Source of the DNA: Microbacterium pumilum
GTDB taxonomy: Bacteria > Actinomycetota > Actinomycetes > Actinomycetales > Microbacteriaceae
DNA length: 64,000 bases
Direction: 5' to 3'
NCBI RefSeq assembly: GCF_039530225.1
Contig: NZ_BAAAOH010000001.1
Coordinates: forward strand, 2,480,001 to 2,544,000
This document shows positions 1 through 64,000 of this stretch, in pieces. The notes under the pieces were generated by a model. The model was not told where the DNA came from. It saw only the letters and a program-made list of their open reading frames with translations, and made no database searches. The translations under genes were made by a program, and so were the position numbers. Within the stretch, counting starts at the first letter, position 1, and every line of letters starts with the position of its first letter.

Positions 1-2
1 TC

Positions 3-650
3 GACCTCGTTCAGCTGCATTGCCCGCCGACGGCCGTGATCGAGGATGCCGCGACCTACGATGCCCTCGATGCTCTCGTAGACGAGGGAGTGATCGCCGC
101 GTACGGCGTGTCGGTCGAGACCTGCGAACAGGCTCTCGCCGCGATCGCGAGACCGAACGTGACGAACGTGCAGATCATCTTCAACCCGTTCCGGCTCAAG
201 CCGCTCGATGCGGTGCTTCCGGCCGCTGCGGCCGCGAAGGTCTCGATCTTCGCGCGGGTTCCGCTCGCTTCGGGCCTGCTGTCGGGCAAGTATTCGTCGG
301 CCACCACTTTCGCCGAGAGCGACCACCGCACCTACAACCGTCAGGGTGAGGCATTCGATCGGGGCGAGACCTTCTCGGGGGTCGAGTTCGACACCGGGCT
401 CGCGGCCGTCGCCGAGCTCGCGACGGCCCTACCGGATGGCGTGTCGCTGCCCGCGGCCACACTTGCGTGGATCGTTTCGCAGCCCGGTGTGACGAGTGCG
501 ATTCCCGGAGCACGGTCGGTCGCGCAGGCGACGACGAACGCCGACGCCGAGGCGCTGCTCGGCTCGGGGTTCGATGTGTCGGCGTTCGGTGCCGTCATCC
601 GGGATGTGTACGACCGGCGGCTGCGAGAGGCCATCCACCCGCTCTGGTGA
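3..650 (+). CDS. aldo/keto reductase, C-terminal part (partial)
   Basis: The gene enters from outside the window; 215 residues to the stop are visible. They read as the second half of a TIM-barrel aldo/keto reductase: a VQLHCPP segment (the beta-strand before helix 4), a GVSVET segment matching the G[VI]S motif, the FNPFR stretch where the family has the N..F.. nucleotide-binding strand, LASGLLSGKY matching the P-L-x-x-G-L-L-x-G-K loop, and a cofactor-binding SAIPGARS segment near the end. Family members reduce aldehydes or ketones with NADPH; the substrate cannot be read from this part. The catalytic Asp-Tyr-Lys-His residues that lie earlier are outside the window. It is followed by a hairpin terminator and a convergent gene. 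Confidence 0.9.
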   Translation, partial: DLVQLHCPPTAVIEDAATYDALDALVDEGVIAAYGVSVETCEQALAAIARPNVTNVQIIFNPFRLKPLDAVLPAAAAAKVSIFARVPLASGLLSGKYSSATTFAESDHRTYNRQGEAFDRGETFSGVEFDTGLAAVAELATALPDGVSLPAATLAWIVSQPGVTSAIPGARSVAQATTNADAEALLGSGFDVSAFGAVIRDVYDRRLREAIHPLW

Positions 651-711
651 TCGAGCCGGCGTCCCGCGGTGCCGTACGCGGCGGCGCGCGCGGCTCGCGC
701 CGGCACGACCG

Positions 712-743
712 AGCGCCCCGGCGCCGAGAGGCACCGGGGCGCT
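712..743. terminator. hairpin between convergent genes
   Basis: A 10-bp perfect stem (AGCGCCCCGG paired with CCGGGGCGCT) encloses a 12-nt loop, between the aldo/keto reductase stop at 650 and the convergent stop at 758. No clear U-tract, which is common for actinobacterial terminators, so it may serve both strands. Confidence 0.6.
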
Positions 744-757
744 GGCCCCGTGGGGGG

Positions 758-2641
758 TTATGGGGTCGGGTAGTCCGTGATGTAGACGGGTGCCCCGACG
801 CGGGTCGTATCCGCGGCGTCGCCCACGCCGTTCACGACGTGCTCGATCGTGCCTGCGCTGAGGTTCACCGTCATGATGTGGTGCAGCTGAACCCCGGGGC
901 GCTGCGGTACTTCGAATCCGTCGGTCGTCGTGATCGACGGGTTGTTCTGGTTGAAGACGTAGACACCGCCGCCATCAAGGCGATGGGTCTTCACCTTCTT
1001 GTCGACCACGTACCCGGGGTAGCCGAGCGTGCCGTCGGGCTGGGTCCAGTCGGCCTGCAAGGGCGGGTCGTAGGGCAGTTCGTTCTGGTACAGGATGACG
1101 CGCCCGTTCTCGCCCTTCCAGAGCGTGTTGTAACGCTGGAAGTGCTCTACGAACAACCCCGTCGCGGTGACGTTGTCGCCGTTGACGATGACGCCGTTCT
1201 TTCCGGTGTTCGTGTTCCACCGGTCGGTGTCGCCGTTCACGCCGTTCGTGAAGCCTTCCACGCCGTGGTCACCGCGCCACACCCAGGTGTGGTCGATGAG
1301 CACGTTGTCGGCGTTGATCTCGAGCGCTGTGGTGGCCTTGCCGATGTGCGGACCGCCGACGCGGAAGTACACGTCGTTCAGCGTGATCGGGTTGTTCTTT
1401 GAGAGCTTGCTCGACAGATTGAGCGTCTTCGACAGCCCCACCTTGAGCAGCACCGGCGACAGCTTCTCGCCGGCATCGATCGTGATGCCCGCGACGACGA
1501 TGCCCGGGACGTCCGCGATCGCCAGGGGAGTGGCACCCTTCTTGGCCGTGAGCGTCGCGTGCCCGAGACCGAGCACCACCGTGTTGGGCCGCCATACCAG
1601 CATCGTCGACGGGATGTCGTACACGCCCGGCGTGAAGATGAGGTTCTTGCCGAGTGCGAGCGCCGCGTTGATCTTCGTCACCGAATCGCCGGGCTTCGCG
1701 ATGTAGAAGTCCTTGATCGGGATGCTGCGACCCGCCGTCTCGCCGGCGCCCCAGCTGATGCCGCTGGACTCGCGCTGCACACCCGGGACGCGGACGTTGT
1801 AGCGGCCCTGGTCGTCGACGTACAGGTACGGCTTCTCCCGGCTGATCGGCGTCTTGTCGATCGTCGTATATGGCGGGTCGGGGAACGCGGCGTCGCCTGG
1901 GGCGCCGACGACACCCGAGAACACCTGGTTCCACACCGCGTTGCTCCAGTTGGTCACCTCGCTGTTGCGGGTGAGCCACTGCTGCTGCGAGCCGTTGGTG
2001 ACGGTCTGCAGGCGGGTGTCGCCGATGTACCCGCCGCTGGCATACTGCGGTCCGGCAGTGCAGTAATCCATGAGCGACACGTTGCCCGTGACGTCGACCC
2101 GACGCATCGAGACGGCTTGGGACACCGCCCAGAAGTTGGCGGTCTGGCGGCATCCGTCTTGGCCCGCCTTGTTCACGTCGATGGACAGATTCGAGATGGT
2201 GCGCCAGAAGTTGACCAGCGCGAGGCAGTTGCTGGTGCCTCCATCCGCGAGGCACCGGTTGTACACCTCTATGGCCCCGTTCACGTTGACGTCGCCCGGA
2301 TCGGCGCCGAGGCCGGCAACCTCGGTGTAATAGCCCACCTCGAACTGCAGGGGAGCCTCATCCGTGCCGTAGTCGCCCGGCAGGAAGTACACCGCATGAC
2401 GGGTCGTGCCCATCTCGGCATCGCGCTGCTGATCGGCGAGCGCATCGAGAGACGACTGGATGTCGGCGAGGGGGGTGTCGGGACTGAAGATCGTGACATT
2501 CGGGCCGAAGTCCGGATGTATGGGATCGACGGCCGCCGGAGCCACCGCGGCGGCAGGGGACGCCATGAGCGCTCCGGCGATCAGCGCTGCGCCGGTGACG
2601 GCCGCAGCCAGTCGTCGCGTGCGGGGGACAGGTGCGTGCAT
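758..2641 (-). CDS. secreted right-handed beta-helix protein (pectate-lyase/GH55-like family)
   Basis: A 627-residue protein with an N-terminal signal peptide: basic MHAPVPRTRR, hydrophobic core, ASPAAA-type cleavage region near residues 30-35. The body is a long repetitive beta-helix-like sequence in two halves, the second starting near KPYLYVDDQGRYN, with features seen in the actinobacterial family that databases label 'coagulation factor 5/8 type domain' or 'adenylyl cyclase' (a label I regard as unreliable), which resembles GH55/pectate-lyase-3 folds. A role in extracellular glucan or polysaccharide breakdown is inferred from fold and from the upstream LacI-family operator; no catalytic residue could be assigned. 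The ATG at 2641 was chosen because a GGAGAGGA ribosome site lies about 9 nt upstream and the signal peptide starts there; an in-frame extension of 79 codons is not plausible coding sequence. Confidence 0.8.
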   Translation of the reverse strand: MHAPVPRTRRLAAAVTGAALIAGALMASPAAAVAPAAVDPIHPDFGPNVTIFSPDTPLADIQSSLDALADQQRDAEMGTTRHAVYFLPGDYGTDEAPLQFEVGYYTEVAGLGADPGDVNVNGAIEVYNRCLADGGTSNCLALVNFWRTISNLSIDVNKAGQDGCRQTANFWAVSQAVSMRRVDVTGNVSLMDYCTAGPQYASGGYIGDTRLQTVTNGSQQQWLTRNSEVTNWSNAVWNQVFSGVVGAPGDAAFPDPPYTTIDKTPISREKPYLYVDDQGRYNVRVPGVQRESSGISWGAGETAGRSIPIKDFYIAKPGDSVTKINAALALGKNLIFTPGVYDIPSTMLVWRPNTVVLGLGHATLTAKKGATPLAIADVPGIVVAGITIDAGEKLSPVLLKVGLSKTLNLSSKLSKNNPITLNDVYFRVGGPHIGKATTALEINADNVLIDHTWVWRGDHGVEGFTNGVNGDTDRWNTNTGKNGVIVNGDNVTATGLFVEHFQRYNTLWKGENGRVILYQNELPYDPPLQADWTQPDGTLGYPGYVVDKKVKTHRLDGGGVYVFNQNNPSITTTDGFEVPQRPGVQLHHIMTVNLSAGTIEHVVNGVGDAADTTRVGAPVYITDYPTP

Positions 2642-2701
2642 ATTGCGAAGGTCCTCTCCGTCGAGGGATGTCCGCGGCGGGGAGCCGCCTCTACTTACAG
2701 G

Positions 2702-2731
2702 ACAGTAACCAATCTGTGGGAGCGCTTTCAA
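2702..2731 (-). promoter_or_regulatory. promoter of the secreted beta-helix gene
   Basis: On the minus strand TTGAAA (2731-2726) is followed after 18 nt by TACTGT (2707-2702). The -35 element lies inside the LacI-type operator at 2717-2730, the usual arrangement for repression by steric blocking. The start codon at 2641 is about 55 nt downstream of the expected transcript start. Confidence 0.6.
2717..2730. promoter_or_regulatory. LacI-family operator (CebR/BglR type)
   Basis: TGGGAGCGCTTTCA is a 14-bp near-palindrome centred on the GCGC core shared by LacI-family operators; it differs from the actinobacterial CebR site TGGGAGCGCTCCCA at two positions. It overlaps the -35 box of the divergent-facing secreted gene. 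No LacI regulator is encoded in the window. Confidence 0.75.
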
Positions 2732-2780
2732 GGGGGAAGCCGAGGTTGCTGCAGGACTGCTGGGCCGCGAGGCCGTCCCG

Positions 2781-3395
2781 TCAGGACGAAAGGTCCTTCC
2801 GCATGACGACGCGCCGCTTCGTGGGGTGGGTGACCTCGACGAACCCTGAAGCCAGGAATGGTCCCACTGGACCCACATTCATCTCGTCCCAGATCACCTG
2901 CTTGCCCTCGGTGACGAGGGGGTACCCCTCGATCGATGTGGCCCCGCGGGCGCGGGCGTGCTCGACCGCAGCGGCGACCAGCGGATACGTCAGTCCCCGG
3001 TTGCGAAAGCCCTTGCGCACGATGAGGCAGGCGATGGCCCAGACCGATTCATCGTCCTTGTCTTCGTGCCGGTCCTTCCACGGCACCGGTGAGCCGCGCA
3101 CCCGACCGAACACGCTTCGCACGTCGACCGCGCACCAGCCGGCGGGCTCGTCGTCGATGTAGGCGACGATGCCGATGGTCTCGGTTGCCCGCGGGTCGTC
3201 GCAATGCGTCTCCTCGCGCAGGATCGCCGAGCGCTCTGCGACTGGGAGGTACCACCAATCGCGATCGCCGAGCCGCTGCCGCTGACACTGGCAGCGAGCT
3301 GCCGGGCCGGTGAGGATCGCCTGCAGATCCTCCCACGACGCTTCGTTGCTCGGCACGATCCGAATGATGCCGCTCGAGTCGCCCAGACCGCCCAT
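2781..3395 (-). CDS. GNAT-family N-acetyltransferase
   Basis: A 204-residue single-domain protein. The acetyl-CoA binding region is visible as ACLIVRKGFRNRGL (motif A, R/Q-x-x-G-x-G/A) around residues 135-148, followed by a helix and the IEGYPLV strand. An early CQCQR cluster (near residue 34) resembles the CWC cluster of the other GNAT at 57015-57584, and both share the IEGYP segment, so the two look like paralogues. Substrate is unknown. The ATG at 3395 is preceded by TACCCT six nt away, fitting a leaderless transcript, which argues against the in-frame start 72 codons further upstream that would overlap the divergent glycosyltransferase. Confidence 0.8.
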   Translation of the reverse strand: MGGLGDSSGIIRIVPSNEASWEDLQAILTGPAARCQCQRQRLGDRDWWYLPVAERSAILREETHCDDPRATETIGIVAYIDDEPAGWCAVDVRSVFGRVRGSPVPWKDRHEDKDDESVWAIACLIVRKGFRNRGLTYPLVAAAVEHARARGATSIEGYPLVTEGKQVIWDEMNVGPVGPFLASGFVEVTHPTKRRVVMRKDLSS

Positions 3396-3401
3396 GACGA
3401 C

Positions 3402-3407
3402 AGGGTA
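3402..3407 (-). promoter_or_regulatory. -10 hexamer TACCCT, leaderless start of the GNAT gene
   Basis: TACCCT ends 6 nt before the ATG at 3395, placing the expected transcript start at the start codon. Confidence 0.55.
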
Positions 3408-3474
3408 ATGCCGGGCAGCGACCCGGGCTCGAACCGCTCCCGCGCAGCTGCCGAACGAGGTGAGCGTCCGAGAG

Positions 3475-3480
3475 TATGGT
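3475..3480 (+). promoter_or_regulatory. -10 hexamer TATGGT, leaderless start of the glycosyltransferase
   Basis: TATGGT ends 6 nt before the GTG at 3487. This favours that start over the in-frame GTG at 3460, which lies upstream of the hexamer. Confidence 0.55.
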
Positions 3481-3486
3481 GAAGCT

Positions 3487-4302
3487 GTGCCTCTGGTTCC
3501 GCGTGTGACGGTCGTCGTCCCGTGCCGGAACGACGCGGACTTCCTCGAGAACTGTCTCGAGGCGCTCGCCGCCCAGTCGCGTCTCGCGGATCGCGTGATC
3601 GTGGTCGACAACGGCAGCTCGGATGCGTCCGCCGCCGTCGCCCGTCGCTATGGCGCCACCGTGGTGGAGGAGCCGCTGATCGGAATCTGGCCGGCCGCGG
3701 CACGCGGGTACGACGAGGCCATGGCGGATGCCGAGATCATCGCGCGCATCGATGCCGACTCGAGGCCGCATCCCGATTGGGTCGCGCAACTCGTGCGTGC
3801 GTTCGTCGCCGATCCCGGTCTCGGCGTGCTCACCGGCGGAGCCGAGTTCTACGGCGGCAGTCCGATGACGAACTATCTCGGCGAGCACTGGTACATCGGC
3901 GGCGGGCATTACTGGATCAAGAAGTGGCTCGGCATCCCGCTCGTCTTCGGATCGAACTTCGCGATGCGCACGCGGGTCTGGGAGCGGGTCCGGGCGGAGG
4001 TGGATCGCACCAACGCGGGCATCCATGACGATCTCGATCTGACGATCCGACTGCGCCCGTCCGACGGCGTCCGGTACGACCCCCAGTTGCGCATGCCGGT
4101 GTCGGCGCGCCCCGTGCAGACGGTTTCGGGCCTGTCGCGGCGGGTCTGGCGGGTGGCGACCACATTCGCGTCGAGCTGGCCGGAAGGCGCCGCGTGGCGA
4201 CGCAGAGCCGAACTGCGGCCGTCGACGGATGCCCCGTCCATCGCGACCGACTCCTCATGGGTACCCGCCGACGACGACTGGGCACCCGGCTTCGGGCGCT
4301 GA
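3487..4302 (+). CDS. family 2 glycosyltransferase
   Basis: A 271-residue GT-A fold enzyme that transfers a sugar from a nucleotide-sugar donor. The N-terminal VTVVVPCRND strand and the VVDNGSSD motif (residues 39-46) bind the nucleotide; DAD at residues 89-91 (IARIDADS) is the metal-binding DxD motif. A GGAEFYGG segment and a later HDDLDLTIRLR segment match the acceptor and catalytic-base region (ED-like 'DD'). There is no long transmembrane anchor, though the GHYWIKKWLGIPLVFG stretch is moderately hydrophobic. The acceptor is unknown; the neighbours give no polysaccharide cluster context. Start GTG at 3487 was chosen from the leaderless -10 hexamer. Confidence 0.85.
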   Translation: MPLVPRVTVVVPCRNDADFLENCLEALAAQSRLADRVIVVDNGSSDASAAVARRYGATVVEEPLIGIWPAAARGYDEAMADAEIIARIDADSRPHPDWVAQLVRAFVADPGLGVLTGGAEFYGGSPMTNYLGEHWYIGGGHYWIKKWLGIPLVFGSNFAMRTRVWERVRAEVDRTNAGIHDDLDLTIRLRPSDGVRYDPQLRMPVSARPVQTVSGLSRRVWRVATTFASSWPEGAAWRRRAELRPSTDAPSIATDSSWVPADDDWAPGFGR

Positions 4303-4339
4303 GCGACAGCCGGGGCGGCATCGGGACCACTCCGTCGGC

Positions 4340-4345
4340 TACCGT
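4340..4345 (+). promoter_or_regulatory. -10 hexamer TACCGT, leaderless start of the SRPBCC gene
   Basis: TACCGT ends 7 nt before the ATG at 4353. Confidence 0.55.
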
Positions 4346-4352
4346 TGCCCAC

Positions 4353-4760
4353 ATGTTCGAGTTGACCGAAGAGACGCTGGTCGCAGCATCCGTCACCACG
4401 GTCTGGGCCGACTTCACGGATCCGACACGCCTTGCCGAGTGGTTCTGGCCGGCGCGATTCGAGGCCGAGGCATACATCGACCTGGCTCCGCGCGGGCATT
4501 GGCAGATCCGGTCACCCGTCGCCGGCCTCGAGATCGAAGCCCGCGTGCTGGCCACCGATCCGCCGCACTCGCTGCCACTCCTGTGGCGCGAGGCGCGGGA
4601 AGAGCACGAGACGGACGTCGAGATCACGTTCGAGCAGGCGGATGGCGCGACCCGCGTGATCGTCCACCACTCGGGGTTCCGCTCGGAGGAAGAGCGGGAG
4701 GATCACGTCGAGGACTGGTCGACCTCGCTGGCTCGCCTCGCCGCGCGCCACGCCGGCTGA
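4353..4760 (+). CDS. SRPBCC / AHSA1-like domain protein
   Basis: A 135-residue START-like (Bet v1 fold) protein. The sequence opens with the usual strand-helix of the family, then the TDPTRLAEWFWP segment that typifies AHSA1/CalC polyketide cyclase-like proteins (x-D-P-x-x-x-x-x-W-x), a GHWQIRSP strand, and a C-terminal amphipathic helix. Such proteins bind hydrophobic ligands; members often act as chaperone-like or stress proteins, and no function can be assigned here. The ATG at 4353 was taken because the upstream in-frame extension lies inside the preceding gene's 3' end and because of the -10 hexamer 7 nt upstream. Confidence 0.75.
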   Translation: MFELTEETLVAASVTTVWADFTDPTRLAEWFWPARFEAEAYIDLAPRGHWQIRSPVAGLEIEARVLATDPPHSLPLLWREAREEHETDVEITFEQADGATRVIVHHSGFRSEEEREDHVEDWSTSLARLAARHAG

Positions 4761-4812
4761 CCACCGGTCGACCGAGGACGGTCGACGCACACGCGCCGTC
4801 GGGGGTGCGGAC

Positions 4813-4818
4813 TACCGT
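4813..4818 (+). promoter_or_regulatory. -10 hexamer TACCGT, leaderless start of the DUF1905 gene
   Basis: TACCGT ends 6 nt before the GTG at 4825. Confidence 0.55.
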
Positions 4819-4824
4819 GGAGCC

Positions 4825-5124
4825 GTGATCATCGAGTTCGAGTCCGAGGTCTGGCAGTGGGGGGCACGCGACGACTCGTCATGGTTCTTCGCGACCGTCC
4901 CGCCTGAGCTGAGCGAAGACATCCGCGAGATCCCGCGCATGCCACGTGGCTTCGGATCCGTTCGCGTGCGGGCGCGGATCGGCGGTTCGGAGTGGACGAC
5001 GTCGATCTTTCCCGACAAGGGGTCGGGTACCTATGCCCTTCCGCTCAAGAAGGCGGTGCGGGATGCCGAGGGCCTCGAGAAGGGCGCGAGCACTCTCGTG
5101 CGCCTGGAGGTCCTCGACGGCTGA
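4825..5124 (+). CDS. DUF1905 domain protein
   Basis: A 99-residue single-domain beta protein. The pattern FESEVWQW, then WFFATVP, then GFGSVRVRARIGGSEW and a terminal LPLKKAVRDAEG-to-VRLEV segment fit the DUF1905 family (small beta-barrel, often fused to YdeI-type DUF1801 domains). No molecular function is established for the family. GTG at 4825 is preceded by TACCGT at 6 nt spacing, fitting a leaderless mRNA. The next gene is convergent, with 32 nt between stops and only a weak GC hairpin there. Confidence 0.75.
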   Translation: MIIEFESEVWQWGARDDSSWFFATVPPELSEDIREIPRMPRGFGSVRVRARIGGSEWTTSIFPDKGSGTYALPLKKAVRDAEGLEKGASTLVRLEVLDG

Positions 5125-5156
5125 GCCCGCCGCGCGGGACTGACCGGCGGCGCTTT

Positions 5157-6092
5157 CTAGTCGATCAAGACGACGATGTTGCCGATCGTGTGGGTGCCGT
5201 ACTCTGCGAGCGCGGTGGCCACATCGTCGAAGGTGTGCTCGCGGTCGACGATGACCTGCAGCTGACCCTGGTCGGCGAGGTCGGCGAGGTAGCGCAGATC
5301 CGCCCCGTTCGGATAGGCCGCGATCGGCACGAAGGTGAGCCGTTCGGCCCCGGGCAGCTGGCTCGGGTCGTACACGAGCGGGGACGCGAAGACGCCGCCG
5401 TCCTTGACCAGCGACGCGACCGCCGCGGCATCGCCGCTCAGGTGCGCCGCCGCATCCACGCCGTCGGGCGCGAGAGCGATCACGGCGTCTTCCAGCTCGC
5501 TGTAGTCGACGGTTGCGCGCGCTCCGAGCTCTTCCAGCAGCTCTCGACCCTCAGCGGTCCGTCCGGTTGCGATCACGTTCACCCCCGCAGCCGCGGCGAG
5601 CTGGACGAGCAGGGTGCCGACCCCTCCTGTCGCACCCACGACCAGCAACGTCTTGCCTTCGGGCTCGTCGCCGAGTGAGCGGAGGATCGCGACCGCGGTC
5701 GATCCGGTGTGCGCCAGCGATGCGGCCGCCGAGTCGGTCAGGGCATCCGGAGCGAGCACGACCCCACTCTCGACCACCGCGGTGGTGTATTCCGCGAATG
5801 CGCCCTCACCGAGGTAAGGCTTCGAGACCACGCCGAGAACTCGGTCGCCGATGACCAGGCCGTCGACCCCGTCTCCGACCGCGTCGACCACACCCGCGAA
5901 TTCACGCCCGAGGACGACCGGATAGCGGTACTCGAAGTAGGGGGTCATGTACCCCATCCCCACGGCGATGTCGAAGCCGTTGACGGATGCCGCGACCACG
6001 CGGACGCGCACCTCTCCGGGTCCGGGGTCCGGGGTGTCGATCTCGTGCTGTGCCGGCTGGGCACCCTCAGCCGGAAGGGCGAAAGCTTTCAT
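5157..6092 (-). CDS. NADPH-dependent medium-chain oxidoreductase (quinone reductase-like)
   Basis: A 311-residue zinc-free medium-chain dehydrogenase/reductase. An N-terminal GroES-like barrel carries the PGPGEVRVRVVAASVN segment and the YPVVLGREFAGVVDAVG segment; the Rossmann domain has VVGATGGVGTLLVQLA, the glycine-rich NAD(P) motif (x-G-x-x-G-G-V-G). Zinc-binding cysteines are absent, as in quinone oxidoreductases of the QOR family. It likely reduces quinones or enals with NADPH. ATG at 6092 begins MKAFALP, the typical first strand; an in-frame ATG four codons earlier (6104) is also possible. Upstream lies a 400-bp non-coding region shared with the divergent pilin gene. Confidence 0.85.
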   Translation of the reverse strand: MKAFALPAEGAQPAQHEIDTPDPGPGEVRVRVVAASVNGFDIAVGMGYMTPYFEYRYPVVLGREFAGVVDAVGDGVDGLVIGDRVLGVVSKPYLGEGAFAEYTTAVVESGVVLAPDALTDSAAASLAHTGSTAVAILRSLGDEPEGKTLLVVGATGGVGTLLVQLAAAAGVNVIATGRTAEGRELLEELGARATVDYSELEDAVIALAPDGVDAAAHLSGDAAAVASLVKDGGVFASPLVYDPSQLPGAERLTFVPIAAYPNGADLRYLADLADQGQLQVIVDREHTFDDVATALAEYGTHTIGNIVVLID

Positions 6093-6498
6093 GGCGAAGT
6101 CCATCCCCGGCGCATTCGTTCCCGAGGATCCGGGGGCGAGGCGAACGCGACTCAAGCACATCAATACACCCGGTCCCGATGGCGGCACAAGAAGGTCGTG
6201 CGTGCCGTCGCCGTCGGGCACGCGCGGCCCATGCTGGGGTCGACTTCCACCGCACCGGGCGACACTGTCCGGTTGCTCGAATCAACCTTGAGCCAAACCT
6301 GAGCGAATGCCGCGTCCGTGATTTGACTCCCGATCCGGGAACGCTGATGATTCTCGACGGGACAACGCACGTGCACTGCCCGACCTGGCTCTGGGGAGAA
6401 CCAGGGGATCCGGAGGCGCGGCCGAATTCTGGGGATTCAGTCGAGTCTGGGCGTAGGAGCACCAGCAGCACGAGGACAACGCTCTGGGGGAACCGCAC
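6093..6498. other. 406-bp non-coding region between divergent oxidoreductase and pilin genes
   Basis: No convincing reading frame on either strand. It is less GC-rich than the surroundings (for example the stretch at 6270-6300 and 6321-6360). The right part holds a plausible promoter for the pilin gene (6323-6351). A short inverted repeat GGTTG/CAACC flanks 6273-6290. No recognisable riboswitch was seen. Confidence 0.5.
6323..6351 (+). promoter_or_regulatory. possible sigma-70-type promoter of the pilin gene
   Basis: TTGACT (6323-6328), 17-nt spacer, GATGAT (6346-6351). It would give a leader of about 140 nt before the ATG at 6499. The -10 is a weak match. Confidence 0.4.
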
Positions 6499-6906
6499 AT
6501 GCGTGCAATGATCAAGAACTGCGTGGGCGCCGCACGGCACGATCGGCGAGCGAGCGTATCGGGCTTCTCGATCGTAGAACTGCTCGTCGTGGTGGCCACC
6601 CTCGGCGTCCTCGTCGCGATCGCCATCCCGCTGTTCAGCGCCCTCCAGGCGAACGCGCGTCTCGGCGATGCCCGGGTGGCTGCCACCGATGGCGCATCCC
6701 AGGTGGTCGCAGCCGTGGCCGACGGCACGCCGGCCGTTGCCGGCACGGTGCTCGAGAACCTGACGACGGGCAAGCTCACCGTGACGAATGAACTGCCGGC
6801 AACCGAGCCCGACCAGGTGTGCGTCTCGGCGGTGACCCACGGCTACGAGGATGCGACCTGGTTCGCCGGACCGGGCGCCACAGCGGACGGATCGGCCTGC
6901 AAGTAG
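6499..6906 (+). CDS. type IV pilin-like prepilin
   Basis: A 135-residue prepilin. Residues 1-22 form a basic leader ending in glycine; cleavage at G22/F23 would expose a mature N-terminal Phe, followed by SIVE, so that Glu27 is the +5 glutamate required for pilin assembly, and a hydrophobic helix LLVVVATLGVLVAIAIPLF. The C-terminal globular part is short, and has two cysteines (CVS and the last-but-one residue) that could form the usual disulfide loop. A GGGGGA ribosome site lies 8 nt before the ATG. The next gene, 8 nt downstream, is the prepilin peptidase that would cleave and N-methylate it. No pilus ATPase or platform protein is in the window. Confidence 0.85.
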   Translation: MRAMIKNCVGAARHDRRASVSGFSIVELLVVVATLGVLVAIAIPLFSALQANARLGDARVAATDGASQVVAAVADGTPAVAGTVLENLTTGKLTVTNELPATEPDQVCVSAVTHGYEDATWFAGPGATADGSACK

Positions 6907-6914
6907 TCCCGCAC

Positions 6915-7739
6915 ATGAACTCCGCAGCCGTGATCTTCGTCCTCGTCGCAGCGACGCTCCTCGGCCTCATCGTCGGGTCGTTCCTCAACGTCGTCGTCTA
7001 TCGGGTGCCCGCCGGAATCCCGCTGACGAGGGGGAGCCGCTGTGCGCACTGCGACTCGCCGGTGCGCTGGTGGCACAACGTCCCGGTCGGGTCATGGCTG
7101 GCACTGGGCACCCGATGCGCGACCTGCCGATCGCCGATCTCGGCGCGGTACCCGCTCGTCGAAGCGACGACCGGTGCCCTCTTCGCCGTCGTCACCTGGT
7201 GGTTCGTGATCGAACCCCCGGCTCCGAGCCCCGCAGCGAGCTGGACGGTGGCGGCGGCCTTCCTCCACCTCGTCGCGATCAGCGTCGCGCTCACGCTGAT
7301 CGACATCGACACCCATCGGCTGCCGAACGCGATCGTGCTGCCGAGCTATGCCGTCGCCGTCGTGCTCTTCGTCATCGCGTGCCTCCTCGGATCAGACTGG
7401 CGGGCCTTGGGCAGAGCGGCGATCGGGATGTCCCTCCTGTATGCGTTCTACTTCATCCTGCGCGTGGTGCGACCGGACGGGATGGGCGGTGGGGACGTCA
7501 AGCTCGCCGGCGTGCTCGGCCTGTATCTCGGCTGGCTCGGCTGGGGAGCGCTCGCGGTCGGAGCATTCGGGGCGTTTCTCCTCGGGGGCATCTTCGGGGC
7601 GCTGCTGCTGCTGCGCAAGCGGGCTGGGCGGCGTACCGCGATCCCGTTCGGGCCTTGGATGATCCTGGGCGCTTGGACAGGAGTGTTCGCCGGCGAGGCC
7701 CTCGGCAGCCTCTACCTGGGTGCCGCGACAGGACTCTGA
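6915..7739 (+). CDS. prepilin peptidase (leader peptidase/N-methyltransferase, A24)
   Basis: A 274-residue polytopic membrane aspartic protease. The first helix ends in GLIVGSFLNVVVYR, the family signature; the cytoplasmic loop has two CxxC pairs (C43/C46 and C68/C71) that bind zinc in the bifunctional form, so both cleavage and N-methylation are likely. The catalytic aspartates are in LTLIDIDTHRLPN and in the GxGD motif GGGDVKLAG. The gene lies 8 nt behind a pilin gene and probably shares its transcript; the ATG at 6915 follows the pilin stop without a strong ribosome site, suggesting coupling. Usual length for the family is 230-290. Confidence 0.92.
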   Translation: MNSAAVIFVLVAATLLGLIVGSFLNVVVYRVPAGIPLTRGSRCAHCDSPVRWWHNVPVGSWLALGTRCATCRSPISARYPLVEATTGALFAVVTWWFVIEPPAPSPAASWTVAAAFLHLVAISVALTLIDIDTHRLPNAIVLPSYAVAVVLFVIACLLGSDWRALGRAAIGMSLLYAFYFILRVVRPDGMGGGDVKLAGVLGLYLGWLGWGALAVGAFGAFLLGGIFGALLLLRKRAGRRTAIPFGPWMILGAWTGVFAGEALGSLYLGAATGL

Positions 7740-7794
7740 CGACAGCGGGCACGCGCGGCCCGCCGCGTAGCGCAGGCCGGCCCCGACGCGCGGC

Positions 7795-7800
7795 TAGTCT
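7795..7800 (+). promoter_or_regulatory. -10 hexamer TAGTCT, leaderless start of the YihY gene
   Basis: TAGTCT ends 7 nt before the ATG at 7808. Confidence 0.55.
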
Positions 7801-7807
7801 GGCGCTC

Positions 7808-8809
7808 ATGGCCGACTTCATCGCCCGGATCACCGCGTGGGCGCTCACCCTCAAGCCGGTGCGCGCGTTCCTGCTGTACCTCGAGAACCGCGGGCCGATG
7901 CTGGCGGACAGCATCAGCTACCGCACGCTGTTCAGCGTCTTCGCCGGGGTGTTCCTGGGCTTCTCGGTGGCCTCGCTGTGGCTGTCGGGCAACCCCGACG
8001 TCTGGGACGCGCTCATCGAGCTCGTGGATGCCGCGATCCCCGGGCTGCTCGGCGAGAACGGGCTCATCGATCCGGCGACGATCTCTGCTCCCGCCGGCCT
8101 GACGTTGGCGAGTGTCATCGCGTTGGTCGCGCTGGTCGGCTCGGCGATCGGCGCGATCGGGTCGCTTCGGACCGGATTCCGCCAGTTGGCGCGGCACGTT
8201 CACGACGATGTCTTCTGGATCTGGGTGATCGTCCGCAACGTCCTCATCGCGATCGGCATCGGGGCGTTGTTCTTCGCATCTGCCGTCGCGACTTTCTACG
8301 GGACGGCGGGTATCGGTGCCTTCACCGAGTGGCTGGGGCGGGGACCGAACGATCCGCTCACCGTCATCGCCGCCAGCGCCCTGTCGATCTTCGTGGTGTT
8401 CGTCCTGGATGCGCTGTGCATCGGACTGCTCTTCCGCCTCCTCTCCGGCCTCAAGCCTTCGGTCCGGTCGCTCTGGAGCGGCGCGCTTCTGGGGGCGGTC
8501 GCACTCACCGTGCTGCAGCAGCTGTCCTTCCTGTTCGTCGGCGCGGTGGCATCCAACCCGATCTACACGTCGGTCGCGTCCCTGGTCGCCGTCCTGGTCT
8601 GGCTGAATCTGTCGGCGCAGGTGATCCTGATCTCCGGCGCCTACATCATCACGGGCGTCGCGGAAGAGAGGGATCGGGTGCGTGCCCGCTTCGGTGCGAG
8701 ATCCTTCGCACAGCGACGCGTGCAGCAGGCCGAAGACCTCGCCCGGCTGGCGAACGATGACCTCAGGGACGCGCGGGCCGACGAAGAGAAGGAGCGGAAG
8801 GGTGCCTGA
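7808..8809 (+). CDS. YihY/virulence factor BrkB family membrane protein
   Basis: A 333-residue inner-membrane protein with about six hydrophobic segments. It shows the YihY pattern: an early DSISYRTLFSVFAGVF segment (family 'a-x-x-Y-x-x-x-x-S-x-x-P'), a central pair of long helices, the WSGALLGAVALTVLQQLSFLF segment, and a late LVAVLVWLNLSAQVILISGAYI helix that is highly conserved. The cytosolic tail (about 50 residues) is charged and Arg/Ala/Asp-rich. The molecular function of YihY proteins is not settled; the old name 'ribonuclease BN' is wrong for this family. The gene overlaps the following epimerase gene by 8 nt. Confidence 0.85.
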   Translation: MADFIARITAWALTLKPVRAFLLYLENRGPMLADSISYRTLFSVFAGVFLGFSVASLWLSGNPDVWDALIELVDAAIPGLLGENGLIDPATISAPAGLTLASVIALVALVGSAIGAIGSLRTGFRQLARHVHDDVFWIWVIVRNVLIAIGIGALFFASAVATFYGTAGIGAFTEWLGRGPNDPLTVIAASALSIFVVFVLDALCIGLLFRLLSGLKPSVRSLWSGALLGAVALTVLQQLSFLFVGAVASNPIYTSVASLVAVLVWLNLSAQVILISGAYIITGVAEERDRVRARFGARSFAQRRVQQAEDLARLANDDLRDARADEEKERKGA

Positions 8810-9488
8810 GGCTGTCCCGACCTATCGAGCCGAACAGGTCAGGGCTGCCGAGCAGCCCCTGCTCGCGGCCGGTGAGCCGCTCATGAGGAGGGCGGCCGCA
8901 GCGCTCGCGGCGATCGTGCGCGAACAGCTGGCGGATGCGGTGACCCCGCGCGTCCTCGTGCTCGTGGGGAGCGGCGACAACGGCGGCGATGCGCTGTTCG
9001 CTGCGGCTGACCTCCGCGGCGCGGCCGAGGTCGATCTCCTGCTCGTGTCGGAGCGGTTCCATCGACAGGCGCTCGATGCGGCCGTCGCGGCAGGAGCGCG
9101 GCGAATCGACCTGCCGACCGCGCGGGATGCGGCATCCGATTACGCCGTTGTCGTCGACGGGATTCTCGGCATCGGCTCTTCCGCCTCATCCGCACTCCGC
9201 GGCGTTGCACGCGAAGTGGTGGAGTCCCTGCTGCCCGCGGTCCGCGGAGGGCGACCTCGTGCGGTCGCCGTCGACCTGCCGAGTGGGCTGCATCCCGACA
9301 CCGGTGAGGCGGATGATGTCGTGCTGCCGGCCTCGGTCACCGTGACCTTCGGCGCGGTGAAGGCGGGCTGTGCGAGGGCGCGGGGACCGGCCCTGTGCGG
9401 ACGTGTGGTGCTGATCGACCTGGGGCTTCAGCTGAACGGAGCGGATGCGGTGGGGACGGCACCCGTCGACCGCGTCGTGAATGGCTGA
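8802..9488 (+). CDS. nnrE: NAD(P)HX epimerase (YjeF N-terminal domain)
   Basis: A 228-residue protein that epimerises damaged hydrated NADH and NADPH so that the partner dehydratase can repair them. The sequence has the family's GSGDNGGDALFAA motif (around residues 54-66), a central Rossmann-like VVVDGILGIG segment, the AVDLPSGLHPDTG segment with the catalytic aspartate, and the VTFGAVKAGC strand. The C-terminal kinase-like dehydratase domain present in fused versions is missing, so the dehydratase must be elsewhere. The GTG at 8802 follows an AAGGAG at 8789-8794 and overlaps the upstream stop by 8 nt, which suggests translational coupling. Confidence 0.85.
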   Translation: MPEAVPTYRAEQVRAAEQPLLAAGEPLMRRAAAALAAIVREQLADAVTPRVLVLVGSGDNGGDALFAAADLRGAAEVDLLLVSERFHRQALDAAVAAGARRIDLPTARDAASDYAVVVDGILGIGSSASSALRGVAREVVESLLPAVRGGRPRAVAVDLPSGLHPDTGEADDVVLPASVTVTFGAVKAGCARARGPALCGRVVLIDLGLQLNGADAVGTAPVDRVVNG

Positions 9489-9680
9489 GCGCGGGTCCCC
9501 TCGGCGGGGGCTTGCGGGCACGTCCCTCAGGGGCCGGGCCCCCAGAACCCGGTCACTGAGTGTGCCCCCCGATCATGACGTTGGACGCGCGGTCAGCCGT
9601 CGACGAACGCCCGTTGCGCGTGGCGTACGCGGTCGCCGACGAGCGCCTGCCGGACGGCTTCGGGGTCTTTACGGGTGACC
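9489..9680. other. 192-bp region without a convincing gene
   Basis: Short open frames exist (for example plus 9560-9757) but they lack a ribosome site, run into the TetR operator, and show no recognisable protein. A reading on the minus strand (about 9597-9680) is similarly short. I see no gene here. Confidence 0.5.
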
Positions 9681-9704
9681 TAATCGGACCACATCGTCCG
9701 ATTA
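9681..9704. promoter_or_regulatory. perfect palindromic operator upstream of the TetR gene
   Basis: TAATCGGAC and GTCCGATTA form a perfect 9-bp inverted repeat around a 6-nt centre. It lies 73 nt before the TetR start and overlaps a TAGTCT hexamer (9703-9708), so it is a good candidate for autorepression by the downstream regulator. Confidence 0.8.
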
Positions 9705-9776
9705 GTCTGGACAATAGCAGACCGCGCGAGCGGTCACAATGGACCGAGAAATCCTGAAGTCGGAGCCGGGGGCCAG

Positions 9777-10406
9777 GTGCGAGCGGACGCTGAGGCGAAT
9801 CGTGGAAGAGTGCTGGATGCCGCAGCCGACGTCTTCGCGCAACACGGGATCGAGGCGCCGATGAACCTCGTCGCCGAACGCGCGGGTGTGGGAAAAGGAA
9901 CGCTCTACCGGCACTTCGTCGATCGAGATGCGCTGATGCAGGGGCTCGCCGATCGGCTCCAAGAGCGGTACGCGACCATCGCCCGGGAGGCGGAGAACGC
10001 CGCGAGCGGGTGGGATGGGCTGCTCACCTACATCGACGGCGTGACGTCGATGTACTTCGAGCTGCCGTGGATGGTCGTGGTCCGCGCCCGCGCGCGCCGG
10101 GTGTCGAGTACGAAGGGACAAGCCGAGCGGGATTTCAGGCTGGTGCTCGAGCGAGCGTGGGCCGAGGGCTCACTGCGCACCGACGTCGACCTGACGGATC
10201 TGGCCTTCGTCACGTCGGCCCTGGGGGGTCTCGCCGAGATCTCCGAGCCGGTGCGATCGGTCGTCCTCGCGCGCCTGAGGGGCGTCGTGCTCGATGGGTT
10301 GCGCGCTGAGGGGTCTCCGCGTCCGCCGCTCAGCGCACCGCCCTTGGAAATCGAGCACCTGCGCGACTACCTGCAAGGGCAGGACGGCACCCCGGACGCG
10401 GACTGA
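9777..10406 (+). CDS. TetR-family transcriptional regulator
   Basis: A 209-residue repressor-type protein. Residues 1-50 form the TetR helix-turn-helix: GRVLDAAADVFAQHGIEAP, then ERAGVGKGTLYRHFVDRDAL, the recognition helix. The remainder is an all-helical ligand-binding domain with FELPWMVVVRARARR at its centre. The ligand is unknown. It stands alone: the neighbour downstream is convergent with 6 nt between stops, so the target is probably itself through the palindrome at 9681-9704, plus genes elsewhere. GTG at 9777 was chosen as the only start that keeps the whole HTH; the ribosome site is weak (GGAGCC). Confidence 0.9.
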   Translation: MRADAEANRGRVLDAAADVFAQHGIEAPMNLVAERAGVGKGTLYRHFVDRDALMQGLADRLQERYATIAREAENAASGWDGLLTYIDGVTSMYFELPWMVVVRARARRVSSTKGQAERDFRLVLERAWAEGSLRTDVDLTDLAFVTSALGGLAEISEPVRSVVLARLRGVVLDGLRAEGSPRPPLSAPPLEIEHLRDYLQGQDGTPDAD

Positions 10407-10412
10407 CGAGGC

Positions 10413-11144
10413 TCAGCGGCTGTAGCGGTCGACGAAGTTGCGCAGGATGCGGCTCGGGTGCGAGACCTCGGCACGTCGCACCGCGGTCAGGGTCAGCTCG
10501 AGTTCGTCGACGGCGAAGTATCCGTGATCGGCGTACGCGTGGATGCGGGTCGTTATGCCGTCGATGTCGAGTTCGGGGTGGAACTGGGTCGCGTAGACGT
10601 TCGCGCCGACACGGAACATCTGCACCGGGCACGCCGGAGACGATCCGAGCAGCACCGCGGACGGCGGCAGGATCGTGATCGCCTCTTTGTGACCGACGAA
10701 GGCATCGAAAGTGTCCGGCAAGCCGTCGAGAAGCGGGTCCGAGGCCCCGGCTTCGGACAGCGTCACGGGCACGATGCTGATCGGCTCGGGGTACGTGCGG
10801 TCGATGGTGGCGCCCTGGTGCACTCCGAGAGTCCCGATTCCGTAGCAGGCGCCGAGGAACGGGAAATCCCGCGCGACCACGTCGTCGAGGAGAGTCTGGA
10901 ACTCCGCCTCGACGCGATGCTGCACGCTGGACTTCTTCTGGTCGGGGTCGGAGGCGTTGAACGGGCCACCGCCGACGAAGATGCCCGAGAACGCGTCGAG
11001 GTCGAACGCGGGCATCGGCCCGGACTCGAGCCGCACGCGGATCAGCTGGTCGGGTGAGAGCCCCGTGTAGCGCAGGAAGAGCGCGTACTCCTCGTCCGCC
11101 GGGCGGTCCTCCGCCCTCGTCGCCAGAAGTGCGAAAGGCCTCAC
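10413..11144 (-). CDS. class I glutamine amidotransferase (GMP synthase-like)
   Basis: A 243-residue stand-alone GATase1 domain. The nucleophile is C100 in the FLGACYGIG elbow; the FHPELD segment supplies the catalytic histidine and glutamate. An early GIFVGGGPFNASD segment forms the oxyanion region. Such proteins hydrolyse glutamine for an unknown acceptor, or cleave gamma-glutamyl bonds; databases usually call them 'GMP synthase glutamine amidotransferase domain-like'. They are not guaA, which is much longer. GTG at 11144 is preceded by TAGGCT six nt away, fitting a leaderless mRNA divergent from glgP. Confidence 0.85.
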   Translation of the reverse strand: MRPFALLATRAEDRPADEEYALFLRYTGLSPDQLIRVRLESGPMPAFDLDAFSGIFVGGGPFNASDPDQKKSSVQHRVEAEFQTLLDDVVARDFPFLGACYGIGTLGVHQGATIDRTYPEPISIVPVTLSEAGASDPLLDGLPDTFDAFVGHKEAITILPPSAVLLGSSPACPVQMFRVGANVYATQFHPELDIDGITTRIHAYADHGYFAVDELELTLTAVRRAEVSHPSRILRNFVDRYSR

Positions 11145-11150
11145 TCCTCG

Positions 11151-11156
11151 AGCCTA
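11151..11156 (-). promoter_or_regulatory. -10 hexamer TAGGCT, leaderless start of the amidotransferase
   Basis: TAGGCT ends 6 nt before the GTG at 11144. Confidence 0.55.
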
Positions 11157-11248
11157 AGTGAGGCCAGACGAACCCCAGCGCATGTTTCCAACGTGCAAAC
11201 TCTCCCCCGAGAGCGCAGGCGAGTATGCGCGTCAGGACGAGAGGTGGG

Positions 11249-11254
11249 TAGCGT
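11249..11254 (+). promoter_or_regulatory. -10 hexamer TAGCGT, leaderless start of glgP
   Basis: TAGCGT ends 6 nt before the GTG at 11261. The ATG at 11255 touches the hexamer, so it would lie upstream of the expected transcript start and is unlikely to be used. Confidence 0.55.
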
Positions 11255-11260
11255 ATGGGG

Positions 11261-13780
11261 GTGTCTGAAGAGAACTCCGCCTCCGTCTCGCCCGCCCACC
11301 GCCTCGGCGCGACGCACCCCCTCGCGCTCGCGCCGGTGATCTCACCCCCCGCGACAGTGGACGGGTTCGTCCGGCAGTTCCTGCAGAACCTCAACTTCGA
11401 CCAGGGGGTGGCCCTGTCGGACTCGAGTTCCACTGACCAGTACCTCGCGCTCGCAGGCACCGTGCGCGACTACCTCATGGCACGCTGGCTCGACGACCAG
11501 AGCCGCCAGCGCGCGCAGCAGTCGAAGGGCGTGTGCTACCTCTCCGCCGAGTACCTGCTCGGACGTCAACTCGACAACAACCTGCTCGCCTCGCGCCTCA
11601 CCGACATCGCGACCGAGTCCCTCGCCAAGTGCGGCATCGACATCGATGTGCTCCGTCAGGTGGAAGTCGAGCCGGGTCTCGGCAACGGCGGCCTCGGGCG
11701 CCTGGCCGCCTGCTTCATCGACTCGCTTGCGACGATGAGCGTCCCGAGCACCGGGTACGGCATCCGGTACGAGTACGGGATCTTCCGTCAGACCTTCATC
11801 GACGGACAGCAGGTCGAGCAGCCCGATGCCTGGCTCGCCCTCGGATCGCCGTGGGAGTTCCCCCACCCTGAGGCGGCACAGCAGATCTCATTCGGGGGCC
11901 ACACCGAGACCTACGACGATGAGGACGGTGTCACACGCAGTCGCTGGATTCCCGCATGGCACGTGCAGGCGGTCCCCTACAACTACATGGTGCCGGGGTA
12001 CCACAACGGCCGTGTCAACACTCTCCGCCTGTGGAGCGCGGTCGCCTCCGATGCGTTCGACCTGCGCATCTTCAATTCGGGCGACTACGAAGAGGCCGTC
12101 CGCGCGCAGACGTTCGCCGAGAACATCTCGAAGGTGCTCTACCCCGAGGACTCCACCCCCCAGGGCAAAGAGCTGCGTCTCCAGCAGCAGTACTTCTTCG
12201 TCGCCGCGTCGATCGGCGACTTCCTCGACAACGTGCTCCCGGAGGGCTTCGACCTTTCGAAGCTCCCCGACCGGGTCATCTTCCAGCTCAACGACACGCA
12301 TCCCGTCATCGCCGTGCCCGAGCTGATGCGCGTCCTGGTCGACGAACGTGGGATCGAATGGGATGCCGCGTGGGCGATCACGCAGCAGTGCTTCGCGTAT
12401 ACGTGCCACACGCTCCTCCCCGAAGCGCTCGAGGTGTGGTCGGTCGATCTCCTGGGGCGCCTCCTCCCGCGCCACCTCGAGATCATCTACCGCATCAACG
12501 ACGAGTTCCTCCTCGCCGTGCGCGAGCGCTTCGGCGATGACGAGCTCCGCATCCGCGCCATGTCGATCATCGGGGAGCACCCGTATCGCTCCGTCCGCAT
12601 GGCCTATCTCGCGACGGTCGCGGGTGCGAAGGTCAACGGGGTCGCGGAGCTGCACTCGCAGCTGCTCCGAGAGAAGGTGCTGCCGGACTTCGACGAGTTC
12701 TTCCCCGGCAAGTTCACGAACGTCACCAACGGTGTCACGCCGCGCCGCTTCATCCGGCTCGCCAACCCCGACCTCGCAAGTCTCATCACCGAAGCCCTCG
12801 GGGCCGGCTGGACCGTGGACCTCGAGCGGCTGCGGGGACTCGAGGCCTTCGCGGCCGACCCGGAGTTCCGCGAGAGATTCGCCGCCGTCAAGGCGCACAA
12901 CAAGGTGCGCCTGGCGTCGGTACTCCGAGAGCGCGACGGCATCGAGGTCGGCGATGGCCACATGCTCGACGTCATGGTGAAGCGTCTGCACGAGTACAAG
13001 AGGCAGATGCTCAAGGTGCTGCACATCGTCACTCAGTACGAGCAGGTCCGCTCGGGTGAGGTCGCCGCGTCCGACATCATCCCTCGCACGTTCATCTTCG
13101 GGGCGAAGGCAGCTCCTGGTTACACGATGGCGAAGCACATCATCCACCTCGTCAACGCCGTCGGAGAGGTCGTCAACAGCGATCCGGTCGTCGAGGGCCG
13201 ACTCAAGGTCCTCTTCCCGCCGAACTACAACGTGACCCTTGCCGAGCGCGTCATCCCCGCCGCGGATCTCTCGGAGCAGATCTCTCTCGCAGGCAAGGAG
13301 GCATCCGGCACGGGCAACATGAAGTTCGCCCTCAATGGCGCCCTCACCATCGGCACCGACGACGGCGCGAACGTCGAGATCCGCAAACTCGTCGGCGACG
13401 ACAACTTCTTCCTCTTCGGCATGAGCGAGCCGGAGGTCGAGGCGCTCTGGGCGAAGGGCTATCAACCCACCGAGTACTACCAGTCCGACGAGCGGCTGCG
13501 GCGTGCCATGGACCTCATCGCGTCCGGCGCCTTCTCGGGTGGCGACCGATCGGTCTTCGAGCCCATCGTCTCGAACCTCCTGTACGACGACCGCTTCATG
13601 GTGCTGGCCGACTACTCGTCGTACATCGAGGCACAGGCGAGGGTGGACGAAGCATACGCAGACCAGGACACGTGGAGCCGCTCTGCGATCCTCAACATCG
13701 CCCGGTCCGGCTTCTTCTCATCCGATCGATCGATCCGCGACTACATCGAGCGGGTCTGGCACACTCCACCGATGTTGTAG
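11261..13780 (+). CDS. glgP: glycogen/alpha-glucan phosphorylase (GT35)
   Basis: An 839-residue enzyme, the usual length for GT35, that cleaves alpha-1,4-glucan ends with phosphate to give glucose-1-phosphate. Visible landmarks are the LGNGGLGRLAACF segment of the catalytic cleft, the NDTHP segment, the VTNGVTPRRF segment, and the pyridoxal-phosphate site EASGTGNMKFALNGALTIGT, whose Lys688 should carry the cofactor. The N-terminus (about 25 residues, SEENSASVSPAH...) is disordered-looking. The start was moved to GTG 11261 because a TAGCGT -10 hexamer ends 6 nt before it; ATG 11255 would add two residues. It is divergent from the amidotransferase. No glycogen synthesis genes are in the window. 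Confidence 0.95.
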   Translation: MSEENSASVSPAHRLGATHPLALAPVISPPATVDGFVRQFLQNLNFDQGVALSDSSSTDQYLALAGTVRDYLMARWLDDQSRQRAQQSKGVCYLSAEYLLGRQLDNNLLASRLTDIATESLAKCGIDIDVLRQVEVEPGLGNGGLGRLAACFIDSLATMSVPSTGYGIRYEYGIFRQTFIDGQQVEQPDAWLALGSPWEFPHPEAAQQISFGGHTETYDDEDGVTRSRWIPAWHVQAVPYNYMVPGYHNGRVNTLRLWSAVASDAFDLRIFNSGDYEEAVRAQTFAENISKVLYPEDSTPQGKELRLQQQYFFVAASIGDFLDNVLPEGFDLSKLPDRVIFQLNDTHPVIAVPELMRVLVDERGIEWDAAWAITQQCFAYTCHTLLPEALEVWSVDLLGRLLPRHLEIIYRINDEFLLAVRERFGDDELRIRAMSIIGEHPYRSVRMAYLATVAGAKVNGVAELHSQLLREKVLPDFDEFFPGKFTNVTNGVTPRRFIRLANPDLASLITEALGAGWTVDLERLRGLEAFAADPEFRERFAAVKAHNKVRLASVLRERDGIEVGDGHMLDVMVKRLHEYKRQMLKVLHIVTQYEQVRSGEVAASDIIPRTFIFGAKAAPGYTMAKHIIHLVNAVGEVVNSDPVVEGRLKVLFPPNYNVTLAERVIPAADLSEQISLAGKEASGTGNMKFALNGALTIGTDDGANVEIRKLVGDDNFFLFGMSEPEVEALWAKGYQPTEYYQSDERLRRAMDLIASGAFSGGDRSVFEPIVSNLLYDDRFMVLADYSSYIEAQARVDEAYADQDTWSRSAILNIARSGFFSSDRSIRDYIERVWHTPPML

Positions 13781-13832
13781 CCCGGGCCCGGCGCGAACCG
13801 CGTGTGCTCGACGGGCGTCGGCACGCCGGGGC

Positions 13833-13838
13833 TAGGGT
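13833..13838 (+). promoter_or_regulatory. -10 hexamer TAGGGT, leaderless start of the 71-residue gene
   Basis: TAGGGT ends 6 nt before the ATG at 13845. Confidence 0.5.
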
Positions 13839-13844
13839 GGGCTC

Positions 13845-14060
13845 ATGGCGATTGCACGACTGCACGGAGGCCCGCTGGATCAGCAGCTGCTTCCTCTCGA
13901 GAGTCCGGAGCTGGACTCACTCATCGTTCCCTACGGCGAGGGGCAGGTCGTGTACCGCCGCGGTGGCGCCCTCGAGCACACCGGCGACGGCGACGGACCC
14001 ACCGAGGCCGAGTTCTGGTTCGTCGAGGCGACGGATGAGATCGGACCCTCCGACGACTGA
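13845..14060 (+). CDS. hypothetical 71-residue protein
   Basis: Not recognised as a named family. The short acidic protein has no cysteines, no signal peptide and no membrane segment; the pattern HGGPLDQQLLPL, then VPYGEGQVVYRR, then AEFWFVEATD suggests a small beta-sheet protein of a kind common in Microbacteriaceae. The last 26 nt overlap the start of the following CYTH gene, so the two are likely cotranscribed and coupled. The leaderless -10 hexamer and third-position GC support it as real. Confidence 0.65.
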   Translation: MAIARLHGGPLDQQLLPLESPELDSLIVPYGEGQVVYRRGGALEHTGDGDGPTEAEFWFVEATDEIGPSDD

Positions 14061-14721
14061 GCAGCCTCCGGGCGCCGGCTCGAGCCATTCGGTGGAGGTC
14101 GAGCGGAAGTTCGATGTCGACGAGGGCACTCCACTTCCCGACTGGCGGTCTGTTCCGGGCGTTGCATCGGTGGGAGACGCCGAGGTGCGGCAGCTCGACG
14201 CCCGCTACGTCGACACCGAGGATCGCGCGCTCGCGCGTGCCGGCTTCGCGTTGCGCCGTCGCAGCGGAGGACCCGACCAGGGATGGCACATCAAGGGTCC
14301 GCTGCACAACGGCGGCCGCATCGAACTCCACTGGCCGCTGGACGAGGGCGACCCGGACCCGGTTGTCGTTCCCGCCGCGATCCGCGCCCACCTGTCGACC
14401 CTGACGGATGCGGCGGGTGCGCCGGTGCTCGGCGGGGCGGATGCGCTCGAGCCATTGGCCCGGATCCGCAACACCCGCACCGCGTATGCGCTGCGTGCGG
14501 ACGATGGCGGACTCGTGGCCGAGTTCGTCGACGACCACGTGGATGCCACGGACGAGCGATCAGGTGCGGAGCGTCCCTGGCGGGAGTGGGAGTTCGAACT
14601 CGGCCCCGCCGCACCGGACGACCACGAGGCGCTCTTCGCCGCAGTGGACGAGGCAGTGCTCGCGGTGGGCGGCAGGCATGCGGCATCCGCTTCGAAGCTG
14701 GCGCGCGCGCTCGGGGCCTGA
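14035..14721 (+). CDS. CYTH domain protein (triphosphate tunnel enzyme-like)
   Basis: A 228-residue protein of the CYTH/thiamine-triphosphatase superfamily, which binds triphosphate-containing substrates and metal inside a beta-barrel. The hallmark VEVERKFDVDE (the ExExK motif) begins about residue 20. Later strands carry paired basic residues (FALRRRSGG, WHIKGP) and acidic ones (GRIELHWPLDE, EFELG), as expected for the tunnel. A terminal SKLARALG segment matches the family's C-terminal K-x-x-R/A. ATG 14035 was chosen; GTG 14092, next to the ExExK motif, is an alternative. It overlaps the upstream gene by 26 nt. Substrate may be triphosphate or a nucleotide; it is not determined. Confidence 0.8.
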   Translation: MRSDPPTTEQPPGAGSSHSVEVERKFDVDEGTPLPDWRSVPGVASVGDAEVRQLDARYVDTEDRALARAGFALRRRSGGPDQGWHIKGPLHNGGRIELHWPLDEGDPDPVVVPAAIRAHLSTLTDAAGAPVLGGADALEPLARIRNTRTAYALRADDGGLVAEFVDDHVDATDERSGAERPWREWEFELGPAAPDDHEALFAAVDEAVLAVGGRHAASASKLARALGA

Positions 14722-14730
14722 ACAGCGACC

Positions 14731-15606
14731 TCAGGGCAGGCGACACTCGCCGGTCAGCGGCCTCCAGCGGTGGTTGTCGCACTCCGGCAGCGGCTCGTTC
14801 GATCGCACCGCGTCGACCACGTCGTCGACGGCCCTGACGACCAGGGCCTCAGCGTCCCAGTGAACGGCGTGGCCGGCCTCGGTCGCAATCACATGGAGGA
14901 CGTCGTCCGAGAGCGTGGCGAGCCGGTCCTGCGTCTGCAGCCACAGCTCGGGGTCGGGCCAATCCTCCATCGTCCCTTGCGTCAGCACGATCAGGGGGAG
15001 ATCACCGAGATCGAGGCCATTCAGCTCATCGGTGGTCCTGGCGGTGTCGATGTCTCGGCCGCCCTCGGCCCACGCGAAGAAGTCCCACTCGGGTGAATCG
15101 AACAGCTCGGGGGTCGCCGCATCCTCGAGCACCAATCCGGCGAGCAGGTCGCCGTGCCGCACCGCGAATGCCTGCGCCACGACCCCGCCGTACGACCAGC
15201 CGAGCATGACATAGGGGCCGGGCTCTTCCCGTGCATCCAGTGTGGCGAGCAACTGGTCGGCGGCGTCGCCCGCGGACGGGTCGTCGAGGTGTTCCGGCCA
15301 GCTCGGGCTCCCTCCCAGACCCGCACGCGAGTAGCTGCACACCCGGTTCGTCTCCGCGAGCTCGTCCTGCAGCTCGAGGAAGGCACTTCCGTCGGTGCCC
15401 AATCCCGGCACGAGAACCACCGTGGGTGCGCCATCGCCGCTGCAGGTCATCGCGAGGTTCGCGGGGGCGACGCTCGCGGCGGGGGTGTTCGCGGGGGCCC
15501 GGGTCGTGTGTGCCGTGGTCCCGGAAGGACTCGCGCAGCCCACGAGCACTGCGACGAGGAGGATCAGCGTGCAGCTGGCCCGGATGCCCGGCTGTGCCGA
15601 GGTCAT
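14731..15606 (-). CDS. alpha/beta-hydrolase lipoprotein
   Basis: A 291-residue exported lipoprotein: signal peptide with lipobox LVGC, acylated Cys24, then a Thr/Ala/Pro linker and an alpha/beta-hydrolase domain. The nucleophile elbow GWSYGG places Ser138 as the active-site serine; HAVHWD near residue 255 has the catalytic histidine, and DLPLIVLTQG precedes the acid. VVLVPGLGTDG is the oxyanion loop. Cysteines near 55, 90 and in the C-terminal CDN/CRLP segments could make disulfides outside the membrane. Substrate is not known. The ATG at 15606 lies 7 nt after a TATCGT hexamer; the gene is divergent from the thioesterase. Confidence 0.85.
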   Translation of the reverse strand: MTSAQPGIRASCTLILLVAVLVGCASPSGTTAHTTRAPANTPAASVAPANLAMTCSGDGAPTVVLVPGLGTDGSAFLELQDELAETNRVCSYSRAGLGGSPSWPEHLDDPSAGDAADQLLATLDAREEPGPYVMLGWSYGGVVAQAFAVRHGDLLAGLVLEDAATPELFDSPEWDFFAWAEGGRDIDTARTTDELNGLDLGDLPLIVLTQGTMEDWPDPELWLQTQDRLATLSDDVLHVIATEAGHAVHWDAEALVVRAVDDVVDAVRSNEPLPECDNHRWRPLTGECRLP

Positions 15607-15613
15607 GGCGGGG

Positions 15614-15619
15614 ACGATA
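15614..15619 (-). promoter_or_regulatory. -10 hexamer TATCGT, leaderless start of the lipoprotein hydrolase
   Basis: TATCGT ends 7 nt before the ATG at 15606. Confidence 0.55.
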
Positions 15620-15664
15620 CTCCCCCCGGGTGCAGTCGTCGATGACCCGGGTGACGGTGCCGTT

Positions 15665-15670
15665 TAGTCT
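15665..15670 (+). promoter_or_regulatory. -10 hexamer TAGTCT, leaderless start of the thioesterase
   Basis: TAGTCT ends 6 nt before the ATG at 15677. It lies about 45 nt from the divergent hexamer at 15614-15619, so the two promoters are back to back. Confidence 0.6.
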
Positions 15671-15676
15671 GGCGGC

Positions 15677-16180
15677 ATGGCCACCGACGACGACCTCGCA
15701 CGCTCGCGCACCTTTTCCTGGGACGATCCGGTGCCGCCGCTGGCGGCATCCCGCCAGCTGGACGGACTCACCTACCTGCGCGCGCTGATCTCGGGGGACT
15801 TCCCGCCGCCGCCGATCGCGCAGCTCATGAACTTCTGGATGATCTCGGCCGAGCCGGGTGTGGCGGTGTTCGAGTGCGAGCCGGGGGAGTATCACTACAA
15901 CCCGCTGGGCCTGATCCACGGTGGCCTCGCATGTACCCTGCTCGACACCGTGGTGGGCTGCGCCGCGCACACGACACTGCCTGCGGGAGTGGGATACACG
16001 TCGATCGACCTCAACGTGTCGTACGTGCGCCCGATCCTCGCCACCACCGGCCTGCTTCGTGCACGCGGGCGGGTGGTCAAGGGCGGTCAGCGCGTGATCT
16101 TCGCGTCAGGTGAGTTGACGGATGCCGCAGGGGCGCTGCTCGCGACGGCGACGAGTTCACTGCTCGTCCTGCGGGGCTAG
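15677..16180 (+). CDS. PaaI-family hotdog-fold thioesterase
   Basis: A 167-residue acyl-CoA thioesterase-like protein. The hotdog signature is NPLGLIHGGLACTLLDTVVG (residues about 75-94: N/H-G-G-x-x-x-x-x-x-D), with the catalytic Asp or Glu in the helix, followed by the TSIDLNVSYVRPI strand typical of PaaI proteins. These hydrolyse aryl- or acyl-CoA esters; the physiological substrate is not given by neighbours. The gene ends in a strong hairpin shared with the convergent lpdA. Confidence 0.85.
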   Translation: MATDDDLARSRTFSWDDPVPPLAASRQLDGLTYLRALISGDFPPPPIAQLMNFWMISAEPGVAVFECEPGEYHYNPLGLIHGGLACTLLDTVVGCAAHTTLPAGVGYTSIDLNVSYVRPILATTGLLRARGRVVKGGQRVIFASGELTDAAGALLATATSSLLVLRG

Positions 16181-16186
16181 GTGCCG

Positions 16187-16249
16187 AGAAACCACGATCC
16201 CGCCGGGACCCCGCGCCGCGCGCGGGGTGTCAGCGGGAATGCGGTTTCT
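16187..16249. terminator. long stem-loop between convergent thioesterase and lpdA
   Basis: Three nested arms pair: AGAAACC with GGTTTCT, TCCCGC with GCGGGA, and CCCCGCGC with GCGCGGGG around a small loop. The hairpin spans 63 nt and could terminate both convergent transcripts. Confidence 0.8.
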
Positions 16250-16275
16250 GAGCCCTGACGAAGCGTCAGCTCGGG

Positions 16276-17673
16276 TCAGAGGTTGATCATGTGGCCGGCG
16301 AGGCCGTGGAAGGCTTCTTGTACGGCTTCCGACAGGGTCGGGTGCGTGTGGACGTTGCGCGCCGCCTCGAGGGCGGTCAGGTCCCACTTCTGCGCGAGGG
16401 TCAGTTCGGGCAGCAGCTCCGACACATCGGGTCCGATGAGGTGACCGCCGAGCAGTTCCAGGTGCTCGCCATCCGCGACGAGCTTCACGAAGCCGATCGG
16501 CTCGCCCAGGCCGTTCGCCTTGCCGTTCGCCGAGAACGGGAACTTGGCGACCTTGACGTCATAGCCGGCGTCGCGCGCCTGCTGCTCGGTCAGACCGAAC
16601 GAGGCGACCTGCGGGGAGCAGAAGGTGGCGCGCGGCATCATCCGGTAGTCGCCGAGCGCCATGGTCTCGGCCTTGCCGATGGTCTCGGCGGCGACGACGC
16701 CCTGTGCCTCGGCAACGTGCGCGAGCTGCAGTTTCGCCGTGACGTCGCCGATCGCGTAGATGTGAGGGACCGACGTGTGCATGAAGTCGTCGATCTCGAT
16801 CGCGCCACGATCGGTCAGCTTCACACCGGTGTTCTCGAGACCGAAGTTCTCGACGTTCGGCGCGAACCCGATCGACATCATGACCTTGTCGGCGTCGATC
16901 GAGGCCTGCGCGCCGTCCTTCGGGGTGTACGTCACGGTGACGCGATCGCCGTGGTCGACGACGGTCTCGACCTTGGTCGAGGTCAGGATGTCGACGCCGT
17001 ACTTCTTGTACTGGCGCGCGAGCTCCTTCGAGACTTCCTCGTCCTCCATCGGCAGGACGCGGTCGAGGAACTCGATGATCGTGACCTTCACGCCGTAGTT
17101 GACGAGGACGAACGCGAACTCCATGCCGATCGCGCCGGCGCCGACGATGACGATCGACTCGGGTAGGTCGCGAGCGAGGATCTGCTCCTCATACGTGACG
17201 ACGTTGCCGCCGAGCTCGACGCCCGGCAGCAGGCGGACCTTCGAGCCGGTCGAGATGATCGCGTTGTCGAAGGTCACGCGCTCCGTCGAGCCGTCGGACT
17301 TCTTGACGTCGATGGTGTTCGCGTCGACGAAGGAGCCGCGGCCGTCGTACTCGGTGACCTTGTTCTTCTTCATCAAGAAGTGGATGCCCCTGACGTGCGT
17401 GTCGGCGACCTTGCGGCTGCGGTCCCAGGCGGCACCGAAATCGAACGTCACGTCACCCGAAATGCCGAACAGATCGGCCTTGTGGTTGAACGTGTGCGCG
17501 AGATCGGCGTTCTTGAGAAGCGCTTTGGAAGGGATGCACCCGACGTTCAGGCAGACACCGCCCCAGTACTTCTCTTCGATGACCGCGACGGAAAGGCCGA
17601 GCTGAGCGCTTCGGACGGCCGCGACGTAACCGCCGGGGCCGGCGCCGAGAATGACGACGTCGTAGTGAGGCAT
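16276..17673 (-). CDS. lpdA: dihydrolipoyl dehydrogenase (E3)
   Basis: A 465-residue FAD disulfide oxidoreductase, the E3 subunit shared by pyruvate, 2-oxoglutarate and branched-chain dehydrogenase complexes. The FAD motif GAGPGG is at residues 10-15, the redox-active disulfide is C41/C46 in [11 protein letters not shown], the NAD motif is GAGAIG in the middle, and the HPTLSE motif near residue 444 supplies the active-site histidine-glutamate pair. In actinobacteria E3 usually stands apart from E1/E2 genes, as here. It is downstream of copC with 9 nt between; the -10 hexamer TAGGCT ends 6 nt before the ATG and contains the copC stop codon. Confidence 0.96.
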
Positions 17674-17679
17674 GGATCC

Positions 17680-17685
17680 AGCCTA
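17680..17685 (-). promoter_or_regulatory. -10 hexamer TAGGCT, leaderless lpdA start, overlapping the copC stop
   Basis: The minus-strand TAG at 17685-17683 is both the copC stop codon and the first three bases of TAGGCT, which ends 6 nt before the lpdA ATG at 17673. Confidence 0.65.
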
Positions 17686-18366
17686 TCGGTCGGCGGGAGG
17701 CTCGCTCCCGGCCGCACGTGCCGCATCGGCCCGCAGCGCGGCCTTCTCCCGCTCACGCCTCGCGCGCGACACCAGGAGGTAGATGACGGCGCCACCCACG
17801 GCGGCGACGATGATCCCTCCGATGATCCAGGGCAGGGCCGCTTCGACGTCGCTGTCATCATCCGGCGCGACCGATGGCGAGGGCGTCGGGGTGATCGTCT
17901 CGATCGGTGAGGCGGTGGGCGCGGGCGTTGCGGTGGGCGTCTCCGTCGGAGTGGGCGTCGGAGCCGGGGCGACCGTGAAGGCGAGTTCGCCCGAGACCGG
18001 ATGACCGTCGCTCGAGACGACCTTCCAGAGCACGGTGACGGCACCGGATGCTGCGCCCGCGAGTGGCTGTGTCAGCACGTTGTCCTGCACGGTCGGCGCA
18101 CCAGCGGCGAGATTCGTGCCGGCGGCATCCGTCACCTGCACTTCGTTCGCACCCTCCTCGGTCGAGATGTCTGCGCTGAACGTGAGCGTCAACTGCGTGG
18201 GCAGTGCATCGAGGGTCGACTCCGCAGCCGGATCCGACGACACCAGCTCATCGTGTGCGAATGCGGGGGAGGCGACGAGCAGGCCGCCGGCGGACAACAG
18301 CACCGCTGCGAAGGCGGCGATCACGAAACGGACGGGGGAACGACGAGAGGAAGTCTGTGCAGGCAT
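17683..18366 (-). CDS. copC: CopC-domain copper-binding protein with C-terminal anchor
   Basis: A 227-residue exported protein. After a signal peptide ending in SPAFA, the mature chain begins at His38 (HDELVSSDP), the N-terminal copper ligand typical of CopC; the DGHPVSGELAFTV segment near residue 125 provides the second conserved His region. A Pro/Thr-rich stalk follows, then one transmembrane helix (LPWIIGGIIVAAVGGAVIYLLV) and a basic cytosolic tail, so the domain is held outside the membrane. CopC proteins bind Cu(II) for export or import; the CopD/YcnJ partner is not present here. ATG 18366 was chosen by the -10 hexamer 7 nt upstream and by the signal peptide; 16 codons of upstream open frame are discounted. 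The Cys/Met-rich gene is divergent. Confidence 0.88.
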   Translation of the reverse strand: MPAQTSSRRSPVRFVIAAFAAVLLSAGGLLVASPAFAHDELVSSDPAAESTLDALPTQLTLTFSADISTEEGANEVQVTDAAGTNLAAGAPTVQDNVLTQPLAGAASGAVTVLWKVVSSDGHPVSGELAFTVAPAPTPTPTETPTATPAPTASPIETITPTPSPSVAPDDDSDVEAALPWIIGGIIVAAVGGAVIYLLVSRARREREKAALRADAARAAGSEPPADR

Positions 18367-18373
18367 CCTCACC

Positions 18374-18379
18374 AGGCTA
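18374..18379 (-). promoter_or_regulatory. -10 hexamer TAGCCT, leaderless start of copC
   Basis: TAGCCT ends 7 nt before the ATG at 18366. Confidence 0.55.
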
Positions 18380-18456
18380 CGCCCGCCGCTTTGCGGTGTT
18401 TCGAGATGTCGCACCGTATGACGGGCTTGTGAATTGCTTCTGAGTGCGGTCGAAAC

Positions 18457-18470
18457 CCCGTGACGACGGG
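18457..18470. promoter_or_regulatory. possible operator between copC and the Cys/Met-rich gene
   Basis: CCCGT and ACGGG form a 5-bp inverted repeat around GACG. It sits between the divergent copper genes, upstream of the TAGCGT hexamer near 18484 that probably drives the storage-protein gene. A metal-responsive repressor such as CsoR would be a candidate, but the match is short and unproven. Confidence 0.3.
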
Positions 18471-18536
18471 CGGTTCTCGGAGTAGCGTGCCGGTCAGGCG
18501 GTCATCTCCGCCGAGGATGAGAAGAAGGAGCCCGAG

Positions 18537-18938
18537 ATGGATTCCATGATGATGGACGCCATGTCGAAAGACATGATGTCGATGCCCGGTATGGACTCGA
18601 TGGACATGTCGGTCCTGCAGGCGTGTATGGACGCCTGCTCGGCCTGCGAGCAGGCGTGCACGGTGTGTTCCACTCAGATGATGGATTGCGCGCCCGCGTG
18701 CATGAACTGCGCGGACATGTGCAACACGATGATGCGCGCCATGATGCGGATGCAGGGCATGAACGCGGCGACGATGATGTCGATGCTCGACGCGTGCATG
18801 GCCATGTGCCAGCTCTGCATGGACGAGTGCATGAAGCACGCAGACATGAGCGAGGTCTGCAAGATGTGTGCTCAGGCCTGCCAGGCCTGCATGGACGCGT
18901 GCATGGCAGTCAAGAACTCGATGATGGCGATGGGCTGA
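18537..18938 (+). CDS. Cys/Met-rich four-helix-bundle protein, Csp3-like copper storage candidate
   Basis: A 133-residue protein with 18 cysteines and about 36 methionines. The cysteines fall in four helical blocks at alternating 4- and 3-residue spacing: 30-34-37-41-44, 51-55-58-62, 87-91-94-98, and 108-111-115-118-122, so each block presents a row of thiols to the inside of a bundle. This is the arrangement of the DUF326/copper storage protein family (Csp1, Csp3), which store many Cu(I) ions. There is no signal peptide, so it should be cytosolic, like Csp3. Unusual here is a Met-rich N-terminal tail (residues 1-28) and Met-rich helix faces. AAGGAG at 18525-18530 lies 6 nt before the ATG. 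Divergent copC supports a copper role; metal and stoichiometry are inferred. Confidence 0.8.
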   Translation: MDSMMMDAMSKDMMSMPGMDSMDMSVLQACMDACSACEQACTVCSTQMMDCAPACMNCADMCNTMMRAMMRMQGMNAATMMSMLDACMAMCQLCMDECMKHADMSEVCKMCAQACQACMDACMAVKNSMMAMG

Positions 18939-18950
18939 GCCCGAACTGCA

Positions 18951-19301
18951 TCAGCCTCGCTGGATGTTGAACCGCTGGCCTCCGACGGCCAGCACGTTGT
19001 AGCGCCCGTGCACAGCCACGGGTGAGCCCGGAGCGACGTGCGCCGCCGCACCGGAGGCGCTCCACAGCGCGATCGGCGCCGAGTCCGTGAGAGTGCGGAC
19101 GATGACGACGCCGGTCGCGGCATCCGCCCACTCGACGATCGCGTCATCCCAGTCGGAGGGCGTCGCCGATGCGAGACGCGCCTGGATCAGGTGCAGCGCG
19201 TGCCCCGGTGCGAACGAGGAGCAGACGTCACCGTGGTCGCACATGCACGCCGCACGCTCCCGCACCTCGACGGGCGGGTTGTGGCGCTGCGGGCTCGACA
19301 C
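18951..19301 (-). CDS. hypothetical 116-residue protein with an N-terminal Cys/His cluster
   Basis: Not recognised. Near the N-terminus the sequence has a CMCDHGDVC cluster (residues about 19-27), followed by APGHALHLIQ, which could bind a metal or an iron-sulfur centre; the remainder is a small beta-rich domain ending in HGRYNVLAVGGQRFNIQRG. There is no signal peptide. An AAGGAG at 19309-19314 is 7 nt before the GTG at 19301, a clear ribosome site. It is convergent with the Cys/Met-rich gene, 12 nt apart, and may belong to the same metal theme, but this is only positional. Confidence 0.6.
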   Translation of the reverse strand: MSSPQRHNPPVEVRERAACMCDHGDVCSSFAPGHALHLIQARLASATPSDWDDAIVEWADAATGVVIVRTLTDSAPIALWSASGAAAHVAPGSPVAVHGRYNVLAVGGQRFNIQRG

Positions 19302-19447
19302 GGGAGTTCTCCTTCTGGTCGCTTCGGACTTTCACTGAGGTTACGGTGCGGACCCGAGGCACCGCATCCCGAGCGACACGGTGCGAAACATTCCGGAATC
19401 GCCCCGCCCGGACGCACATCCGGCCTTTCGCGCCAGGGGCGATCGGA

Positions 19448-19453
19448 TAGGCT
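19448..19453 (+). promoter_or_regulatory. -10 hexamer TAGGCT of garA
   Basis: TAGGCT lies 23 nt before the GTG at 19477, giving a short leader that contains the ribosome site GAGAAGGGA. Confidence 0.5.
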
Positions 19454-19476
19454 TGCAGGCCAGAGAAGGGATCACC

Positions 19477-19986
19477 GTGGAGGACTACCGCCGACCCGAG
19501 CCGGATGAGATCCGCCGAGGTTCGAGCCTCAGTGGGGACGCCGGCGAAATCGATCGCGGCACCGACACGACGCAGACTTTCGGGCACGATTCCGACCTGT
19601 CGTTCGTGCCGTTCGGCAGCGATCTCTCGGCGGCGGAGCTCGAGGCGATCGACGCTCTTCCGAGCGGCGCCGCGCTGCTGATCGTCCGCTCCGGTCCCAC
19701 TGCGGGCGCCCGCTACCTGCTCGACACCGACGTCACGACCGTCGGACGACATCCCGAGGCCGACATCTTCTTCGATGACGTCACGGTCTCGCGGCGTCAC
19801 GCCGAGATCACCCGGGATGCGGCGAACTTCGAACTCGTCGACCAGCGATCGCTGAACGGCACGTATGTGAACGGCGAGCGCGTGGATCGAGCGGCGCTCA
19901 TCAACGGCTCCGAAGTGCGCATCGGCAAGTTCCGGCTGAACTTCTTCGTATCGCCCGCTGACCTGGCTCAGCCCGCGGACGGGTGA
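19477..19986 (+). CDS. garA: FHA-domain signalling protein, GarA/OdhI type
   Basis: A 169-residue protein. The N-terminal tail contains DTTQTF (residues 30-35), corresponding to the ETTSVF segment of mycobacterial GarA where kinases phosphorylate threonine; the FHA domain follows (about residues 68-158) with GRHPEADIFFDD, VSRRHAEI and LNGTYVNG, the phosphothreonine-binding loops. In mycobacteria and corynebacteria the unphosphorylated protein inhibits 2-oxoglutarate dehydrogenase and glutamate metabolism, and phosphorylation by PknB/PknG/PknL relieves this. The gene overlaps ftsR by one base, as in the order garA-ftsR of M. tuberculosis (Rv1827-Rv1828). GTG 19477 was chosen because GAGAAGGGA lies 6 nt upstream. 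Confidence 0.88.
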   Translation: MEDYRRPEPDEIRRGSSLSGDAGEIDRGTDTTQTFGHDSDLSFVPFGSDLSAAELEAIDALPSGAALLIVRSGPTAGARYLLDTDVTTVGRHPEADIFFDDVTVSRRHAEITRDAANFELVDQRSLNGTYVNGERVDRAALINGSEVRIGKFRLNFFVSPADLAQPADG

Positions 19987-20678
19987 TGCCCGCCGCATCC
20001 GCCCGCGAACGTCCATCGTCCGCGGGTCTCCTGAGCATTGGGCAGGTGCTCGCGAGGCTCTCGCCGGAGTTCCCCACCCTGACCTCCAGCAAGCTCCGAT
20101 TCCTCGAAGTGCAGGGCATCGTGACGCCCCTGCGAACCGAGTCGGGCTATCGCAAATTCACACCCGACGATCTCGAGCGTCTGCGACTCGCGCTCACGCT
20201 GCAACGCGATCACTACCTTCCCCTGGTCGTCATCCGCGAGTACCTGGAGGACGTCGATGCCGGCCGCGATCCGGCGACTCCGACCGCCGTGCCGCCGCCG
20301 TCGATCGTCCCGGCGCCCCGACGGTATCGCCGCGAAGAGCTGCTCGTGGCCGCGGGTGCCGCGCCGCAGCTGCTCAACGATGCGATCAGCACCGGCGTGC
20401 TGGTCGGCTCGGACTCCTACAACGACCAGTCCGTCGCGCTGCTGCGTGCGCTCGTCGCTCTCGACCGGCACGGCATCGAGCCCCGTCACGTGCGAGCGCT
20501 GCGCCAGAACGCGGAACGCGACGTCGCCCTCGTCGAGTCTGCGCTGGCGCCACTCTTGCGGCGGACGGACGCAGCTTCGCTCGGTCGAGCCGGGGAACTC
20601 GCCACCGAGCTCGCCAAACGTCTCGAGGAGGTGCGCGCGATCTTCGTGCGCTCCGCGCTCGACCGGCTGCTCTCCTGA
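19986..20678 (+). CDS. ftsR: MerR-family regulator FtsR
   Basis: A 230-residue regulator with an N-terminal winged HTH: LSIGQVLARLSPEFP, then TSSKLRFLEVQGIVTPLRT and ESGYRKFTPDDLERL. The C-terminal half is helical, without the cysteines of metal-sensing MerR proteins. Family knowledge: the C. glutamicum homologue activates ftsZ; the M. tuberculosis homologue is Rv1828. In this window a candidate target is the AT-rich leader of ftsZ at 51901-51921. The ATG at 19986 overlaps the garA stop (TGATG), so translation is likely coupled; a GTG one codon earlier (19983) is possible. Confidence 0.82.
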   Translation: MPAASARERPSSAGLLSIGQVLARLSPEFPTLTSSKLRFLEVQGIVTPLRTESGYRKFTPDDLERLRLALTLQRDHYLPLVVIREYLEDVDAGRDPATPTAVPPPSIVPAPRRYRREELLVAAGAAPQLLNDAISTGVLVGSDSYNDQSVALLRALVALDRHGIEPRHVRALRQNAERDVALVESALAPLLRRTDAASLGRAGELATELAKRLEEVRAIFVRSALDRLLS

Positions 20679-20792
20679 ACGCGGTCGACGAGCCCGCCGC
20701 ACGCGACACGCCGACGGCTCGCGGCGGATGTCGTTGCCCGAGGCGGGGGGCTGATCTAGCGTGGACATAACGGGCCCAGAGGGGGGATGCGC

Positions 20793-21338
20793 ATGACCGG
20801 TCGCGATTCAGGCGACGATCAGCCATTCGTGGCCGATCTCCTCTTCACCGACGGACTTCCGCAGATGGATGACGAAGTCGGCTATCGCGGCGCCGTTGCA
20901 GCGCGTGCCGCCGGCATCACCTACCGCCAGCTCGACTACTGGGCGCGAACCGAGCTGGTCGAGCCTACTGTGCGCGGGGCGACCGGCTCCGGTTCGCAGC
21001 GGCTCTACGGCTTCCGCGACATCCTGGTGCTCAAGCTTGTGAAGCGACTGCTCGACACCGGCATCTCGCTGCAGCAGATCCGCACCGCCGTCGAGCAGCT
21101 GAGGTCATCCGGCATCCGCGATCTTGCCGGCACGACGCTCATGAGCGATGGCGCGTCCGTTTACCTCTGCACCTCGAACGACGAGGTCATCGACCTCGTG
21201 AGCCGGGGCCAGGGTGTGTTCGGCATCGCCGTCGGCAAGGTGCTGAGCGAGGTGGAATCGACGCTCGTCGACTTCGACCCGCAGGCCCCCGACACGACGG
21301 ACGAATTGTCGGCGCGTCGCGCCGCGCGGACGGCCTGA
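20793..21338 (+). CDS. second MerR-family regulator (Rv1830-like)
   Basis: A 181-residue regulator. Residues about 31-100 hold the MerR DNA-binding domain: YRGAVAARAAGITYRQLDYWARTELVEPT and SQRLYGFRDILVLKLVKRLLDTGISLQQI. The C-terminal part is not a known sensor domain. Order garA-ftsR-MerR matches Rv1827-Rv1828-Rv1830 of M. tuberculosis (Rv1830 is linked to cell division in mycobacteria), although the nuclease gene Rv1829 that lies between in mycobacteria is missing here. ATG 20793 has an AGAGGGGG ribosome site 7 nt upstream; the in-frame ATG at 20787 is too close to it. Confidence 0.78.
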   Translation: MTGRDSGDDQPFVADLLFTDGLPQMDDEVGYRGAVAARAAGITYRQLDYWARTELVEPTVRGATGSGSQRLYGFRDILVLKLVKRLLDTGISLQQIRTAVEQLRSSGIRDLAGTTLMSDGASVYLCTSNDEVIDLVSRGQGVFGIAVGKVLSEVESTLVDFDPQAPDTTDELSARRAARTA

Positions 21339-21384
21339 CCTTCGATTCGGGCGCTTCGCGGCCCGCTCGACAACCGGGGCGGGA

Positions 21385-22194
21385 CTATGCCCGGGCTTCG
21401 CCGGCGACGGGGATGCGTCCGGTGCGCATCACTCGGTCGAGCAGCGCGTCGAAGTCGGCCGCGAGCTCCTGAGCCGAGTCGCCCGGCCAGATGTGCAGCG
21501 GCTTCGCCGCACCCTGTGCCTGCTGGAGCGACGTGCGCTCGGGCAGCTGGGGTGCGAGTACGAGCGGGCCGAACATGTCGCGCAGCTCTTTGATGCGGAA
21601 CTGGTGTTCGATCGACTGCGGGCGGACGCGGTTGACGACGATGCCGAGGGGCTGAAGTCGCGGCGAAAGTCCTCGGCGGATCTCTTCGATCGCGCGCAGG
21701 GCGCGATCGGCAGCCGCCACCGAGAACAGACCGGGCTCGGTCACGACGATGACGCGATCAGACGCGGCCCATGCCGTGCGGGTGAGCGCGTTGAGAGACG
21801 GAGCGCAGTCGATCAGCACGAGGTCGTAGTCGGCCTCGATCGTGGCCAGTGCCTCCTCGAGCTTCCAGACGTCGCGGACACTGGGGTGCGGGCCGTCGAA
21901 GTTGATCGCCGATGGACTGCCGATCATGACGTCGATCGTTCCCGGGTGGACCTTCGCCCAGCCGCTGGACGTGATCGCCTGCCGGACGATCTTCTCCTTC
22001 GGATTGCCGAGCACATCCGAGACGTTGAGCCGGCCGGCAACCTGGATGTCCATGCCCGTAGAGACGTCGGACTGAGGATCGAGGTCGACCACGAGCGTGC
22101 GAACTCCCCGCGCAAATGCGGCAGAGGCGAGTCCCAGCGTCACGGTTGTTTTACCGACCCCGCCCTTGAGCGAGCTGACGGAGAGTACGTGCAC
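21385..22194 (-). CDS. ParA/Soj-family ATPase
   Basis: A 269-residue ATPase. The deviant Walker A motif KGGVGKTTV is at residues 10-18, the Walker A' DLDPQSDVS near 38-46, Walker B IDCAPS near 128. ParA-type ATPases dimerise on DNA when bound to ATP and move cargo. There is no ParB partner beside it, and the replication origin with the housekeeping parAB is not in this window, so this is an orphan ParA (compare PldP of corynebacteria). GTG at 22194 lies 8 nt after TAACGT, fitting a leaderless transcript divergent from pyc. Confidence 0.85.
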   Translation of the reverse strand: MHVLSVSSLKGGVGKTTVTLGLASAAFARGVRTLVVDLDPQSDVSTGMDIQVAGRLNVSDVLGNPKEKIVRQAITSSGWAKVHPGTIDVMIGSPSAINFDGPHPSVRDVWKLEEALATIEADYDLVLIDCAPSLNALTRTAWAASDRVIVVTEPGLFSVAAADRALRAIEEIRRGLSPRLQPLGIVVNRVRPQSIEHQFRIKELRDMFGPLVLAPQLPERTSLQQAQGAAKPLHIWPGDSAQELAADFDALLDRVMRTGRIPVAGEARA

Positions 22195-22202
22195 AAGGCT
22201 CT

Positions 22203-22208
22203 ACGTTA
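22203..22208 (-). promoter_or_regulatory. -10 hexamer TAACGT, leaderless start of the ParA gene
   Basis: TAACGT ends 8 nt before the GTG at 22194. Confidence 0.45.
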
Positions 22209-22216
22209 CCTTCCCC

Positions 22217-22222
22217 TAGGCT
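22217..22222 (+). promoter_or_regulatory. -10 hexamer TAGGCT of pyc
   Basis: TAGGCT would give a leader of about 40 nt before the ATG at 22268. It lies 9 nt from the divergent ParA hexamer. Confidence 0.45.
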
Positions 22223-22267
22223 GATGGCACACTCAACCCGCTTCCAAGGCTGCTCAGCGAGGTGTGC

Positions 22268-25200
22268 ATGTTCCGAAAGATCCTGGTCGCGAACCGGGGT
22301 GAAATCGCCATCCGAGCGTTTCGCGCCGCATACGAGCTGGGCGCTCGCACCGTCGCGGTCTACCCGCACGAGGACCGCAATTCGCTGCATCGGCTGAAGG
22401 CCGACGAGGCGTACCTGATCGGCGAGAAGGGGCATCCCGTCCGGGCCTACCTCGACGTTTCGGAGATCATCCGCGTGGCCCGCGAATCCGGTGCGGACGC
22501 GATCTACCCCGGCTACGGGTTCCTCTCGGAGAACCCCGACCTCGCCGAGCAGGCGGCCGCGAACGGCATCGCGTTCATCGGACCGCCCGCGAGCGTGCTC
22601 GAGATGGCGGGCAACAAGGTGACCGCGAAGCACCACGCGATCGCGGCCGGAGTGCCCGTGCTGCGCTCGACGGAGGCGTCCGACGATCTCGACGCGCTCG
22701 TCGCGCAAGCCGACGACATCGGCTTCCCCATCTTCGCCAAGGCCGTCGCAGGTGGCGGCGGTCGCGGCATGCGGCGTGTCGAGACGCGCGAAGAGCTCGC
22801 GCCCGCACTCGCCGAGGCCATGCGAGAGGCCGCCAGCGCGTTCGGCGACGCCCGGATGTTCCTCGAGCAGGCGGTGCAGCGGCCGCGTCACGTCGAGGTG
22901 CAGATCCTCGCCGACAAGACCGGCACGACAGTGCACCTCTTCGAGCGCGACTGCTCGGTGCAGCGCCGCCACCAGAAGGTGATCGAGATCGCCCCCGCGC
23001 CGAACCTCGACCCCGACGTGCGCGATGCGCTGCACCGTCACGCCGTCGCCTTCGCGGAGTCGATCGGGTACGAGAACGCCGGCACGGTCGAGTTCCTGCT
23101 CGAGACCGCCGGACCTCGCACCGGCGAGATCGTGTTCATCGAAATGAACCCGCGCATCCAGGTCGAGCACACCGTCACCGAGGAGGTGACGGATGTCGAT
23201 CTCGTGCAGTCGCAGATGCGCATCGCGGCGGGTCAGAACCTCGCCGACCTCGGCCTGCTGCAGCACCAGATCCAGCTGCGCGGGGCCGCGCTGCAGTGCC
23301 GCATCACGACGGAGGACCCGACCCAGGGCTTCCGGCCCGACACGGGCAAGATCACCACGTACCGCTCGCCGGGTGGTGCCGGGATCCGACTCGACGGCGG
23401 CACGACAGCCGCCGGGTCGCAGATCAGTCCGCATTTCGACTCGATGCTGGCCAAGCTGACCTGCCGCGGCCGCGACTTCGGCGCCGCGGTCGTCCGGGCG
23501 CGGCGCGCGCTGGCCGAGTTCCGCATTCGCGGCGTGTCGACCAACATCCCGTTCCTGCAGGCGGTGCTCGATGATCCGGATTTCGTCGCGGGCAATGTCA
23601 GCACGTCGTTCATCGATGAGCGTCCGCAGCTGCTGCGCGGCCGCGAGTCGAAGGACCGCGGCACGAAGATGCTCAACTGGCTCGTCGATACCACCGTGAA
23701 CCAGCCGAACGGCGAGAACCCGGTCACCGTCGATCCCCGGCTGAAGCTGCCGCGACTCGACCTGACCGTGCCCGCGCCGGCAGGGTCCCGGCAGCGGCTG
23801 CTCGAGCTCGGACCCGCGGGATTCGCGCGGGCGCTGCGTGAGCAGACCGCCCTCGGCGTCACCGAGACGACCTTCCGCGACGCACATCAGTCGCTGCTGG
23901 CGACCCGCGTGCGGACAAAAGACCTCGCCATCGTCGCACCCTACGTCGCTCGCATGACCCCGCAGCTCCTCTCGGTCGAGGCCTGGGGCGGTGCGACCTA
24001 CGACGTCGCCCTGCGGTTCCTCGGCGAGGACCCGTGGGAGCGCCTGGACACCCTCCGCGGCGCCCTTCCCAACATCGCGATCCAGATGCTGCTGCGCGGC
24101 CGCAACACGGTCGGCTACACGCCATACCCGACCGAGGTCACCGACGCGTTCGTCCGCGAGGCGGCGACGAGCGGCATCGACATCTTCCGCATCTTCGACG
24201 CGCTCAACGACGTCAACCAGATGCGCCCGGCGATCGACTCCGTCCTCGCGACGGGAACCGCCGTCGCCGAGGTGGCCGTCTGCTACACCGGCGACCTGCT
24301 CAACCCGGCCGAGGATCTCTACACCCTCGACTACTACCTGCGACTGGCCGAGCAGATCGTCGACGCGGGGGCCCACATCCTCGCGATCAAGGACATGGCG
24401 GGCCTCCTGCGGCCGAGTGCGGCATCCCGCCTCGTCACGGCGCTTCGCGAGCGTTTCGATGTGCCGGTCCACGTGCACACGCACGACACCGCCGGGGGTC
24501 AGCTCGCCACCCTGCTCGCCGCGAGCATGGCGGGGGCGGATGCCGTCGACGCGGCCGCCGCGCCCATGTCGGGCACGACGAGCCAGCCCTCGCTCTCGGC
24601 GCTCGTCGCCTCGCTGTCCCACACCGAGCGCGACACCGGGATCGATCTCGACGCCGTGTCGGACCTGGAGCCGTACTGGGAGGCCGTGCGCCACCTGTAT
24701 CGACCCTTCGAGTCGGGTCTGCCCGGCCCCACCGGTCGCGTGTACCACCACGAGATCCCGGGTGGGCAGCTGTCGAACCTGCGGCAGCAGGCCATCGCCC
24801 TGGGTCTGGCAGAGGACTTCGAGCTGATCGAGGACATGTACGCCGCCGCGAACAACATCCTCGGCCGCGTGCCCAAGGTCACACCCTCGTCGAAGGTGGT
24901 GGGCGATCTCGCGCTGCACCTCGCGGCAGTCAAGGCCGATCCGGCCGATTTCGCCGAGAACCCGCAGAACTACGACATCCCCGACTCGGTCGTCGGCTTC
25001 ATGGCGGGTGAACTGGGTGATCTGCCCGGCGGCTGGCCCGAGCCGTTCCGCACCAAGGTGCTGCAGGGGCGTGAGGTGAACATCGCCGTCACGCCGCTCA
25101 CGGCTGCCGAGTCGACGGCTCTGGAGGGGGATGCCGCGGCTCGCCGCGACATGCTCAACCGGCTTCTCTTCCCCGCCCCCACACGCGCGTTCCACCAGGT

Positions 25201-25675
25201 GCGCGAGGTGTTCGGCGATCTCAGTGTGCTCGACACGGTGGACTACCTCTACGGCCTCGCTCCCGGATCCGAGCACGTCGTCGAGATCGAACGAGGCGTT
25301 CAGCTGTTCGTCGGCCTCGAGGCGATCGGCGCCGCGGACGAAAAGGGCATGCGCACGGTCATGACGACGCTGAACGGTCAGCTGCGACCCGTCTTCGTGC
25401 GTGACCGCAGCGTCCAGGTGGATATCCGTCAGGCGGAGAAGGCCGACACCTCCATTCCGGGTCAGATCGCCGCCCCGTTCTCGGGAGTCGTGACGCTCAA
25501 GGTCGGCGTCGGCGACACTGTCGCGGCCGGTCAGCCAGTCGCCTCGATCGAGGCGATGAAGATGGAAGCCGCCATCACGGCACCCATCGAAGGTGTGGTC
25601 GATCGGCTCGCGATCAGCGAGACGCAGCAGGTGGATGCGGGTGACCTGTTGGTCGTCGTCCGTCCCGCCCGTTAG
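22268..25675 (+). CDS. pyc: pyruvate carboxylase
   Basis: A 1135-residue biotin enzyme that carboxylates pyruvate to oxaloacetate. Domains in order: biotin carboxylase (FRKILVANRGEIAIRAFRA at the start, ATP-grasp loop VAGGGGRGM near residues 163-171, EMNPRIQVEH near 295), carboxyltransferase TIM barrel (TTFRDAHQSLLATRVR near 535, a conserved FDALNDVNQM segment), allosteric linker, and a C-terminal biotinyl domain with EAMKME, where Lys1098 is biotinylated. Family length is usually 1130-1180. ATG 22268 follows AGCGAGG; a GTG two codons earlier (22262) is also possible. It is divergent from the ParA gene and followed by a second ATPase gene. Confidence 0.96.
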   Translation: MFRKILVANRGEIAIRAFRAAYELGARTVAVYPHEDRNSLHRLKADEAYLIGEKGHPVRAYLDVSEIIRVARESGADAIYPGYGFLSENPDLAEQAAANGIAFIGPPASVLEMAGNKVTAKHHAIAAGVPVLRSTEASDDLDALVAQADDIGFPIFAKAVAGGGGRGMRRVETREELAPALAEAMREAASAFGDARMFLEQAVQRPRHVEVQILADKTGTTVHLFERDCSVQRRHQKVIEIAPAPNLDPDVRDALHRHAVAFAESIGYENAGTVEFLLETAGPRTGEIVFIEMNPRIQVEHTVTEEVTDVDLVQSQMRIAAGQNLADLGLLQHQIQLRGAALQCRITTEDPTQGFRPDTGKITTYRSPGGAGIRLDGGTTAAGSQISPHFDSMLAKLTCRGRDFGAAVVRARRALAEFRIRGVSTNIPFLQAVLDDPDFVAGNVSTSFIDERPQLLRGRESKDRGTKMLNWLVDTTVNQPNGENPVTVDPRLKLPRLDLTVPAPAGSRQRLLELGPAGFARALREQTALGVTETTFRDAHQSLLATRVRTKDLAIVAPYVARMTPQLLSVEAWGGATYDVALRFLGEDPWERLDTLRGALPNIAIQMLLRGRNTVGYTPYPTEVTDAFVREAATSGIDIFRIFDALNDVNQMRPAIDSVLATGTAVAEVAVCYTGDLLNPAEDLYTLDYYLRLAEQIVDAGAHILAIKDMAGLLRPSAASRLVTALRERFDVPVHVHTHDTAGGQLATLLAASMAGADAVDAAAAPMSGTTSQPSLSALVASLSHTERDTGIDLDAVSDLEPYWEAVRHLYRPFESGLPGPTGRVYHHEIPGGQLSNLRQQAIALGLAEDFELIEDMYAAANNILGRVPKVTPSSKVVGDLALHLAAVKADPADFAENPQNYDIPDSVVGFMAGELGDLPGGWPEPFRTKVLQGREVNIAVTPLTAAESTALEGDAAARRDMLNRLLFPAPTRAFHQVREVFGDLSVLDTVDYLYGLAPGSEHVVEIERGVQLFVGLEAIGAADEKGMRTVMTTLNGQLRPVFVRDRSVQVDIRQAEKADTSIPGQIAAPFSGVVTLKVGVGDTVAAGQPVASIEAMKMEAAITAPIEGVVDRLAISETQQVDAGDLLVVVRPAR

Positions 25676-25678
25676 CCT
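25673..25678 (+). promoter_or_regulatory. -10 hexamer TAGCCT overlapping the pyc stop
   Basis: The pyc stop TAG (25673-25675) begins TAGCCT, about 50 nt before the next start. This is a leadered example of the stop/-10 overlap. Confidence 0.4.
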
Positions 25679-25729
25679 TGGGATCATCTGCCCCGAAGGC
25701 ACCCGACCTTTTTCTAGGAGAACCCCGCA

Positions 25730-27265
25730 GTGACGCCCGATCGCCCAGACCACACCGACGACGACGCAGCCCACGGCGTGCTCTCCGACAGCGGCAGCAT
25801 CGAGACCAGCGGTCTCGGCATCCTCGGCGGCGCGACCGAGGGGTTCAGTGTGAGCCTGCCCGCCGCGTCGGACGATGATCTGACAGACGATGACGACGTC
25901 ATCGGCGACGAGATGCCCCTCCAGATCGACACCGACCTGGCCACCGAGACGGCCGAGGGTGAGATCATCGATGTGAGTCCACTCGCGTACGACGAGTCGG
26001 ACGGTCGGGGCGACGCCGTGGCGGGGCACGATGTGGAGGATGCTGAAGTGATCGACGATCCAGCGGCCAAGAACATCGATGGCGGATCCGCGGCACCGTC
26101 GCCTTCCGCCGACGCTGCATCGGGGTACGACGCGTTGATTGCGGGTGCCGTTGCGGCCGCGGTTGCCGAGCCGGAAACCGTCACCGGGTCCACGCCCGCC
26201 ACCCGCCGCGAGGCCTACCACCCCGACAGTCTCGACCGCGTGCAGTCGGTGGAGCGCGTCACCCCGCACACCGAGGTGACGCTCACCTCGAAGCGTCTGG
26301 GTGAGTTCGACGGCAACCGCGAGTCGGCTGACCTGCTCACGGCCGACCGGCTGCTCGATCCTCACCAGGTCGTGCGTCCAGAGCCCGAGGGCGCCTGGCA
26401 GCACTTCGTCTACTCGATCTCCGGCCACCGCATCAATCTGGGTGACGGCAAGCGCGCCCGCGCGAGCAAGGAGCTCGATCGCCGCATCGCCGCGCCCCTG
26501 ACCGGCGGAGCCCGATTCGTGCCGGTGCTCTCGCGCAAGGGCGGTGTGGGCAAGACGACCGTGACCACACTGCTGGGCATGGCCCTGGCAGATGCCCGCG
26601 ACGACCGTGTCATCGCCGTCGATGCGAATCCCGACAGGGGCACGCTCGCCGAGCGCATCGCACGCAGCAGCGGCAAGACGGTACGCGACCTCGTCCGCGC
26701 TCGCGGGGAGGTCGTCGGATACAACGACCTGTCCTCCATCGTCGCTCGTGACGAGACGCGCCTCGACGTGCTCGCATCGGATGCCGACCCGCGCGTGTCG
26801 GAGGCCTTCAGCGACCGCGACTATCTCGATGTCGCCTCGCTCGCCGCTCACTACTACTCGATCGTCCTCACCGACACCGGAACCGGCATCGTGCACTCGG
26901 TCATGGGCGCGACCCTCGATCTCGCCGATCAGCTGGTCGTCGTCTCGGGGCTCAGCGTCGACGAGGCACGCCTGGCGTCCGAGACGCTCACCTGGCTCGA
27001 GACGAACGGCTATGCCGAACAGGTGCGCTCGGCGGTCGTGGTGCTCAACTCCGCCCGTCCCGGCACACCGCTCGTACGGCCCCAAGAGCTCGAGGGCCAC
27101 TTCCGCACGCGGGTGCGCAACGTCGTGCGCATTCCCTATGACCCGCACATCGCGGCCGGGAGTGCCATCGCGTTCCGCGACCTGCAGCCCGCCACCCGTC
27201 TCGCGGCGCGTGAACTGGCAGCCTCGGTCGTCGAGGGCCTGCGCTCGCTCGCCCGCGCTGCCTAG
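25730..27265 (+). CDS. MinD/ParA-like ATPase with a long acidic N-terminal region
   Basis: A 511-residue protein. Residues 1-150 are very acidic and of low complexity (many Asp and Glu), with no fold apparent; residues 150-260 carry a weakly conserved linker (LTADRLLDPHQVVRP, WQHFVYSISGHRINLG). From about residue 262 a MinD/ParA ATPase follows: LSRKGGVGKTTVTTLLG (Walker A), DANPDRGTLAER (Walker A'), LTDTGTGIVHS (Walker B region). The organisation resembles actinobacterial ATPases linked to ESX secretion (Rv3860/EspI-like), but no ESX gene is near. AGGAG at 25712-25720 region (TCTAGGAGAACC) precedes the GTG. It is followed by def at 6 nt. Confidence 0.75.
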   Translation: MTPDRPDHTDDDAAHGVLSDSGSIETSGLGILGGATEGFSVSLPAASDDDLTDDDDVIGDEMPLQIDTDLATETAEGEIIDVSPLAYDESDGRGDAVAGHDVEDAEVIDDPAAKNIDGGSAAPSPSADAASGYDALIAGAVAAAVAEPETVTGSTPATRREAYHPDSLDRVQSVERVTPHTEVTLTSKRLGEFDGNRESADLLTADRLLDPHQVVRPEPEGAWQHFVYSISGHRINLGDGKRARASKELDRRIAAPLTGGARFVPVLSRKGGVGKTTVTTLLGMALADARDDRVIAVDANPDRGTLAERIARSSGKTVRDLVRARGEVVGYNDLSSIVARDETRLDVLASDADPRVSEAFSDRDYLDVASLAAHYYSIVLTDTGTGIVHSVMGATLDLADQLVVVSGLSVDEARLASETLTWLETNGYAEQVRSAVVVLNSARPGTPLVRPQELEGHFRTRVRNVVRIPYDPHIAAGSAIAFRDLQPATRLAARELAASVVEGLRSLARAA

Positions 27266-27271
27266 GCATCC

Positions 27272-27763
27272 ATGACCGTTCGTCCCATCCGTGTCTTCGG
27301 CGACCCCGTGCTGAAGTCCGTCAGTGCGCCGATCGATCAGATCGACGACGGCGTACGCGCACTCGTGCGCGATCTCATCGAGACCGTCGAGCTGCCAGGT
27401 CGCGCCGGGGTTGCGGCACCCCAGATCGGTGTCGGGCTGCGCGCCTTCAGCTACAACATCGACGGTGAGATCGGCTATGTGATCAATCCGGTCCTCGTCG
27501 AGGTGTCGGGTGAGCCGGAACCGGTCGGCGAGGGCTGCCTTTCGGTGCCGGGCCTCTGGCACGACGCGCTCCGCCATCCGTGGGCGAAGGTCGTCGGCAT
27601 CGACCTCGACGGCAACGACGTCGTGCTCGAGGGGGAGGGGCTGCTGGCGCAGGCGCTGCAGCACGAGACCGACCACCTCGACGGCACCCTGTTCCTCGAC
27701 CGTCTCACGCCCGAGAGTCGTCGCGTCGCGATGCGCGAGATCCGCGAGTCGGACTGGTTCTGA
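27272..27763 (+). CDS. def: peptide deformylase
   Basis: A 163-residue metalloprotease that removes the N-formyl group from new proteins. The three motifs are present: [11 protein letters not shown] (residues 43-53, the usual GxGLAAxQ with Arg-Ala in place of Val-Gly), EGCLS with metal ligand Cys89, and the HExxH motif HETDH with His131 and His135 as ligands and Glu132 as catalyst. The variant first motif resembles actinobacterial type I deformylases. It probably shares a transcript with the upstream ATPase gene (6 nt gap) and ends before a strong bidirectional hairpin. Confidence 0.95.
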
Positions 27764-27863
27764 CGCGTATCGCCCGTTGAGCGTCGGGCCCGGTTCGTCT
27801 CGCGGAGAGCTGCACTGAGCGAGTGGAGCGAGCCGCAGTGTCGCTCGACGACGGGGCGACGGA

Positions 27864-27892
27864 AAGCCCCGGGATGCGGCATCCCGGGGCTT
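27864..27892. terminator. bidirectional terminator between def and acyl-CoA synthetase
   Basis: A perfect 13-bp stem (AAGCCCCGGGATG paired with CATCCCGGGGCTT) with a 3-nt CGG loop lies between convergent stops at 27763 and 27911. Confidence 0.9.
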
Positions 27893-27910
27893 CGTCGTCA
27901 AGCCGCTCTG

Positions 27911-29737
27911 CTACGAGAGCGACACGTTCGTCGTGCTCACCGGCACGCTGTAGAGCTCCTCGACCGCGATGGCGTAGTCGTCCATGATGACGTTCCGCTT
28001 GATGCTCATCTTCGGCGTCAAGTGACCGCTCGCTTCCGTCCACTCATCCGCGAGGATCACGAACTTGCGGATGGATTCGGCGCGCGACACGGACTTGTTC
28101 GCGTTGTCGATCGCCCGCTGCACCTCGGCGCGGACGGCGTCGTTCTTCGCGCAGTCGGCGAGCGGCATGTCGGCCGCCAGGCCGTTGTTGCCGAGCCATG
28201 TGGGCAGCATCTCGGGGTCGAGTGTGATGAGCGCCGAGATGAACGGCTTCTGGTCGCCGACGACCACCACCTGGCCGACGATCGGGTTGGCGCGGATCGG
28301 GTCTTCGAGGGCCGCGGGGGCGACGTTCTTGCCGCCCGCTGTCACGATGATCTCCTTCTTGCGGCCGGTGATCGTCAGGAAGCCCTCTTCGTCGAACGTG
28401 CCGATGTCACCGGTCTTGAACCAGTCGCCGTCGAACGCCGCCGCAGTGGCCTCCGGGTTGCGCCAGTACTCGCGGAAGACATTGATGCCGCGCACCTGGA
28501 TCTCGCCGTCATCGGCGAGACGCATCCCCACGCCGGGGAGCACGGGACCGACGGTGCCGATCTTCGACTTCTTCGCGAGGTTGACCGTCGCGGGCGCCGT
28601 CGTCTCGGTGAGGCCATAGCCCTCGAGGATCGTGATGCCGAGGCTGTGGAAGAAGTGGCCGAGCCGCGAGCCGAGCGGCGCGGATCCCGACACCGCGAAC
28701 TCGACCCGCCCGCCCATCGCGGCGCGGAGCTTGCTGTACACGAGCCGATCGAACAGGGCGAACTTGATCTTCATGAGGAAGGGGATCTTCTTGCCGTCCT
28801 GCAGCAGCTTCGAGTGCTCGATCGCGGTCTGCGCGGCGGAGCGGAAGATCTTGCCCTTGCCTCCCGCCTCGGCCTTCTGCTCGGCGGAGTTGTAGACCTT
28901 CTCGAACACGCGCGGCACGGCGAGCAGGTACGTCGGCTTGAACGAGGCCAGCGCGGGCAGCAGGTTCTTGGTGTCGGGCTGGTGCCCGGTCTTGACGCCT
29001 CCGACGACGTTGAGGATCGAGATGAAGCGCGCGAAGATGTGCGCCGTCGTGATGAACAGCAGGGTGGATGCTCCCGGCACCTCGACGACCTCGCTCAGCG
29101 CCTTGCCGGAGTTGCGGGTCAGCTCGACGAAGTTGCTGTGCGTGAGCACGCACCCCTTCGGCCGGCCCGTCGACCCGGACGTGTAGATGAGGGTCGCGAT
29201 GTCGGCGCCGTTCGCGATGTTTCGGCGCCGCTCGATCTCGGCATCCGTCACCCCCGCGCCCTGTGCGCTGAGCGTGTCGAGGTCGCCGTTGTGCATCGCC
29301 CACACCGAGCGGATGAGGGGCAGATCGCTGCGCACCTCATCGAGTCGCGCGGAGTGCTCGGCGGACTCCACGATGCACGCCACGGCGCCCGAATCGGCGA
29401 GGTTCCACGCCACCTGCGCGGGCGAACTGGTCTCGTAGATCGGGACCATGACGGCACCCGCGAAGAAGAGCGCGAAATCGACGAGTGTCCACTCGTAGGT
29501 GGTGCGCGCGATGAAGCCGACCTTGTCGCCGGGCTCGAGCCCTGCCGCGGCGAAGCCCTTCGCGAGGGCGACCACCTGGGCGTGGAAGTCCGCGGCTGTG
29601 ATGTCGCGCCATCCATCGCCCTCGGGGACGGCGAACAGGGCGAGCCCCGGGGTCGCCTTCACGCGTTCGACGAGCAGGTCGGTGACGTTCGCCTGCGGAT
29701 CAGCAGGGACGATCGCGGGGACTTCGAATTGCACCAC
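27911..29737 (-). CDS. long-chain acyl-CoA synthetase (AMP-forming)
   Basis: A 608-residue adenylate-forming enzyme of the FadD/FAA1 type. The P-loop motif TLIYTSGSTGRPKG lies near residue 180, YGLTETTAP near 380 (substrate and adenylate binding), and the GDIGTFDEEGFLTITGRKKE motif (near 455) ends in the hinge and catalytic lysine region. Length and the FadD15-like C-terminus fit mycobacterial FadD15. It activates fatty acids to acyl-CoA for lipid synthesis or breakdown. An AAGGAG lies 5 nt upstream of GTG 29737; the next GTG (29734) is equally possible. Minus-strand TAGACT near 29785-29790 is a likely -10. Confidence 0.9.
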   Translation of the reverse strand: MVQFEVPAIVPADPQANVTDLLVERVKATPGLALFAVPEGDGWRDITAADFHAQVVALAKGFAAAGLEPGDKVGFIARTTYEWTLVDFALFFAGAVMVPIYETSSPAQVAWNLADSGAVACIVESAEHSARLDEVRSDLPLIRSVWAMHNGDLDTLSAQGAGVTDAEIERRRNIANGADIATLIYTSGSTGRPKGCVLTHSNFVELTRNSGKALSEVVEVPGASTLLFITTAHIFARFISILNVVGGVKTGHQPDTKNLLPALASFKPTYLLAVPRVFEKVYNSAEQKAEAGGKGKIFRSAAQTAIEHSKLLQDGKKIPFLMKIKFALFDRLVYSKLRAAMGGRVEFAVSGSAPLGSRLGHFFHSLGITILEGYGLTETTAPATVNLAKKSKIGTVGPVLPGVGMRLADDGEIQVRGINVFREYWRNPEATAAAFDGDWFKTGDIGTFDEEGFLTITGRKKEIIVTAGGKNVAPAALEDPIRANPIVGQVVVVGDQKPFISALITLDPEMLPTWLGNNGLAADMPLADCAKNDAVRAEVQRAIDNANKSVSRAESIRKFVILADEWTEASGHLTPKMSIKRNVIMDDYAIAVEELYSVPVSTTNVSLS

Positions 29738-29838
29738 GGCAACTCCTTCGGTACCGGTTGAATCTCGGGATGAGGTCTGCGTCGAGTCTATCCTCGGGAT
29801 GCGATCGCCACCGGGGGGTGTGGAACCGGCTCCGCCGC

Positions 29839-29844
29839 TAGACT
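29839..29844 (+). promoter_or_regulatory. -10 hexamer TAGACT of the ROK gene
   Basis: TAGACT lies about 40 nt upstream of GTG 29887 and gives a short leader containing a GGGAGAGG ribosome site. Confidence 0.5.
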
Positions 29845-29886
29845 GCAAGGCGCCGTCGCCTGAGCGCCGGTGGGAGAGGAACAGCG

Positions 29887-30822
29887 GTGCTCAAGGTCGG
29901 AATCGACATCGGCGGGACGAAGATCGCGGGAGGTGTCGTCGACGAGGACGGACACATCATCGAGAAGCTTCGTGTCGACACACCGGAAGATACGCGTGCA
30001 CTCGCGGATGCCGTCATCGACATGACGCGGCATTTCAGCGCAGGACACGACATCGCGGCCGTCGGAGTGGCCGCCGCCGGATTCATCGACAGAGATCAGG
30101 CCACCGTCATCCACGCCCCGAACATCGCATGGCGAAACGAGCCGCTAAAAGCGACCCTCGAGGCGCGCATCGACGTGCCGGTCGTCATCGAGAACGACGC
30201 GAACGCGGCAGGCTGGGCCGAGTTCCGGTTCGGTGCCGGCCAAGGCGTCGGTCACATGGTCATGCTCACGATGGGCACCGGTGTCGGGGGAGCCGTCGTG
30301 CTCGACGGAAAGCTGTTCCGGGGCGGCCACGGCATCGCCGGGGAGCTCGGACACACGCGATTCATCCGCGATGGACTGCCGTGCGGCTGCGGGCAGAACG
30401 GATGTCTCGAACAGTACGCGTCCGGACGAGCCCTGCAACGGGCGGCGAACGAGATCGCGGACAGCGGAGGGATCGGCGAAGCGCTGGCCGAACTGCGGGC
30501 GGACAAGGGCACGATCAGCGGACCGGCCGTCTCACGCCTGGTCCTCGCGGGAGACCCGGGGGCGATCGAAGCCCTCCGGCGCGTCGCTACGGCGCTCGGC
30601 GAGGCGTGCGGCGGATTCCAGGCCGTGCTCGATCCCGAGCTGTTCGTCATCGGCGGCGGTGTCGCGCAGCTGGGGGAGGATCTTCTGACCCCGGTGCGGA
30701 TGGCGTACGAGACGTCTCTGCCCGGATACGGCGACCGGCCCGTCGCTGCGTTCGCCATCGCCCAGCTCATCAACGATGCCGGCCTCATCGGCGCCGCCGA
30801 CCTCGCGGTCGCGCAGGGATAG
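29887..30822 (+). CDS. ROK-family sugar kinase, glucokinase-like
   Basis: A 311-residue ASKHA-fold kinase. The ATP site DIGGTK is at residues 6-11, AAVGVAAAGFID is the second motif, GTGVGGAVV near 134 is the phosphate-binding loop, and the zinc motif CGCGQNGCLE is near residues 169-178. These are the hallmarks of ROK glucokinases and N-acetylglucosamine kinases; the sequence resembles actinobacterial glucokinase (GlkA) most. Substrate choice is not certain. GTG 29887 follows GGGAGAGGAACAGC. The acyltransferase gene begins 3 nt after the stop, so the two form one transcript. Confidence 0.88.
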   Translation: MLKVGIDIGGTKIAGGVVDEDGHIIEKLRVDTPEDTRALADAVIDMTRHFSAGHDIAAVGVAAAGFIDRDQATVIHAPNIAWRNEPLKATLEARIDVPVVIENDANAAGWAEFRFGAGQGVGHMVMLTMGTGVGGAVVLDGKLFRGGHGIAGELGHTRFIRDGLPCGCGQNGCLEQYASGRALQRAANEIADSGGIGEALAELRADKGTISGPAVSRLVLAGDPGAIEALRRVATALGEACGGFQAVLDPELFVIGGGVAQLGEDLLTPVRMAYETSLPGYGDRPVAAFAIAQLINDAGLIGAADLAVAQG

Positions 30823-30825
30823 CGG

Positions 30826-31512
30826 ATGTTCTACTGGCTGATGAAGTACGTGGTGATCGGACCGATCTCGAAAGCGATCTTCCGCCCATGGATCGTCGGC
30901 CGCCGCAATGTTCCCATCGAGGGCGGTGCCATCCTCGCGAGCAATCACCTGTCGTTCATCGACTCGATCTTCCTGCCGCTGATGATCGACCGGCGCGTCT
31001 CGTTCCTCGCGAAGAGCGACTACTTCACGGGCAAGGGTCTCAAAGGGTGGGCGACCCGGTTCTTCCTCAATGCGTCGGGCCAGCTTCCGATCGATCGATC
31101 CGGAGGAAAGGCGTCCGAGGCATCACTGAACACCGGTCTTCAGGTGCTCGGGCGAGGCGACCTTCTCGGGATCTACCCCGAGGGCACCCGCAGCCCCGAC
31201 GGCAAGCTGTATCGCGGACGGACGGGCATCGCGCGCATGGCTCTCGAAGCGCACGTGCCGGTCGTTCCCGTCGTGATGGTCGACACCGACACCATGATGC
31301 CGATCGGTCGGCGCGTGCCCCGGGTGATCAGGATCGGCATCGTCATCGGCGAGCCCCTCGACTTCTCGCGGTTCGAAGGCATGGAGGGTGACCGGTACAT
31401 CCTCCGCTCGGTCACCGATGAGATCATGGTCGCCCTGCAGCGGCTGGGGGAGCAGGAGTACGACGACGTCTATGCCTCGACGGTGAAGGAACGGGCCAAG
31501 GCGAAGTCCTGA
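30826..31512 (+). CDS. 1-acyl-sn-glycerol-3-phosphate acyltransferase family protein
   Basis: A 228-residue PlsC-type enzyme. Motif I NHLSFID (H-x4-D; residues about 44-50), motif III YPEGTRSPDG near 118, and the VPVVPVVMVDT segment (motif IV) are all present, so an acyl group is transferred from acyl-CoA or acyl-ACP to a lysophosphatidate-type acceptor at the membrane. A hydrophobic N-terminus (FYWLMKYVVIGPIS) is a membrane anchor. It sits 3 nt after the ROK stop and follows the acyl-CoA synthetase region, consistent with a phospholipid role. In mycobacteria an acyltransferase of this type lies close to aroG. Confidence 0.88.
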   Translation: MFYWLMKYVVIGPISKAIFRPWIVGRRNVPIEGGAILASNHLSFIDSIFLPLMIDRRVSFLAKSDYFTGKGLKGWATRFFLNASGQLPIDRSGGKASEASLNTGLQVLGRGDLLGIYPEGTRSPDGKLYRGRTGIARMALEAHVPVVPVVMVDTDTMMPIGRRVPRVIRIGIVIGEPLDFSRFEGMEGDRYILRSVTDEIMVALQRLGEQEYDDVYASTVKERAKAKS

Positions 31513-31547
31513 GGCTGCCGGCGCGGCGTCACACCTCCCGGTCACAA

Positions 31548-31553
31548 TAGACT
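31548..31553 (+). promoter_or_regulatory. -10 hexamer TAGACT, leaderless start of aroG
   Basis: TAGACT ends 6 nt before the ATG at 31560. Confidence 0.6.
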
Positions 31554-31559
31554 TGGCGG

Positions 31560-32897
31560 ATGCCTGAGCAGCCCGACCACCTCGACCACTGGCGCACCCT
31601 GCCCATCAAGCAGCAGCCGCAGTGGACGGATGCTGACGCTGTCGCCGCCGTCTCCGCCGAGATCGCGACGCTGCCGCCACTCGTGTTCGCCGGTGAGGTC
31701 GACAACCTGCGCGACCGGCTGGCGCGCGCGGCATCCGGTCGGGCATTCCTGCTGCAGGGCGGTGACTGCGCCGAGACGTTCGCCGGCGCCACCGCCGAGC
31801 AGATCCGCAATCGGATCAAGACCGTGCTGCAGATGGCGGTCGTGCTGACGTACGGCGCCTCGATGCCCATCGTGAAGATGGGGCGGATGGCGGGCCAGTT
31901 CGCCAAGCCGCGTTCGAGCGACACCGAGACCCGCGGCGACGTCACGCTGCCGGCGTACCGCGGCGACATCGTCAACGGCTTCGACTTCACCGAGAGCTCG
32001 CGGCGTGCCGACCCGGCGCGGCTCCTCAAGGGCTACCACACCGCCGCGTCGACGATCAATCTCATCCGCGCCTTCACCCAGGGTGGCTTCGCCGACCTGC
32101 GCGAGGTGCACTCGTGGAACAAGGGCTTCGCCGAGAACCCCGCCAACCAGCAGTACGAGCGGCTCGCGCACGAGATCGACCGCGCCATCAAGTTCATGGA
32201 GGCGGCGGGCGCCGACTTCGATGAGTTGCGCCGCGTGGAGTTCTACACCGGCCACGAGGGCCTGCTGATGGACTACGAGCGGCCGATGACCCGCATCGAC
32301 TCGCGCACCGGCACCCCGTACAACACGTCGGCGCACTTCGTGTGGATCGGCGAGCGCACGCGCGACCTCGACGGCGCGCACATCGACTATTTCTCCAAGA
32401 TCCGCAACCCGATCGGCGTGAAGCTCGGTCCCTCGACCACCGCGGACGACGCGCTGGCGCTGATCGACAAGCTCGATCCCGAGCGCGAGCCGGGTCGCCT
32501 GACCTTCATCACGCGCATGGGCGCCGGCAAGATCCGCGACGCACTGCCGCCGCTCCTCGAGGCCGTCCGCAACTCGGGAGCGACACCGCTGTGGGTCACC
32601 GACCCGATGCACGGCAACGGGATCACGACACCGACGGGGTACAAGACACGTCGCTTCGACGACGTCGTGGATGAGGTGCGGGGGTTCTTCGACGCGCACC
32701 GCGCGGTCGGCACGTTCCCCGGGGGCATCCACGTCGAGCTCACCGGTGACGACGTGACGGAGTGCCTCGGCGGCTCGGAGATGATCGACGAGGCGACGCT
32801 CGCGACCCGCTACGAGTCCCTGTGCGACCCGCGCCTGAACCACATGCAGAGTCTCGAACTGGCATTCCTGGTGGCCGAGGAGCTCGAACAGCTCTAG
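31560..32897 (+). CDS. aroG: 3-deoxy-D-arabino-heptulosonate 7-phosphate synthase, class II
   Basis: A 445-residue class II (plant-type) DAHP synthase, the first enzyme of the shikimate pathway, joining phosphoenolpyruvate and erythrose 4-phosphate. Landmarks are the LLQGGDCAETF motif near residue 64 (metal-binding Cys), the PAYRGDIVNG segment near 128, the GLLMDYERPMTR segment, the HFVWIGERTR segment near 262, WVTDPMHGNG near 345 and the PGGIHVELTGDDVTECLGG segment near 385. The N-terminus MPEQPDHLDHWRTLPIKQQPQW is the usual one. aroG next to a PknL-type kinase matches Rv2178c-Rv2176 of M. tuberculosis. Its stop is 7 nt from the convergent kinase stop. Confidence 0.97.
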   Translation: MPEQPDHLDHWRTLPIKQQPQWTDADAVAAVSAEIATLPPLVFAGEVDNLRDRLARAASGRAFLLQGGDCAETFAGATAEQIRNRIKTVLQMAVVLTYGASMPIVKMGRMAGQFAKPRSSDTETRGDVTLPAYRGDIVNGFDFTESSRRADPARLLKGYHTAASTINLIRAFTQGGFADLREVHSWNKGFAENPANQQYERLAHEIDRAIKFMEAAGADFDELRRVEFYTGHEGLLMDYERPMTRIDSRTGTPYNTSAHFVWIGERTRDLDGAHIDYFSKIRNPIGVKLGPSTTADDALALIDKLDPEREPGRLTFITRMGAGKIRDALPPLLEAVRNSGATPLWVTDPMHGNGITTPTGYKTRRFDDVVDEVRGFFDAHRAVGTFPGGIHVELTGDDVTECLGGSEMIDEATLATRYESLCDPRLNHMQSLELAFLVAEELEQL

Positions 32898-32904
32898 GGG
32901 CCTC

Positions 32905-34839
32905 CTAGAACACCCCGCCTATGACGAGCGCGATGTCTGTTCCTCTGACTCGCATCTCTCCGGCGTTGGGGTTCTGGGACTTCACCTGCGTGAACGGGTC
33001 CGGGGCGCCATCCCAGAACTCGTCGTACGAGATCGTGAAGCCCTCGGCTGCCGCCGCATCCCTCGCCTGGGCGAGCGTCTTGCCGCTCAGGTCGGGGATC
33101 GCGAACAGCGGTGGACCACTCGACACCACGAGCGTGACGGTTTCGCCGGGTTTCAGCCATCCGTCGTCGGGCCGGATCAGACGGATGACCTGGCCCGCAG
33201 CGACGGTGTCGCTCGCCTCGGTCTGGTCCTCGGCCACGACCAGGTTGAGGCCCTCCAGGGTGCTGCGAGCAGCCTCCGCGCTCTGACCCGCGACATCGGG
33301 GATGATCCCGAGCGACACCCACAGCGTCGCCTTGTCGCCCTGGTGGGCGGTGCAGCCCTCGCCGCACGCATAGGCTTCCGAGCCGTCGGCGGGCGCGAGC
33401 ATCGTGCCGACGACGAGACCGGCAGCCGAACCGGTGTACCAGGTCTCGTTCTCGTCGGCGACGTCGATCACATTCGACTGCAGGATGCCGCGGGCCTCTG
33501 TCTCCGTGTGGCCGATGAGCTTCTCGATCGTCACTTCGGCCGGGCCGAGGGAGACCAGCACGGTGACCTTCGAGTCTTTGTCGACGCGGGTGCCGCTGGT
33601 CGGCTCGGTGCCGACGACGATTCCAGGCTCGGCATCGAGACTGCTCACGCCCTTCTCGACCGCGACGAGGGAGTCGTCGGCCAGGCGTGACTCAGCCTCG
33701 GCGAAGGTGAGGTTCTCCACATCCGCCACCGCCACCAGCGAACCCGGGCCCGAGCCGAACCACCAGCCGGCCGCCGCCGCGAGCGCGGCGAGCAGGATGA
33801 CGAGCGTGATCAGCCACCACCCCTTGCCCTGCCGTCGCCTGGTGGCGCGGCGCAGGCGGGTGACGTTGTCGATGTCGCCGATGGTGGATGTCGGGCCGGT
33901 GGCGGTGAGCGGCAGCACCGTGGTGAGCTCGCCCGTCGTCGTGGCCTCGCGGATGGTGCCGGTCTGCGCGGTGCGGGCGATCACCGGGGTGATGCCGAGG
34001 TCGCGTTCGATCTCGCGCAGCCGGGTCAGCATCTCACCCGCGTCGACCGGGCGCTCATCGGGCGACTTCTCCGTCGCCCACAGCACGAGTTCATCGAGCT
34101 GCTCGGGTACCCCGGGATTCTTGACGCTCGGACGCGGCACCGAATCCGTCGCGTGCTGGAAGGCGATCTGCATGGGCTGCTCGCCTTTGTACGGCTGTTC
34201 GCCGGTCAGCATCTCGTAGAGCATGATGCCGAGGGAGTAGATGTCGCTGCGGGCGTCCGCGGTGCCGCGTGTGACGAGCTCGGGAGCGAGGTAGGCGATC
34301 GTGCCGAGCAGCTGGGCCCCGGTCGCCGTGTTCGCAGTGGTGGCACGGGCGAGCCCGAAATCGCCGATCTTGATCCGGCCGTCTTCTGCGAGGAGCACAT
34401 TCTCGGGCTTGACGTCGCGGTGGACGATTCCCGCGCGATGCGCCGCCGACAACCCCGACAGGATCGCGTCCATGATCGTGATCGTCTGCGGGACGTTCAG
34501 CCTGCGCTGCTCGCGCAGCAGCTCGCGCAAAGTGATGCCGGGCAGGTACTCCATGACGAGGTACGCCATGTCGCCGTCCTGCCCCTGGTCGAAGACGTTG
34601 ACGACGTGCGGGTCCGCGAGGCGGGCGGCCGCTCGAGCCTCTTGGATGAAGCGGCTCTGGAAGACGGTGTCGTCGCTCAGGTGACCATGCATCACCTTGA
34701 GCGCGATCCGCCGCTCGAGTCGCAGGTCGGTCGCCACATACACGGTCGCCATCCCTCCGCGCGCAATGCGTGCGCGGACCCGGTATCGGCCGTCGACGAG
34801 TCGGCCGATGAGCGGGTCGGTCTGCTGACTCGTGCTCAC
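32905..34839 (-). CDS. pknL: Ser/Thr protein kinase with four PASTA domains (PknL-like)
   Basis: A 644-residue membrane kinase. The cytosolic kinase domain spans about residues 18-280: the glycine loop ARGGMATVY, ATP lysine K48, catalytic D142 in HRDVKPEN, and DFG at 160-162. A basic juxtamembrane linker precedes a single helix (WLITLVILLAALAAAAGWWF, near residue 350), and four extracellular PASTA repeats follow, which bind uncrosslinked peptidoglycan. Neighbourhood (aroG, an Rv2175c-like gene, polyprenyl synthetase, mraZ) matches PknL of M. tuberculosis rather than PknB, although PknL there has no PASTA domains, so this may be a lineage-specific combination. GTG 34839 lies 6 nt after TAGACT. 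Likely substrates in the window are the Rv2175c-like protein and GarA (inference). Confidence 0.88.
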   Translation of the reverse strand: MSTSQQTDPLIGRLVDGRYRVRARIARGGMATVYVATDLRLERRIALKVMHGHLSDDTVFQSRFIQEARAAARLADPHVVNVFDQGQDGDMAYLVMEYLPGITLRELLREQRRLNVPQTITIMDAILSGLSAAHRAGIVHRDVKPENVLLAEDGRIKIGDFGLARATTANTATGAQLLGTIAYLAPELVTRGTADARSDIYSLGIMLYEMLTGEQPYKGEQPMQIAFQHATDSVPRPSVKNPGVPEQLDELVLWATEKSPDERPVDAGEMLTRLREIERDLGITPVIARTAQTGTIREATTTGELTTVLPLTATGPTSTIGDIDNVTRLRRATRRRQGKGWWLITLVILLAALAAAAGWWFGSGPGSLVAVADVENLTFAEAESRLADDSLVAVEKGVSSLDAEPGIVVGTEPTSGTRVDKDSKVTVLVSLGPAEVTIEKLIGHTETEARGILQSNVIDVADENETWYTGSAAGLVVGTMLAPADGSEAYACGEGCTAHQGDKATLWVSLGIIPDVAGQSAEAARSTLEGLNLVVAEDQTEASDTVAAGQVIRLIRPDDGWLKPGETVTLVVSSGPPLFAIPDLSGKTLAQARDAAAAEGFTISYDEFWDGAPDPFTQVKSQNPNAGEMRVRGTDIALVIGGVF

Positions 34840-34845
34840 GCTGAG

Positions 34846-34851
34846 AGTCTA
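34846..34851 (-). promoter_or_regulatory. -10 hexamer TAGACT, leaderless start of the kinase
   Basis: TAGACT ends 6 nt before the GTG at 34839. Confidence 0.55.
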
Positions 34852-34909
34852 CGGACGGGTACCTGCGAGGACGCGGAGCGGCTCACCCCGCTGTCGAGAG
34901 CGCCGCGCG

Positions 34910-36151
34910 TCAGCCGACCGCGGCAAGCCACGCCCAGGCCGACTTCTCCCACTTCGCGTAGGCGTCGGGATAGGCGGAGATCTGAACTGCCTGAGCCGCC
35001 TGCGCGAAGGTCAGACCCTGCCACCCGGGGATGTCGAGGAGTCCCTTCGTGCGGCTGCCGTTGGGGTCGGATGCACCGCCGTAGAAGGCCTTCACGGCCC
35101 GGACCGGGTCGCTGACCTCGGCCGCCGTGCCCCACCCGGTGCTTGGGCGCTGCTGGAAGAGCCCCAGCGAGTCCCGGTCGCCCCGGTCGAGATTGCGCAT
35201 CGAGGACTCCTGCATCGCGGTGCCGAGTGCGATCGCGATGCCGCGGTCGGGCACACCCAGCTCGCGCCCGACGCGCACGATCAGCTGGGCGTTGGCGATC
35301 TGCTCGCCGTCGAGGCCGGCGCTCGCTGCTGCGGGTGCGGCAGCCGCGGGCATCGCACCGGGAATCGTGATCGTCTGACCGGGGTAGATGATGGACGACC
35401 ACCCGAGCTTGTTCGCGGCGAGGACCGCCTGAATCGAGACACCGTGACCGGCGGCGATCGAGCTGATCGTGTCCCCGGCCTTGATCTTGTAGCTGCCGCG
35501 GGCAGCGGGCGCGGGCGCCTTCGGAGCTGCAGGTGCCGCAGCCGGCGCCTGCGGCGCGGCTGGTGCGGAAGCGGGAGCGGCCGCGAGCGCCGCCTTGCCC
35601 GGAATGACGAGTGAGTTGCCCGGGTAGATGATCGAGGACCATCCCAGCCCGTTCGCCGACAGCACCGCTTGGATCGAGACCCCGTGGCGGCTCGCGATCG
35701 CGCTGATGGTGTCACCGCGCTGGACGGTGTAGGTGCCGGATGACGCAGCCGGTGCGGCCGGGGCGGGAGCTGCGGGCGCGGCAGCGGCGGGCTTCGAGCC
35801 CGTGAGGCGCAGCACGTCGCCGGGGTGGATGATCGACCTCCAGCCGAGGCCGTTCAAGGCCAGGAGGTCGACGGTGCGGAGTCCGAACCGGGTCGCGATC
35901 GCACTGACGGTGTCGCCCTGCCTGACCGTATATGTCGCCGGGACGGCGCTCGCCACGACGCGGAGTGTGAGTCCGGAGCCGTGCGCCGAGGCGGGGAGCG
36001 CACGCAGCATCCGCTCGTCGGACCGGGTCTCGCTGGCATTCGCGGGTGTCGCGCTCAGAACGAGCGCAATGGATCCGGCGAGCGCAACAGGCACTCCTCC
36101 GGCGAGGACGCGCGAAGTGCGCCCACGGTGGATGTGGTGTTCGGGTCGCAA
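34910..36151 (-). CDS. exported cell-wall protein with three LysM domains
   Basis: A 413-residue exported protein. A signal peptide (residues about 1-40, ending TPANAS) is followed by three LysM repeats at about residues 73-117, 140-184 and 216-260, separated by Ala/Pro linkers. Repeats two and three are nearly identical in sequence (HGVSIQAVL, LGWSSIIYPG), suggesting a recent duplication. The C-terminal 140 residues resemble a goose-type or transglycosylase-like peptidoglycan hydrolase fold (LGTAMQESSMRNLDRGDRDSLGLFQQRPS, where Glu in QES is the likely catalytic acid). Probable role: binding and cutting peptidoglycan. The start appears to be TTG 36151, 6 nt after GGGGGG. Confidence 0.85.
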   Translation of the reverse strand: MRPEHHIHRGRTSRVLAGGVPVALAGSIALVLSATPANASETRSDERMLRALPASAHGSGLTLRVVASAVPATYTVRQGDTVSAIATRFGLRTVDLLALNGLGWRSIIHPGDVLRLTGSKPAAAAPAAPAPAAPAASSGTYTVQRGDTISAIASRHGVSIQAVLSANGLGWSSIIYPGNSLVIPGKAALAAAPASAPAAPQAPAAAPAAPKAPAPAARGSYKIKAGDTISSIAAGHGVSIQAVLAANKLGWSSIIYPGQTITIPGAMPAAAAPAAASAGLDGEQIANAQLIVRVGRELGVPDRGIAIALGTAMQESSMRNLDRGDRDSLGLFQQRPSTGWGTAAEVSDPVRAVKAFYGGASDPNGSRTKGLLDIPGWQGLTFAQAAQAVQISAYPDAYAKWEKSAWAWLAAVG

Positions 36152-36301
36152 GAGATTCCCCCCTCTATCGACTCAGCAAACCGTGTCACGGAAGTGAATT
36201 AGTGTCAACTGATGCTACGCAAGGGGCTCAAGTGACCAATGGGGCGGATGTGACTGGGCAACCGGGATGCACAGGGATCGTTCCGGTGGGATAGTGGCTG
36301 G

Positions 36302-36652
36302 GTGACCGCTGACTCCGCGCCGCGAATCCAGACCGATTGGCTCAGCCTTCCCGAACTCGTGGAGGTGCTGGACGAGCCGCTCGGCCGTGTACGGCGCCTG
36401 CTCGACGAATCCCAGCTCGTCGCCACCCGACGAGACGGCGCACTGAAAGTGCCTGCCGTCTTCATCGTCGACGGACATCCGCTCTCATCGCTGCGAGGCA
36501 CGATCTTCGTGCTGCACGATGCGGGATTCACCGACGACGAGGTCATCGACTGGCTGCTGGAGCCGGACGACTCGATCGGCATCCCGCCCATCGAGGCGCT
36601 GCGCGCAGGTCGAAAGAGCGAAGTGCGGCGCGTGGCGCAGAGTCTCGCCTGA
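36302..36652 (+). CDS. Rv2175c-like DNA-binding protein
   Basis: A 116-residue protein matching the Rv2175c family, a winged-helix DNA-binding protein that in M. tuberculosis is phosphorylated by PknL. The WLSLPELVEVLDEPLGRVRRLLDESQL segment reads as the helix-turn-helix, followed by a VPAVFIVDGHPL wing and a compact C-terminus (RGTIFVLHDAGFTDDEVIDWLL). The gene is placed between the LysM protein and polyprenyl synthetase, and faces away from the kinase, but the same set of genes occurs together. GTG 36302 follows ATAGTGG, a weak -10. The target DNA is unknown. Confidence 0.8.
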   Translation: MTADSAPRIQTDWLSLPELVEVLDEPLGRVRRLLDESQLVATRRDGALKVPAVFIVDGHPLSSLRGTIFVLHDAGFTDDEVIDWLLEPDDSIGIPPIEALRAGRKSEVRRVAQSLA

Positions 36653-36688
36653 CGCCGGTTCGACGGGCACAGCGACCGGGGCGCACGC

Positions 36689-37783
36689 TCAGGTGACGCG
36701 GACCGTCGCAGACCGCGCGAGATCCCTCAGTTCGCCGACGGCACCGTTGCCGAGACGCGCTCCGGAGAGGGCACGGTCCGCTTCGCGGGCGTACTCCGCG
36801 ATGAGTGCCTCGACGCGGTCGAGCGCTCCGGTGTCGGTGATGGTGCGCTGCAGCGATGCGATCTGATCGGCATCGAGATCCGGATCGCCGATGAGCTCGT
36901 CGACGATCCGCCGTGCCGACGGTGCGAGCGCTTCGCGTGCGAACGCGACGAGCACCGTACGTTTGCCCTCGCGTAGGTCGTCGCCGGATGGCTTGCCGGT
37001 CTCGCGCTCGTCGCCGAAGACTCCGAGCACGTCGTCTCGCAACTGGAAGGCCATGCCGAGTGGATGGCCGAATGCCGCCAGCGCCGCGGACTGCGGTGCA
37101 TCGGCCCCGGCGAGCGCGGCGCCGAGCGCGAGCGGCCGCTGCACGCTGTAACGCGCGGACTTCAACGACGCGACGCGAAGCGCCCGGTCCGCATGCCGAT
37201 CGTCGGGCTCGGAACGGAACGCAGACTCCTCGGCGATATCGAGGAACTGGCCGAGCGTGACTTCGCGTCGCATCGCCGCGTACTCCTCGCGTGCGGCCGG
37301 CGCGTGCGATCCGACGGCGGCGGCGAGCGCCTCCTCGAGCAGGTCGTCGCTCCACGCCACGAGCAGATCGCCGAGCAGGATGGCCGACGATCGCCCGAAG
37401 GCTGCGGCATCCCCGACCCATCCCGCCGAGCGATGCGCGCCCTCGAGCGCCCGATGCGCCGCCGGGCGCCCGCGGCGCGTATCCGAGTTGTCGATCACGT
37501 CGTCATGGACGAGCGCAGCGGCGTGGAACACCTCGAGCGCCGCAGCCGCTGTCACCACCGACGACGGTGCGTCGGCAGCGGGATTCGACGCTTCGGCGAT
37601 GGCTCGCCAGCCCGCGATGCAGAATCGTCCGCGGAGTCGTTTGCCACCGGTCACCGCGACCGTGGCCGCGTCGACCAGAACGGCCGCCTCGGCGCCGAAC
37701 TCGGCCGCTGCGCGGCGCTGACCTCCGATAAAGATGTCCAGTCGCTGGGAAATCGCTTCGACCGGGTCGATGGAGGCTGTCAC
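36689..37783 (-). CDS. idsA: polyprenyl (geranylgeranyl-type) diphosphate synthase
   Basis: A 364-residue trans-isoprenyl diphosphate synthase. The first aspartate-rich motif is DDVID (D94, D95, D98) in HDDVIDNSDTRRG, a DDxxD pair with one substitution in spacing; the second is RDDVLGVFGDERETGKPSGDD; FQLRDD and GKR LRGRF (near residue 48) complete the active site. It condenses isopentenyl diphosphate onto allylic primers; chain length is uncertain because the residues before motif one are AAALVHDD. The position next to the Rv2175c-like gene matches IdsA2 (Rv2173). GTG 37783 is 6 nt after TAGGCT. Confidence 0.88.
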   Translation of the reverse strand: MTASIDPVEAISQRLDIFIGGQRRAAAEFGAEAAVLVDAATVAVTGGKRLRGRFCIAGWRAIAEASNPAADAPSSVVTAAAALEVFHAAALVHDDVIDNSDTRRGRPAAHRALEGAHRSAGWVGDAAAFGRSSAILLGDLLVAWSDDLLEEALAAAVGSHAPAAREEYAAMRREVTLGQFLDIAEESAFRSEPDDRHADRALRVASLKSARYSVQRPLALGAALAGADAPQSAALAAFGHPLGMAFQLRDDVLGVFGDERETGKPSGDDLREGKRTVLVAFAREALAPSARRIVDELIGDPDLDADQIASLQRTITDTGALDRVEALIAEYAREADRALSGARLGNGAVGELRDLARSATVRVT

Positions 37784-37789
37784 GGGCCT

Positions 37790-37795
37790 AGCCTA
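37790..37795 (-). promoter_or_regulatory. -10 hexamer TAGGCT, leaderless start of idsA
   Basis: TAGGCT ends 6 nt before the GTG at 37783. Confidence 0.55.
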
Positions 37796-37812
37796 GTGAT
37801 CCAGGGCACGCG

Positions 37813-37818
37813 TAGAAT
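37813..37818 (+). promoter_or_regulatory. -10 hexamer TAGAAT of the DUF3040 gene
   Basis: TAGAAT lies 30 nt before the ATG at 37849; the leader carries an AGAGGGGG ribosome site. Confidence 0.5.
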
Positions 37819-37848
37819 CGACGTGATCGAGCCACCAGAGGGGGATGA

Positions 37849-38232
37849 ATGCCACTCTCCGAACAGGAGCAGCGACTGCTCGATGAGATGGAACGCCATC
37901 TCATGCGCAATGACGCGGACGTCGTCAGTGCGCCCCGCGACGGTCGCACGCTGAGTTATCGCAACATCGTGTACGGCACCGTCCTGGTGCTGCTCGGTCT
38001 GGGCGGGCTCATCGTGGGCGTCGCCATCGGCCCCCAGGTCGCCGGCATCATCGTCGGAGTCCTCGGCTTCCTCGTCATGCTCGGCGGCGTCATCCTGGCC
38101 GTCACGCCGACGCGCGCCGTCGCGCCGTTGCCCACCGAGCCGGCGCGACCTACGGCCGTACCGCCTCGCGCCAATTCCTCCTTCATGGATCGTATGAACG
38201 ACCGGTGGGACAAGCGGCAGGGCGAGCGCTGA
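37849..38232 (+). CDS. DUF3040 membrane protein
   Basis: A 127-residue protein of the DUF3040 family, opening with MPLSEQEQRLLDEMERHL, the family signature. Two adjacent transmembrane helices (about residues 41-63 and 67-88) are followed by a short Pro/Arg-rich tail. In mycobacteria the homologue (Rv2169c) precedes the division cluster; its function is unknown. A strong ribosome site AGAGGGGGATG lies before the ATG. The gene ends 30 nt before a rho-independent terminator. Confidence 0.88.
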   Translation: MPLSEQEQRLLDEMERHLMRNDADVVSAPRDGRTLSYRNIVYGTVLVLLGLGGLIVGVAIGPQVAGIIVGVLGFLVMLGGVILAVTPTRAVAPLPTEPARPTAVPPRANSSFMDRMNDRWDKRQGER

Positions 38233-38261
38233 TCCGCATCCACCACTGAGTTCTACAGCTG

Positions 38262-38285
38262 AGCACCGACCTCCGGGTCGGTGCT
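38262..38285 (+). terminator. rho-independent terminator after the DUF3040 gene
   Basis: AGCACCGACC pairs with GGTCGGTGCT over 10 bp, with a TCCG tetraloop and followed by TTTGTTT. It isolates mraZ transcription from upstream genes. Confidence 0.92.
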
Positions 38286-38363
38286 TTTGTTTGCGCGGAC
38301 GGTGGTGACGACTCCCCACCAGCGGATGCCGGCGGCGTTGCCGCGCATCGAATGGGTGACAAA

Positions 38364-38389
38364 GTGGAGGAAAGTGGAGTAACGTGGCG
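38364..38389 (+). promoter_or_regulatory. MraZ boxes (three direct repeats) upstream of mraZ
   Basis: GTGGAG (38364-38369), GTGGAG (38374-38379) and GTGGCG (38384-38389) recur exactly every 10 bp, one helical turn. The pattern matches the direct-repeat operator described for MraZ, which represses its own promoter. The promoter itself should overlap or lie near this region; a -10 could not be fixed. Confidence 0.8.
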
Positions 38390-38428
38390 GGCAACCCGGG
38401 GGGCCGGAACAAAGGGGGGTGATGGCGG

Positions 38429-38860
38429 ATGCTGTTGGGCACGCACACTCCCAAACTCGACGACAAGGGCCGCGTCATCCTCCCGTCGAAGTTCCGGGAT
38501 GACCTCGGGGCCGGCATCGTCGTCACGCGTGGACAGGATCGTTGCCTGTACGTCTTCAGCACGCAGGAGTTCGAGCGGATCCATGAGCGGATCCGCGAGG
38601 CACCGCTGAGCAACAAGACGACGCGCGACTTCCTTCGAATGTTCCTGTCGGGCGCCAGCGCCGAGAAGCCCGATAGCCAGAACCGCATCACCATCCCCCC
38701 TCCGCTGCGCTCGTACGCCGGCCTCGAGCGCGACCTCGTCGTCACGGGCGTCGGCGCTCACGCCGAGATCTGGAACGCCGAAGCCTGGGCCACCTACGCC
38801 GAAGGCAATGAAGAGAGCTATGCCGAACTGGAGCAGGAGGTGATTCCGGGCCTGTTCTGA
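38429..38860 (+). CDS. mraZ: transcriptional regulator MraZ
   Basis: A 143-residue DNA-binding protein made of two swapped-hairpin AbrB-like halves: GTHTPKLDDKGRVILPSKFRDDL (first) and EKPDSQNRITIPPPLRSYAGL (second), each with the D-x-x-x-R-x-x-x-P motif. MraZ forms a ring and binds the direct repeats in front of its own gene, repressing the dcw operon. It is the first gene of the cluster. ATG 38429 follows an AAGGGGGGTG ribosome site. Confidence 0.95.
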   Translation: MLLGTHTPKLDDKGRVILPSKFRDDLGAGIVVTRGQDRCLYVFSTQEFERIHERIREAPLSNKTTRDFLRMFLSGASAEKPDSQNRITIPPPLRSYAGLERDLVVTGVGAHAEIWNAEAWATYAEGNEESYAELEQEVIPGLF

Positions 38861-38963
38861 GGCCCCCCGGTCCTGACTCCCAGCCGCTCCCGCCCTGACG
38901 CACTTCCCCGGCGCCAGGTCAGAGCGGATGGGGATCAGGGCCTGGGGACCGGGACCCGACATC

Positions 38964-39917
38964 ATGAACCTCCGCGACATCCATACCCCGGTACTGCTCG
39001 ATCGCTGCATCGAGCTGCTCGCCCCCGCGCTCGAGCGCGACGGTGCCGTCTTCGTCGACGCCACACTCGGCATGGGCGGGCACTCCGAGGCTTTTCTCGA
39101 GCGCTTCCCGGCGCTGCGGCTCGTCGGCCTCGATCGCGACCAGGATGCCCTGCGCATCGCCCGCGAGCGTCTGGCACGCTTCGCCGACCGTGTCACGCTC
39201 GTGCACACCGTCTACGACGGCATCGCGGAGGCCGTGGCATCTGCCGGATTCGACGCGGCCGACGCGATCCTCTTCGATCTCGGCGTCTCGTCGCTGCAGC
39301 TCGATGTCGCCGACCGCGGCTTCGCCTACTCGCAGGACGCGCCGCTCGACATGCGGATGGACCAGTCCACCGGTACGACGGCGGCAGACATCCTCGCGAC
39401 GTATGGCGAAGGCGACCTGCGCCGCATCTTCGAGCGGTACGGCGAGGAGAAGCTCGCCGGCCGTTACGCGCGCGCCATCATCGCGGCGCGGGCCCAGGCG
39501 CCGATCGAACGTTCGGGGCGCCTCGTCGACATCCTCGTGACCGCGACGCCCTATGCCGCGCAGCGCACCGGCCACCCCGCCAAGCGTGTGTTCCAGGCGC
39601 TGCGCATCGAGGTCAACCGTGAACTGGCGGTGCTCGAGCGGGCGATCCCTGCGGCTCTCGGCATCCTGCCGGTGGGCGGCCGGATCGTCGTGCTCGCCTA
39701 CCAGTCGCTCGAGGACCGGCTCGTCAAGCGCGAGTTCGCGCGGTCTTCGGCATCGACGGCGCCATCCGGGCTGCCGGTCGAGCTGCCCGAGCACACCCCT
39801 CGCTTCCGGCTGCTGGTCAAGGGTGCGGAACTCGCGCCCGACGACGAGCGAGCCACGAACCCGCGTGCGACGTCCGTGCGGCTCCGCGCGGCCGAGCGAG
39901 TGGAGGCGGCGGTATGA
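38964..39917 (+). CDS. rsmH: 16S rRNA (cytosine-1402-N4)-methyltransferase
   Basis: A 317-residue SAM-dependent methyltransferase. [15 protein letters not shown] opens the family, [14 protein letters not shown] is the SAM-binding loop (motif I), [18 protein letters not shown] and [12 protein letters not shown] are conserved RsmH segments, and [13 protein letters not shown] is near the end. It methylates C1402 of 16S rRNA in the ribosomal decoding centre. ATG 38964 gives the usual N-terminus; an in-frame ATG at 38928 would add 12 residues and cannot be excluded. The stop overlaps the next start by 4 nt (ATGA). Confidence 0.93.
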
Positions 39918-40534
39918 GCGCCACGGCGACCGTACGTCCGGCGGCAGCACCCGCACCGCGCCGGAAGGATGCGCCGCGCGAACGCCTGCGCGTCGTCGAG
40001 GCGCCGGCGCGTCGGCGACGGCCGCGCCAGCTCTACGGGATCGTGGCGGTGCTCGGGGCCATCACGATCGGTGCGGCTCAGATGACGCTGTCCATTCTCA
40101 CGACCCAGACGTCCTACGAGCTGTCATCGCTGGCCGGCGAGCAGCGGACCCTGACGTATCAGAAGCAGATGCTCTACGACGATGTCGCGGGCCTCAGCTC
40201 GCCGCAGTACCTGGCGGCGAACGCCGCCGCCCTCGGCATGGTCATCGACGAGTCGCCGAACTATCTGCGGCTGAGCGACGGCGCGCTCCTCGGCGCCGGC
40301 GATGTGTCGCTCGGCAAGTCGTCCGTCGATGCGATCGGCCGCGGAGTCGTCGCGAACGCGCTCATCACCGACACGCCGCTCGTCACCGACCCCGACGCCA
40401 CGATCGAGGGCGTCCCGGTCGAGACACCCGCGGACAACAAGACCGGTGGCAAGAAGGCCGGCGGCAAGAAGGCCGCAGTCGCGAACACTCCGGCGCCGGT
40501 GACGGACGGACTCCCCACCCCGAGCACACACTGA
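39914..40534 (+). CDS. ftsL: FtsL-like cell division protein
   Basis: A 206-residue single-pass membrane protein in the ftsL position. The cytosolic N-terminus is basic and Ala/Pro-rich, a transmembrane helix is [22 protein letters not shown] (about residues 40-61), and an extracytoplasmic coiled-coil-like segment follows ([21 protein letters not shown]). The Lys/Gly-rich C-terminal tail, with two KAGGKKA-like repeats, is longer than in E. coli FtsL. FtsL with FtsB and FtsQ activates septal synthesis by FtsWI. It overlaps rsmH by 4 nt and is 4 nt from ftsI. Confidence 0.78.
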
Positions 40535-40538
40535 TCAC

Positions 40539-42323
40539 ATGGTGACGAGAGCAACGCGAAGCCCCCGCCGACGAACGGTCGTCGCGCTCGCCGTCGTGCT
40601 GGCGGTGCTGGCGGGCTTCATCGTGCGACTCGTCGACATCCAGGTCGTGAATGCCGATGAGCACATCGCAGAGTCGCTCGAGCACGCCCTCGGCGGCTCG
40701 CAGACGCTCTACGGCACGCGTGGATCGATCGTCGACCAGACCGGTCAGACGCTTGCGGGGAGCGTGCTGGAGTACGACTGTCAGCTGGACCCACTCCTGA
40801 TCACCCAGATCGATCAGGACATCCTCGCCGAGACCTCGACCGCGAAGCCGTGGTCCGTGGTCTCCGTCGCGATCGCCGAGCTGACGGGCCAGAAGGTCAA
40901 GAAGGTTCAGAAGATCGTCGCGGACGCACTCGCGGAAGACGCCGGGTCACGGTACGCGATGCTCGCCCGCGGACTTTCCACGCAGGTCTACCGCGGCCTC
41001 GCCGACCTGGGCGTGCCGTACCTCGCCTGTCTGCAGCATCCGGCGCGCACATATCCGGACGGCGCCGTGGCCGGCAACCTCGTCGGCTTCATGGGCACCG
41101 ACGGGGAGGCCCTCGAGGGCCTCGAGATGACCGAAGACTCCTGCCTCGCCGCCACCAACGGCACGCTCGCCTTCGCGCGCGGCAAGGACGGCGTGATCAT
41201 TCCCGGCACGCAGCGCACGCAGCCTGCGGTGAACGGGGGAACGCTGCAGCTCACGATCAACCGCGACCTGCAGTGGTACCTGCAGCAGCTCATCGGCGAG
41301 CAGGCGCAGGACATGGGCGCGAAGAGCGGCGGGATCATGGTCGTCGAGACCGCCACCGGCAAGATCCGCGCCGCCGCGGAGTGGCCGAGCGTCGACCCCA
41401 ACGATGTGACCGCCTCGAAGCCCGCGAACCGCGGCAGTCGCATCTTCCGGGCCTCGTTCGAGCCGGGGTCGACCTTCAAGGCGCTGACCGCATCCACCGT
41501 GATCGACGCCGGCGGTCAGTCGCCGACATCGACGGTCGTCGCCGCGAGCACCGAGATCTTCCCCAACGGCGCCCGCGTGCAGGACTCGTTCTCGCACGGG
41601 CCGTACACCTACACCCTCGCGGGTGTGCTGATCGACTCATCGAACGCCGGCATCTCCAAGTTCAGCGAGCGGGTGAGTCCCGAGACACGCTACGACTACT
41701 TCAAGAAGTTCGGCATCGGCGATGGCAGCGCCGTCGGCTTCAACGGCGAGCAGTCGGGCCTCATCTGGCCCGTCGATCAGTGGGACAACCAGACCATCTA
41801 CAACACGGCGTACGGTCAGGGCCTCACCACCACGATGCCAGAGCTGGCCGGAGCCTACGACGCGATCGCCAATGACGGGGTGCGGATGCCGCTTTCGCTC
41901 GTGGAGTCGTGCACGACCGCCGACGGGCAGGTCGTCGAGCCGACGCTGCCTGATCCGGTGCGGGTGATCAAGAAGTCGACGGCGGCGCAGATGCGCGAGA
42001 TCCTCGAGAACGTCGGACTCCAGGCCCTCTATGCCGATGCCATCAAGATCCCGGGCTACCGGATCGGAGTCAAGACGGGCACCGGCGAGAAGTCCAACGG
42101 CAGCGGTGGATACAAGGCCGGGGCGTACTACACCACGATGATCGGCATGGCACCGGCGGAGGAGCCGGAGTACATCGTCATCGTCACTCTCGATGAGCCG
42201 ACGAAGGTAAAGTCGTCTGCGGCCAACGCGACCGCGTTCCAGAAGGCCATGACGCAGGTCCTCAAGACGTATCGCGTCATGCCCTCCACGACGGCGCCGG
42301 AGCTGCTGCCCAAGTTCGGGTGA
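40539..42323 (+). CDS. ftsI: division-specific transpeptidase (penicillin-binding protein 3/PbpB)
   Basis: A 594-residue class B PBP. One N-terminal transmembrane helix (about residues 10-32) is followed by the dimerisation domain and the transpeptidase domain with active-site Ser311 in STFK, SSN at 367-369, and KTG at 512-514, which bind beta-lactams and crosslink septal peptidoglycan. TLGRTGS-like YGTRGSIVDQTGQTLA matches the conserved box 1 (R-G-x-I-x-D-x-x-G). There is no PASTA domain at the C-terminus, unlike some actinobacterial homologues. It is followed directly by murF, not murE. Confidence 0.94.
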   Translation: MVTRATRSPRRRTVVALAVVLAVLAGFIVRLVDIQVVNADEHIAESLEHALGGSQTLYGTRGSIVDQTGQTLAGSVLEYDCQLDPLLITQIDQDILAETSTAKPWSVVSVAIAELTGQKVKKVQKIVADALAEDAGSRYAMLARGLSTQVYRGLADLGVPYLACLQHPARTYPDGAVAGNLVGFMGTDGEALEGLEMTEDSCLAATNGTLAFARGKDGVIIPGTQRTQPAVNGGTLQLTINRDLQWYLQQLIGEQAQDMGAKSGGIMVVETATGKIRAAAEWPSVDPNDVTASKPANRGSRIFRASFEPGSTFKALTASTVIDAGGQSPTSTVVAASTEIFPNGARVQDSFSHGPYTYTLAGVLIDSSNAGISKFSERVSPETRYDYFKKFGIGDGSAVGFNGEQSGLIWPVDQWDNQTIYNTAYGQGLTTTMPELAGAYDAIANDGVRMPLSLVESCTTADGQVVEPTLPDPVRVIKKSTAAQMREILENVGLQALYADAIKIPGYRIGVKTGTGEKSNGSGGYKAGAYYTTMIGMAPAEEPEYIVIVTLDEPTKVKSSAANATAFQKAMTQVLKTYRVMPSTTAPELLPKFG

Positions 42324-42348
42324 CACCTCCGATCCGGCCGGAGAACAC

Positions 42349-43761
42349 ATGATCGCCCTCACCCTCACACAGCTCGCCCACGCCGTCGGCGGCGAGATCC
42401 TGCTCGCCCCCCGCGACACCCCCGACACCGTGGTCTCCGGCGCGGTCGACACCGACTCGCGGCTCATCGGGCCCGGAGGGATCTTCGTCGCCAAGCCCGG
42501 TGAAGAGACCGATGGACACCTGTTCGTCGGGGCCGCCGTCGACGCGCGCGCGGTGGTCGCCATCGTCGAGCGGCCCGTCGCGGCGACCGTCACCCAGGTC
42601 GTCGTGCCTGATGTCGTCGCGGCCCTCGCCGACCTCGCCCGCGAGGTCGTCGCGCGCGTCCGCGAGCGCGGAGACCTCCGGATCGTCGGCATCACCGGCT
42701 CGAACGGCAAGACCACGACGAAGAACCTCCTCGCGCGAATCCTCGAGCCCGAAGGCGAGACGGTGTCGCCCAAAGCATCGTTCAACAACGAGGTCGGCGC
42801 GCCGCTCACGATGCTTCGCGTCACCGAAGGCACGAGATACCTCGTGAGCGAGTTCGGCGCCAGCGCGCCCGGCGAGATCGCCAGGCTGGCGGGGCTGGTC
42901 GAGCCCGACCTCGGCGTGGTGCTCATGGTCGGCATGGCGCACGCCGGAGGCTTCGGCGGGATCGAGGCGACGCTCGCGGCCAAGTCCGAGCTCGTCCGGG
43001 CGCTGCGTCGCGGCGGGTTGGCGGTGCTGAACGCCGACGACGCGCGGGTCGCGTCGATGGCGCCGCTCGCGGCAGAGCGGGATGCGGCCGTCCGCTGGTT
43101 CGGGCGGGGCCCCGCCGCCGACGTGCGGGCGGATGATGTCGAGGTGACCGCGGCCGGCACGACGTGCGTCGTGACCGCCGACGGCGAGTCGCTGCCGCTG
43201 CGCCTTCGCGTGCTCGGTGAGCACCACGTCATGAATGCGCTGGCCGCGATCGCTGCGGCCACCGCGCTCGGCGTGCCGCTTGCCGCGTGCGTGGACCGGC
43301 TGGAAGCCGTCGAGATCGCGGAGCGCTGGCGCATGCAGCCGCTCGGGTCCGAGCGGGTGCGCATCATCAACGACGCCTACAACGCCAGCCCCGACTCGAT
43401 GTCGGCAGCCCTCCGCACCCTCGCGCAGATCACCGGCCCTGGCGAGCGGACGGTCGCCGTGCTCGGCGCGATGAGCGAGCTCGGCGAGTACGCCGAGGAC
43501 GAGCACGACCGGGTGGGCCTCCTCGCCGTGCGTCTCGGCATCCAGCGCATCGTCATCGTGGGCGCCGGCGCCCGGAGGATGTTCCTCGAGGCCGTGGCGC
43601 AGGGATCGTGGGACGGCGAGGCCGTCTTCTTCGCCACGGCAGACGAGGCGTACGACTACCTCATGGGCGAACTGCGGGATGGCGACCGCGTGCTGGTCAA
43701 GTCCTCGAACTCCGCAGGTCTCCGGTTCCTCGGCGATCGTCTGGGAGAATCGTTCTCGTGA
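42349..43761 (+). CDS. murF: UDP-N-acetylmuramoyl-tripeptide-D-alanyl-D-alanine ligase
   Basis: A 470-residue Mur ligase. The ATP loop GITGSNGKTTTKN begins near residue 115, FNNEVGAPLTML follows (the MurF-type N-N-x-x-G), and a later HHVMNALAAIAAATALGV segment is the family's 'H-N-x-x-N-x-x-A'. The IINDAYNASPDSM segment is diagnostic for MurF. It adds D-Ala-D-Ala to the UDP-muramoyl tripeptide. GGAGA lies 5 nt before the ATG. The gap to ftsI is 25 nt and contains no murE remnant. Confidence 0.95.
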   Translation: MIALTLTQLAHAVGGEILLAPRDTPDTVVSGAVDTDSRLIGPGGIFVAKPGEETDGHLFVGAAVDARAVVAIVERPVAATVTQVVVPDVVAALADLAREVVARVRERGDLRIVGITGSNGKTTTKNLLARILEPEGETVSPKASFNNEVGAPLTMLRVTEGTRYLVSEFGASAPGEIARLAGLVEPDLGVVLMVGMAHAGGFGGIEATLAAKSELVRALRRGGLAVLNADDARVASMAPLAAERDAAVRWFGRGPAADVRADDVEVTAAGTTCVVTADGESLPLRLRVLGEHHVMNALAAIAAATALGVPLAACVDRLEAVEIAERWRMQPLGSERVRIINDAYNASPDSMSAALRTLAQITGPGERTVAVLGAMSELGEYAEDEHDRVGLLAVRLGIQRIVIVGAGARRMFLEAVAQGSWDGEAVFFATADEAYDYLMGELRDGDRVLVKSSNSAGLRFLGDRLGESFS

Positions 43762-44867
43762 GATCACTCCTGACGGCAGCCGCGATCTCGCTCGCATTCA
43801 CCCTGTTCCTGACGCCCGTCTTCCTGAGGCTGTTCCGGAAGTGGGGCTGGGGCCAGGTCATCCGGACGCCCGAAGACATCCGCAATCCGAGCCACGGCGA
43901 GAAGCGCGGAACGCCCACCATGGGCGGCACGATCTTCATCATCGGCACCATCGTGGGCTACCTCGTCGGCTGCTACACGGGCAACAACCCTCCGACGATC
44001 TCGGGATGGCTCGTCCTCTGGATGATGGTCGGCTTCGGCATCGTCGGCTTCATCGACGACTACATGAAGGTGCGCCGGCAGCGCAGTCTCGGGCTCACCG
44101 GCTGGCGCAAGATCGTCGGCCAGATCATCGTCGTCGTGCCGTTCGGCGTCGTCGCGCTGATGCTCCCCAACGCGTGGGAAGCAACACCCGCGTCCCCGTA
44201 CATATCGGTGTTCCGTGACATCCCGGCGCTCTGGTTCTTCGTGCTCGGCCCCGTCGTCGGCTGGCTGCTGTACCTCGCATGGGTCACGTTCATCGGCGTC
44301 GCATGGTCCAACAGCACGAATGTCACGGACGGGCTGGACGGCTTGGCCGCCGGAGTCGGCATCTTCGTGACCGGCGCATACAGCCTCGTCGTGTTCTGGC
44401 AGTTCAACCAGAGCTGCCAGGCGCCGCAGATCCTGGCCGACACCGCGAACGCGTGCTACGCCACCCGAGATCCGTTCGACCTGGCGATCGTGTCGGCGTC
44501 CTTCGCCGCTGCGCTGATCGGCTTCCTCTGGTGGAACGCGCCGAAGGCGAACGTGTTCATGGGTGATGTCGGCTCCATGGCGATCGGCGGCGTCATCGCC
44601 GCGATGTCGATCCTGTCGCGCACCGAGCTGCTCGGAGTGCTCATCGCCGGCGCCTTCATCATCGGCCCGGGCTCGGTCATCCTGCAGCGGCTGTACTTCA
44701 AGATCACCCGCGGAAAACGGCTCTTCCTGATGAGCCCGTTCCATCACCATCTCGAGATGCGCGGCTGGTCCGAGATCTCGATCGTGGTTCGGATGTGGAT
44801 CATCGCGGGCCTGCTCGCGGTCTCGGGCGTCGGCCTGTTCTACGTCGAGTGGCTTGCGCAGACATGA
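43758..44867 (+). CDS. mraY: phospho-N-acetylmuramoyl-pentapeptide transferase
   Basis: A 369-residue polytopic membrane enzyme with about ten helices that makes lipid I from UDP-muramoyl-pentapeptide and undecaprenyl phosphate. Landmarks are GTPTMGG near residue 53, the aspartates of GFIDDYMKVR (near 96), NVTDGLDGLAAG (near 190), GDVGSMAIGG (near 271), and the late FHHHLEMRGWSE. GTG 43758 overlaps the murF stop by 4 nt. A non-homologous loop (SCQAPQILADTANACYATRDP) between helices contains three cysteines and is typical of actinobacteria. Confidence 0.96.
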   Translation: MRSLLTAAAISLAFTLFLTPVFLRLFRKWGWGQVIRTPEDIRNPSHGEKRGTPTMGGTIFIIGTIVGYLVGCYTGNNPPTISGWLVLWMMVGFGIVGFIDDYMKVRRQRSLGLTGWRKIVGQIIVVVPFGVVALMLPNAWEATPASPYISVFRDIPALWFFVLGPVVGWLLYLAWVTFIGVAWSNSTNVTDGLDGLAAGVGIFVTGAYSLVVFWQFNQSCQAPQILADTANACYATRDPFDLAIVSASFAAALIGFLWWNAPKANVFMGDVGSMAIGGVIAAMSILSRTELLGVLIAGAFIIGPGSVILQRLYFKITRGKRLFLMSPFHHHLEMRGWSEISIVVRMWIIAGLLAVSGVGLFYVEWLAQT

Positions 44868-46429
44868 GCGCACGCCCCCGTTCAGAATCCCGGCTCGACG
44901 ACCTCACGAGCTGGCGCGCGGATTGGAGGGGCCTGCGCGTCGCGGTGCTCGGTCTCTCGGTCACCGGCTTCTCCGTCGCTGACACGCTCGCCGAGCTCGG
45001 CGCAGACGTCCTCATCGTCACCGAGAAGGCCGACGGGGAGTACGAGCGTCTGCTCCCCGTGATCGGCGCGCGGCTGTGGACCGGCTCACTCGAAGGCGTT
45101 CCACAGGACCTCGTGGACTTCGCACCCGAGGTCGTCGTCGCGTCGCCCGGGTTCGCGCCGGCGCACCCGCTCATCCGGTGGGCGCAGGAGTCGGGCGTCG
45201 CCGTGTGGGGCGACATCGAACTGGCGTGGCGGGTGCGCGACAAGGTGCTGCGAGCGGATGGATCGCCCGCCGACTGGATCCTGGTGACGGGCACCAACGG
45301 CAAGACGACGACCACGAGACTCGCCGCGACCATGCTCGTCGAAGGCGGGCTCCGCGCGGCACCGGTCGGCAACATCGGCACGCCCGTGCTCGACGCCGTG
45401 CGCGACCCGAGCGGCTTCGACGCCCTGGTCGTCGAGCTCTCCAGCCACCAGCTCTGGTACCTGGGACTCCAGGGCGGTCCCGACCCGGTCTCACCGCACG
45501 CGAGCGTGTGCCTCAACCTCGCCGACGACCACCTCGAGTGGCACGGCTCCGCCGAGGCCTATCGCGATGCCAAGGCCCACGTGTACGATAACACCCGCGT
45601 CGCGTGCGTCTACAACAAGGCGGATGCCGCGACCCGGCGCATGGTCGAAGACGCCGAGGTCGTCGAGGGCGCTCGTGCGATCGGCTTCGACCTCGGCGTG
45701 CCGGGGCCGAGCGACCTGGGAGTCGTGGACGGCATCCTGGTCGACCGTGCCTTCCTCGAGGATCGGCGCACCAGTGCGCTCGAGCTGACCACCGTCGCCG
45801 AGCTGGCGGGACTCGGACTGGCCGCACCGCATGTCGTGGCCAACATCCTCGCGGCGTCGGCGCTCGCGCGCTCGCTCGACGTCGGGCCCGCGGCGATCCG
45901 CGAAGCGCTGCGCGGCTTCCGGCTGGATCCGCATCGCATCGAAGTCGTCGGCCTCGCCGCCGGCGTCACCTGGGTCGACGACTCGAAGGCGACGAACCCG
46001 CACGCCGCCGCCTCATCGCTCGCGGCCTACCCGGGCGCTGTCTGGATCGTCGGCGGTCTGCTCAAGGGCGTCGACATCACGGAACTCGTGGCCACGCGGG
46101 GTGCGGGCGCCAAGGCCGCCATCGTCATCGGGGTGGACCGGGAACCCGTCGTCTCCGCGTTCGCGCGACACGCGTCCGGGGTGCCCGTGTTCGAGGTCGA
46201 CGCCGATGAGACTGAACAGGTCATGGCACGGGTCGTCGAACTGGCGGCGGGAATCGCACGTGACGGGGACGTGGTACTGCTCGCCCCCGCCGCGGCATCC
46301 TTCGATCAATTCGCCTCCTATGCCGACCGGGGTCGCCGCTTCGCGGCGGCCGTGAGTGATCTGATCGGAGCGGGGGCTGAGGATGACGACGACCCAGCCG
46401 CGGACCCCTCCTCCGCTGACGACGCCTGA
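44864..46429 (+). CDS. murD: UDP-N-acetylmuramoylalanine-D-glutamate ligase
   Basis: A 521-residue Mur ligase, slightly longer than usual (about 440-500). The Rossmann start VAVLGLSVTGFSVADTLA is near residue 27, the ATP loop ILVTGTNGKTTTTR near 144, NIGTPVLD and VELSSHQLWYL near 190 (diagnostic for MurD), and DDSKATNPHAAASSL near 370. It adds D-glutamate to UDP-MurNAc-L-Ala. The ATG overlaps the mraY stop (ATGA). The C-terminal tail (acidic, about 15 residues) overlaps the next gene by 47 nt. Confidence 0.95.
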   Translation: MSARPRSESRLDDLTSWRADWRGLRVAVLGLSVTGFSVADTLAELGADVLIVTEKADGEYERLLPVIGARLWTGSLEGVPQDLVDFAPEVVVASPGFAPAHPLIRWAQESGVAVWGDIELAWRVRDKVLRADGSPADWILVTGTNGKTTTTRLAATMLVEGGLRAAPVGNIGTPVLDAVRDPSGFDALVVELSSHQLWYLGLQGGPDPVSPHASVCLNLADDHLEWHGSAEAYRDAKAHVYDNTRVACVYNKADAATRRMVEDAEVVEGARAIGFDLGVPGPSDLGVVDGILVDRAFLEDRRTSALELTTVAELAGLGLAAPHVVANILAASALARSLDVGPAAIREALRGFRLDPHRIEVVGLAAGVTWVDDSKATNPHAAASSLAAYPGAVWIVGGLLKGVDITELVATRGAGAKAAIVIGVDREPVVSAFARHASGVPVFEVDADETEQVMARVVELAAGIARDGDVVLLAPAAASFDQFASYADRGRRFAAAVSDLIGAGAEDDDDPAADPSSADDA

Positions 46430-47630
46430 CCGCCCGCAGAAGCGGGGACTCGCGGCGCGCGTCTCGCTCGGCAAGGTGTTCGCGCCGGTCCCGAGCGAGT
46501 TCCTGCTGATCGCGTCGACCGCGCTCATGCTCACCGGCTTCGGGCTCGTGATGGTGCTGTCGGCGACTTCCGCCACCGCGACGGCGGCCGGCGAGCCGCC
46601 GTACGACGCGGTGATCAAGCAGGCCGTGTTCGCCGTGATCGGCATCCCCCTCATGTTCATCGCGAGCCGCCTGCCGGTGGCGTTCTGGAAGCGTGTGGCA
46701 TGGCCGGCGCTCATCTTCGCGACGATCTTCCAGCTGCTGGTGTTCACGCCACTCGGCGTCTCGGCGCACGGAAACCGCAACTGGATCATGATCGCCGGCA
46801 TCCAGGCGCAGCCCGCCGAGTTCCTGAAGCTCGGTCTCGCACTCTGGCTCGGCTACGTCCTGTACCGCAAGCAGACCCTGCTCGGGCTGTGGCGACATGT
46901 CTACATCCCCGTCGTCCCGGTCACCATCGCGGTCATCGCGACGGTCCTCGCAGGGCAGGACCTCGGCACCGCCATGGTCCTCGTGCTGATCGTGCTGGGC
47001 GCGCTCTTCTTCTCGGGCGTGAAGCTGCGGATCTTCATCCTCCCCGCGATCGCCGCGGTGGTCGCCGTCGGCCTCTTCGCCGTCACGAACCCCAACCGGC
47101 TCGCTCGCATCATGAGCTTCCTCGACCAGGACTGCATCGCCGACTACTTCGACAGCTGCTATCAGCCGCTCCACGGCGTGTGGGGCCTCGCCGGCGGCGG
47201 GATCTTCGGGCTCGGGCTGGGCAACTCACGCGAGAAGTACGACTGGCTCCCGGCCGCGGCGAACGACTACATCTTCGCGATCGTGGGCGAAGAGCTCGGA
47301 CTGATCGGCTGCGCCGTCATCCTCGCGCTGTTCGCGCTGTTCGCCGTCGGCGCGTTCCACGTCATCCGCAAGACCGACGACCCGTTCGTGCGGATCGTCT
47401 CCGGCGGAATCACGGTCTGGATCGTCGGGCAGGCGCTCATCAACATCGGCGTCGTGCTGCGCGTCTTCCCGGTGCTGGGTGTGCCGCTGCCGTTCATGTC
47501 GCAGGGCGGCACATCGCTGCTGTCGGTGCTCGTCGCCTCGGGAGTGCTGCTCGCATTCGCGCGCTCCCTTCCCGCGAAGCGACCGGTCCAGCCCGTCCGT
47601 CGCGTCGCTCCGGTGCGCGCCGCTCGGTAG
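46383..47630 (+). CDS. ftsW: division glycosyltransferase FtsW
   Basis: A 415-residue SEDS-family membrane protein with ten helices that polymerises lipid II glycan strands at the septum together with FtsI. Motifs: SATSATATAAGEP at the first periplasmic loop, GNRNWIMIAGIQAQPAEFLKL near 125 (SEDS 'R-W-x-x-x-G-x-x-x-Q-P-S/A-E'), AGQDLGTAMVL near 185, LGLGNSREKYDWLPAAANDYIFAI near 280 and PLPFMSQGGTSLL near 365. It starts inside murD (47-nt overlap), so its translation is coupled to the end of murD. The stop TAG is also the first three bases of the -10 of murG. Confidence 0.95.
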   Translation: MTTTQPRTPPPLTTPDRPQKRGLAARVSLGKVFAPVPSEFLLIASTALMLTGFGLVMVLSATSATATAAGEPPYDAVIKQAVFAVIGIPLMFIASRLPVAFWKRVAWPALIFATIFQLLVFTPLGVSAHGNRNWIMIAGIQAQPAEFLKLGLALWLGYVLYRKQTLLGLWRHVYIPVVPVTIAVIATVLAGQDLGTAMVLVLIVLGALFFSGVKLRIFILPAIAAVVAVGLFAVTNPNRLARIMSFLDQDCIADYFDSCYQPLHGVWGLAGGGIFGLGLGNSREKYDWLPAAANDYIFAIVGEELGLIGCAVILALFALFAVGAFHVIRKTDDPFVRIVSGGITVWIVGQALINIGVVLRVFPVLGVPLPFMSQGGTSLLSVLVASGVLLAFARSLPAKRPVQPVRRVAPVRAAR

Positions 47631-47633
47631 AGT
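47628..47633 (+). promoter_or_regulatory. -10 hexamer TAGAGT, leaderless murG start, overlapping the ftsW stop
   Basis: TAG at 47628-47630 is the ftsW stop codon and begins TAGAGT; the hexamer ends 6 nt before GTG 47640. It would allow murG to be expressed independently inside the dcw operon. Confidence 0.6.
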
Positions 47634-47639
47634 CACCGG

Positions 47640-48725
47640 GTGACGACGTACCTCCTCGCCGGCGGCGGCACCGCCGGTCATGTCAACCCGCTGCTCGCGG
47701 TCGCCGACGCGCTGCGCGATCGTGATCCGGATGCCGTGATACTCGTGCTCGGAACCCGCGAGGGTCTCGAGGCGAGACTGGTGCCGGAACGCGGCTTCGA
47801 GCTGCTGTTCGTCGACAAGGTGCCCTTCCCACGGCGACCGAACCGCGACGCGGCCGCGTTCGTCACGCGCTTCCGCCGCGCCGTCGCCCAGGTCCGCGCG
47901 CATCTCACGTCCCGCGACGTCGACGTGGTGGTCGGCTTCGGCGGCTACGCCGCGGCACCCGCGTACGTCGCCGCACGGCGCCTGAAGGTGCCGGTGGTGG
48001 TGCACGAGGCGAACGCCAAGCCGGGCATGGCGAACGTCCTCGGTGCGCGCACCGCCGCACGAGTGGGTGTCGCGTTCCCCGGAACGCCGTTGAAGCGCTC
48101 ACAGACCGTCGGGATGCCGCTCCGCCGGGAGATCGTCGGGCTCGACCGCGCCGCGCAGCGCGCCGAGGCGACGGAGCTGTTCGGTCTGGATCCCGATCGT
48201 CCGATCCTGCTCGTGTTCGGCGGGTCGCTGGGCGCCCTCAGGCTCAACGAGGCGTTCGGCGACGGGCACGGCGCCGCCTGGCGAGACGTCGTCGCGGCCG
48301 GCTGGCAGCTCATCCATGTGACGGGGGAGCGCTCCGAGCTCATCGACCCCGGTGCCACCGGATACGCGATGCGGCGATACGTCGACCGGATGGACCTCGC
48401 ATTCGCGGCGGCCGACCTCATCGTGTCGCGGGCCGGTGCAGCCACGGTGAGCGAGATCAGCGCTCTCGGCATCCCCGCGGTCTACATCCCGTACGCCGTG
48501 GGCAACGGGGAGCAGGCGCTCAACGCCGCGGCCGCCGTCCGTGCCGGAGCCGCGATCCTCATCCCGGACGGGGAGTTCACGGCAGACCGCGTGCGCAGCG
48601 AGGTCATTCCGCTTCTGCTCGACGACCATCGGCGTGCCGCGATGACCGAGGCCGCGGCATCCGTCGGCACGCGCACGGGCACCGAGAACGTCGTCGCCAT
48701 GATCGACGAGGCGCTGAGCGCCTGA
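47640..48725 (+). CDS. murG: UDP-N-acetylglucosamine-lipid I transferase
   Basis: A 361-residue GT28 enzyme that adds GlcNAc to lipid I to make lipid II. The N-terminal loop LAGGGTAGHVNPLLAVAD (residues 6-23) and a second glycine-rich loop GFGGYAAAPAYVAA (near 100) form the lipid I site; VFGGSLGALRLNE near 194 and ISRAGAATVSEISALGIPAVYIPY (near 262-285, read as VSRAGAATVSE) bind UDP-GlcNAc. GTG 47640 is 6 nt after a TAGAGT hexamer that overlaps the ftsW stop. A lipoprotein gene lies between murG and murC. Confidence 0.95.
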   Translation: MTTYLLAGGGTAGHVNPLLAVADALRDRDPDAVILVLGTREGLEARLVPERGFELLFVDKVPFPRRPNRDAAAFVTRFRRAVAQVRAHLTSRDVDVVVGFGGYAAAPAYVAARRLKVPVVVHEANAKPGMANVLGARTAARVGVAFPGTPLKRSQTVGMPLRREIVGLDRAAQRAEATELFGLDPDRPILLVFGGSLGALRLNEAFGDGHGAAWRDVVAAGWQLIHVTGERSELIDPGATGYAMRRYVDRMDLAFAAADLIVSRAGAATVSEISALGIPAVYIPYAVGNGEQALNAAAAVRAGAAILIPDGEFTADRVRSEVIPLLLDDHRRAAMTEAAASVGTRTGTENVVAMIDEALSA

Positions 48726-48835
48726 CCCACCGGCCCGCGACCAGCCGGCGCCGCATCCGCCGCGGGCGAGACGATCGCGCGCCCGCCGACACTGACGGAG
48801 TGAGACCGCAGCGCCGCGAACACGAGGAGGACCCG

Positions 48836-49222
48836 ATGTCGAACGCCCTTCGCCGAATGGGAGCGCCCGCGGCGGCGCTCCTGCTCCTCGCTCTCGCCGG
48901 CTGTGCGACCGGCACGCCCGCGGCCCTCGACCTTCCGCCCTCGTGCGGCGAGTACACGCTGGGTCAGGGCGAGAGCATCCCCGATGAAGCGGTGGACTGC
49001 ATGGCCGCGGCGGGCGAGGCCGGCGCGACGCTCACCGTCACGTCGCCCACGACCGAAGGCGACCCGATCCTGACCGTGTACACGGCGATGCCCGACGGCT
49101 CCGTCGAGGTTTACGCCGACATGACCGAAGACCGCTTCGGAGGCGGCATCTCGGTGCAGATCTGCCCCGAAGCGGTCTCGGTGCTCGACCTCGGCGGCTG
49201 CGAAGAGGAGCCCGTCGACTGA
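48836..49222 (+). CDS. small lipoprotein of unknown function, inserted between murG and murC
   Basis: A 128-residue lipoprotein. The signal peptide ends at the lipobox LALAGC (Cys22), with a clear ribosome site GAGGAGG 5 nt before ATG 48836. The mature part is acidic, with CGEYTLGQGE, PDEAVDCM, QICPEAV and LGGCEEE cysteines that could form two disulfides outside the membrane. No family was recognised. The insertion between murG and murC, on the same strand with 110 nt before and 66 nt after, splits the usual dcw order, and it may be an accessory wall-associated protein or only a passenger. Confidence 0.78.
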   Translation: MSNALRRMGAPAAALLLLALAGCATGTPAALDLPPSCGEYTLGQGESIPDEAVDCMAAAGEAGATLTVTSPTTEGDPILTVYTAMPDGSVEVYADMTEDRFGGGISVQICPEAVSVLDLGGCEEEPVD

Positions 49223-49273
49223 CCGGCGATGACCACCCCAGCGCGCCCTGACCGGGGCTGCACGGACCCAACC

Positions 49274-49279
49274 TAAGAT
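49274..49279 (+). promoter_or_regulatory. -10 hexamer TAAGAT upstream of murC
   Basis: TAAGAT ends 9 nt before the ATG at 49289, a slightly long spacing for a leaderless start. No ribosome site was seen. Confidence 0.45.
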
Positions 49280-49288
49280 TGACGGGTC

Positions 49289-50701
49289 ATGATCAGACCC
49301 GACTTGAGCCTTCCCATTCCCGAGCACATCGAGGCCGCGCACTTCATCGGCATCGGCGGTTCGGGCATGTCGGGGCTCGCGCGCATGTTCCTCGAGCGCG
49401 GCATCCGAGTGTCCGGCTCCGACCGCTCCGACAGCCAGGCGCTCCGTGATCTCGCCGCCCTCGGCGCGCGCGTGCACGTGGGCCACGACGCCGCGAACCT
49501 CGGCGACGCCGACACCGTCATCCACACCGGTGCGATCTGGCCCGAGAACCCGGAGTACGCGACCGCGAAAGAACGCGGGATGCCCGTGATCCACCGCTCG
49601 CAGGCGCTCTACTGGCTGATCGGCGGGCGCCGACTCGTCTCGGTCGCCGGCGCTCACGGCAAGACCACCTCGACCGGCATGATCGTGATGGCGCTGCAGA
49701 CGCTCGACGCCGACCCCACGTTCGTCAACGGCGGCGTCATCTCGCAGCTCGGCATCTCGAGCGGAACCGGGTCGGACGACCTCTTCGTCATCGAGGCCGA
49801 TGAGTCCGACGGCACGTTCCTGCTGTACGACACGTCCATCGCCCTCGTCACGAATGTCGACCCCGATCACCTCGACCACTACGGCACAGACGACGCGTTC
49901 CACGACGCGTTCGCCACGTTCGCGAACCGGGCGAGCGAGGCCGTCGTCATCTCAGCCGACGACCGCGGTGCGCGAGTCGTGACCGATCGCCTCACCCACC
50001 GGAACGTGATCACGTTCGGCGAGTCGGATGCCGCGAACGTCCGGGTCACCGACATCCTCACCGACGGCCCCGTCTCGTTCACGGTCACGTACGACGGCGC
50101 ATCGGTCGCCGGCCGCCTGCCCATCCCGGGAGCGCACAACGCGATCAACGCCGCCGGCGCGGTCGCCGTGCTGCTGACGCTCGGCCACGGCCTCGAGCCG
50201 GCGGTGCGGGCCGTGGAACGGTTCGAGGGCACGGTCCGGCGCTTCGAGCTGCACGGTGTAGAGCGGGGGGTCAGCGTCTTCGACGACTACGCGCACCACC
50301 CGACCGAAGTCGCCGCCGCGCTCGAGGCGGCGCGCACCGTCATCGGCGACGGGCGGATCATCGCGATACAGCAGCCGCACACCTACTCGCGGACGCAGGA
50401 GATGTACCGCGAGTTCGCCGAGGTACTCGAGCGCTATGCGGACCACACCGTGATGCTCGACGTGTACGGGGCCCGTGAGGACCCGGTGCCGGGTGTGACG
50501 GGCGAGCTCGTGTCGGGCGCGTTCGCCGATCCGTCGCATGTCCACTTCGTCGCCGATTGGCAGCAGGCGGCCGACTACACCGCGACGGTCGCCCGGGACG
50601 GTGACTACGTCATCACCCTCGGCTGCGGCGACGTGTACCGGATCATTCCTCAGGTGCTCGACTCCCTGGCACGGACCGCTCCGGCGGATCCGGGGGAGTA
50701 G
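49289..50701 (+). CDS. murC: UDP-N-acetylmuramate-L-alanine ligase
   Basis: A 470-residue Mur ligase, the first amino-acid addition of peptidoglycan synthesis. [20 protein letters not shown] (near residues 14-33) is the UDP-binding start; [15 protein letters not shown] near 118 is the ATP loop; [10 protein letters not shown] near 168 and [11 protein letters not shown] near 190 are the family's catalytic-lysine and histidine region; [15 protein letters not shown] near 332 is diagnostic for MurC. It follows the lipoprotein by 66 nt and is 6 nt from ftsQ. Confidence 0.95.
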
Positions 50702-50707
50702 CCCCGC

Positions 50708-51811
50708 ATGCGTCGGCCATCCCCGTTGCCGCCCACCGGCCGTGCCGCTCCGGCAGCCGACTCGGCGTCGGAGCCGGATGTCGAGACGTCCGCGCGACCG
50801 CTCGGCACGGGCGGCGCGGCGACGGTCGTCGAGGGTGCAGCGGCGCGGGGTGGTGTTGCGACCGGGTCGGTCACCGAGTCGGCGTCGGATGCCGATGAGC
50901 AGCCGTCCACGGGATCAGACTCCGCCGCGGCCGAGGATCGCCCTGCGGCGCCGGTCATCCCGCTCGGCTCGGCGGAACGCCCCGCAGAGCTCGACACGGC
51001 GGCGGGGCAGGGCCCGGCCGTCGAGACGCCCGATGCCGCAGACCCGCGCGTCGGGATCCGCGAAGTGTGGCGTGCGGCGCGAGCCCGCCGGCGGGCGCTG
51101 CGCGCGGAGGTACGCCGCTTCACGGTTCGCCAACGCCGGCGCCGCGCGGTGTGGCTGGGTGTCGCGGCATCGATCGTCGTCCTCGTCCTGCTGACGCTCG
51201 GCGCGGCCTACAGCCCGCTGTTCGCGGTGGAGACGATCACGGTGGAGGGCGCGTCGCAGCTCGACGCGGACGCCGTCGAGCAGGCGCTCGCCGATCAGCT
51301 CGGCACCCCCATGCCGCTCGTCGACGAGAGCGCCGTCAAGGCGGCGCTGGTGACCTTCCCGCTCGTCGAGTCGTACTCGCTCGAGGCCCGGCCACCGCAC
51401 GAACTCGTGGTGCGGATCGTCGAGCGCACACCGGTCGGCTCGATCGAGAGTCTGGCCGGTTACACGCTCGTCGATGCGGCCGGCGTCGCCCTGTCGACCA
51501 CACCGCAGCAGGTCGCAGGCAGCCCCCTGCTGACAGTCGACGGCGGCACCGACTCCAAGGCCTTCGAGGCGGTGGGCCAGGTGATGCGGTCGCTGCCCGC
51601 GGCCATTCGCGCACAGGTGACGGCGGTCGCGGCATCCACCCCCGACGATGTCACGCTCACGCTCGGCGGAACCAATACGCAGGTCGTGTGGGGGAGCGCA
51701 GAGGATTCCGCGCTCAAGGCCGTGGTCCTCCAGTCGACGATGGCCGCGCGTCCACCGGAGTCGGTGAGCGTGTACGACGTGTCATCGCCCCGCGCCGTCG
51801 TCGTCAGCTGA
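50708..51811 (+). CDS. ftsQ: cell division protein FtsQ
   Basis: A 367-residue bitopic membrane protein. The cytosolic N-terminus is long and disordered (about 150 residues rich in Ala, Ser, Asp and Glu), followed by a basic stretch, one transmembrane helix (WLGVAASIVVLVLLTLGAAY, near residue 155-175), a POTRA domain (FAVETITVEGASQLDADAVEQAL, near 178-200) and the FtsQ domain (VVRIVERTPVGSIES). It bridges FtsL/FtsB with the early division ring. The N-terminal extension is longer than in E. coli but common in actinobacteria. Confidence 0.9.
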   Translation: MRRPSPLPPTGRAAPAADSASEPDVETSARPLGTGGAATVVEGAAARGGVATGSVTESASDADEQPSTGSDSAAAEDRPAAPVIPLGSAERPAELDTAAGQGPAVETPDAADPRVGIREVWRAARARRRALRAEVRRFTVRQRRRRAVWLGVAASIVVLVLLTLGAAYSPLFAVETITVEGASQLDADAVEQALADQLGTPMPLVDESAVKAALVTFPLVESYSLEARPPHELVVRIVERTPVGSIESLAGYTLVDAAGVALSTTPQQVAGSPLLTVDGGTDSKAFEAVGQVMRSLPAAIRAQVTAVAASTPDDVTLTLGGTNTQVVWGSAEDSALKAVVLQSTMAARPPESVSVYDVSSPRAVVVS

Positions 51812-51980
51812 ACCCGCTCGCACCAGTTCGACTGCGGGATGTCGCGACACGCCCACGATGCTCCGGCCTGAGCATCCGCGTCCGCTTACTTTCAATTCAG
51901 GAATTGCATACCGGGCAATTCTTTATACCTCTACTAGAGGTTGAAGGTTTTTTCACAGGTTCGGACAGACGGAGGCCGGC
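51812..51980 (+). promoter_or_regulatory. AT-rich leader of ftsZ
   Basis: 169 bp between ftsQ and ftsZ. From about 51887 to 51957 the sequence is clearly AT-rich, in contrast to the rest of the window. It contains a TATACC hexamer (51924-51929), the inverted repeat at 51901-51921 and a CCTCT-ACT-AGAGG hairpin (51928-51940) followed by GGTTTTTT. A dedicated ftsZ promoter is likely here. No -35 at normal spacing could be fixed. Confidence 0.7.
51901..51921. promoter_or_regulatory. inverted repeat in the ftsZ leader, candidate FtsR operator
   Basis: GAATTGC and GCAATTC are perfect 7-bp arms around a 7-nt centre (ATACCGG). It sits just upstream of the TATACC hexamer, where MerR-type activators bind. 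FtsR of this genome is at 19986-20678. The link is inferred. Confidence 0.5.
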
Positions 51981-53126
51981 ATGAGCCAGAACCAGAACTA
52001 CCTCGCCGTGATCAAGGTCGTCGGCGTCGGTGGCGGCGGCGTCAACGCCGTCAATCGCATGATCGACCTCGGACTGCGCGGGGTCGAGTTCATCGCGATC
52101 AACACCGACGCTCAGGCGCTGCTGATGAGCGATGCGGACGTCAAGCTCGACGTCGGCCGCGAGCTCACCCGCGGCCTCGGCGCGGGAGCCGACCCCGAAG
52201 TGGGCCGGCGCGCGGCAGACGACCACGCGGAAGAGATCGAAGAGGCGCTCCGCGGCGCCGACATGGTCTTCGTCACGGCCGGCGAAGGGGGTGGCACCGG
52301 AACCGGTGGAGCGCCCGTCGTCGCCAAGATCGCGAAGTCGATCGGCGCTCTCACCATCGGCGTCGTGACCAAGCCCTTCTCATTCGAGGGACGTCGTCGA
52401 CAGCAGCAGGCTGAGACCGGTGTCGCGAAACTGAAGGAAGAGGTCGACACGCTCATCGTGGTGCCGAACGACCGGCTCCTCGAGATCAGCGATCGCGGCA
52501 TCTCGATGATCGAGGCGTTCGCCACGGCAGACCAGGTGCTCCTCGCCGGTGTGCAGGGCATCACCGACCTCATCACGACCCCTGGTCTCATCAACCTCGA
52601 CTTCGCCGACGTCAAGTCGGTCATGCAGGGAGCCGGATCGGCACTCATGGGCATCGGCTCGGCCCGCGGCGCGGATCGCGCCATCAAGGCCGCCGAGCTC
52701 GCCGTCGAGTCGCCGCTTCTCGAGGCGTCCATCGAGGGTGCGCACGGCGTGCTGCTGTCGATCCAGGGCGGTTCGAACCTCGGAATCTTCGAGATCAACG
52801 ATGCGGCGCAGCTCGTCAAGGAAGCAGCACACCCCGAGGCGAACATCATCTTCGGCACCGTGATCGACGACACGCTCGGCGACGAGGTGCGCGTCACGGT
52901 GATCGCGGCGGGCTTCGACGGCGGCGAGCCGTCTCTGCGACTCGACCCCGTCACGGCATCGCGGGTGATCTCGACTCCGGTCGTGCCATCGACGCCTGCC
53001 GTCGCGGCCGCTGCCGAGGCTGTACGCGAGAACGAGCCGGTGCCGGTCGGCGCCGTCGTGCCCGACGGAAGCTACGACTCGGCATTCGGGGACGATGATC
53101 TCGACATCCCCGACTTCCTGAAGTAG
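51981..53126 (+). CDS. ftsZ: cell division protein FtsZ
   Basis: A 381-residue tubulin-like GTPase. [22 protein letters not shown] starts the domain, the tubulin signature [12 protein letters not shown] lies near residues 102-113, and [18 protein letters not shown] near 209 is the T7 region. The C-terminal peptide [10 protein letters not shown] is the conserved tail that binds SepF and other partners. Ribosome site GGAGG lies 6 nt before the ATG. ftsZ is preceded by the AT-rich leader and followed directly by a palindrome and yggS. Confidence 0.97.
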
Positions 53127-53130
53127 ATCG

Positions 53131-53187
53131 TCGACAGGCTCAGGGACCGCGGTCATCACGCATGCCATCGCTCCCTGAGCCTGTCGA
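53131..53187. repeat. perfect 16-bp inverted repeat spanning the start of yggS
   Basis: The arms TCGACAGGCTCAGGGA (53131-53146) and its exact complement (53172-53187) flank a 25-nt loop. The sequence resembles short extragenic palindromes known from Microbacteriaceae genomes (recalled, not searched). The right arm encodes residues 4-9 of yggS (LPEPVE), so the element overlaps coding sequence. One copy is in the window. Confidence 0.75.
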
Positions 53188-53869
53188 GGTGCTCGCCGCC
53201 CGCCTTGCGGACGTCGATGCCCGGATTGCGGATGCCGCGCGCGCCGCGGCCAGAGACCCCGCCGCGATCACGCGCATCGTCGTGACGAAGTTCCATCCGG
53301 CATCCGTCGTCCAGGCTCTCCATGACCTCGGAGTGCGCGATGTCGGTGAGAACCGCCAGCAGGAGTTCAGCGACAAAGTCACGCTCGTCGGCGACCTGCC
53401 CGGCTTGCGCTGGCACTTCATCGGGCAGGCGCAGTCCAACAAGGCACGGGCGATCCGGGCGGCGGCATCCGTCGTCCATTCGGTCGACCGCGTCCGCATC
53501 GCGGACGCCCTCGACGCCGCGGCGGCCGAGGACGACCCCGTGCTCGACGTACTGCTGCAGGTGAACCTCACCGACGACCCCGCGCGCGGTGGTGTCGCGC
53601 CCGATTCGGTCGAGTCACTCGCCGCGCACACGGCAGGATGCCGCACCCTCCGGGTCCGCGGGGTCATGGCGGTCGCGCCGCTCGATGAGAACCCCGCCGC
53701 GGCCTTCGAGCGGCTGAGCACGTACGCAGACCGGGTCCGGGCGGTCGTCCCGCACGCGGATTGGATCTCCGCCGGTATGACGGCGGACTTCGTCGAAGCG
53801 ATCGCGGCAGGCGCGACACACCTGCGGATCGGCTCGGCAATCACGGGACCGCGCCCCCTGCGCGGTTAA
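53162..53869 (+). CDS. yggS: pyridoxal-phosphate-binding YggS/YlmE family protein
   Basis: A 235-residue TIM-barrel PLP protein homologous to YggS/PLPBP, involved in vitamin B6 and amino-acid homeostasis. The PLP lysine is in VVTKFHP (residues about 41-47), [11 protein letters not shown] follows near residue 62, [13 protein letters not shown] near 85, and [23 protein letters not shown] is the C-terminal phosphate-binding end. Family members start about residue 9 here ([12 protein letters not shown]), and the first ten residues derive from the right arm of the inverted repeat, so a GTG start at 53189 is a real alternative. The gene yfiH/pgeF, usual between ftsZ and yggS, is absent. Confidence 0.88.
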
Positions 53870-53872
53870 CCT
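53867..53872 (+). promoter_or_regulatory. -10 hexamer TAACCT overlapping the yggS stop
   Basis: TAA (53867-53869) is the yggS stop and begins TAACCT. The hexamer ends 8 nt before ATG 53881 and 29 nt before the preferred sepF start at 53902. Confidence 0.5.
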
Positions 53873-53901
53873 CGGAACAGATGAGCACAACGGAGGATGC
53901 G

Positions 53902-54363
53902 ATGTCGAACCCGCTCAAGAAGACCATGGTGTACCTGGGCCTCGCCGACGAGGAAGAGGTCTACGAAGAGCCCGCGCCGCAGCCGCGCGGTCGCAAGACC
54001 GAGACCGCCGTCGAGAAGACCGCGACGGTGACCCCGCTGCACCGGCCCACCGTGGTCCGTCAGCCCGCACCGTCCGCGATCAGTGAGATCCTGACCGTGC
54101 ACCCGAAGCAGTACCGCGACGCGCAGGTGATCGCCGAGAACTTCCGTGACGGCATCCCCGTCATCATCAACCTCTCGCAGATGAGCGACGCCGACGCGCG
54201 CCGCCTCATCGACTTCGCGAGCGGACTGTCACTGGGCCTCTACGGACGCATCGAGCGGGTCACCAGCAAGGTCTTCCTGCTGTCGCCCGAGAACGTCGCG
54301 GTGTCGGGTGAGGGAGCGGTTGCACAGGCGGATGCGGACGCGGTGCCCTTCACTCAGCCGTAA
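53902..54363 (+). CDS. sepF: cell division protein SepF
   Basis: A 153-residue FtsZ membrane anchor. It opens [18 protein letters not shown] (amphipathic, lipid-binding helix expected at the start), has a variable acidic/Pro linker, and the SepF domain begins about residue 60 with [22 protein letters not shown] and continues to [25 protein letters not shown]. It binds the FtsZ C-terminal peptide. GGAGG at 53892-53896 is 5 nt before ATG 53902, which was preferred to the ATG at 53881. It follows yggS by 32 nt; its stop TAA begins the -10 of yggT. Confidence 0.92.
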
Positions 54364-54366
54364 TCT
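54361..54366 (+). promoter_or_regulatory. -10 hexamer TAATCT, leaderless yggT start, overlapping the sepF stop
   Basis: TAA (54361-54363) is the sepF stop and begins TAATCT, which ends 6 nt before GTG 54373. Confidence 0.6.
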
Positions 54367-54372
54367 GTCTAT

Positions 54373-54672
54373 GTGGCAGTCGTTCAACTCATCGCATCCA
54401 TCGTCAACATCGCACTGCTGCTTTTCGTGTTCGTGCTGTTCGCCCGGCTGATCCTGGACTGGATCCCGTTCTTCAACCGGGAATGGCGTCCCAAAGGCGC
54501 GGGCCTCGTGGCAGCCGAGGCCGTGTACACCGTGACCGATCCACCCATCAAGCTGTTCCGGCGTCTCATCCCGCCGCTGCGGGTGGGCGCTGTCGCGATC
54601 GATTTCGGATTCGCGCTGACCATGCTGCTGTGTTTCATCCTGCTCGCGGTCACGCGCACGCTCGCGGGCTGA
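54373..54672 (+). CDS. yggT: YggT-family membrane protein
   Basis: A 99-residue two-helix integral membrane protein. First helix IASIVNIALLLFVFVLFARLI, followed by LDWIPFFNREWRPKG; the second helix is near the C-terminus (IDFGFALTMLLCFILLAV). The loop PIKLFRRLIPPLRVG is the family's conserved P-x-x-x-x-R-x-x-P-P. It is close to sepF and divIVA in most actinobacteria; the mycobacterial homologue is Rv2146c. Its function is not settled, but homologues affect division and osmotic behaviour. Confidence 0.9.
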   Translation: MAVVQLIASIVNIALLLFVFVLFARLILDWIPFFNREWRPKGAGLVAAEAVYTVTDPPIKLFRRLIPPLRVGAVAIDFGFALTMLLCFILLAVTRTLAG

Positions 54673-54727
54673 GAATCCTCCCGCGACTCGGTGATTGCCC
54701 TTCCACACTCGCCGGATCGCCCGACTA

Positions 54728-54733
54728 TGCTTG
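54728..54733 (+). promoter_or_regulatory. possible -10 hexamer TATGCT of divIVA
   Basis: TATGCT lies in the 138-nt gap after yggT, about 78 nt before the ATG at 54811. A GATACG hexamer closer to the start (near 54738) is a competitor. Confidence 0.4.
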
Positions 54734-54810
54734 CCTGATACGACCAGCCGGAGATGGCGCGGTCGCCCCGGAATCGGCCAGCGACCTGAGCGCTCGAAAG
54801 AGGAACCACC

Positions 54811-55398
54811 ATGGCATTGACCCCCGATGACGTCGTCACCAAGCAGTTCCAGCACGTTCGCTTCAAGGAGGGTTTCGACCCGGATGAGGTCGATGACTTC
54901 CTCGACGAGATCGTCGTGGAGTGGCGCAAGGCGATTGCTGAGAACGACGAGCTGAAAGCGAAGCTCGCAACGTACGAGTCCGGTGCGACACCCGAAGCAC
55001 CTGAGGCTGAGCCCGTCGCAGCTGCTGCCCCGGCCCCGGCTGCGGCGCCCGAGACATCCGCATTGGCTGCTCCCGCCGCGAGCGCCGGCATCATCGAGCT
55101 GGCCCAGCGCCTTCACGACGAGCACGTCGCCGAGGGTCTCGCGCAGCGCGACAAGCTCGTCGCCGATGCGAAGGCCCAGGCCGCCCAGATCGTCGGCGAC
55201 GCCGAGGCCCGCGGTCGCGAGGAGCTCGCGAAGCTCGAGCGCGAGCGCACCGGGCTCGAGGGCCGCATCTCCGAACTGCGTCAGTTCGAACGCGACTACC
55301 GCGCCCAGCTGCGCAGCTACATGGAGGGCAAGCTTCGCGACCTCGAGACCATGACGACCACCTCGGGATCGACGCCGGTCTCAGCCATCGGCCTCTAG
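54811..55398 (+). CDS. divIVA: DivIVA/Wag31 polar growth and division protein
   Basis: A 195-residue coiled-coil scaffold. MALTPDDVVTKQFQHVRFKEGFDPDEVDDFLDEI is the N-terminal lipid-binding DivIVA domain with the F-x-x-x-x-x-R-x-x-G-Y/F-D core. An Ala/Pro/Glu linker (about residues 55-95) precedes a long C-terminal coiled coil (LAQRLHDEHVAEGLAQRDKL onwards). Wag31 recruits the cell-wall machinery to the poles and is a kinase substrate in mycobacteria. GAAAGAGGAACCACC is the ribosome site before the ATG. Confidence 0.93.
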   Translation: MALTPDDVVTKQFQHVRFKEGFDPDEVDDFLDEIVVEWRKAIAENDELKAKLATYESGATPEAPEAEPVAAAAPAPAAAPETSALAAPAASAGIIELAQRLHDEHVAEGLAQRDKLVADAKAQAAQIVGDAEARGREELAKLERERTGLEGRISELRQFERDYRAQLRSYMEGKLRDLETMTTTSGSTPVSAIGL

Positions 55399-55406
55399 GC
55401 CGGCCT

Positions 55407-56060
55407 TTGACAGGCCGCCCGCCACTTCGTCCATCGGCGGCCGGCGCCATCATCGCGGTTCTCGCGCTGGTGGTGCTGGCCGCTGATCAGTTCACGAAGT
55501 ACCTCGCCCTCGCGAACCTGCCGCCCGAACAGCCGGTTCACGTGATCGGCGACTTCCTGATCTTCTACCTCATCCGCAATCCCGGAGCGGCGTTCTCGCT
55601 CGGCGAGGGCGTCACGTGGGTCTTCACGATCGCGCTCACGGCGGTTGCCGTGATCATCGTGTGGCTTGCCGCAACACGTGTCCGGTCGCGACTGTGGGCG
55701 GTGGCGCTGGGCCTGCTGCTCGGCGGCGTGCTGGGAAACCTGACGGATCGCGCGCTGCGCGAACCCGGGTTCCCCGTCGGTCACGTGATCGACTTCATCA
55801 ACACGCCATGGATGATGCCGGCGATCTACAACGTCGCCGACATGTTCATCGTCACCATGATGATCGGCGTCGCGATCCTCGTGCTGTTCGGCCTTCGCCT
55901 GGACGGTCGGCGAGACCACCGGGCGAACGCCGAGGCGGGGGACGGCGACACGCCCCCGGCGGACGGCTCCGAGACCGCCGAGACCGCTGACCCCGCCGAG
56001 ACGGCGTCGAGCTCTGCGACGGCAGCGGAGGATCCGCCGGGCACGACGGCGAAGGACTGA
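55407..56060 (+). CDS. lspA: lipoprotein signal peptidase II
   Basis: A 217-residue aspartic protease of the membrane that cuts prolipoproteins before the lipidated cysteine. Four helices are visible. Landmarks: [11 protein letters not shown] near residue 24, [14 protein letters not shown] near 55, GNLTDR with catalytic aspartate near 110, and NVADMFIV with the second near 142. The last 55 residues are an unusual acidic Ala/Thr/Glu tail after the family ends. The only available start is TTG 55407, 8 nt after the divIVA stop; a TAGGCC hexamer that contains that stop is a weak -10. Confidence 0.92.
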
Positions 56061-56061
56061 C

Positions 56062-56982
56062 GTGGAGTCGCGCAGCCTTCCCGTTCCGGACGGTCTCGAC
56101 GGCACCCGTGTGGACGCCGCGCTGGCCAAGATGCTCGGCTTCTCGCGGACGTTCGCGGCCGACGTCGCCGAGGCCGGCGGGGTGAGCATGGACGGCCGCG
56201 TGCTCTCGAAGTCGGACAAGCTCCATGCCGGTGCGTGGCTCGACGTCTCGTGGGCACCCAAAGAGGAGCCTCGCGTGATCCCGGTCGAGGTGCCCGATCT
56301 CGCGATCGTCTACGACGATGACGACATCGTGGTGGTCGACAAGCCCGCGGGTGTCGCCGCGCACCCGTCCGTCGGATGGGAGGGGCCCACCGTGCTGGGC
56401 GCCCTGGCCGCCGGCGGCTACCGCATCGCCACGACCGGCGCGGCCGAGCGGCAGGGCGTGGTCCACCGGCTGGACGTCGGCACGTCGGGGCTGATGGTGG
56501 TCGCGAAGACCGAGCGCGCCTACACCGTCCTCAAGCGGGCTTTCAAGGAGCGCGAGGTCGAGAAGATCTACCACGCCGTGGTGCAGGGGCATCCCGACCC
56601 GCTTGCCGGAACGATCGACGCGCCGATCGGCCGGCACCCCACGCATTCGTGGAAGTTCGCCGTGACGCCCGAGGGCAAGGATTCCGTTACGCACTACGAG
56701 ACGCTCGAGGCGTTCCACGGCGCCTCGCTGCTCGAGATCCACCTCGAGACCGGGCGCACGCACCAGATACGCGTGCACATGGCGGCGCACCGGCATCCCT
56801 GCGTCGGCGACCCGCTCTACGGCGCCGACCCGACCCTTGCGGCGCGTCTCGGGCTCACCCGCCAGTGGCTCCATGCGCACCAGCTGTCTTTCGCGCATCC
56901 GAGCACGAGGGACTGGGTGACCTTCACGTCCGAGTATCCCTCTGACCTGGCGCACGCACTCGAGGTGCTGCGCGCCGAGTAG
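56062..56982 (+). CDS. rluD: 23S rRNA pseudouridine synthase RluD-type
   Basis: A 306-residue pseudouridine synthase of the RluA family. An N-terminal S4 RNA-binding domain ([18 protein letters not shown] to [16 protein letters not shown], residues about 8-65) is followed by the catalytic domain: [13 protein letters not shown], the catalytic-aspartate motif [12 protein letters not shown] near residue 136-147, and [21 protein letters not shown] near 234. It sits one base after the lspA stop (GTG 56062) and the pair is a usual operon. RluD modifies helix 69 of 23S rRNA; the exact site is inferred from subfamily resemblance. Confidence 0.92.
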
Positions 56983-57014
56983 CCGGTGTCGGATGCCGGT
57001 GGGACAGTGGTCGA

Positions 57015-57584
57015 ATGACGATCGAGGTGCGTCCGGCATCCGTGTTCGAAGATGTCAAGAAGATGGTCGGGCCCAAGAAGCCCGACTCGAATGTGTGCTG
57101 GTGCCTCAGCTACCGCATCCCGTCGAAAGAGAACCTCGCCCTCGCAGGGCAGGCGCGGGGCCGTAAAGTCGCCGCGCTGATGAAGCAGGGTCCACCGGGT
57201 GTGCTGGCGTATGACGGCGACGAGGTGGTCGGGTGGGCCGCGGTCCACCCTCGCGCCGACACGGCATTCGCGACCAACCGCAGGATTCCGCACGTGGATG
57301 ATGTCGACGTGTGGTCGGTGTGGTGCATCCGTGTCCGTCCGGGGCATCGTGGCGAAGGCATCTCGCATGCGCTTCTCCGAGGCGCGGTGGATTTCGCCCG
57401 CAACAGCGGTGCGCCGGCGATCGAGGGGTACCCGGTCGACAACAAGGGCGAGAGGGTCGATCTCACGATGGCGTACGTCGGCACACGCAGGCTTTTTCAG
57501 AAGGCCGGGTTCCGCAAGGCGGCTGACACCGACTCGGTCCTGAACGGCTTTCCGCGCGTGCTCATGCGGCTCGATCTCGGCTGA
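57015..57584 (+). CDS. GNAT-family N-acetyltransferase
   Basis: A 189-residue GNAT. The acetyl-CoA motif is IRVRPGHRGEGISHALL near residue 109; IEGYPVDNKGE follows near 140. It shares with the GNAT at 2781-3395 a two-cysteine CWC cluster near residue 28-30, the GYP segment and a GF...K C-terminus, so it is probably a paralogue. The ATG at 57015 is preceded by ACAGTGG at a leaderless-like distance, but this is a poor -10 match. It is cotranscribable with rluD (32 nt). Substrate unknown. Confidence 0.8.
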   Translation: MTIEVRPASVFEDVKKMVGPKKPDSNVCWCLSYRIPSKENLALAGQARGRKVAALMKQGPPGVLAYDGDEVVGWAAVHPRADTAFATNRRIPHVDDVDVWSVWCIRVRPGHRGEGISHALLRGAVDFARNSGAPAIEGYPVDNKGERVDLTMAYVGTRRLFQKAGFRKAADTDSVLNGFPRVLMRLDLG

Positions 57585-57602
57585 ACCGTCGGAGTGGTCG
57601 CC

Positions 57603-58076
57603 TCAGCGGCCACCCTCGAAGTGAGCTGGGTCGTCCTCCGCCATCGCGAGCGCGATGCGGCGAACGTGATCCGCGTCGAGGTCCCCGAGCTCTTCGAGCT
57701 TGCGGAAGCCGACCTCGGTCAGTTCGCCGTCGGCGGGGTGCGGCTCACCGGATACCCACGAGCAGCGGAAGACCAGATCGAGGTAGTCCACCTGGTCTCC
57801 ATTGGCGTAGGTCACGCGCGGCACAGTCTGTACGAGCGCCAGGCGCTCGGCGCGCACCACGATGCCGGCCTCCTCCAGGCACTCCCGCACCGCGGCGTCC
57901 GCCGGCTCCTCCTGCGGATCCACGATGCCCGAGACGCACTGCACCCGCCCGTTGTCGGCGCGACGCCCGACCAGCACCTTCTCGCCGCGGAAGACGACCG
58001 CGGTCACGCCCACGAGCGACAGCGGATCCTGCCCGATGCGCCGGCGCAGATCGAGGACGAAGTCAGGGGTCGGCAT
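57603..58076 (-). CDS. NUDIX hydrolase
   Basis: A 157-residue NUDIX protein. The Nudix box (G-x5-E-x7-R-E-x-x-E-E-x-G) is GIVDPQEEPADAAVRECLEEAG near residues 49-70; an early VTAVVFRGEKVLVGRRA strand and late WVSGEPHPADGE segment complete the fold. Family members hydrolyse nucleoside diphosphates linked to other groups; the substrate is not predicted. ATG 58076 is 6 nt after TAATGT (leaderless); the gene is convergent with the GNAT (18 nt between stops) and divergent from dnaE. Confidence 0.85.
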   Translation of the reverse strand: MPTPDFVLDLRRRIGQDPLSLVGVTAVVFRGEKVLVGRRADNGRVQCVSGIVDPQEEPADAAVRECLEEAGIVVRAERLALVQTVPRVTYANGDQVDYLDLVFRCSWVSGEPHPADGELTEVGFRKLEELGDLDADHVRRIALAMAEDDPAHFEGGR

Positions 58077-58082
58077 CCCGCC

Positions 58083-58088
58083 ACATTA
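58083..58088 (-). promoter_or_regulatory. -10 hexamer TAATGT, leaderless start of the NUDIX gene
   Basis: TAATGT ends 6 nt before the ATG at 58076. Confidence 0.5.
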
Positions 58089-58261
58089 GCGGGGCTCACA
58101 GACGCAGCCGACCCCGTCCCACGTCTCGCGGCAACGCGACGGACGAGCGCGGAGCGCGCAACCATCCACGAATCTCTCACCCTGAACTCGAACGTTAAGC
58201 GACATCCACGACACACGAACAGGACCCCCGCGCGCCCGGCAGGAGCGTCGCATCTCGTACG

Positions 58262-58267
58262 TAGACT
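58262..58267 (+). promoter_or_regulatory. -10 hexamer TAGACT, leaderless start of dnaE
   Basis: TAGACT ends 6 nt before the GTG at 58274. The preceding 170 bp of non-coding sequence shows no other feature. Confidence 0.6.
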
Positions 58268-58273
58268 CGTCGC

Positions 58274-61200
58274 GTGGCATCCGACTCCTTCGTTCACCTG
58301 CATGTCCACAGCGAGTACTCGATGCTCGACGGGGCTGCGCGAGTCGGGCCGCTCATCCAGGAGGCCGTGCGGCAGGAGATGCCGGCGATCGCCGTCACCG
58401 ACCACGGCAACACGTTCGCGGCCTACGAGTTCTACAAGACGGCGAAGGATGCCGGCATCAAGCCGATCATCGGCATCGAGGCCTACGTGACCCCGGGCAC
58501 CCACCGCTCCGACAAGGCACGCGTGCGCTGGGGAACGCCCGAACAGTCCGACGACGACGTCTCGGGCTCGGGCGCCTACACCCACATGACGCTGCTGTCC
58601 GAGACGACGGAGGGCATGCACAACCTCTTCCGACTGTCGTCGAGGGCGTCGATGGAGGGCTACTACTTCAAGCCGCGCATGGATCGCGAGCTGCTCCAGA
58701 CCTATGCCAAGGGCCTCATCGCAACGACCGGCTGCCCGAGCGGCGAGGTCCAGACGCGGCTGCGGCTCGGACAGTACGACGCGGCACGCGCTGCCGCCGC
58801 CGAGTTCCAGGACATCTTCGGCAAGGAGAGCTACTTCGCCGAGATCATGGATCACGGACTGTCGATCGAGCGGCGGGTGATGACCGATCTTCTGAGCATC
58901 GCGAAGGATCTCGACATCCCGCTCGTCGGCACGAACGATCTGCACTACACGCACCAGCACGACGCCACGAGCCACGCCGCCCTGCTCTGCGTGCAGTCCG
59001 GATCGACGCTCGACGACCCCAAGCGGTTCAAATTCGACGGTGACGGGTATTACGTCAAGACTCCCGCCGAGATGCGTCAGATCTTCCGCGATCACCCCGA
59101 GTCGTGCGACAACACGCTCCTCATCGCCGAGCGCTGCGAGGTCGAGTTCAATACGGCGGCGAACTACATGCCCCGGTTCCCGGTGCCCGAGGGCGAGACC
59201 GAGGAGTCCTGGTTCATCAAAGAGGTCGAACTGGGGCTGCAGGATCGCTATCCCGCAGGCATCTCGTCCGAGGTTCGTGCTCAGGCGGAGTACGAGACCG
59301 CCGTCATCACGCAGATGGGCTTCCCCGGCTACTTCCTCGTCGTCGCCGACTTCATCAACTGGGCCAAGCGCAACGGCATCCGCGTCGGCCCCGGCCGAGG
59401 TTCGGGCGCCGGGTCGATGGCGGCGTACGCGATGGGGATCACCGACCTCGATCCGCTGCAGCACGGGCTCATCTTCGAGCGCTTCCTGAACCCGGATCGC
59501 GTGTCGATGCCCGACTTCGATGTCGACTTCGACGACCGCCGACGCGGCGAGGTGATCCAGTACGTCACCGAGAAGTACGGCGACGAGCGGGTCGCGCAGA
59601 TCGTCACGTACGGCACGATCAAGGCCAAGCAGGCGCTGAAGGATGCCGGCCGCGTCCTCGGATTCCCGTTCAGCATGGGCGAGAAGCTGACGAAGGCGAT
59701 GCCGCCTGCGGTGATGGGAAAGGACATGCCGCTGGAGGGCATGTTCGACAAGGACCACCCGCGCTTCAAAGAGGCGTCCGAGTTCCGGGCCCTCATCGAC
59801 ACGGACCCGGATGCCAAGACGGTGTTCGACACCGCCGTGGGCATCGAGAACCTGAAGCGCCAGTGGGGCGTCCACGCCGCCGGAGTGATCATGTCGAGCG
59901 AGCCGCTCATCGACATCATCCCGATCATGAAGCGGGAGCAGGACGGCCAGATCGTCACGCAGTTCGACTACCCGGCGTGCGAGGCTCTCGGCCTCATCAA
60001 GATGGACTTCCTGGGGCTTCGCAACCTCACGATCATCAACGACGCCCTCGACAACATCGAGGCCAACCGCGGTGTGCCGCTCGTGCTCGAGGATCTCGCG
60101 CTCGACGATGCGGCGGCCTACGAACTGCTCGCCCGCGGCGACACCCTGGGCGTCTTCCAGCTCGACGGCGGACCGATGCGGTCGCTGCTGCGGCTCATGC
60201 GACCCGACAACTTCGAAGACATCTCGGCCGTCATCGCCCTGTACCGCCCCGGCCCGATGGGTGCCAACTCCCACATCAACTACGCGCTGCGAAAGACGGG
60301 GCAGCAAGAGATCACGCCCATCCATCCCGAGCTCGAAGAGCCGCTCGCCGACATCCTCGACACCAGCTACGGCCTGATCATCTACCAGGAGCAGGTGATG
60401 GCCATCGCGCAGCGCGTGGCGGGCTTCACACTCGGCCAGGCCGACATCATGCGACGCGCGATGGGCAAGAAGAAGAAGTCCGAACTCGACAAGCAGTACG
60501 AGGGCTTCCAGGGCGGCATGAAGGCGAACGGCTTCTCGGATGCCGCCATCAAGACGCTGTGGGACATCCTGGTGCCCTTCTCGGACTACGCATTCAACAA
60601 GGCGCACTCGGCCGCGTACGGGCTCATCGCGTACTGGACGGCGTACCTGAAGGCCCACTATCCGGCGGAGTACATGGCCGGCCTGCTCACGAGCGTCGGT
60701 GACGCCAAGGACAAGCTCGCCGTCTACCTCAACGAATGCCGCCGCATGGGCATCAAGGTGCTCCCCCCTGATGTGGGGGAGTCGATCCGATACTTCGCCG
60801 CCGTCGGCGAAGACATCCGCTTCGGCCTGGGGGCGGTGCGCAACGTGGGCGCCAACGTCGTCGACGGCATCGTCGCCGCGCGCGCGGAAGATCGGTTCGA
60901 CAGCTTCCACCACTTCCTCTCGAAGGTGCCGCTCCACGTTGCGAACAAGCGCACCGTCGAGTCGTTGATCAAGGCCGGGGCGTTCGACTCCCTGGGTTCC
61001 ACCCGCCGCGCGCTGATGGAGATCCACGAGGACGCCACTGAGGCCGCAGTCGAGACGAAGCGCAAGGCCGCCACGGGTGCGATCGGCTTCGACTTCGACA
61101 GCCTCTACGACGAGGTGGAGGAGGTCATGCCGGCCAAGGTGCCGGCGCGGCCGGAGTGGACGAAAAAGGACAAGCTCGCGTTCGAGCGCGAGATGCTCGG

Positions 61201-61792
61201 CCTCTACGTCTCCGACCATCCGCTGGCGGGCCTCGAGATCCCCCTCGCCAAGCATGCGTCGACCAGCATCCACGACCTGCTCGCGTCCGAAGACATCAAC
61301 GATGGTGACCAGGTCACTGTCGCGGGTCTCGTGACGAGCGTGCAGCATCGTGTCGCGAAGTCGAGCGGCAACCCCTACGGCATGATCACAGTCGAGGACT
61401 TCGACGGTGAGGTCACGGTGATGTTCATGGGCAAGACCTACACCGAGTTCTCGCCGATGCTCGCGGCCGACTCGATCCTCGTCGTGCGAGGGCGGGTCTC
61501 CCGCCGCGACGACGGCATGAACCTGCACGCCCAGTCTGCGTTCGTGCCAGATCTCGGCAATGTGGACGCCTCCGGCCCGCTCGTGCTGGTGATGCCCGAG
61601 CGGCGCGCGAACCAGTCGATCGTCGAAGAGCTGCTGCAGACCCTGAACCGGCACAAGGGAGACACCGAGGTCACCATCAAGCTGCACGCGGGTTCGACGA
61701 CGAAGGTGTTCGAGGTGCCGCATCCGGTCCGCGTCACCGCGGACCTGTACGGAGAACTGAAGGGGCTGCTCGGCCCCCAGTGCCTCGGGTGA
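58274..61792 (+). CDS. dnaE: DNA polymerase III alpha subunit
   Basis: An 1172-residue replicative polymerase of the DnaE1 class. The N-terminal PHP domain (SFVHLHVHSEYSMLDGAAR) keeps the metal-binding HLHVH pattern, which suggests an active PHP exonuclease/proofreading site, as in mycobacteria. The polymerase active site aspartates are in MPDFDVDFDDRRR near residue 413 and GPGRGSGAGSMAAYAMGI near 374. A tudor/OB-fold domain and the beta-clamp-binding segment lie in the last 200 residues (VTVAGLVTSVQHRV near 1013). Length matches DnaE1 (about 1180). GTG start was chosen from the leaderless hexamer. Confidence 0.96.
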   Translation: MASDSFVHLHVHSEYSMLDGAARVGPLIQEAVRQEMPAIAVTDHGNTFAAYEFYKTAKDAGIKPIIGIEAYVTPGTHRSDKARVRWGTPEQSDDDVSGSGAYTHMTLLSETTEGMHNLFRLSSRASMEGYYFKPRMDRELLQTYAKGLIATTGCPSGEVQTRLRLGQYDAARAAAAEFQDIFGKESYFAEIMDHGLSIERRVMTDLLSIAKDLDIPLVGTNDLHYTHQHDATSHAALLCVQSGSTLDDPKRFKFDGDGYYVKTPAEMRQIFRDHPESCDNTLLIAERCEVEFNTAANYMPRFPVPEGETEESWFIKEVELGLQDRYPAGISSEVRAQAEYETAVITQMGFPGYFLVVADFINWAKRNGIRVGPGRGSGAGSMAAYAMGITDLDPLQHGLIFERFLNPDRVSMPDFDVDFDDRRRGEVIQYVTEKYGDERVAQIVTYGTIKAKQALKDAGRVLGFPFSMGEKLTKAMPPAVMGKDMPLEGMFDKDHPRFKEASEFRALIDTDPDAKTVFDTAVGIENLKRQWGVHAAGVIMSSEPLIDIIPIMKREQDGQIVTQFDYPACEALGLIKMDFLGLRNLTIINDALDNIEANRGVPLVLEDLALDDAAAYELLARGDTLGVFQLDGGPMRSLLRLMRPDNFEDISAVIALYRPGPMGANSHINYALRKTGQQEITPIHPELEEPLADILDTSYGLIIYQEQVMAIAQRVAGFTLGQADIMRRAMGKKKKSELDKQYEGFQGGMKANGFSDAAIKTLWDILVPFSDYAFNKAHSAAYGLIAYWTAYLKAHYPAEYMAGLLTSVGDAKDKLAVYLNECRRMGIKVLPPDVGESIRYFAAVGEDIRFGLGAVRNVGANVVDGIVAARAEDRFDSFHHFLSKVPLHVANKRTVESLIKAGAFDSLGSTRRALMEIHEDATEAAVETKRKAATGAIGFDFDSLYDEVEEVMPAKVPARPEWTKKDKLAFEREMLGLYVSDHPLAGLEIPLAKHASTSIHDLLASEDINDGDQVTVAGLVTSVQHRVAKSSGNPYGMITVEDFDGEVTVMFMGKTYTEFSPMLAADSILVVRGRVSRRDDGMNLHAQSAFVPDLGNVDASGPLVLVMPERRANQSIVEELLQTLNRHKGDTEVTIKLHAGSTTKVFEVPHPVRVTADLYGELKGLLGPQCLG

Positions 61793-61793
61793 C

Positions 61794-61820
61794 CTCATCG
61801 GCATCCGAGATGCCGATGAG
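61794..61820. terminator. hairpin after dnaE
   Basis: A perfect 12-bp stem (CTCATCGGCATC paired with GATGCCGATGAG) with a 3-nt loop begins 1 nt after the dnaE stop. There is no U-tract. Confidence 0.75.
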
Positions 61821-61865
61821 TAGTATCAAAACGCTATACACGGCGCGTAGGCGCGGAGGGAAGGG

Positions 61866-62882
61866 ATGATCGTGACAGACCAGCAGAGCGACCAGGATGT
61901 CGAGCTCGAGGAGGCTGAGCCGGTCGAGACCGCGCCGGCACCGCAGTACGGCGTCGGTCCCTTCACGGTGCGCGAACTGTCGCTCGTGGGCGTATGGGTC
62001 GTGGCGTTCGTCGTCTCGTTCTTCTCAATCGTCAATGACCAGCGCTACCCGACCCTGAGCGGCCTCGGCGCGTCCGTATGGACGACCGGGATCGAGTGGG
62101 TCCTCACGATCGGCGTTCCGAGCGTCGCGGTATTCCTCGTCGTCCTGCGGCGGTTCTCACCCGACGGCATCCGCCGCGTGGGCTCGCTCGCGGTCGACCA
62201 GTTCGCCTCGGTCGCTTTCTCGGTTTCTGCGGTCGTCTGGCTGACCTGGCTCTGGTCGAACATCGGCACAGCCATCGCCAGCGGAGTCTGGCTGTACAGC
62301 TGGGTCGTGTGGGTCGAGTTCTTCCTGATGCTCGTGGGTGTCGTGCTCACGGTCGCCGCGCCCTTCATCCCGCCGTTCGAGCAGGACTTCCAGGGTCGAC
62401 CGGAGGTGCCCGCGCACCGCAACGCCAGCCCGGTGCGCGCGGTCACGAAGCGTCCTGCACCGGCACCGCGGGTCGTCGAAGAGACCGATGCCGCTCCCGC
62501 CGGCGTGATCGCCGGAGAAGTCGCGGACGCGGCGCCGGGCGCGGACGCGGCGCCGGGCACCGATGCGGCTCCGGTCGCCGATGCAGCGCCGGTCGCAGAA
62601 GGCGCCGCCGTCACGCAGAGCGAGCTGTGGGCCCCCTCCCATGCGCGCGATACGTTCGAGCCCATCGAGACCGCGCAGCCGTACGCGCGACAGCAGCAGG
62701 CCTTCTGGGCGCTCGCTCCCGAGGAGCGCGACGTCGTCGACGAGAGCGGCATCCCCATCTTCCGCATCGGTCCCACCGCGTGGGCCCTGGTGATCGAGGA
62801 TCGCGGCAACGTCTTCGTCGTGCGCCACGAGGACGGCCGCATCGGCTACCTGCACGACACGTCGGGCGTCACCCGGGGGTAG
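61866..62882 (+). CDS. four-helix membrane protein with tandem ADAAPG repeats, unknown function
   Basis: A 338-residue protein without a recognised family. A short acidic start is followed by four transmembrane helices between residues 35 and 175 (for example LVGVWVVAFVVSFFSIV and WVVWVEFFLMLVGVVLTVAAPF), then a cytosolic or extracytosolic part. Residues about 220-245 contain four tandem six-residue units (ADAAPG, ADAAPG, TDAAPV, ADAAPV), encoded by an 18-bp repeat at 62523-62594. The C-terminal 90 residues are a conserved-looking domain (WALAPEERDVVDESGIPIFRIG). The position between dnaE and hisD is common in actinobacteria. ATG 61866 follows GGAGGGAAGGG. Confidence 0.75.
   Translation: MIVTDQQSDQDVELEEAEPVETAPAPQYGVGPFTVRELSLVGVWVVAFVVSFFSIVNDQRYPTLSGLGASVWTTGIEWVLTIGVPSVAVFLVVLRRFSPDGIRRVGSLAVDQFASVAFSVSAVVWLTWLWSNIGTAIASGVWLYSWVVWVEFFLMLVGVVLTVAAPFIPPFEQDFQGRPEVPAHRNASPVRAVTKRPAPAPRVVEETDAAPAGVIAGEVADAAPGADAAPGTDAAPVADAAPVAEGAAVTQSELWAPSHARDTFEPIETAQPYARQQQAFWALAPEERDVVDESGIPIFRIGPTAWALVIEDRGNVFVVRHEDGRIGYLHDTSGVTRG
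62523..62594 (+). repeat. 18-bp tandem repeat, four units, inside the membrane protein gene
   Basis: Four in-frame 18-nt units encode ADAAPG, ADAAPG, TDAAPV and ADAAPV. The first two are nearly identical in DNA. Such repeats can change in number by slippage. Confidence 0.85.
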
Positions 62883-62929
62883 CACGGCCCTACCGGCGAT
62901 CGGCGGCACGCGAGCTCCGAGTGGCGCGC

Positions 62930-62935
62930 TAGCGT
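62930..62935 (+). promoter_or_regulatory. -10 hexamer TAGCGT, leaderless start of hisD
   Basis: TAGCGT ends 6 nt before the ATG at 62942. Confidence 0.6.
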
Positions 62936-62941
62936 AGACGG

Positions 62942-64000
62942 ATGCTTCGGACGATAGATCTGCGCGGTCGTGCGCTGTCACCGGCGGAACTTCTCGCCAC
63001 CGTGCCGCGCGCGACCGCCGAGCGTGAACGGGCTCTTGCCACGGCCGCGCAGCTGGTCGCGGATGTGGCGGCCGACGGCGAGGCAGCGCTTCGTGCGCAG
63101 GCCGAGCGGTTCGACGGGGTGACGGGGCACGACATCCGGGTGCCCGCCGCGCACCTCGACGAAGCGCTCGCGGCGATCGATCCCGCGGTCCGCACCGCGC
63201 TCGAGACCGCGATCGATCGGGTTCGTCTCGCGTCGGCCGTCCAGGTTCCAGCCTCCGCTGTGACCGAGCTCGGCCCCGGCGCCCGCGTGCGCCAGCGATG
63301 GCAGCCCGTTCGCCGGGTCGGACTCTACGTGCCGGGCGGCAAGGCGGTGTATCCGTCGAGCGTCGTCATGAACGTCGTCCCGGCGCAGGTCGCGGGGGTC
63401 GGCCAGGTCGCCCTCGCGTCACCGCCGCAGCGCGAGCACGGCGGGCGCGTTCACCCGGCGATCCTCGCGGCCGCGCGGCTGCTCGGCGTCGAGGAGGTCT
63501 ATGCGATGGGCGGCGCCAGCGCGATCGGCGCATTCGCACACGGCGTGGCCGTACTCGGACTCGAACCGGTGGATGTCGTGACCGGACCGGGCAACAACTT
63601 CGTGGCATCGGCCAAGCGTGTCGTCGCCGGACTCGTGGGAACGGATGCCGAAGCCGGCGCGACCGAGATCCTCGTGGTCGCGGACGACAGCGGCGACCCG
63701 CGGCTGATCGCGGTGGATCTGATCAGTCAGGCCGAGCACGATGAGCAGGCATCCGCGGTGCTCGTCACGGACTCCGAGACGCTGGCGGCGGCGGTCGCGG
63801 TGGAGATCGCTCCGCGGGTGGCGCGGACGCGGCATGCGGACCGTGTCGCGGCGGCGCTGTCGGGGCCGCAGTCCGCGATCGTGCTCGTCGACGACCTGGC
63901 AGCAGCGACGGCCTTCAGCAACGCCTACGCGCCGGAGCATCTCGAGCTGCACCTCGCCGACCCTCACCCCGACGAGTTCGTTCACGCCGGGGCGGTGTTC
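62942..64000 (+). CDS. hisD: histidinol dehydrogenase, N-terminal part (partial)
   Basis: 353 residues of a protein that is about 430-440 long; the gene runs off the window. It catalyses the last two oxidations of histidine synthesis, histidinol to histidine, with NAD and zinc. Landmarks: DLRGRALSPAELLATVPR at the start, VGLYVPGGKAVYPSSVVMNVVPA near residue 122 and GPGNNFVASAKR near 217, which bind substrate and NAD; the QAEHDEQ segment near 261 carries zinc and catalytic residues. The TAFSNAYAPEHLELH segment near 328 contains the next conserved histidines. Leaderless -10 TAGCGT precedes the ATG. The remaining his genes are not in view. Confidence 0.94.
   Translation, partial: MLRTIDLRGRALSPAELLATVPRATAERERALATAAQLVADVAADGEAALRAQAERFDGVTGHDIRVPAAHLDEALAAIDPAVRTALETAIDRVRLASAVQVPASAVTELGPGARVRQRWQPVRRVGLYVPGGKAVYPSSVVMNVVPAQVAGVGQVALASPPQREHGGRVHPAILAAARLLGVEEVYAMGGASAIGAFAHGVAVLGLEPVDVVTGPGNNFVASAKRVVAGLVGTDAEAGATEILVVADDSGDPRLIAVDLISQAEHDEQASAVLVTDSETLAAAVAVEIAPRVARTRHADRVAAALSGPQSAIVLVDDLAAATAFSNAYAPEHLELHLADPHPDEFVHAGAVF

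Follow-up and report, generated by a model that had tools for sequence, protein, structure and literature searches.

The window, that is, the whole 64,000-nt stretch of Microbacterium pumilum DNA that was analysed, carries at positions 18537 to 18938 a gene of this soil bacterium, here called csp, whose product is most likely a variant copper-storage protein with methionine at many of its greasy positions. It diverges from copC on one side and on the other meets a small convergent gene, here called the partner gene. The features of the locus are as follows.

17683..18366, minus strand: copC, a neighbour belonging to the lpd-copC-garA-ftsR neighbourhood and lying outside the csp unit
18483..18488, plus strand: TAGCGT, a -10-like hexamer, aligned by eye with TAGCAT/TACCAT of relatives
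18497..18512: inverted repeat GGCGG-TCATCT-CCGCC (GGCGG-N6-CCGCC), 24 nt ahead of the csp start codon
18523..18530, plus strand: csp ribosome-binding sequence AGAAGGAG, read from the sequence
18537..18938, plus strand: gene for the Met-rich Csp-family protein (133 aa, 18 Cys, 36 Met)
18537..18608, plus strand: codons 1 to 24 of csp, the Met-rich N-terminal tail with 11 Met
18939..18950: 12-nt gap between the csp and partner stop codons, which lie tail to tail
18951..19301, minus strand: convergent partner gene, GTG start, 116 aa, a Cys/His arm followed by a small beta barrel

A methionine-rich Csp-family protein and its relatives

Translation of the csp open reading frame (third-position GC of 0.91) bore out the original prediction as to composition, with 18 Cys in four blocks, 36 Met in 133 residues and a Met-rich tail. 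The blocks hold five, four, four and five Cys with spacing that alternates between 4 and 3 (30, 34, 37, 41, 44 / 51, 55, 58, 62 / 87, 91, 94, 98 / 108, 111, 115, 118, 122), and His101 is the sole histidine. Structure prediction, which had been proposed as a check, returned a four-helix bundle of the Csp-family type with helices at residues 24-45, 52-70, 77-99 and 106-132; residues 1-20, in the Met tail, were modeled with low confidence (pLDDT of about 55). At 17 of the 18 Cys columns, 12 or all 13 of the classical relatives also have Cys, Cys55 being the exception, and these columns point to a ladder of Cys on the inner faces of the four helices. By reading, residues 1-29 contain neither a hydrophobic stretch nor twin arginines, consistent with a cytosolic location like that of classical Csp3. 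The protein scored below the cut-offs of two profiles, PF03860 (DUF326; 12.3 bits against a gathering cut-off of 20.4) and the NCBIfam Csp1 model TIGR04401 (34.2 bits against a curated cut-off of 100). A precomputed PF03860 hit is present on 116 of the best 120 relatives listed. The resemblance goes well beyond chance: 141 of 146 candidate database proteins matched at E<=1e-3. The closest named relatives among the matches listed are from Microbacterium. Since two of the best 120 homologues listed (P0011 and P0028) are already annotated as four-helix bundle copper-binding protein, most others being hypothetical or unnamed, the Csp family itself is known. The csp product is very likely a Csp-family store that would bind Cu(I).

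The source genome (4.45 Mb) has a single csp match at the sensitivity used, and the csp pattern is kept across dozens of genomes, one per species. Within the genus, 60 of 71 genomes have a csp match. The window type, class A (about 18 Cys and 34 Met), occurs in 43 genomes, and three divergent Met-rich members (G038, G043, G061) were counted together with it. Class B (13 Cys, about 38 Met) was assigned by similarity in 11 genomes, 10 of which were fetched, the G027:C69 locus being left out. Classical Csp3 proteins of the genus have 17-18 Cys and 4 to 6 Met; about 22 classical-like matches were found and 13 fetched, and several genomes carry class A and classical csp together (e.g., G001, G013, G018, and G066). 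One genome (G070:C1) has two class-B copies about 11 kb apart, at 787138-787536 and 798052-798408 (L065, L070), each with a convergent partner. Scanning one genome for each species gave 249 confirmed relatives. The 80 best of these come from 18 named genera (among them Microbacterium, Cryobacterium, Leifsonia, Agromyces, Mycetocola, Salinibacterium, and Naasia), from Microbacteriaceae without a genus name and from one record titled Planococcus sp. APC 4015. That record (L138) holds a Microbacterium-type class-A pair and is possibly a mislabelled or mixed assembly. In an unrooted tree of 69 sequences, for which unlike letter make-up was flagged mostly in the classical rows, 56 Met-rich and 13 classical proteins fell on opposite sides with 100/100 support, and G038, G043, and G061 lay outside the class-A clade. 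By sequence comparison, the window gene appears to belong to a separate Met-rich Csp group, whose members come from Microbacteriaceae and, in a second family of the order, from a single genus.

Gate, mouth and closed end of the predicted bundle

Residues were tallied in 135 Met-rich proteins (69 of class A including the three divergent ones, 56 others and 10 of class B) and 13 classical proteins, leaving out L021, whose frame overruns the usual end, and L070, whose start is unclear. Position 55 is Cys in 133 of the 135 Met-rich proteins and Asn or Asp in all 13 classical ones. In a gapless stretch of the alignment it corresponds to Asp61 of SlCsp3, Asn58 of MtCsp3 and Met46 of RkCsp3, a residue at the mouth/core interface that the RkCsp3 report links to the rate of Cu(I) uptake (PMC10155185). 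The Asn/Asp found at this interface in classical Csp3 is therefore absent from the csp protein, and the classical loop motif HxxxHxH is incomplete there, with His101 kept but Ser at 105 and Val at 107. Its original description as a Csp3-like store accordingly holds for the fold and the Cys columns and fails for the loop motif and the gate. The last helix-1 Cys of classical Csp3 aligns, next to a gap, with position 48, which is Met in 53 of 69 class-A proteins and 32 of the 56 others.

Antiparallel-bundle topology would bring positions 27, 65-70, 80-83 and 125-129 together at the end of the bundle opposite the mouth, which is also where the N-terminal Met tail would start. Position 69, which aligns with Leu75 of SlCsp3 and Met60 of RkCsp3, is Met in 131 of the 135 Met-rich proteins. 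Met is likewise found at positions 66 (131 of 135), 80 (128), 83 (125), 90 (128) and 129 (123). Position 125, one residue beyond the end of the alignment, corresponds to Leu131 of SlCsp3 and Met108 of RkCsp3. Of the 135 proteins 105 have Met there, but the window protein has Val and so lacks one of the two Met of the RkCsp3 type. On comparative grounds, a core extended by Met and fitted with a distinct gate is a well-supported structural prediction.

It is possible, though unlikely, that the protein is an ordinary Csp3-type Cu(I) store in which Met serves as hydrophobic filler for Leu, Val and Ile, perhaps also as an oxidation sink, with no thioether coordination of Cu(I). Such exchange would fit the composition, as Ile, Leu and Val together fall from 16.3% in the 13 classical proteins to 5.8% in 45 class-A proteins while Met climbs from 3.3% to 25.2%, and Leu occupies positions 27, 69, 125 and 129 in 13, 13, 13 and 10 of the 13 classical relatives. 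It would also fit the core, where a swap of Cys for Met was mostly not seen: at most positions lost Cys became Ala, Leu, Thr or Gly, which indicates that Met is no simple substitute ligand for Cys, and the exceptions, with Met as the main replacement, were positions 58 and 118 (class B) and position 122 (the other Met-rich group, 13 of 16). However, the sum of Met, Ile, Leu and Val climbs from 19.6% in classical proteins to 30.9% in class A, so Met does more than stand in for aliphatic residues. At positions 65, 66, 80, 83 and 90, moreover, Met in the Met-rich group aligns with Gly, Ala or Thr in classical relatives, and position 69 is Leu in only four of 135 Met-rich proteins. RkCsp3 also speaks against mere filling, since its report attributes an additional Cu(I) at the hydrophobic end to Met60, the counterpart of position 69, together with Cys71 and Met108 (PMC10155185).

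The convergent partner gene, copC and the upstream region

The convergent small Cys/His protein of the original prediction corresponds to a real and conserved gene, whose product has three Cys and six His in all and an N-terminal arm reading CMCDHGDVC...GHALH. Its model (pLDDT 82) comprises this arm at low confidence, one helix and six strands. Across 137 partner sequences, Trp51, Asp53 and Pro94 are invariant, His98 is found in 136, and Cys27 and His34 are kept in 122, the remainder being mainly class B. A homologue listed as P0205 has a long C terminus that, by eye, resembles an antisense reading of a csp tail.

A partner match was found in 49 of 118 relatives' genomes, comprising all 46 counted with class A, two of class B (weak) and G056. 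When class-B loci were read directly, a shorter, 85-aa version was present in the same place in 11 of 11 fetched loci; as this version has no Cys/His arm, the arm is unnecessary for the gene pairing. The partner lies tail-to-tail with csp in 57 of 57 fetched Met-rich loci of the genus, with stop-to-stop gaps of 1 to 143 nt except in L021 (overlap) and L028 (978 nt). In a second set, made up of the 80 best of 249 relatives, it is convergent at all 80 loci, lying about 1 kb off in three; the two sets overlap in species, so that 57 and 80 are not independent counts. In a further sample, in which 19 family genomes had a partner match, Met-rich csp adjoined the partner in 8 of the 8 fetched. The fetched DNA of 13 classical loci contained no partner-like match (0/13). 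This consistent arrangement suggests that csp and its partner work together, and a working partnership of the two products is strongly suggested by gene order.

Partner matches extend to 37 of 297 genomes of the order, 18 of them outside Microbacteriaceae, and among 198 genomes of the phylum to the own genome plus one weak hit. Of the non-family loci, 17 of 18 were fetched. Two, from one genus (L175, L177), adjoin a Met-rich csp, and the other 15 showed no csp in the DNA retrieved, which mostly covered some 3 kb to each side; hence the pairing reaches one further family, and distant partner relatives stand alone. Those relatives without csp (L169-L172, L174, L176, L178-L184), from other families of the order, one of them from Ruania, share a PGH...PWGWRDA...WHH...LHE-like motif in a protein family without a name, and no obvious shared neighbour emerged when seven loci were inspected by eye. 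An orphan partner lies between garA and copC in G056 (L159, G056:C11:73500-79000, at 2271-2764), a genome with no csp match at that locus or elsewhere at the sensitivity used.

The prediction of a copper locus that includes copC survived for the csp/partner pair, which is conserved, and not for copC, which is a genuine, divergent gene (83.8 bits to Pfam CopC, cut-off 23.3) but lies outside the unit. In class A, lpd/copC occurs in the fetched DNA of 25 of 42 loci and is absent from 17 (42 of the 43 loci, L021 left out; flanks of about 1.5 kb or less at L001-L030); in 15 of these 17 the best copC match is far away or on another contig. Membership of copC in the csp unit was ruled out: the lpd-copC-garA-ftsR order is present without csp in G041 and G060, copC staying by garA/ftsR where csp lies elsewhere (G060) or was not found (G041), and G056 keeps the partner with no csp match. 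A survey for a third gene covered 20 neighbour proteins at 16 of 28 loci (12 upstream of csp, 8 downstream of the partner). It yielded five MFS transporters, two methyltransferases, two M18 peptidases, others seen once and one protein without a Pfam hit, with no copper gene at E<=1e-8 and no conserved third gene.

The short inverted repeat originally noted in the intergenic region is present ahead of csp and is conserved in class-A loci of the genus. Among these it occurs in 22 of the 25 that have copC/lpd, where shuffles predict 2.9, and in 16 of the 17 that lack it, where they predict 1.8, although the pattern was written after inspecting the sequences and this enrichment is overstated. It also occurs in 19 of 24 class-A loci of another collection overlapping in species, and is carried by none of 10 class-B loci, by 2 of the 56 other Met-rich loci and by 2 of the 13 classical ones. 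The repeat may be an operator or a 5′ hairpin. A stable 5′ RNA hairpin was rejected here, as the repeat is no more stable than shuffles (z 0.42), and no Rfam family was found for it; among 134 Met-rich upstream regions taken one by one, 7% beat their own shuffles at the 5% level. Stems of at least five pairs near -35 occur in 29% of 90 nonredundant Met-rich upstream regions and 7% of shuffles, but also in 23% of the 13 classical loci, so that this test fails to separate the groups. A sigma-70 scan upstream of csp gave no hit, no terminator-like site was found in the 12-nt gap, and no promoter-like or terminator-like site stood out at the locus.

We considered that the partner may instead be a regulator, for instance a beta barrel binding the RNA or DNA of the repeat before csp, and that in the tail-to-tail layout read-through from either gene opposes the other. 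This appears rather unlikely: the fold matches, among them any to an OB/cold-shock or TOBE-type fold, were too weak to trust, with none at E<=1e-3, the repeat is rare or missing in class B and the other Met-rich loci though the partner is present, and no terminator or promoter stood out. Elsewhere in the source genome there are three genes of the CsoR family and eight matches to the HMA domain, and HMA-domain matches lie directly after two of these csoR-family genes (L189, L191) on their downstream side. A TACCCC...GGGGTA type box precedes csoR in L189 by pattern match and, in partial form, in L191 by eye. A copper-type operator at csp was rejected, as the CsoR-like palindrome is found at one csoR operon of the genome and not at csp; copper-responsive transcription of csp is accordingly unsupported. 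The missing signal, together with the Met or Cys found at 54 of the 133 residues of the csp protein, would suit storage of sulfur amino acids or of another soft metal (Ag(I), Zn(II), Cd(II)) in place of copper. Such a role is nonetheless improbable, as the core Cys positions and the fold match Cu(I)-loaded Csp3 structures and Met-rich segments are frequent in Cu(I) handling.

Proposed mechanism and known Csp proteins

The best overall explanation, to which we assign a probability of roughly 55%, is that csp encodes a cytosolic, Met-extended Cu(I) store of the Csp family with a dedicated tail-to-tail partner. The inward Cys ladder of the four-helix bundle would be the main holder of Cu(I). Compared with classical Csp3 the mouth would be rebuilt, the last helix-1 Cys and two of the three loop His being lost and Met48/49 gained, and Cys55 would replace the Asn/Asp gate between mouth and core. 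The closed hydrophobic end would be lined by the conserved Met65, 66, 69, 80, 83 and 129, and in most relatives also by Met at 27 and 125; thioethers there may extend the chain of Cu(I) sites, as does the one extra site in RkCsp3. The Met-rich tail, beginning at this end, could pass Cu(I) in or out. The partner may serve as an adaptor, its beta barrel binding the store and, in most members, its Cys/His arm touching the metal. Weighing against this reading are the missing CsoR-type box at csp, the rarity of Met where core Cys were lost, Val at position 125, the class-B partners that have no arm, the distant partner relatives that mostly lie apart from csp, and the partner without csp in G056. 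We regard as speculative the further step of a two-ended store, in which the Met-lined closed end and the tail form a second, thioether gate opposite the mouth and the partner is a dedicated loader, unloader or adaptor. If true, this would give the Csp proteins their first such partner, judging from our searches. The partner gene adjoins the store in every Met-rich locus examined and is a concrete candidate, and the fixed Met positions allow a direct test of whether thioethers extend a thiolate copper core. Searches of the open-access literature yielded nothing on Met-rich Csps or a Csp partner gene in Microbacteriaceae, and no description of the Met-rich group and its partner turned up in them.

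Relative to SlCsp3, the cytosolic protein of Streptomyces lividans (PDB 6q6b, 6ek9, 6qvh), the window protein has Cys55 for Asp61, Ser and Val for His111 and His113, a replaced last helix-1 Cys and a shorter helix1-helix2 loop. It carries 36 Met, against 4-6 in the classical relatives from the genus and order, and its gene has a convergent partner. The original statement that known Csps use Cys only was mistaken: RkCsp3 uses Met46, Met60, Met91 and possibly Met108 (PMC10155185), and the entrance of MtCsp1 has Met40, Met43, Met48 (a bridging ligand) and His36 (PMC5171941). Like RkCsp3 of Methylocystis (PDB 6zif), the window protein is without the full loop His motif and has Met at the position of Met60. 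The marks of the RkCsp3 subgroup (PMC10155185), a Met gate and a His in the helix1-helix2 loop, are both absent, the gate being Cys55; the window protein also has more Cys on the mouth side of helices 1 and 2, and 36 Met. From the exported store MtCsp1 (PDB 5fje) it differs in having no export signal and in scoring below the cut-off of the Csp1 model. With MtCsp1 it shares Met at the mouth of the bundle (PMC5171941).
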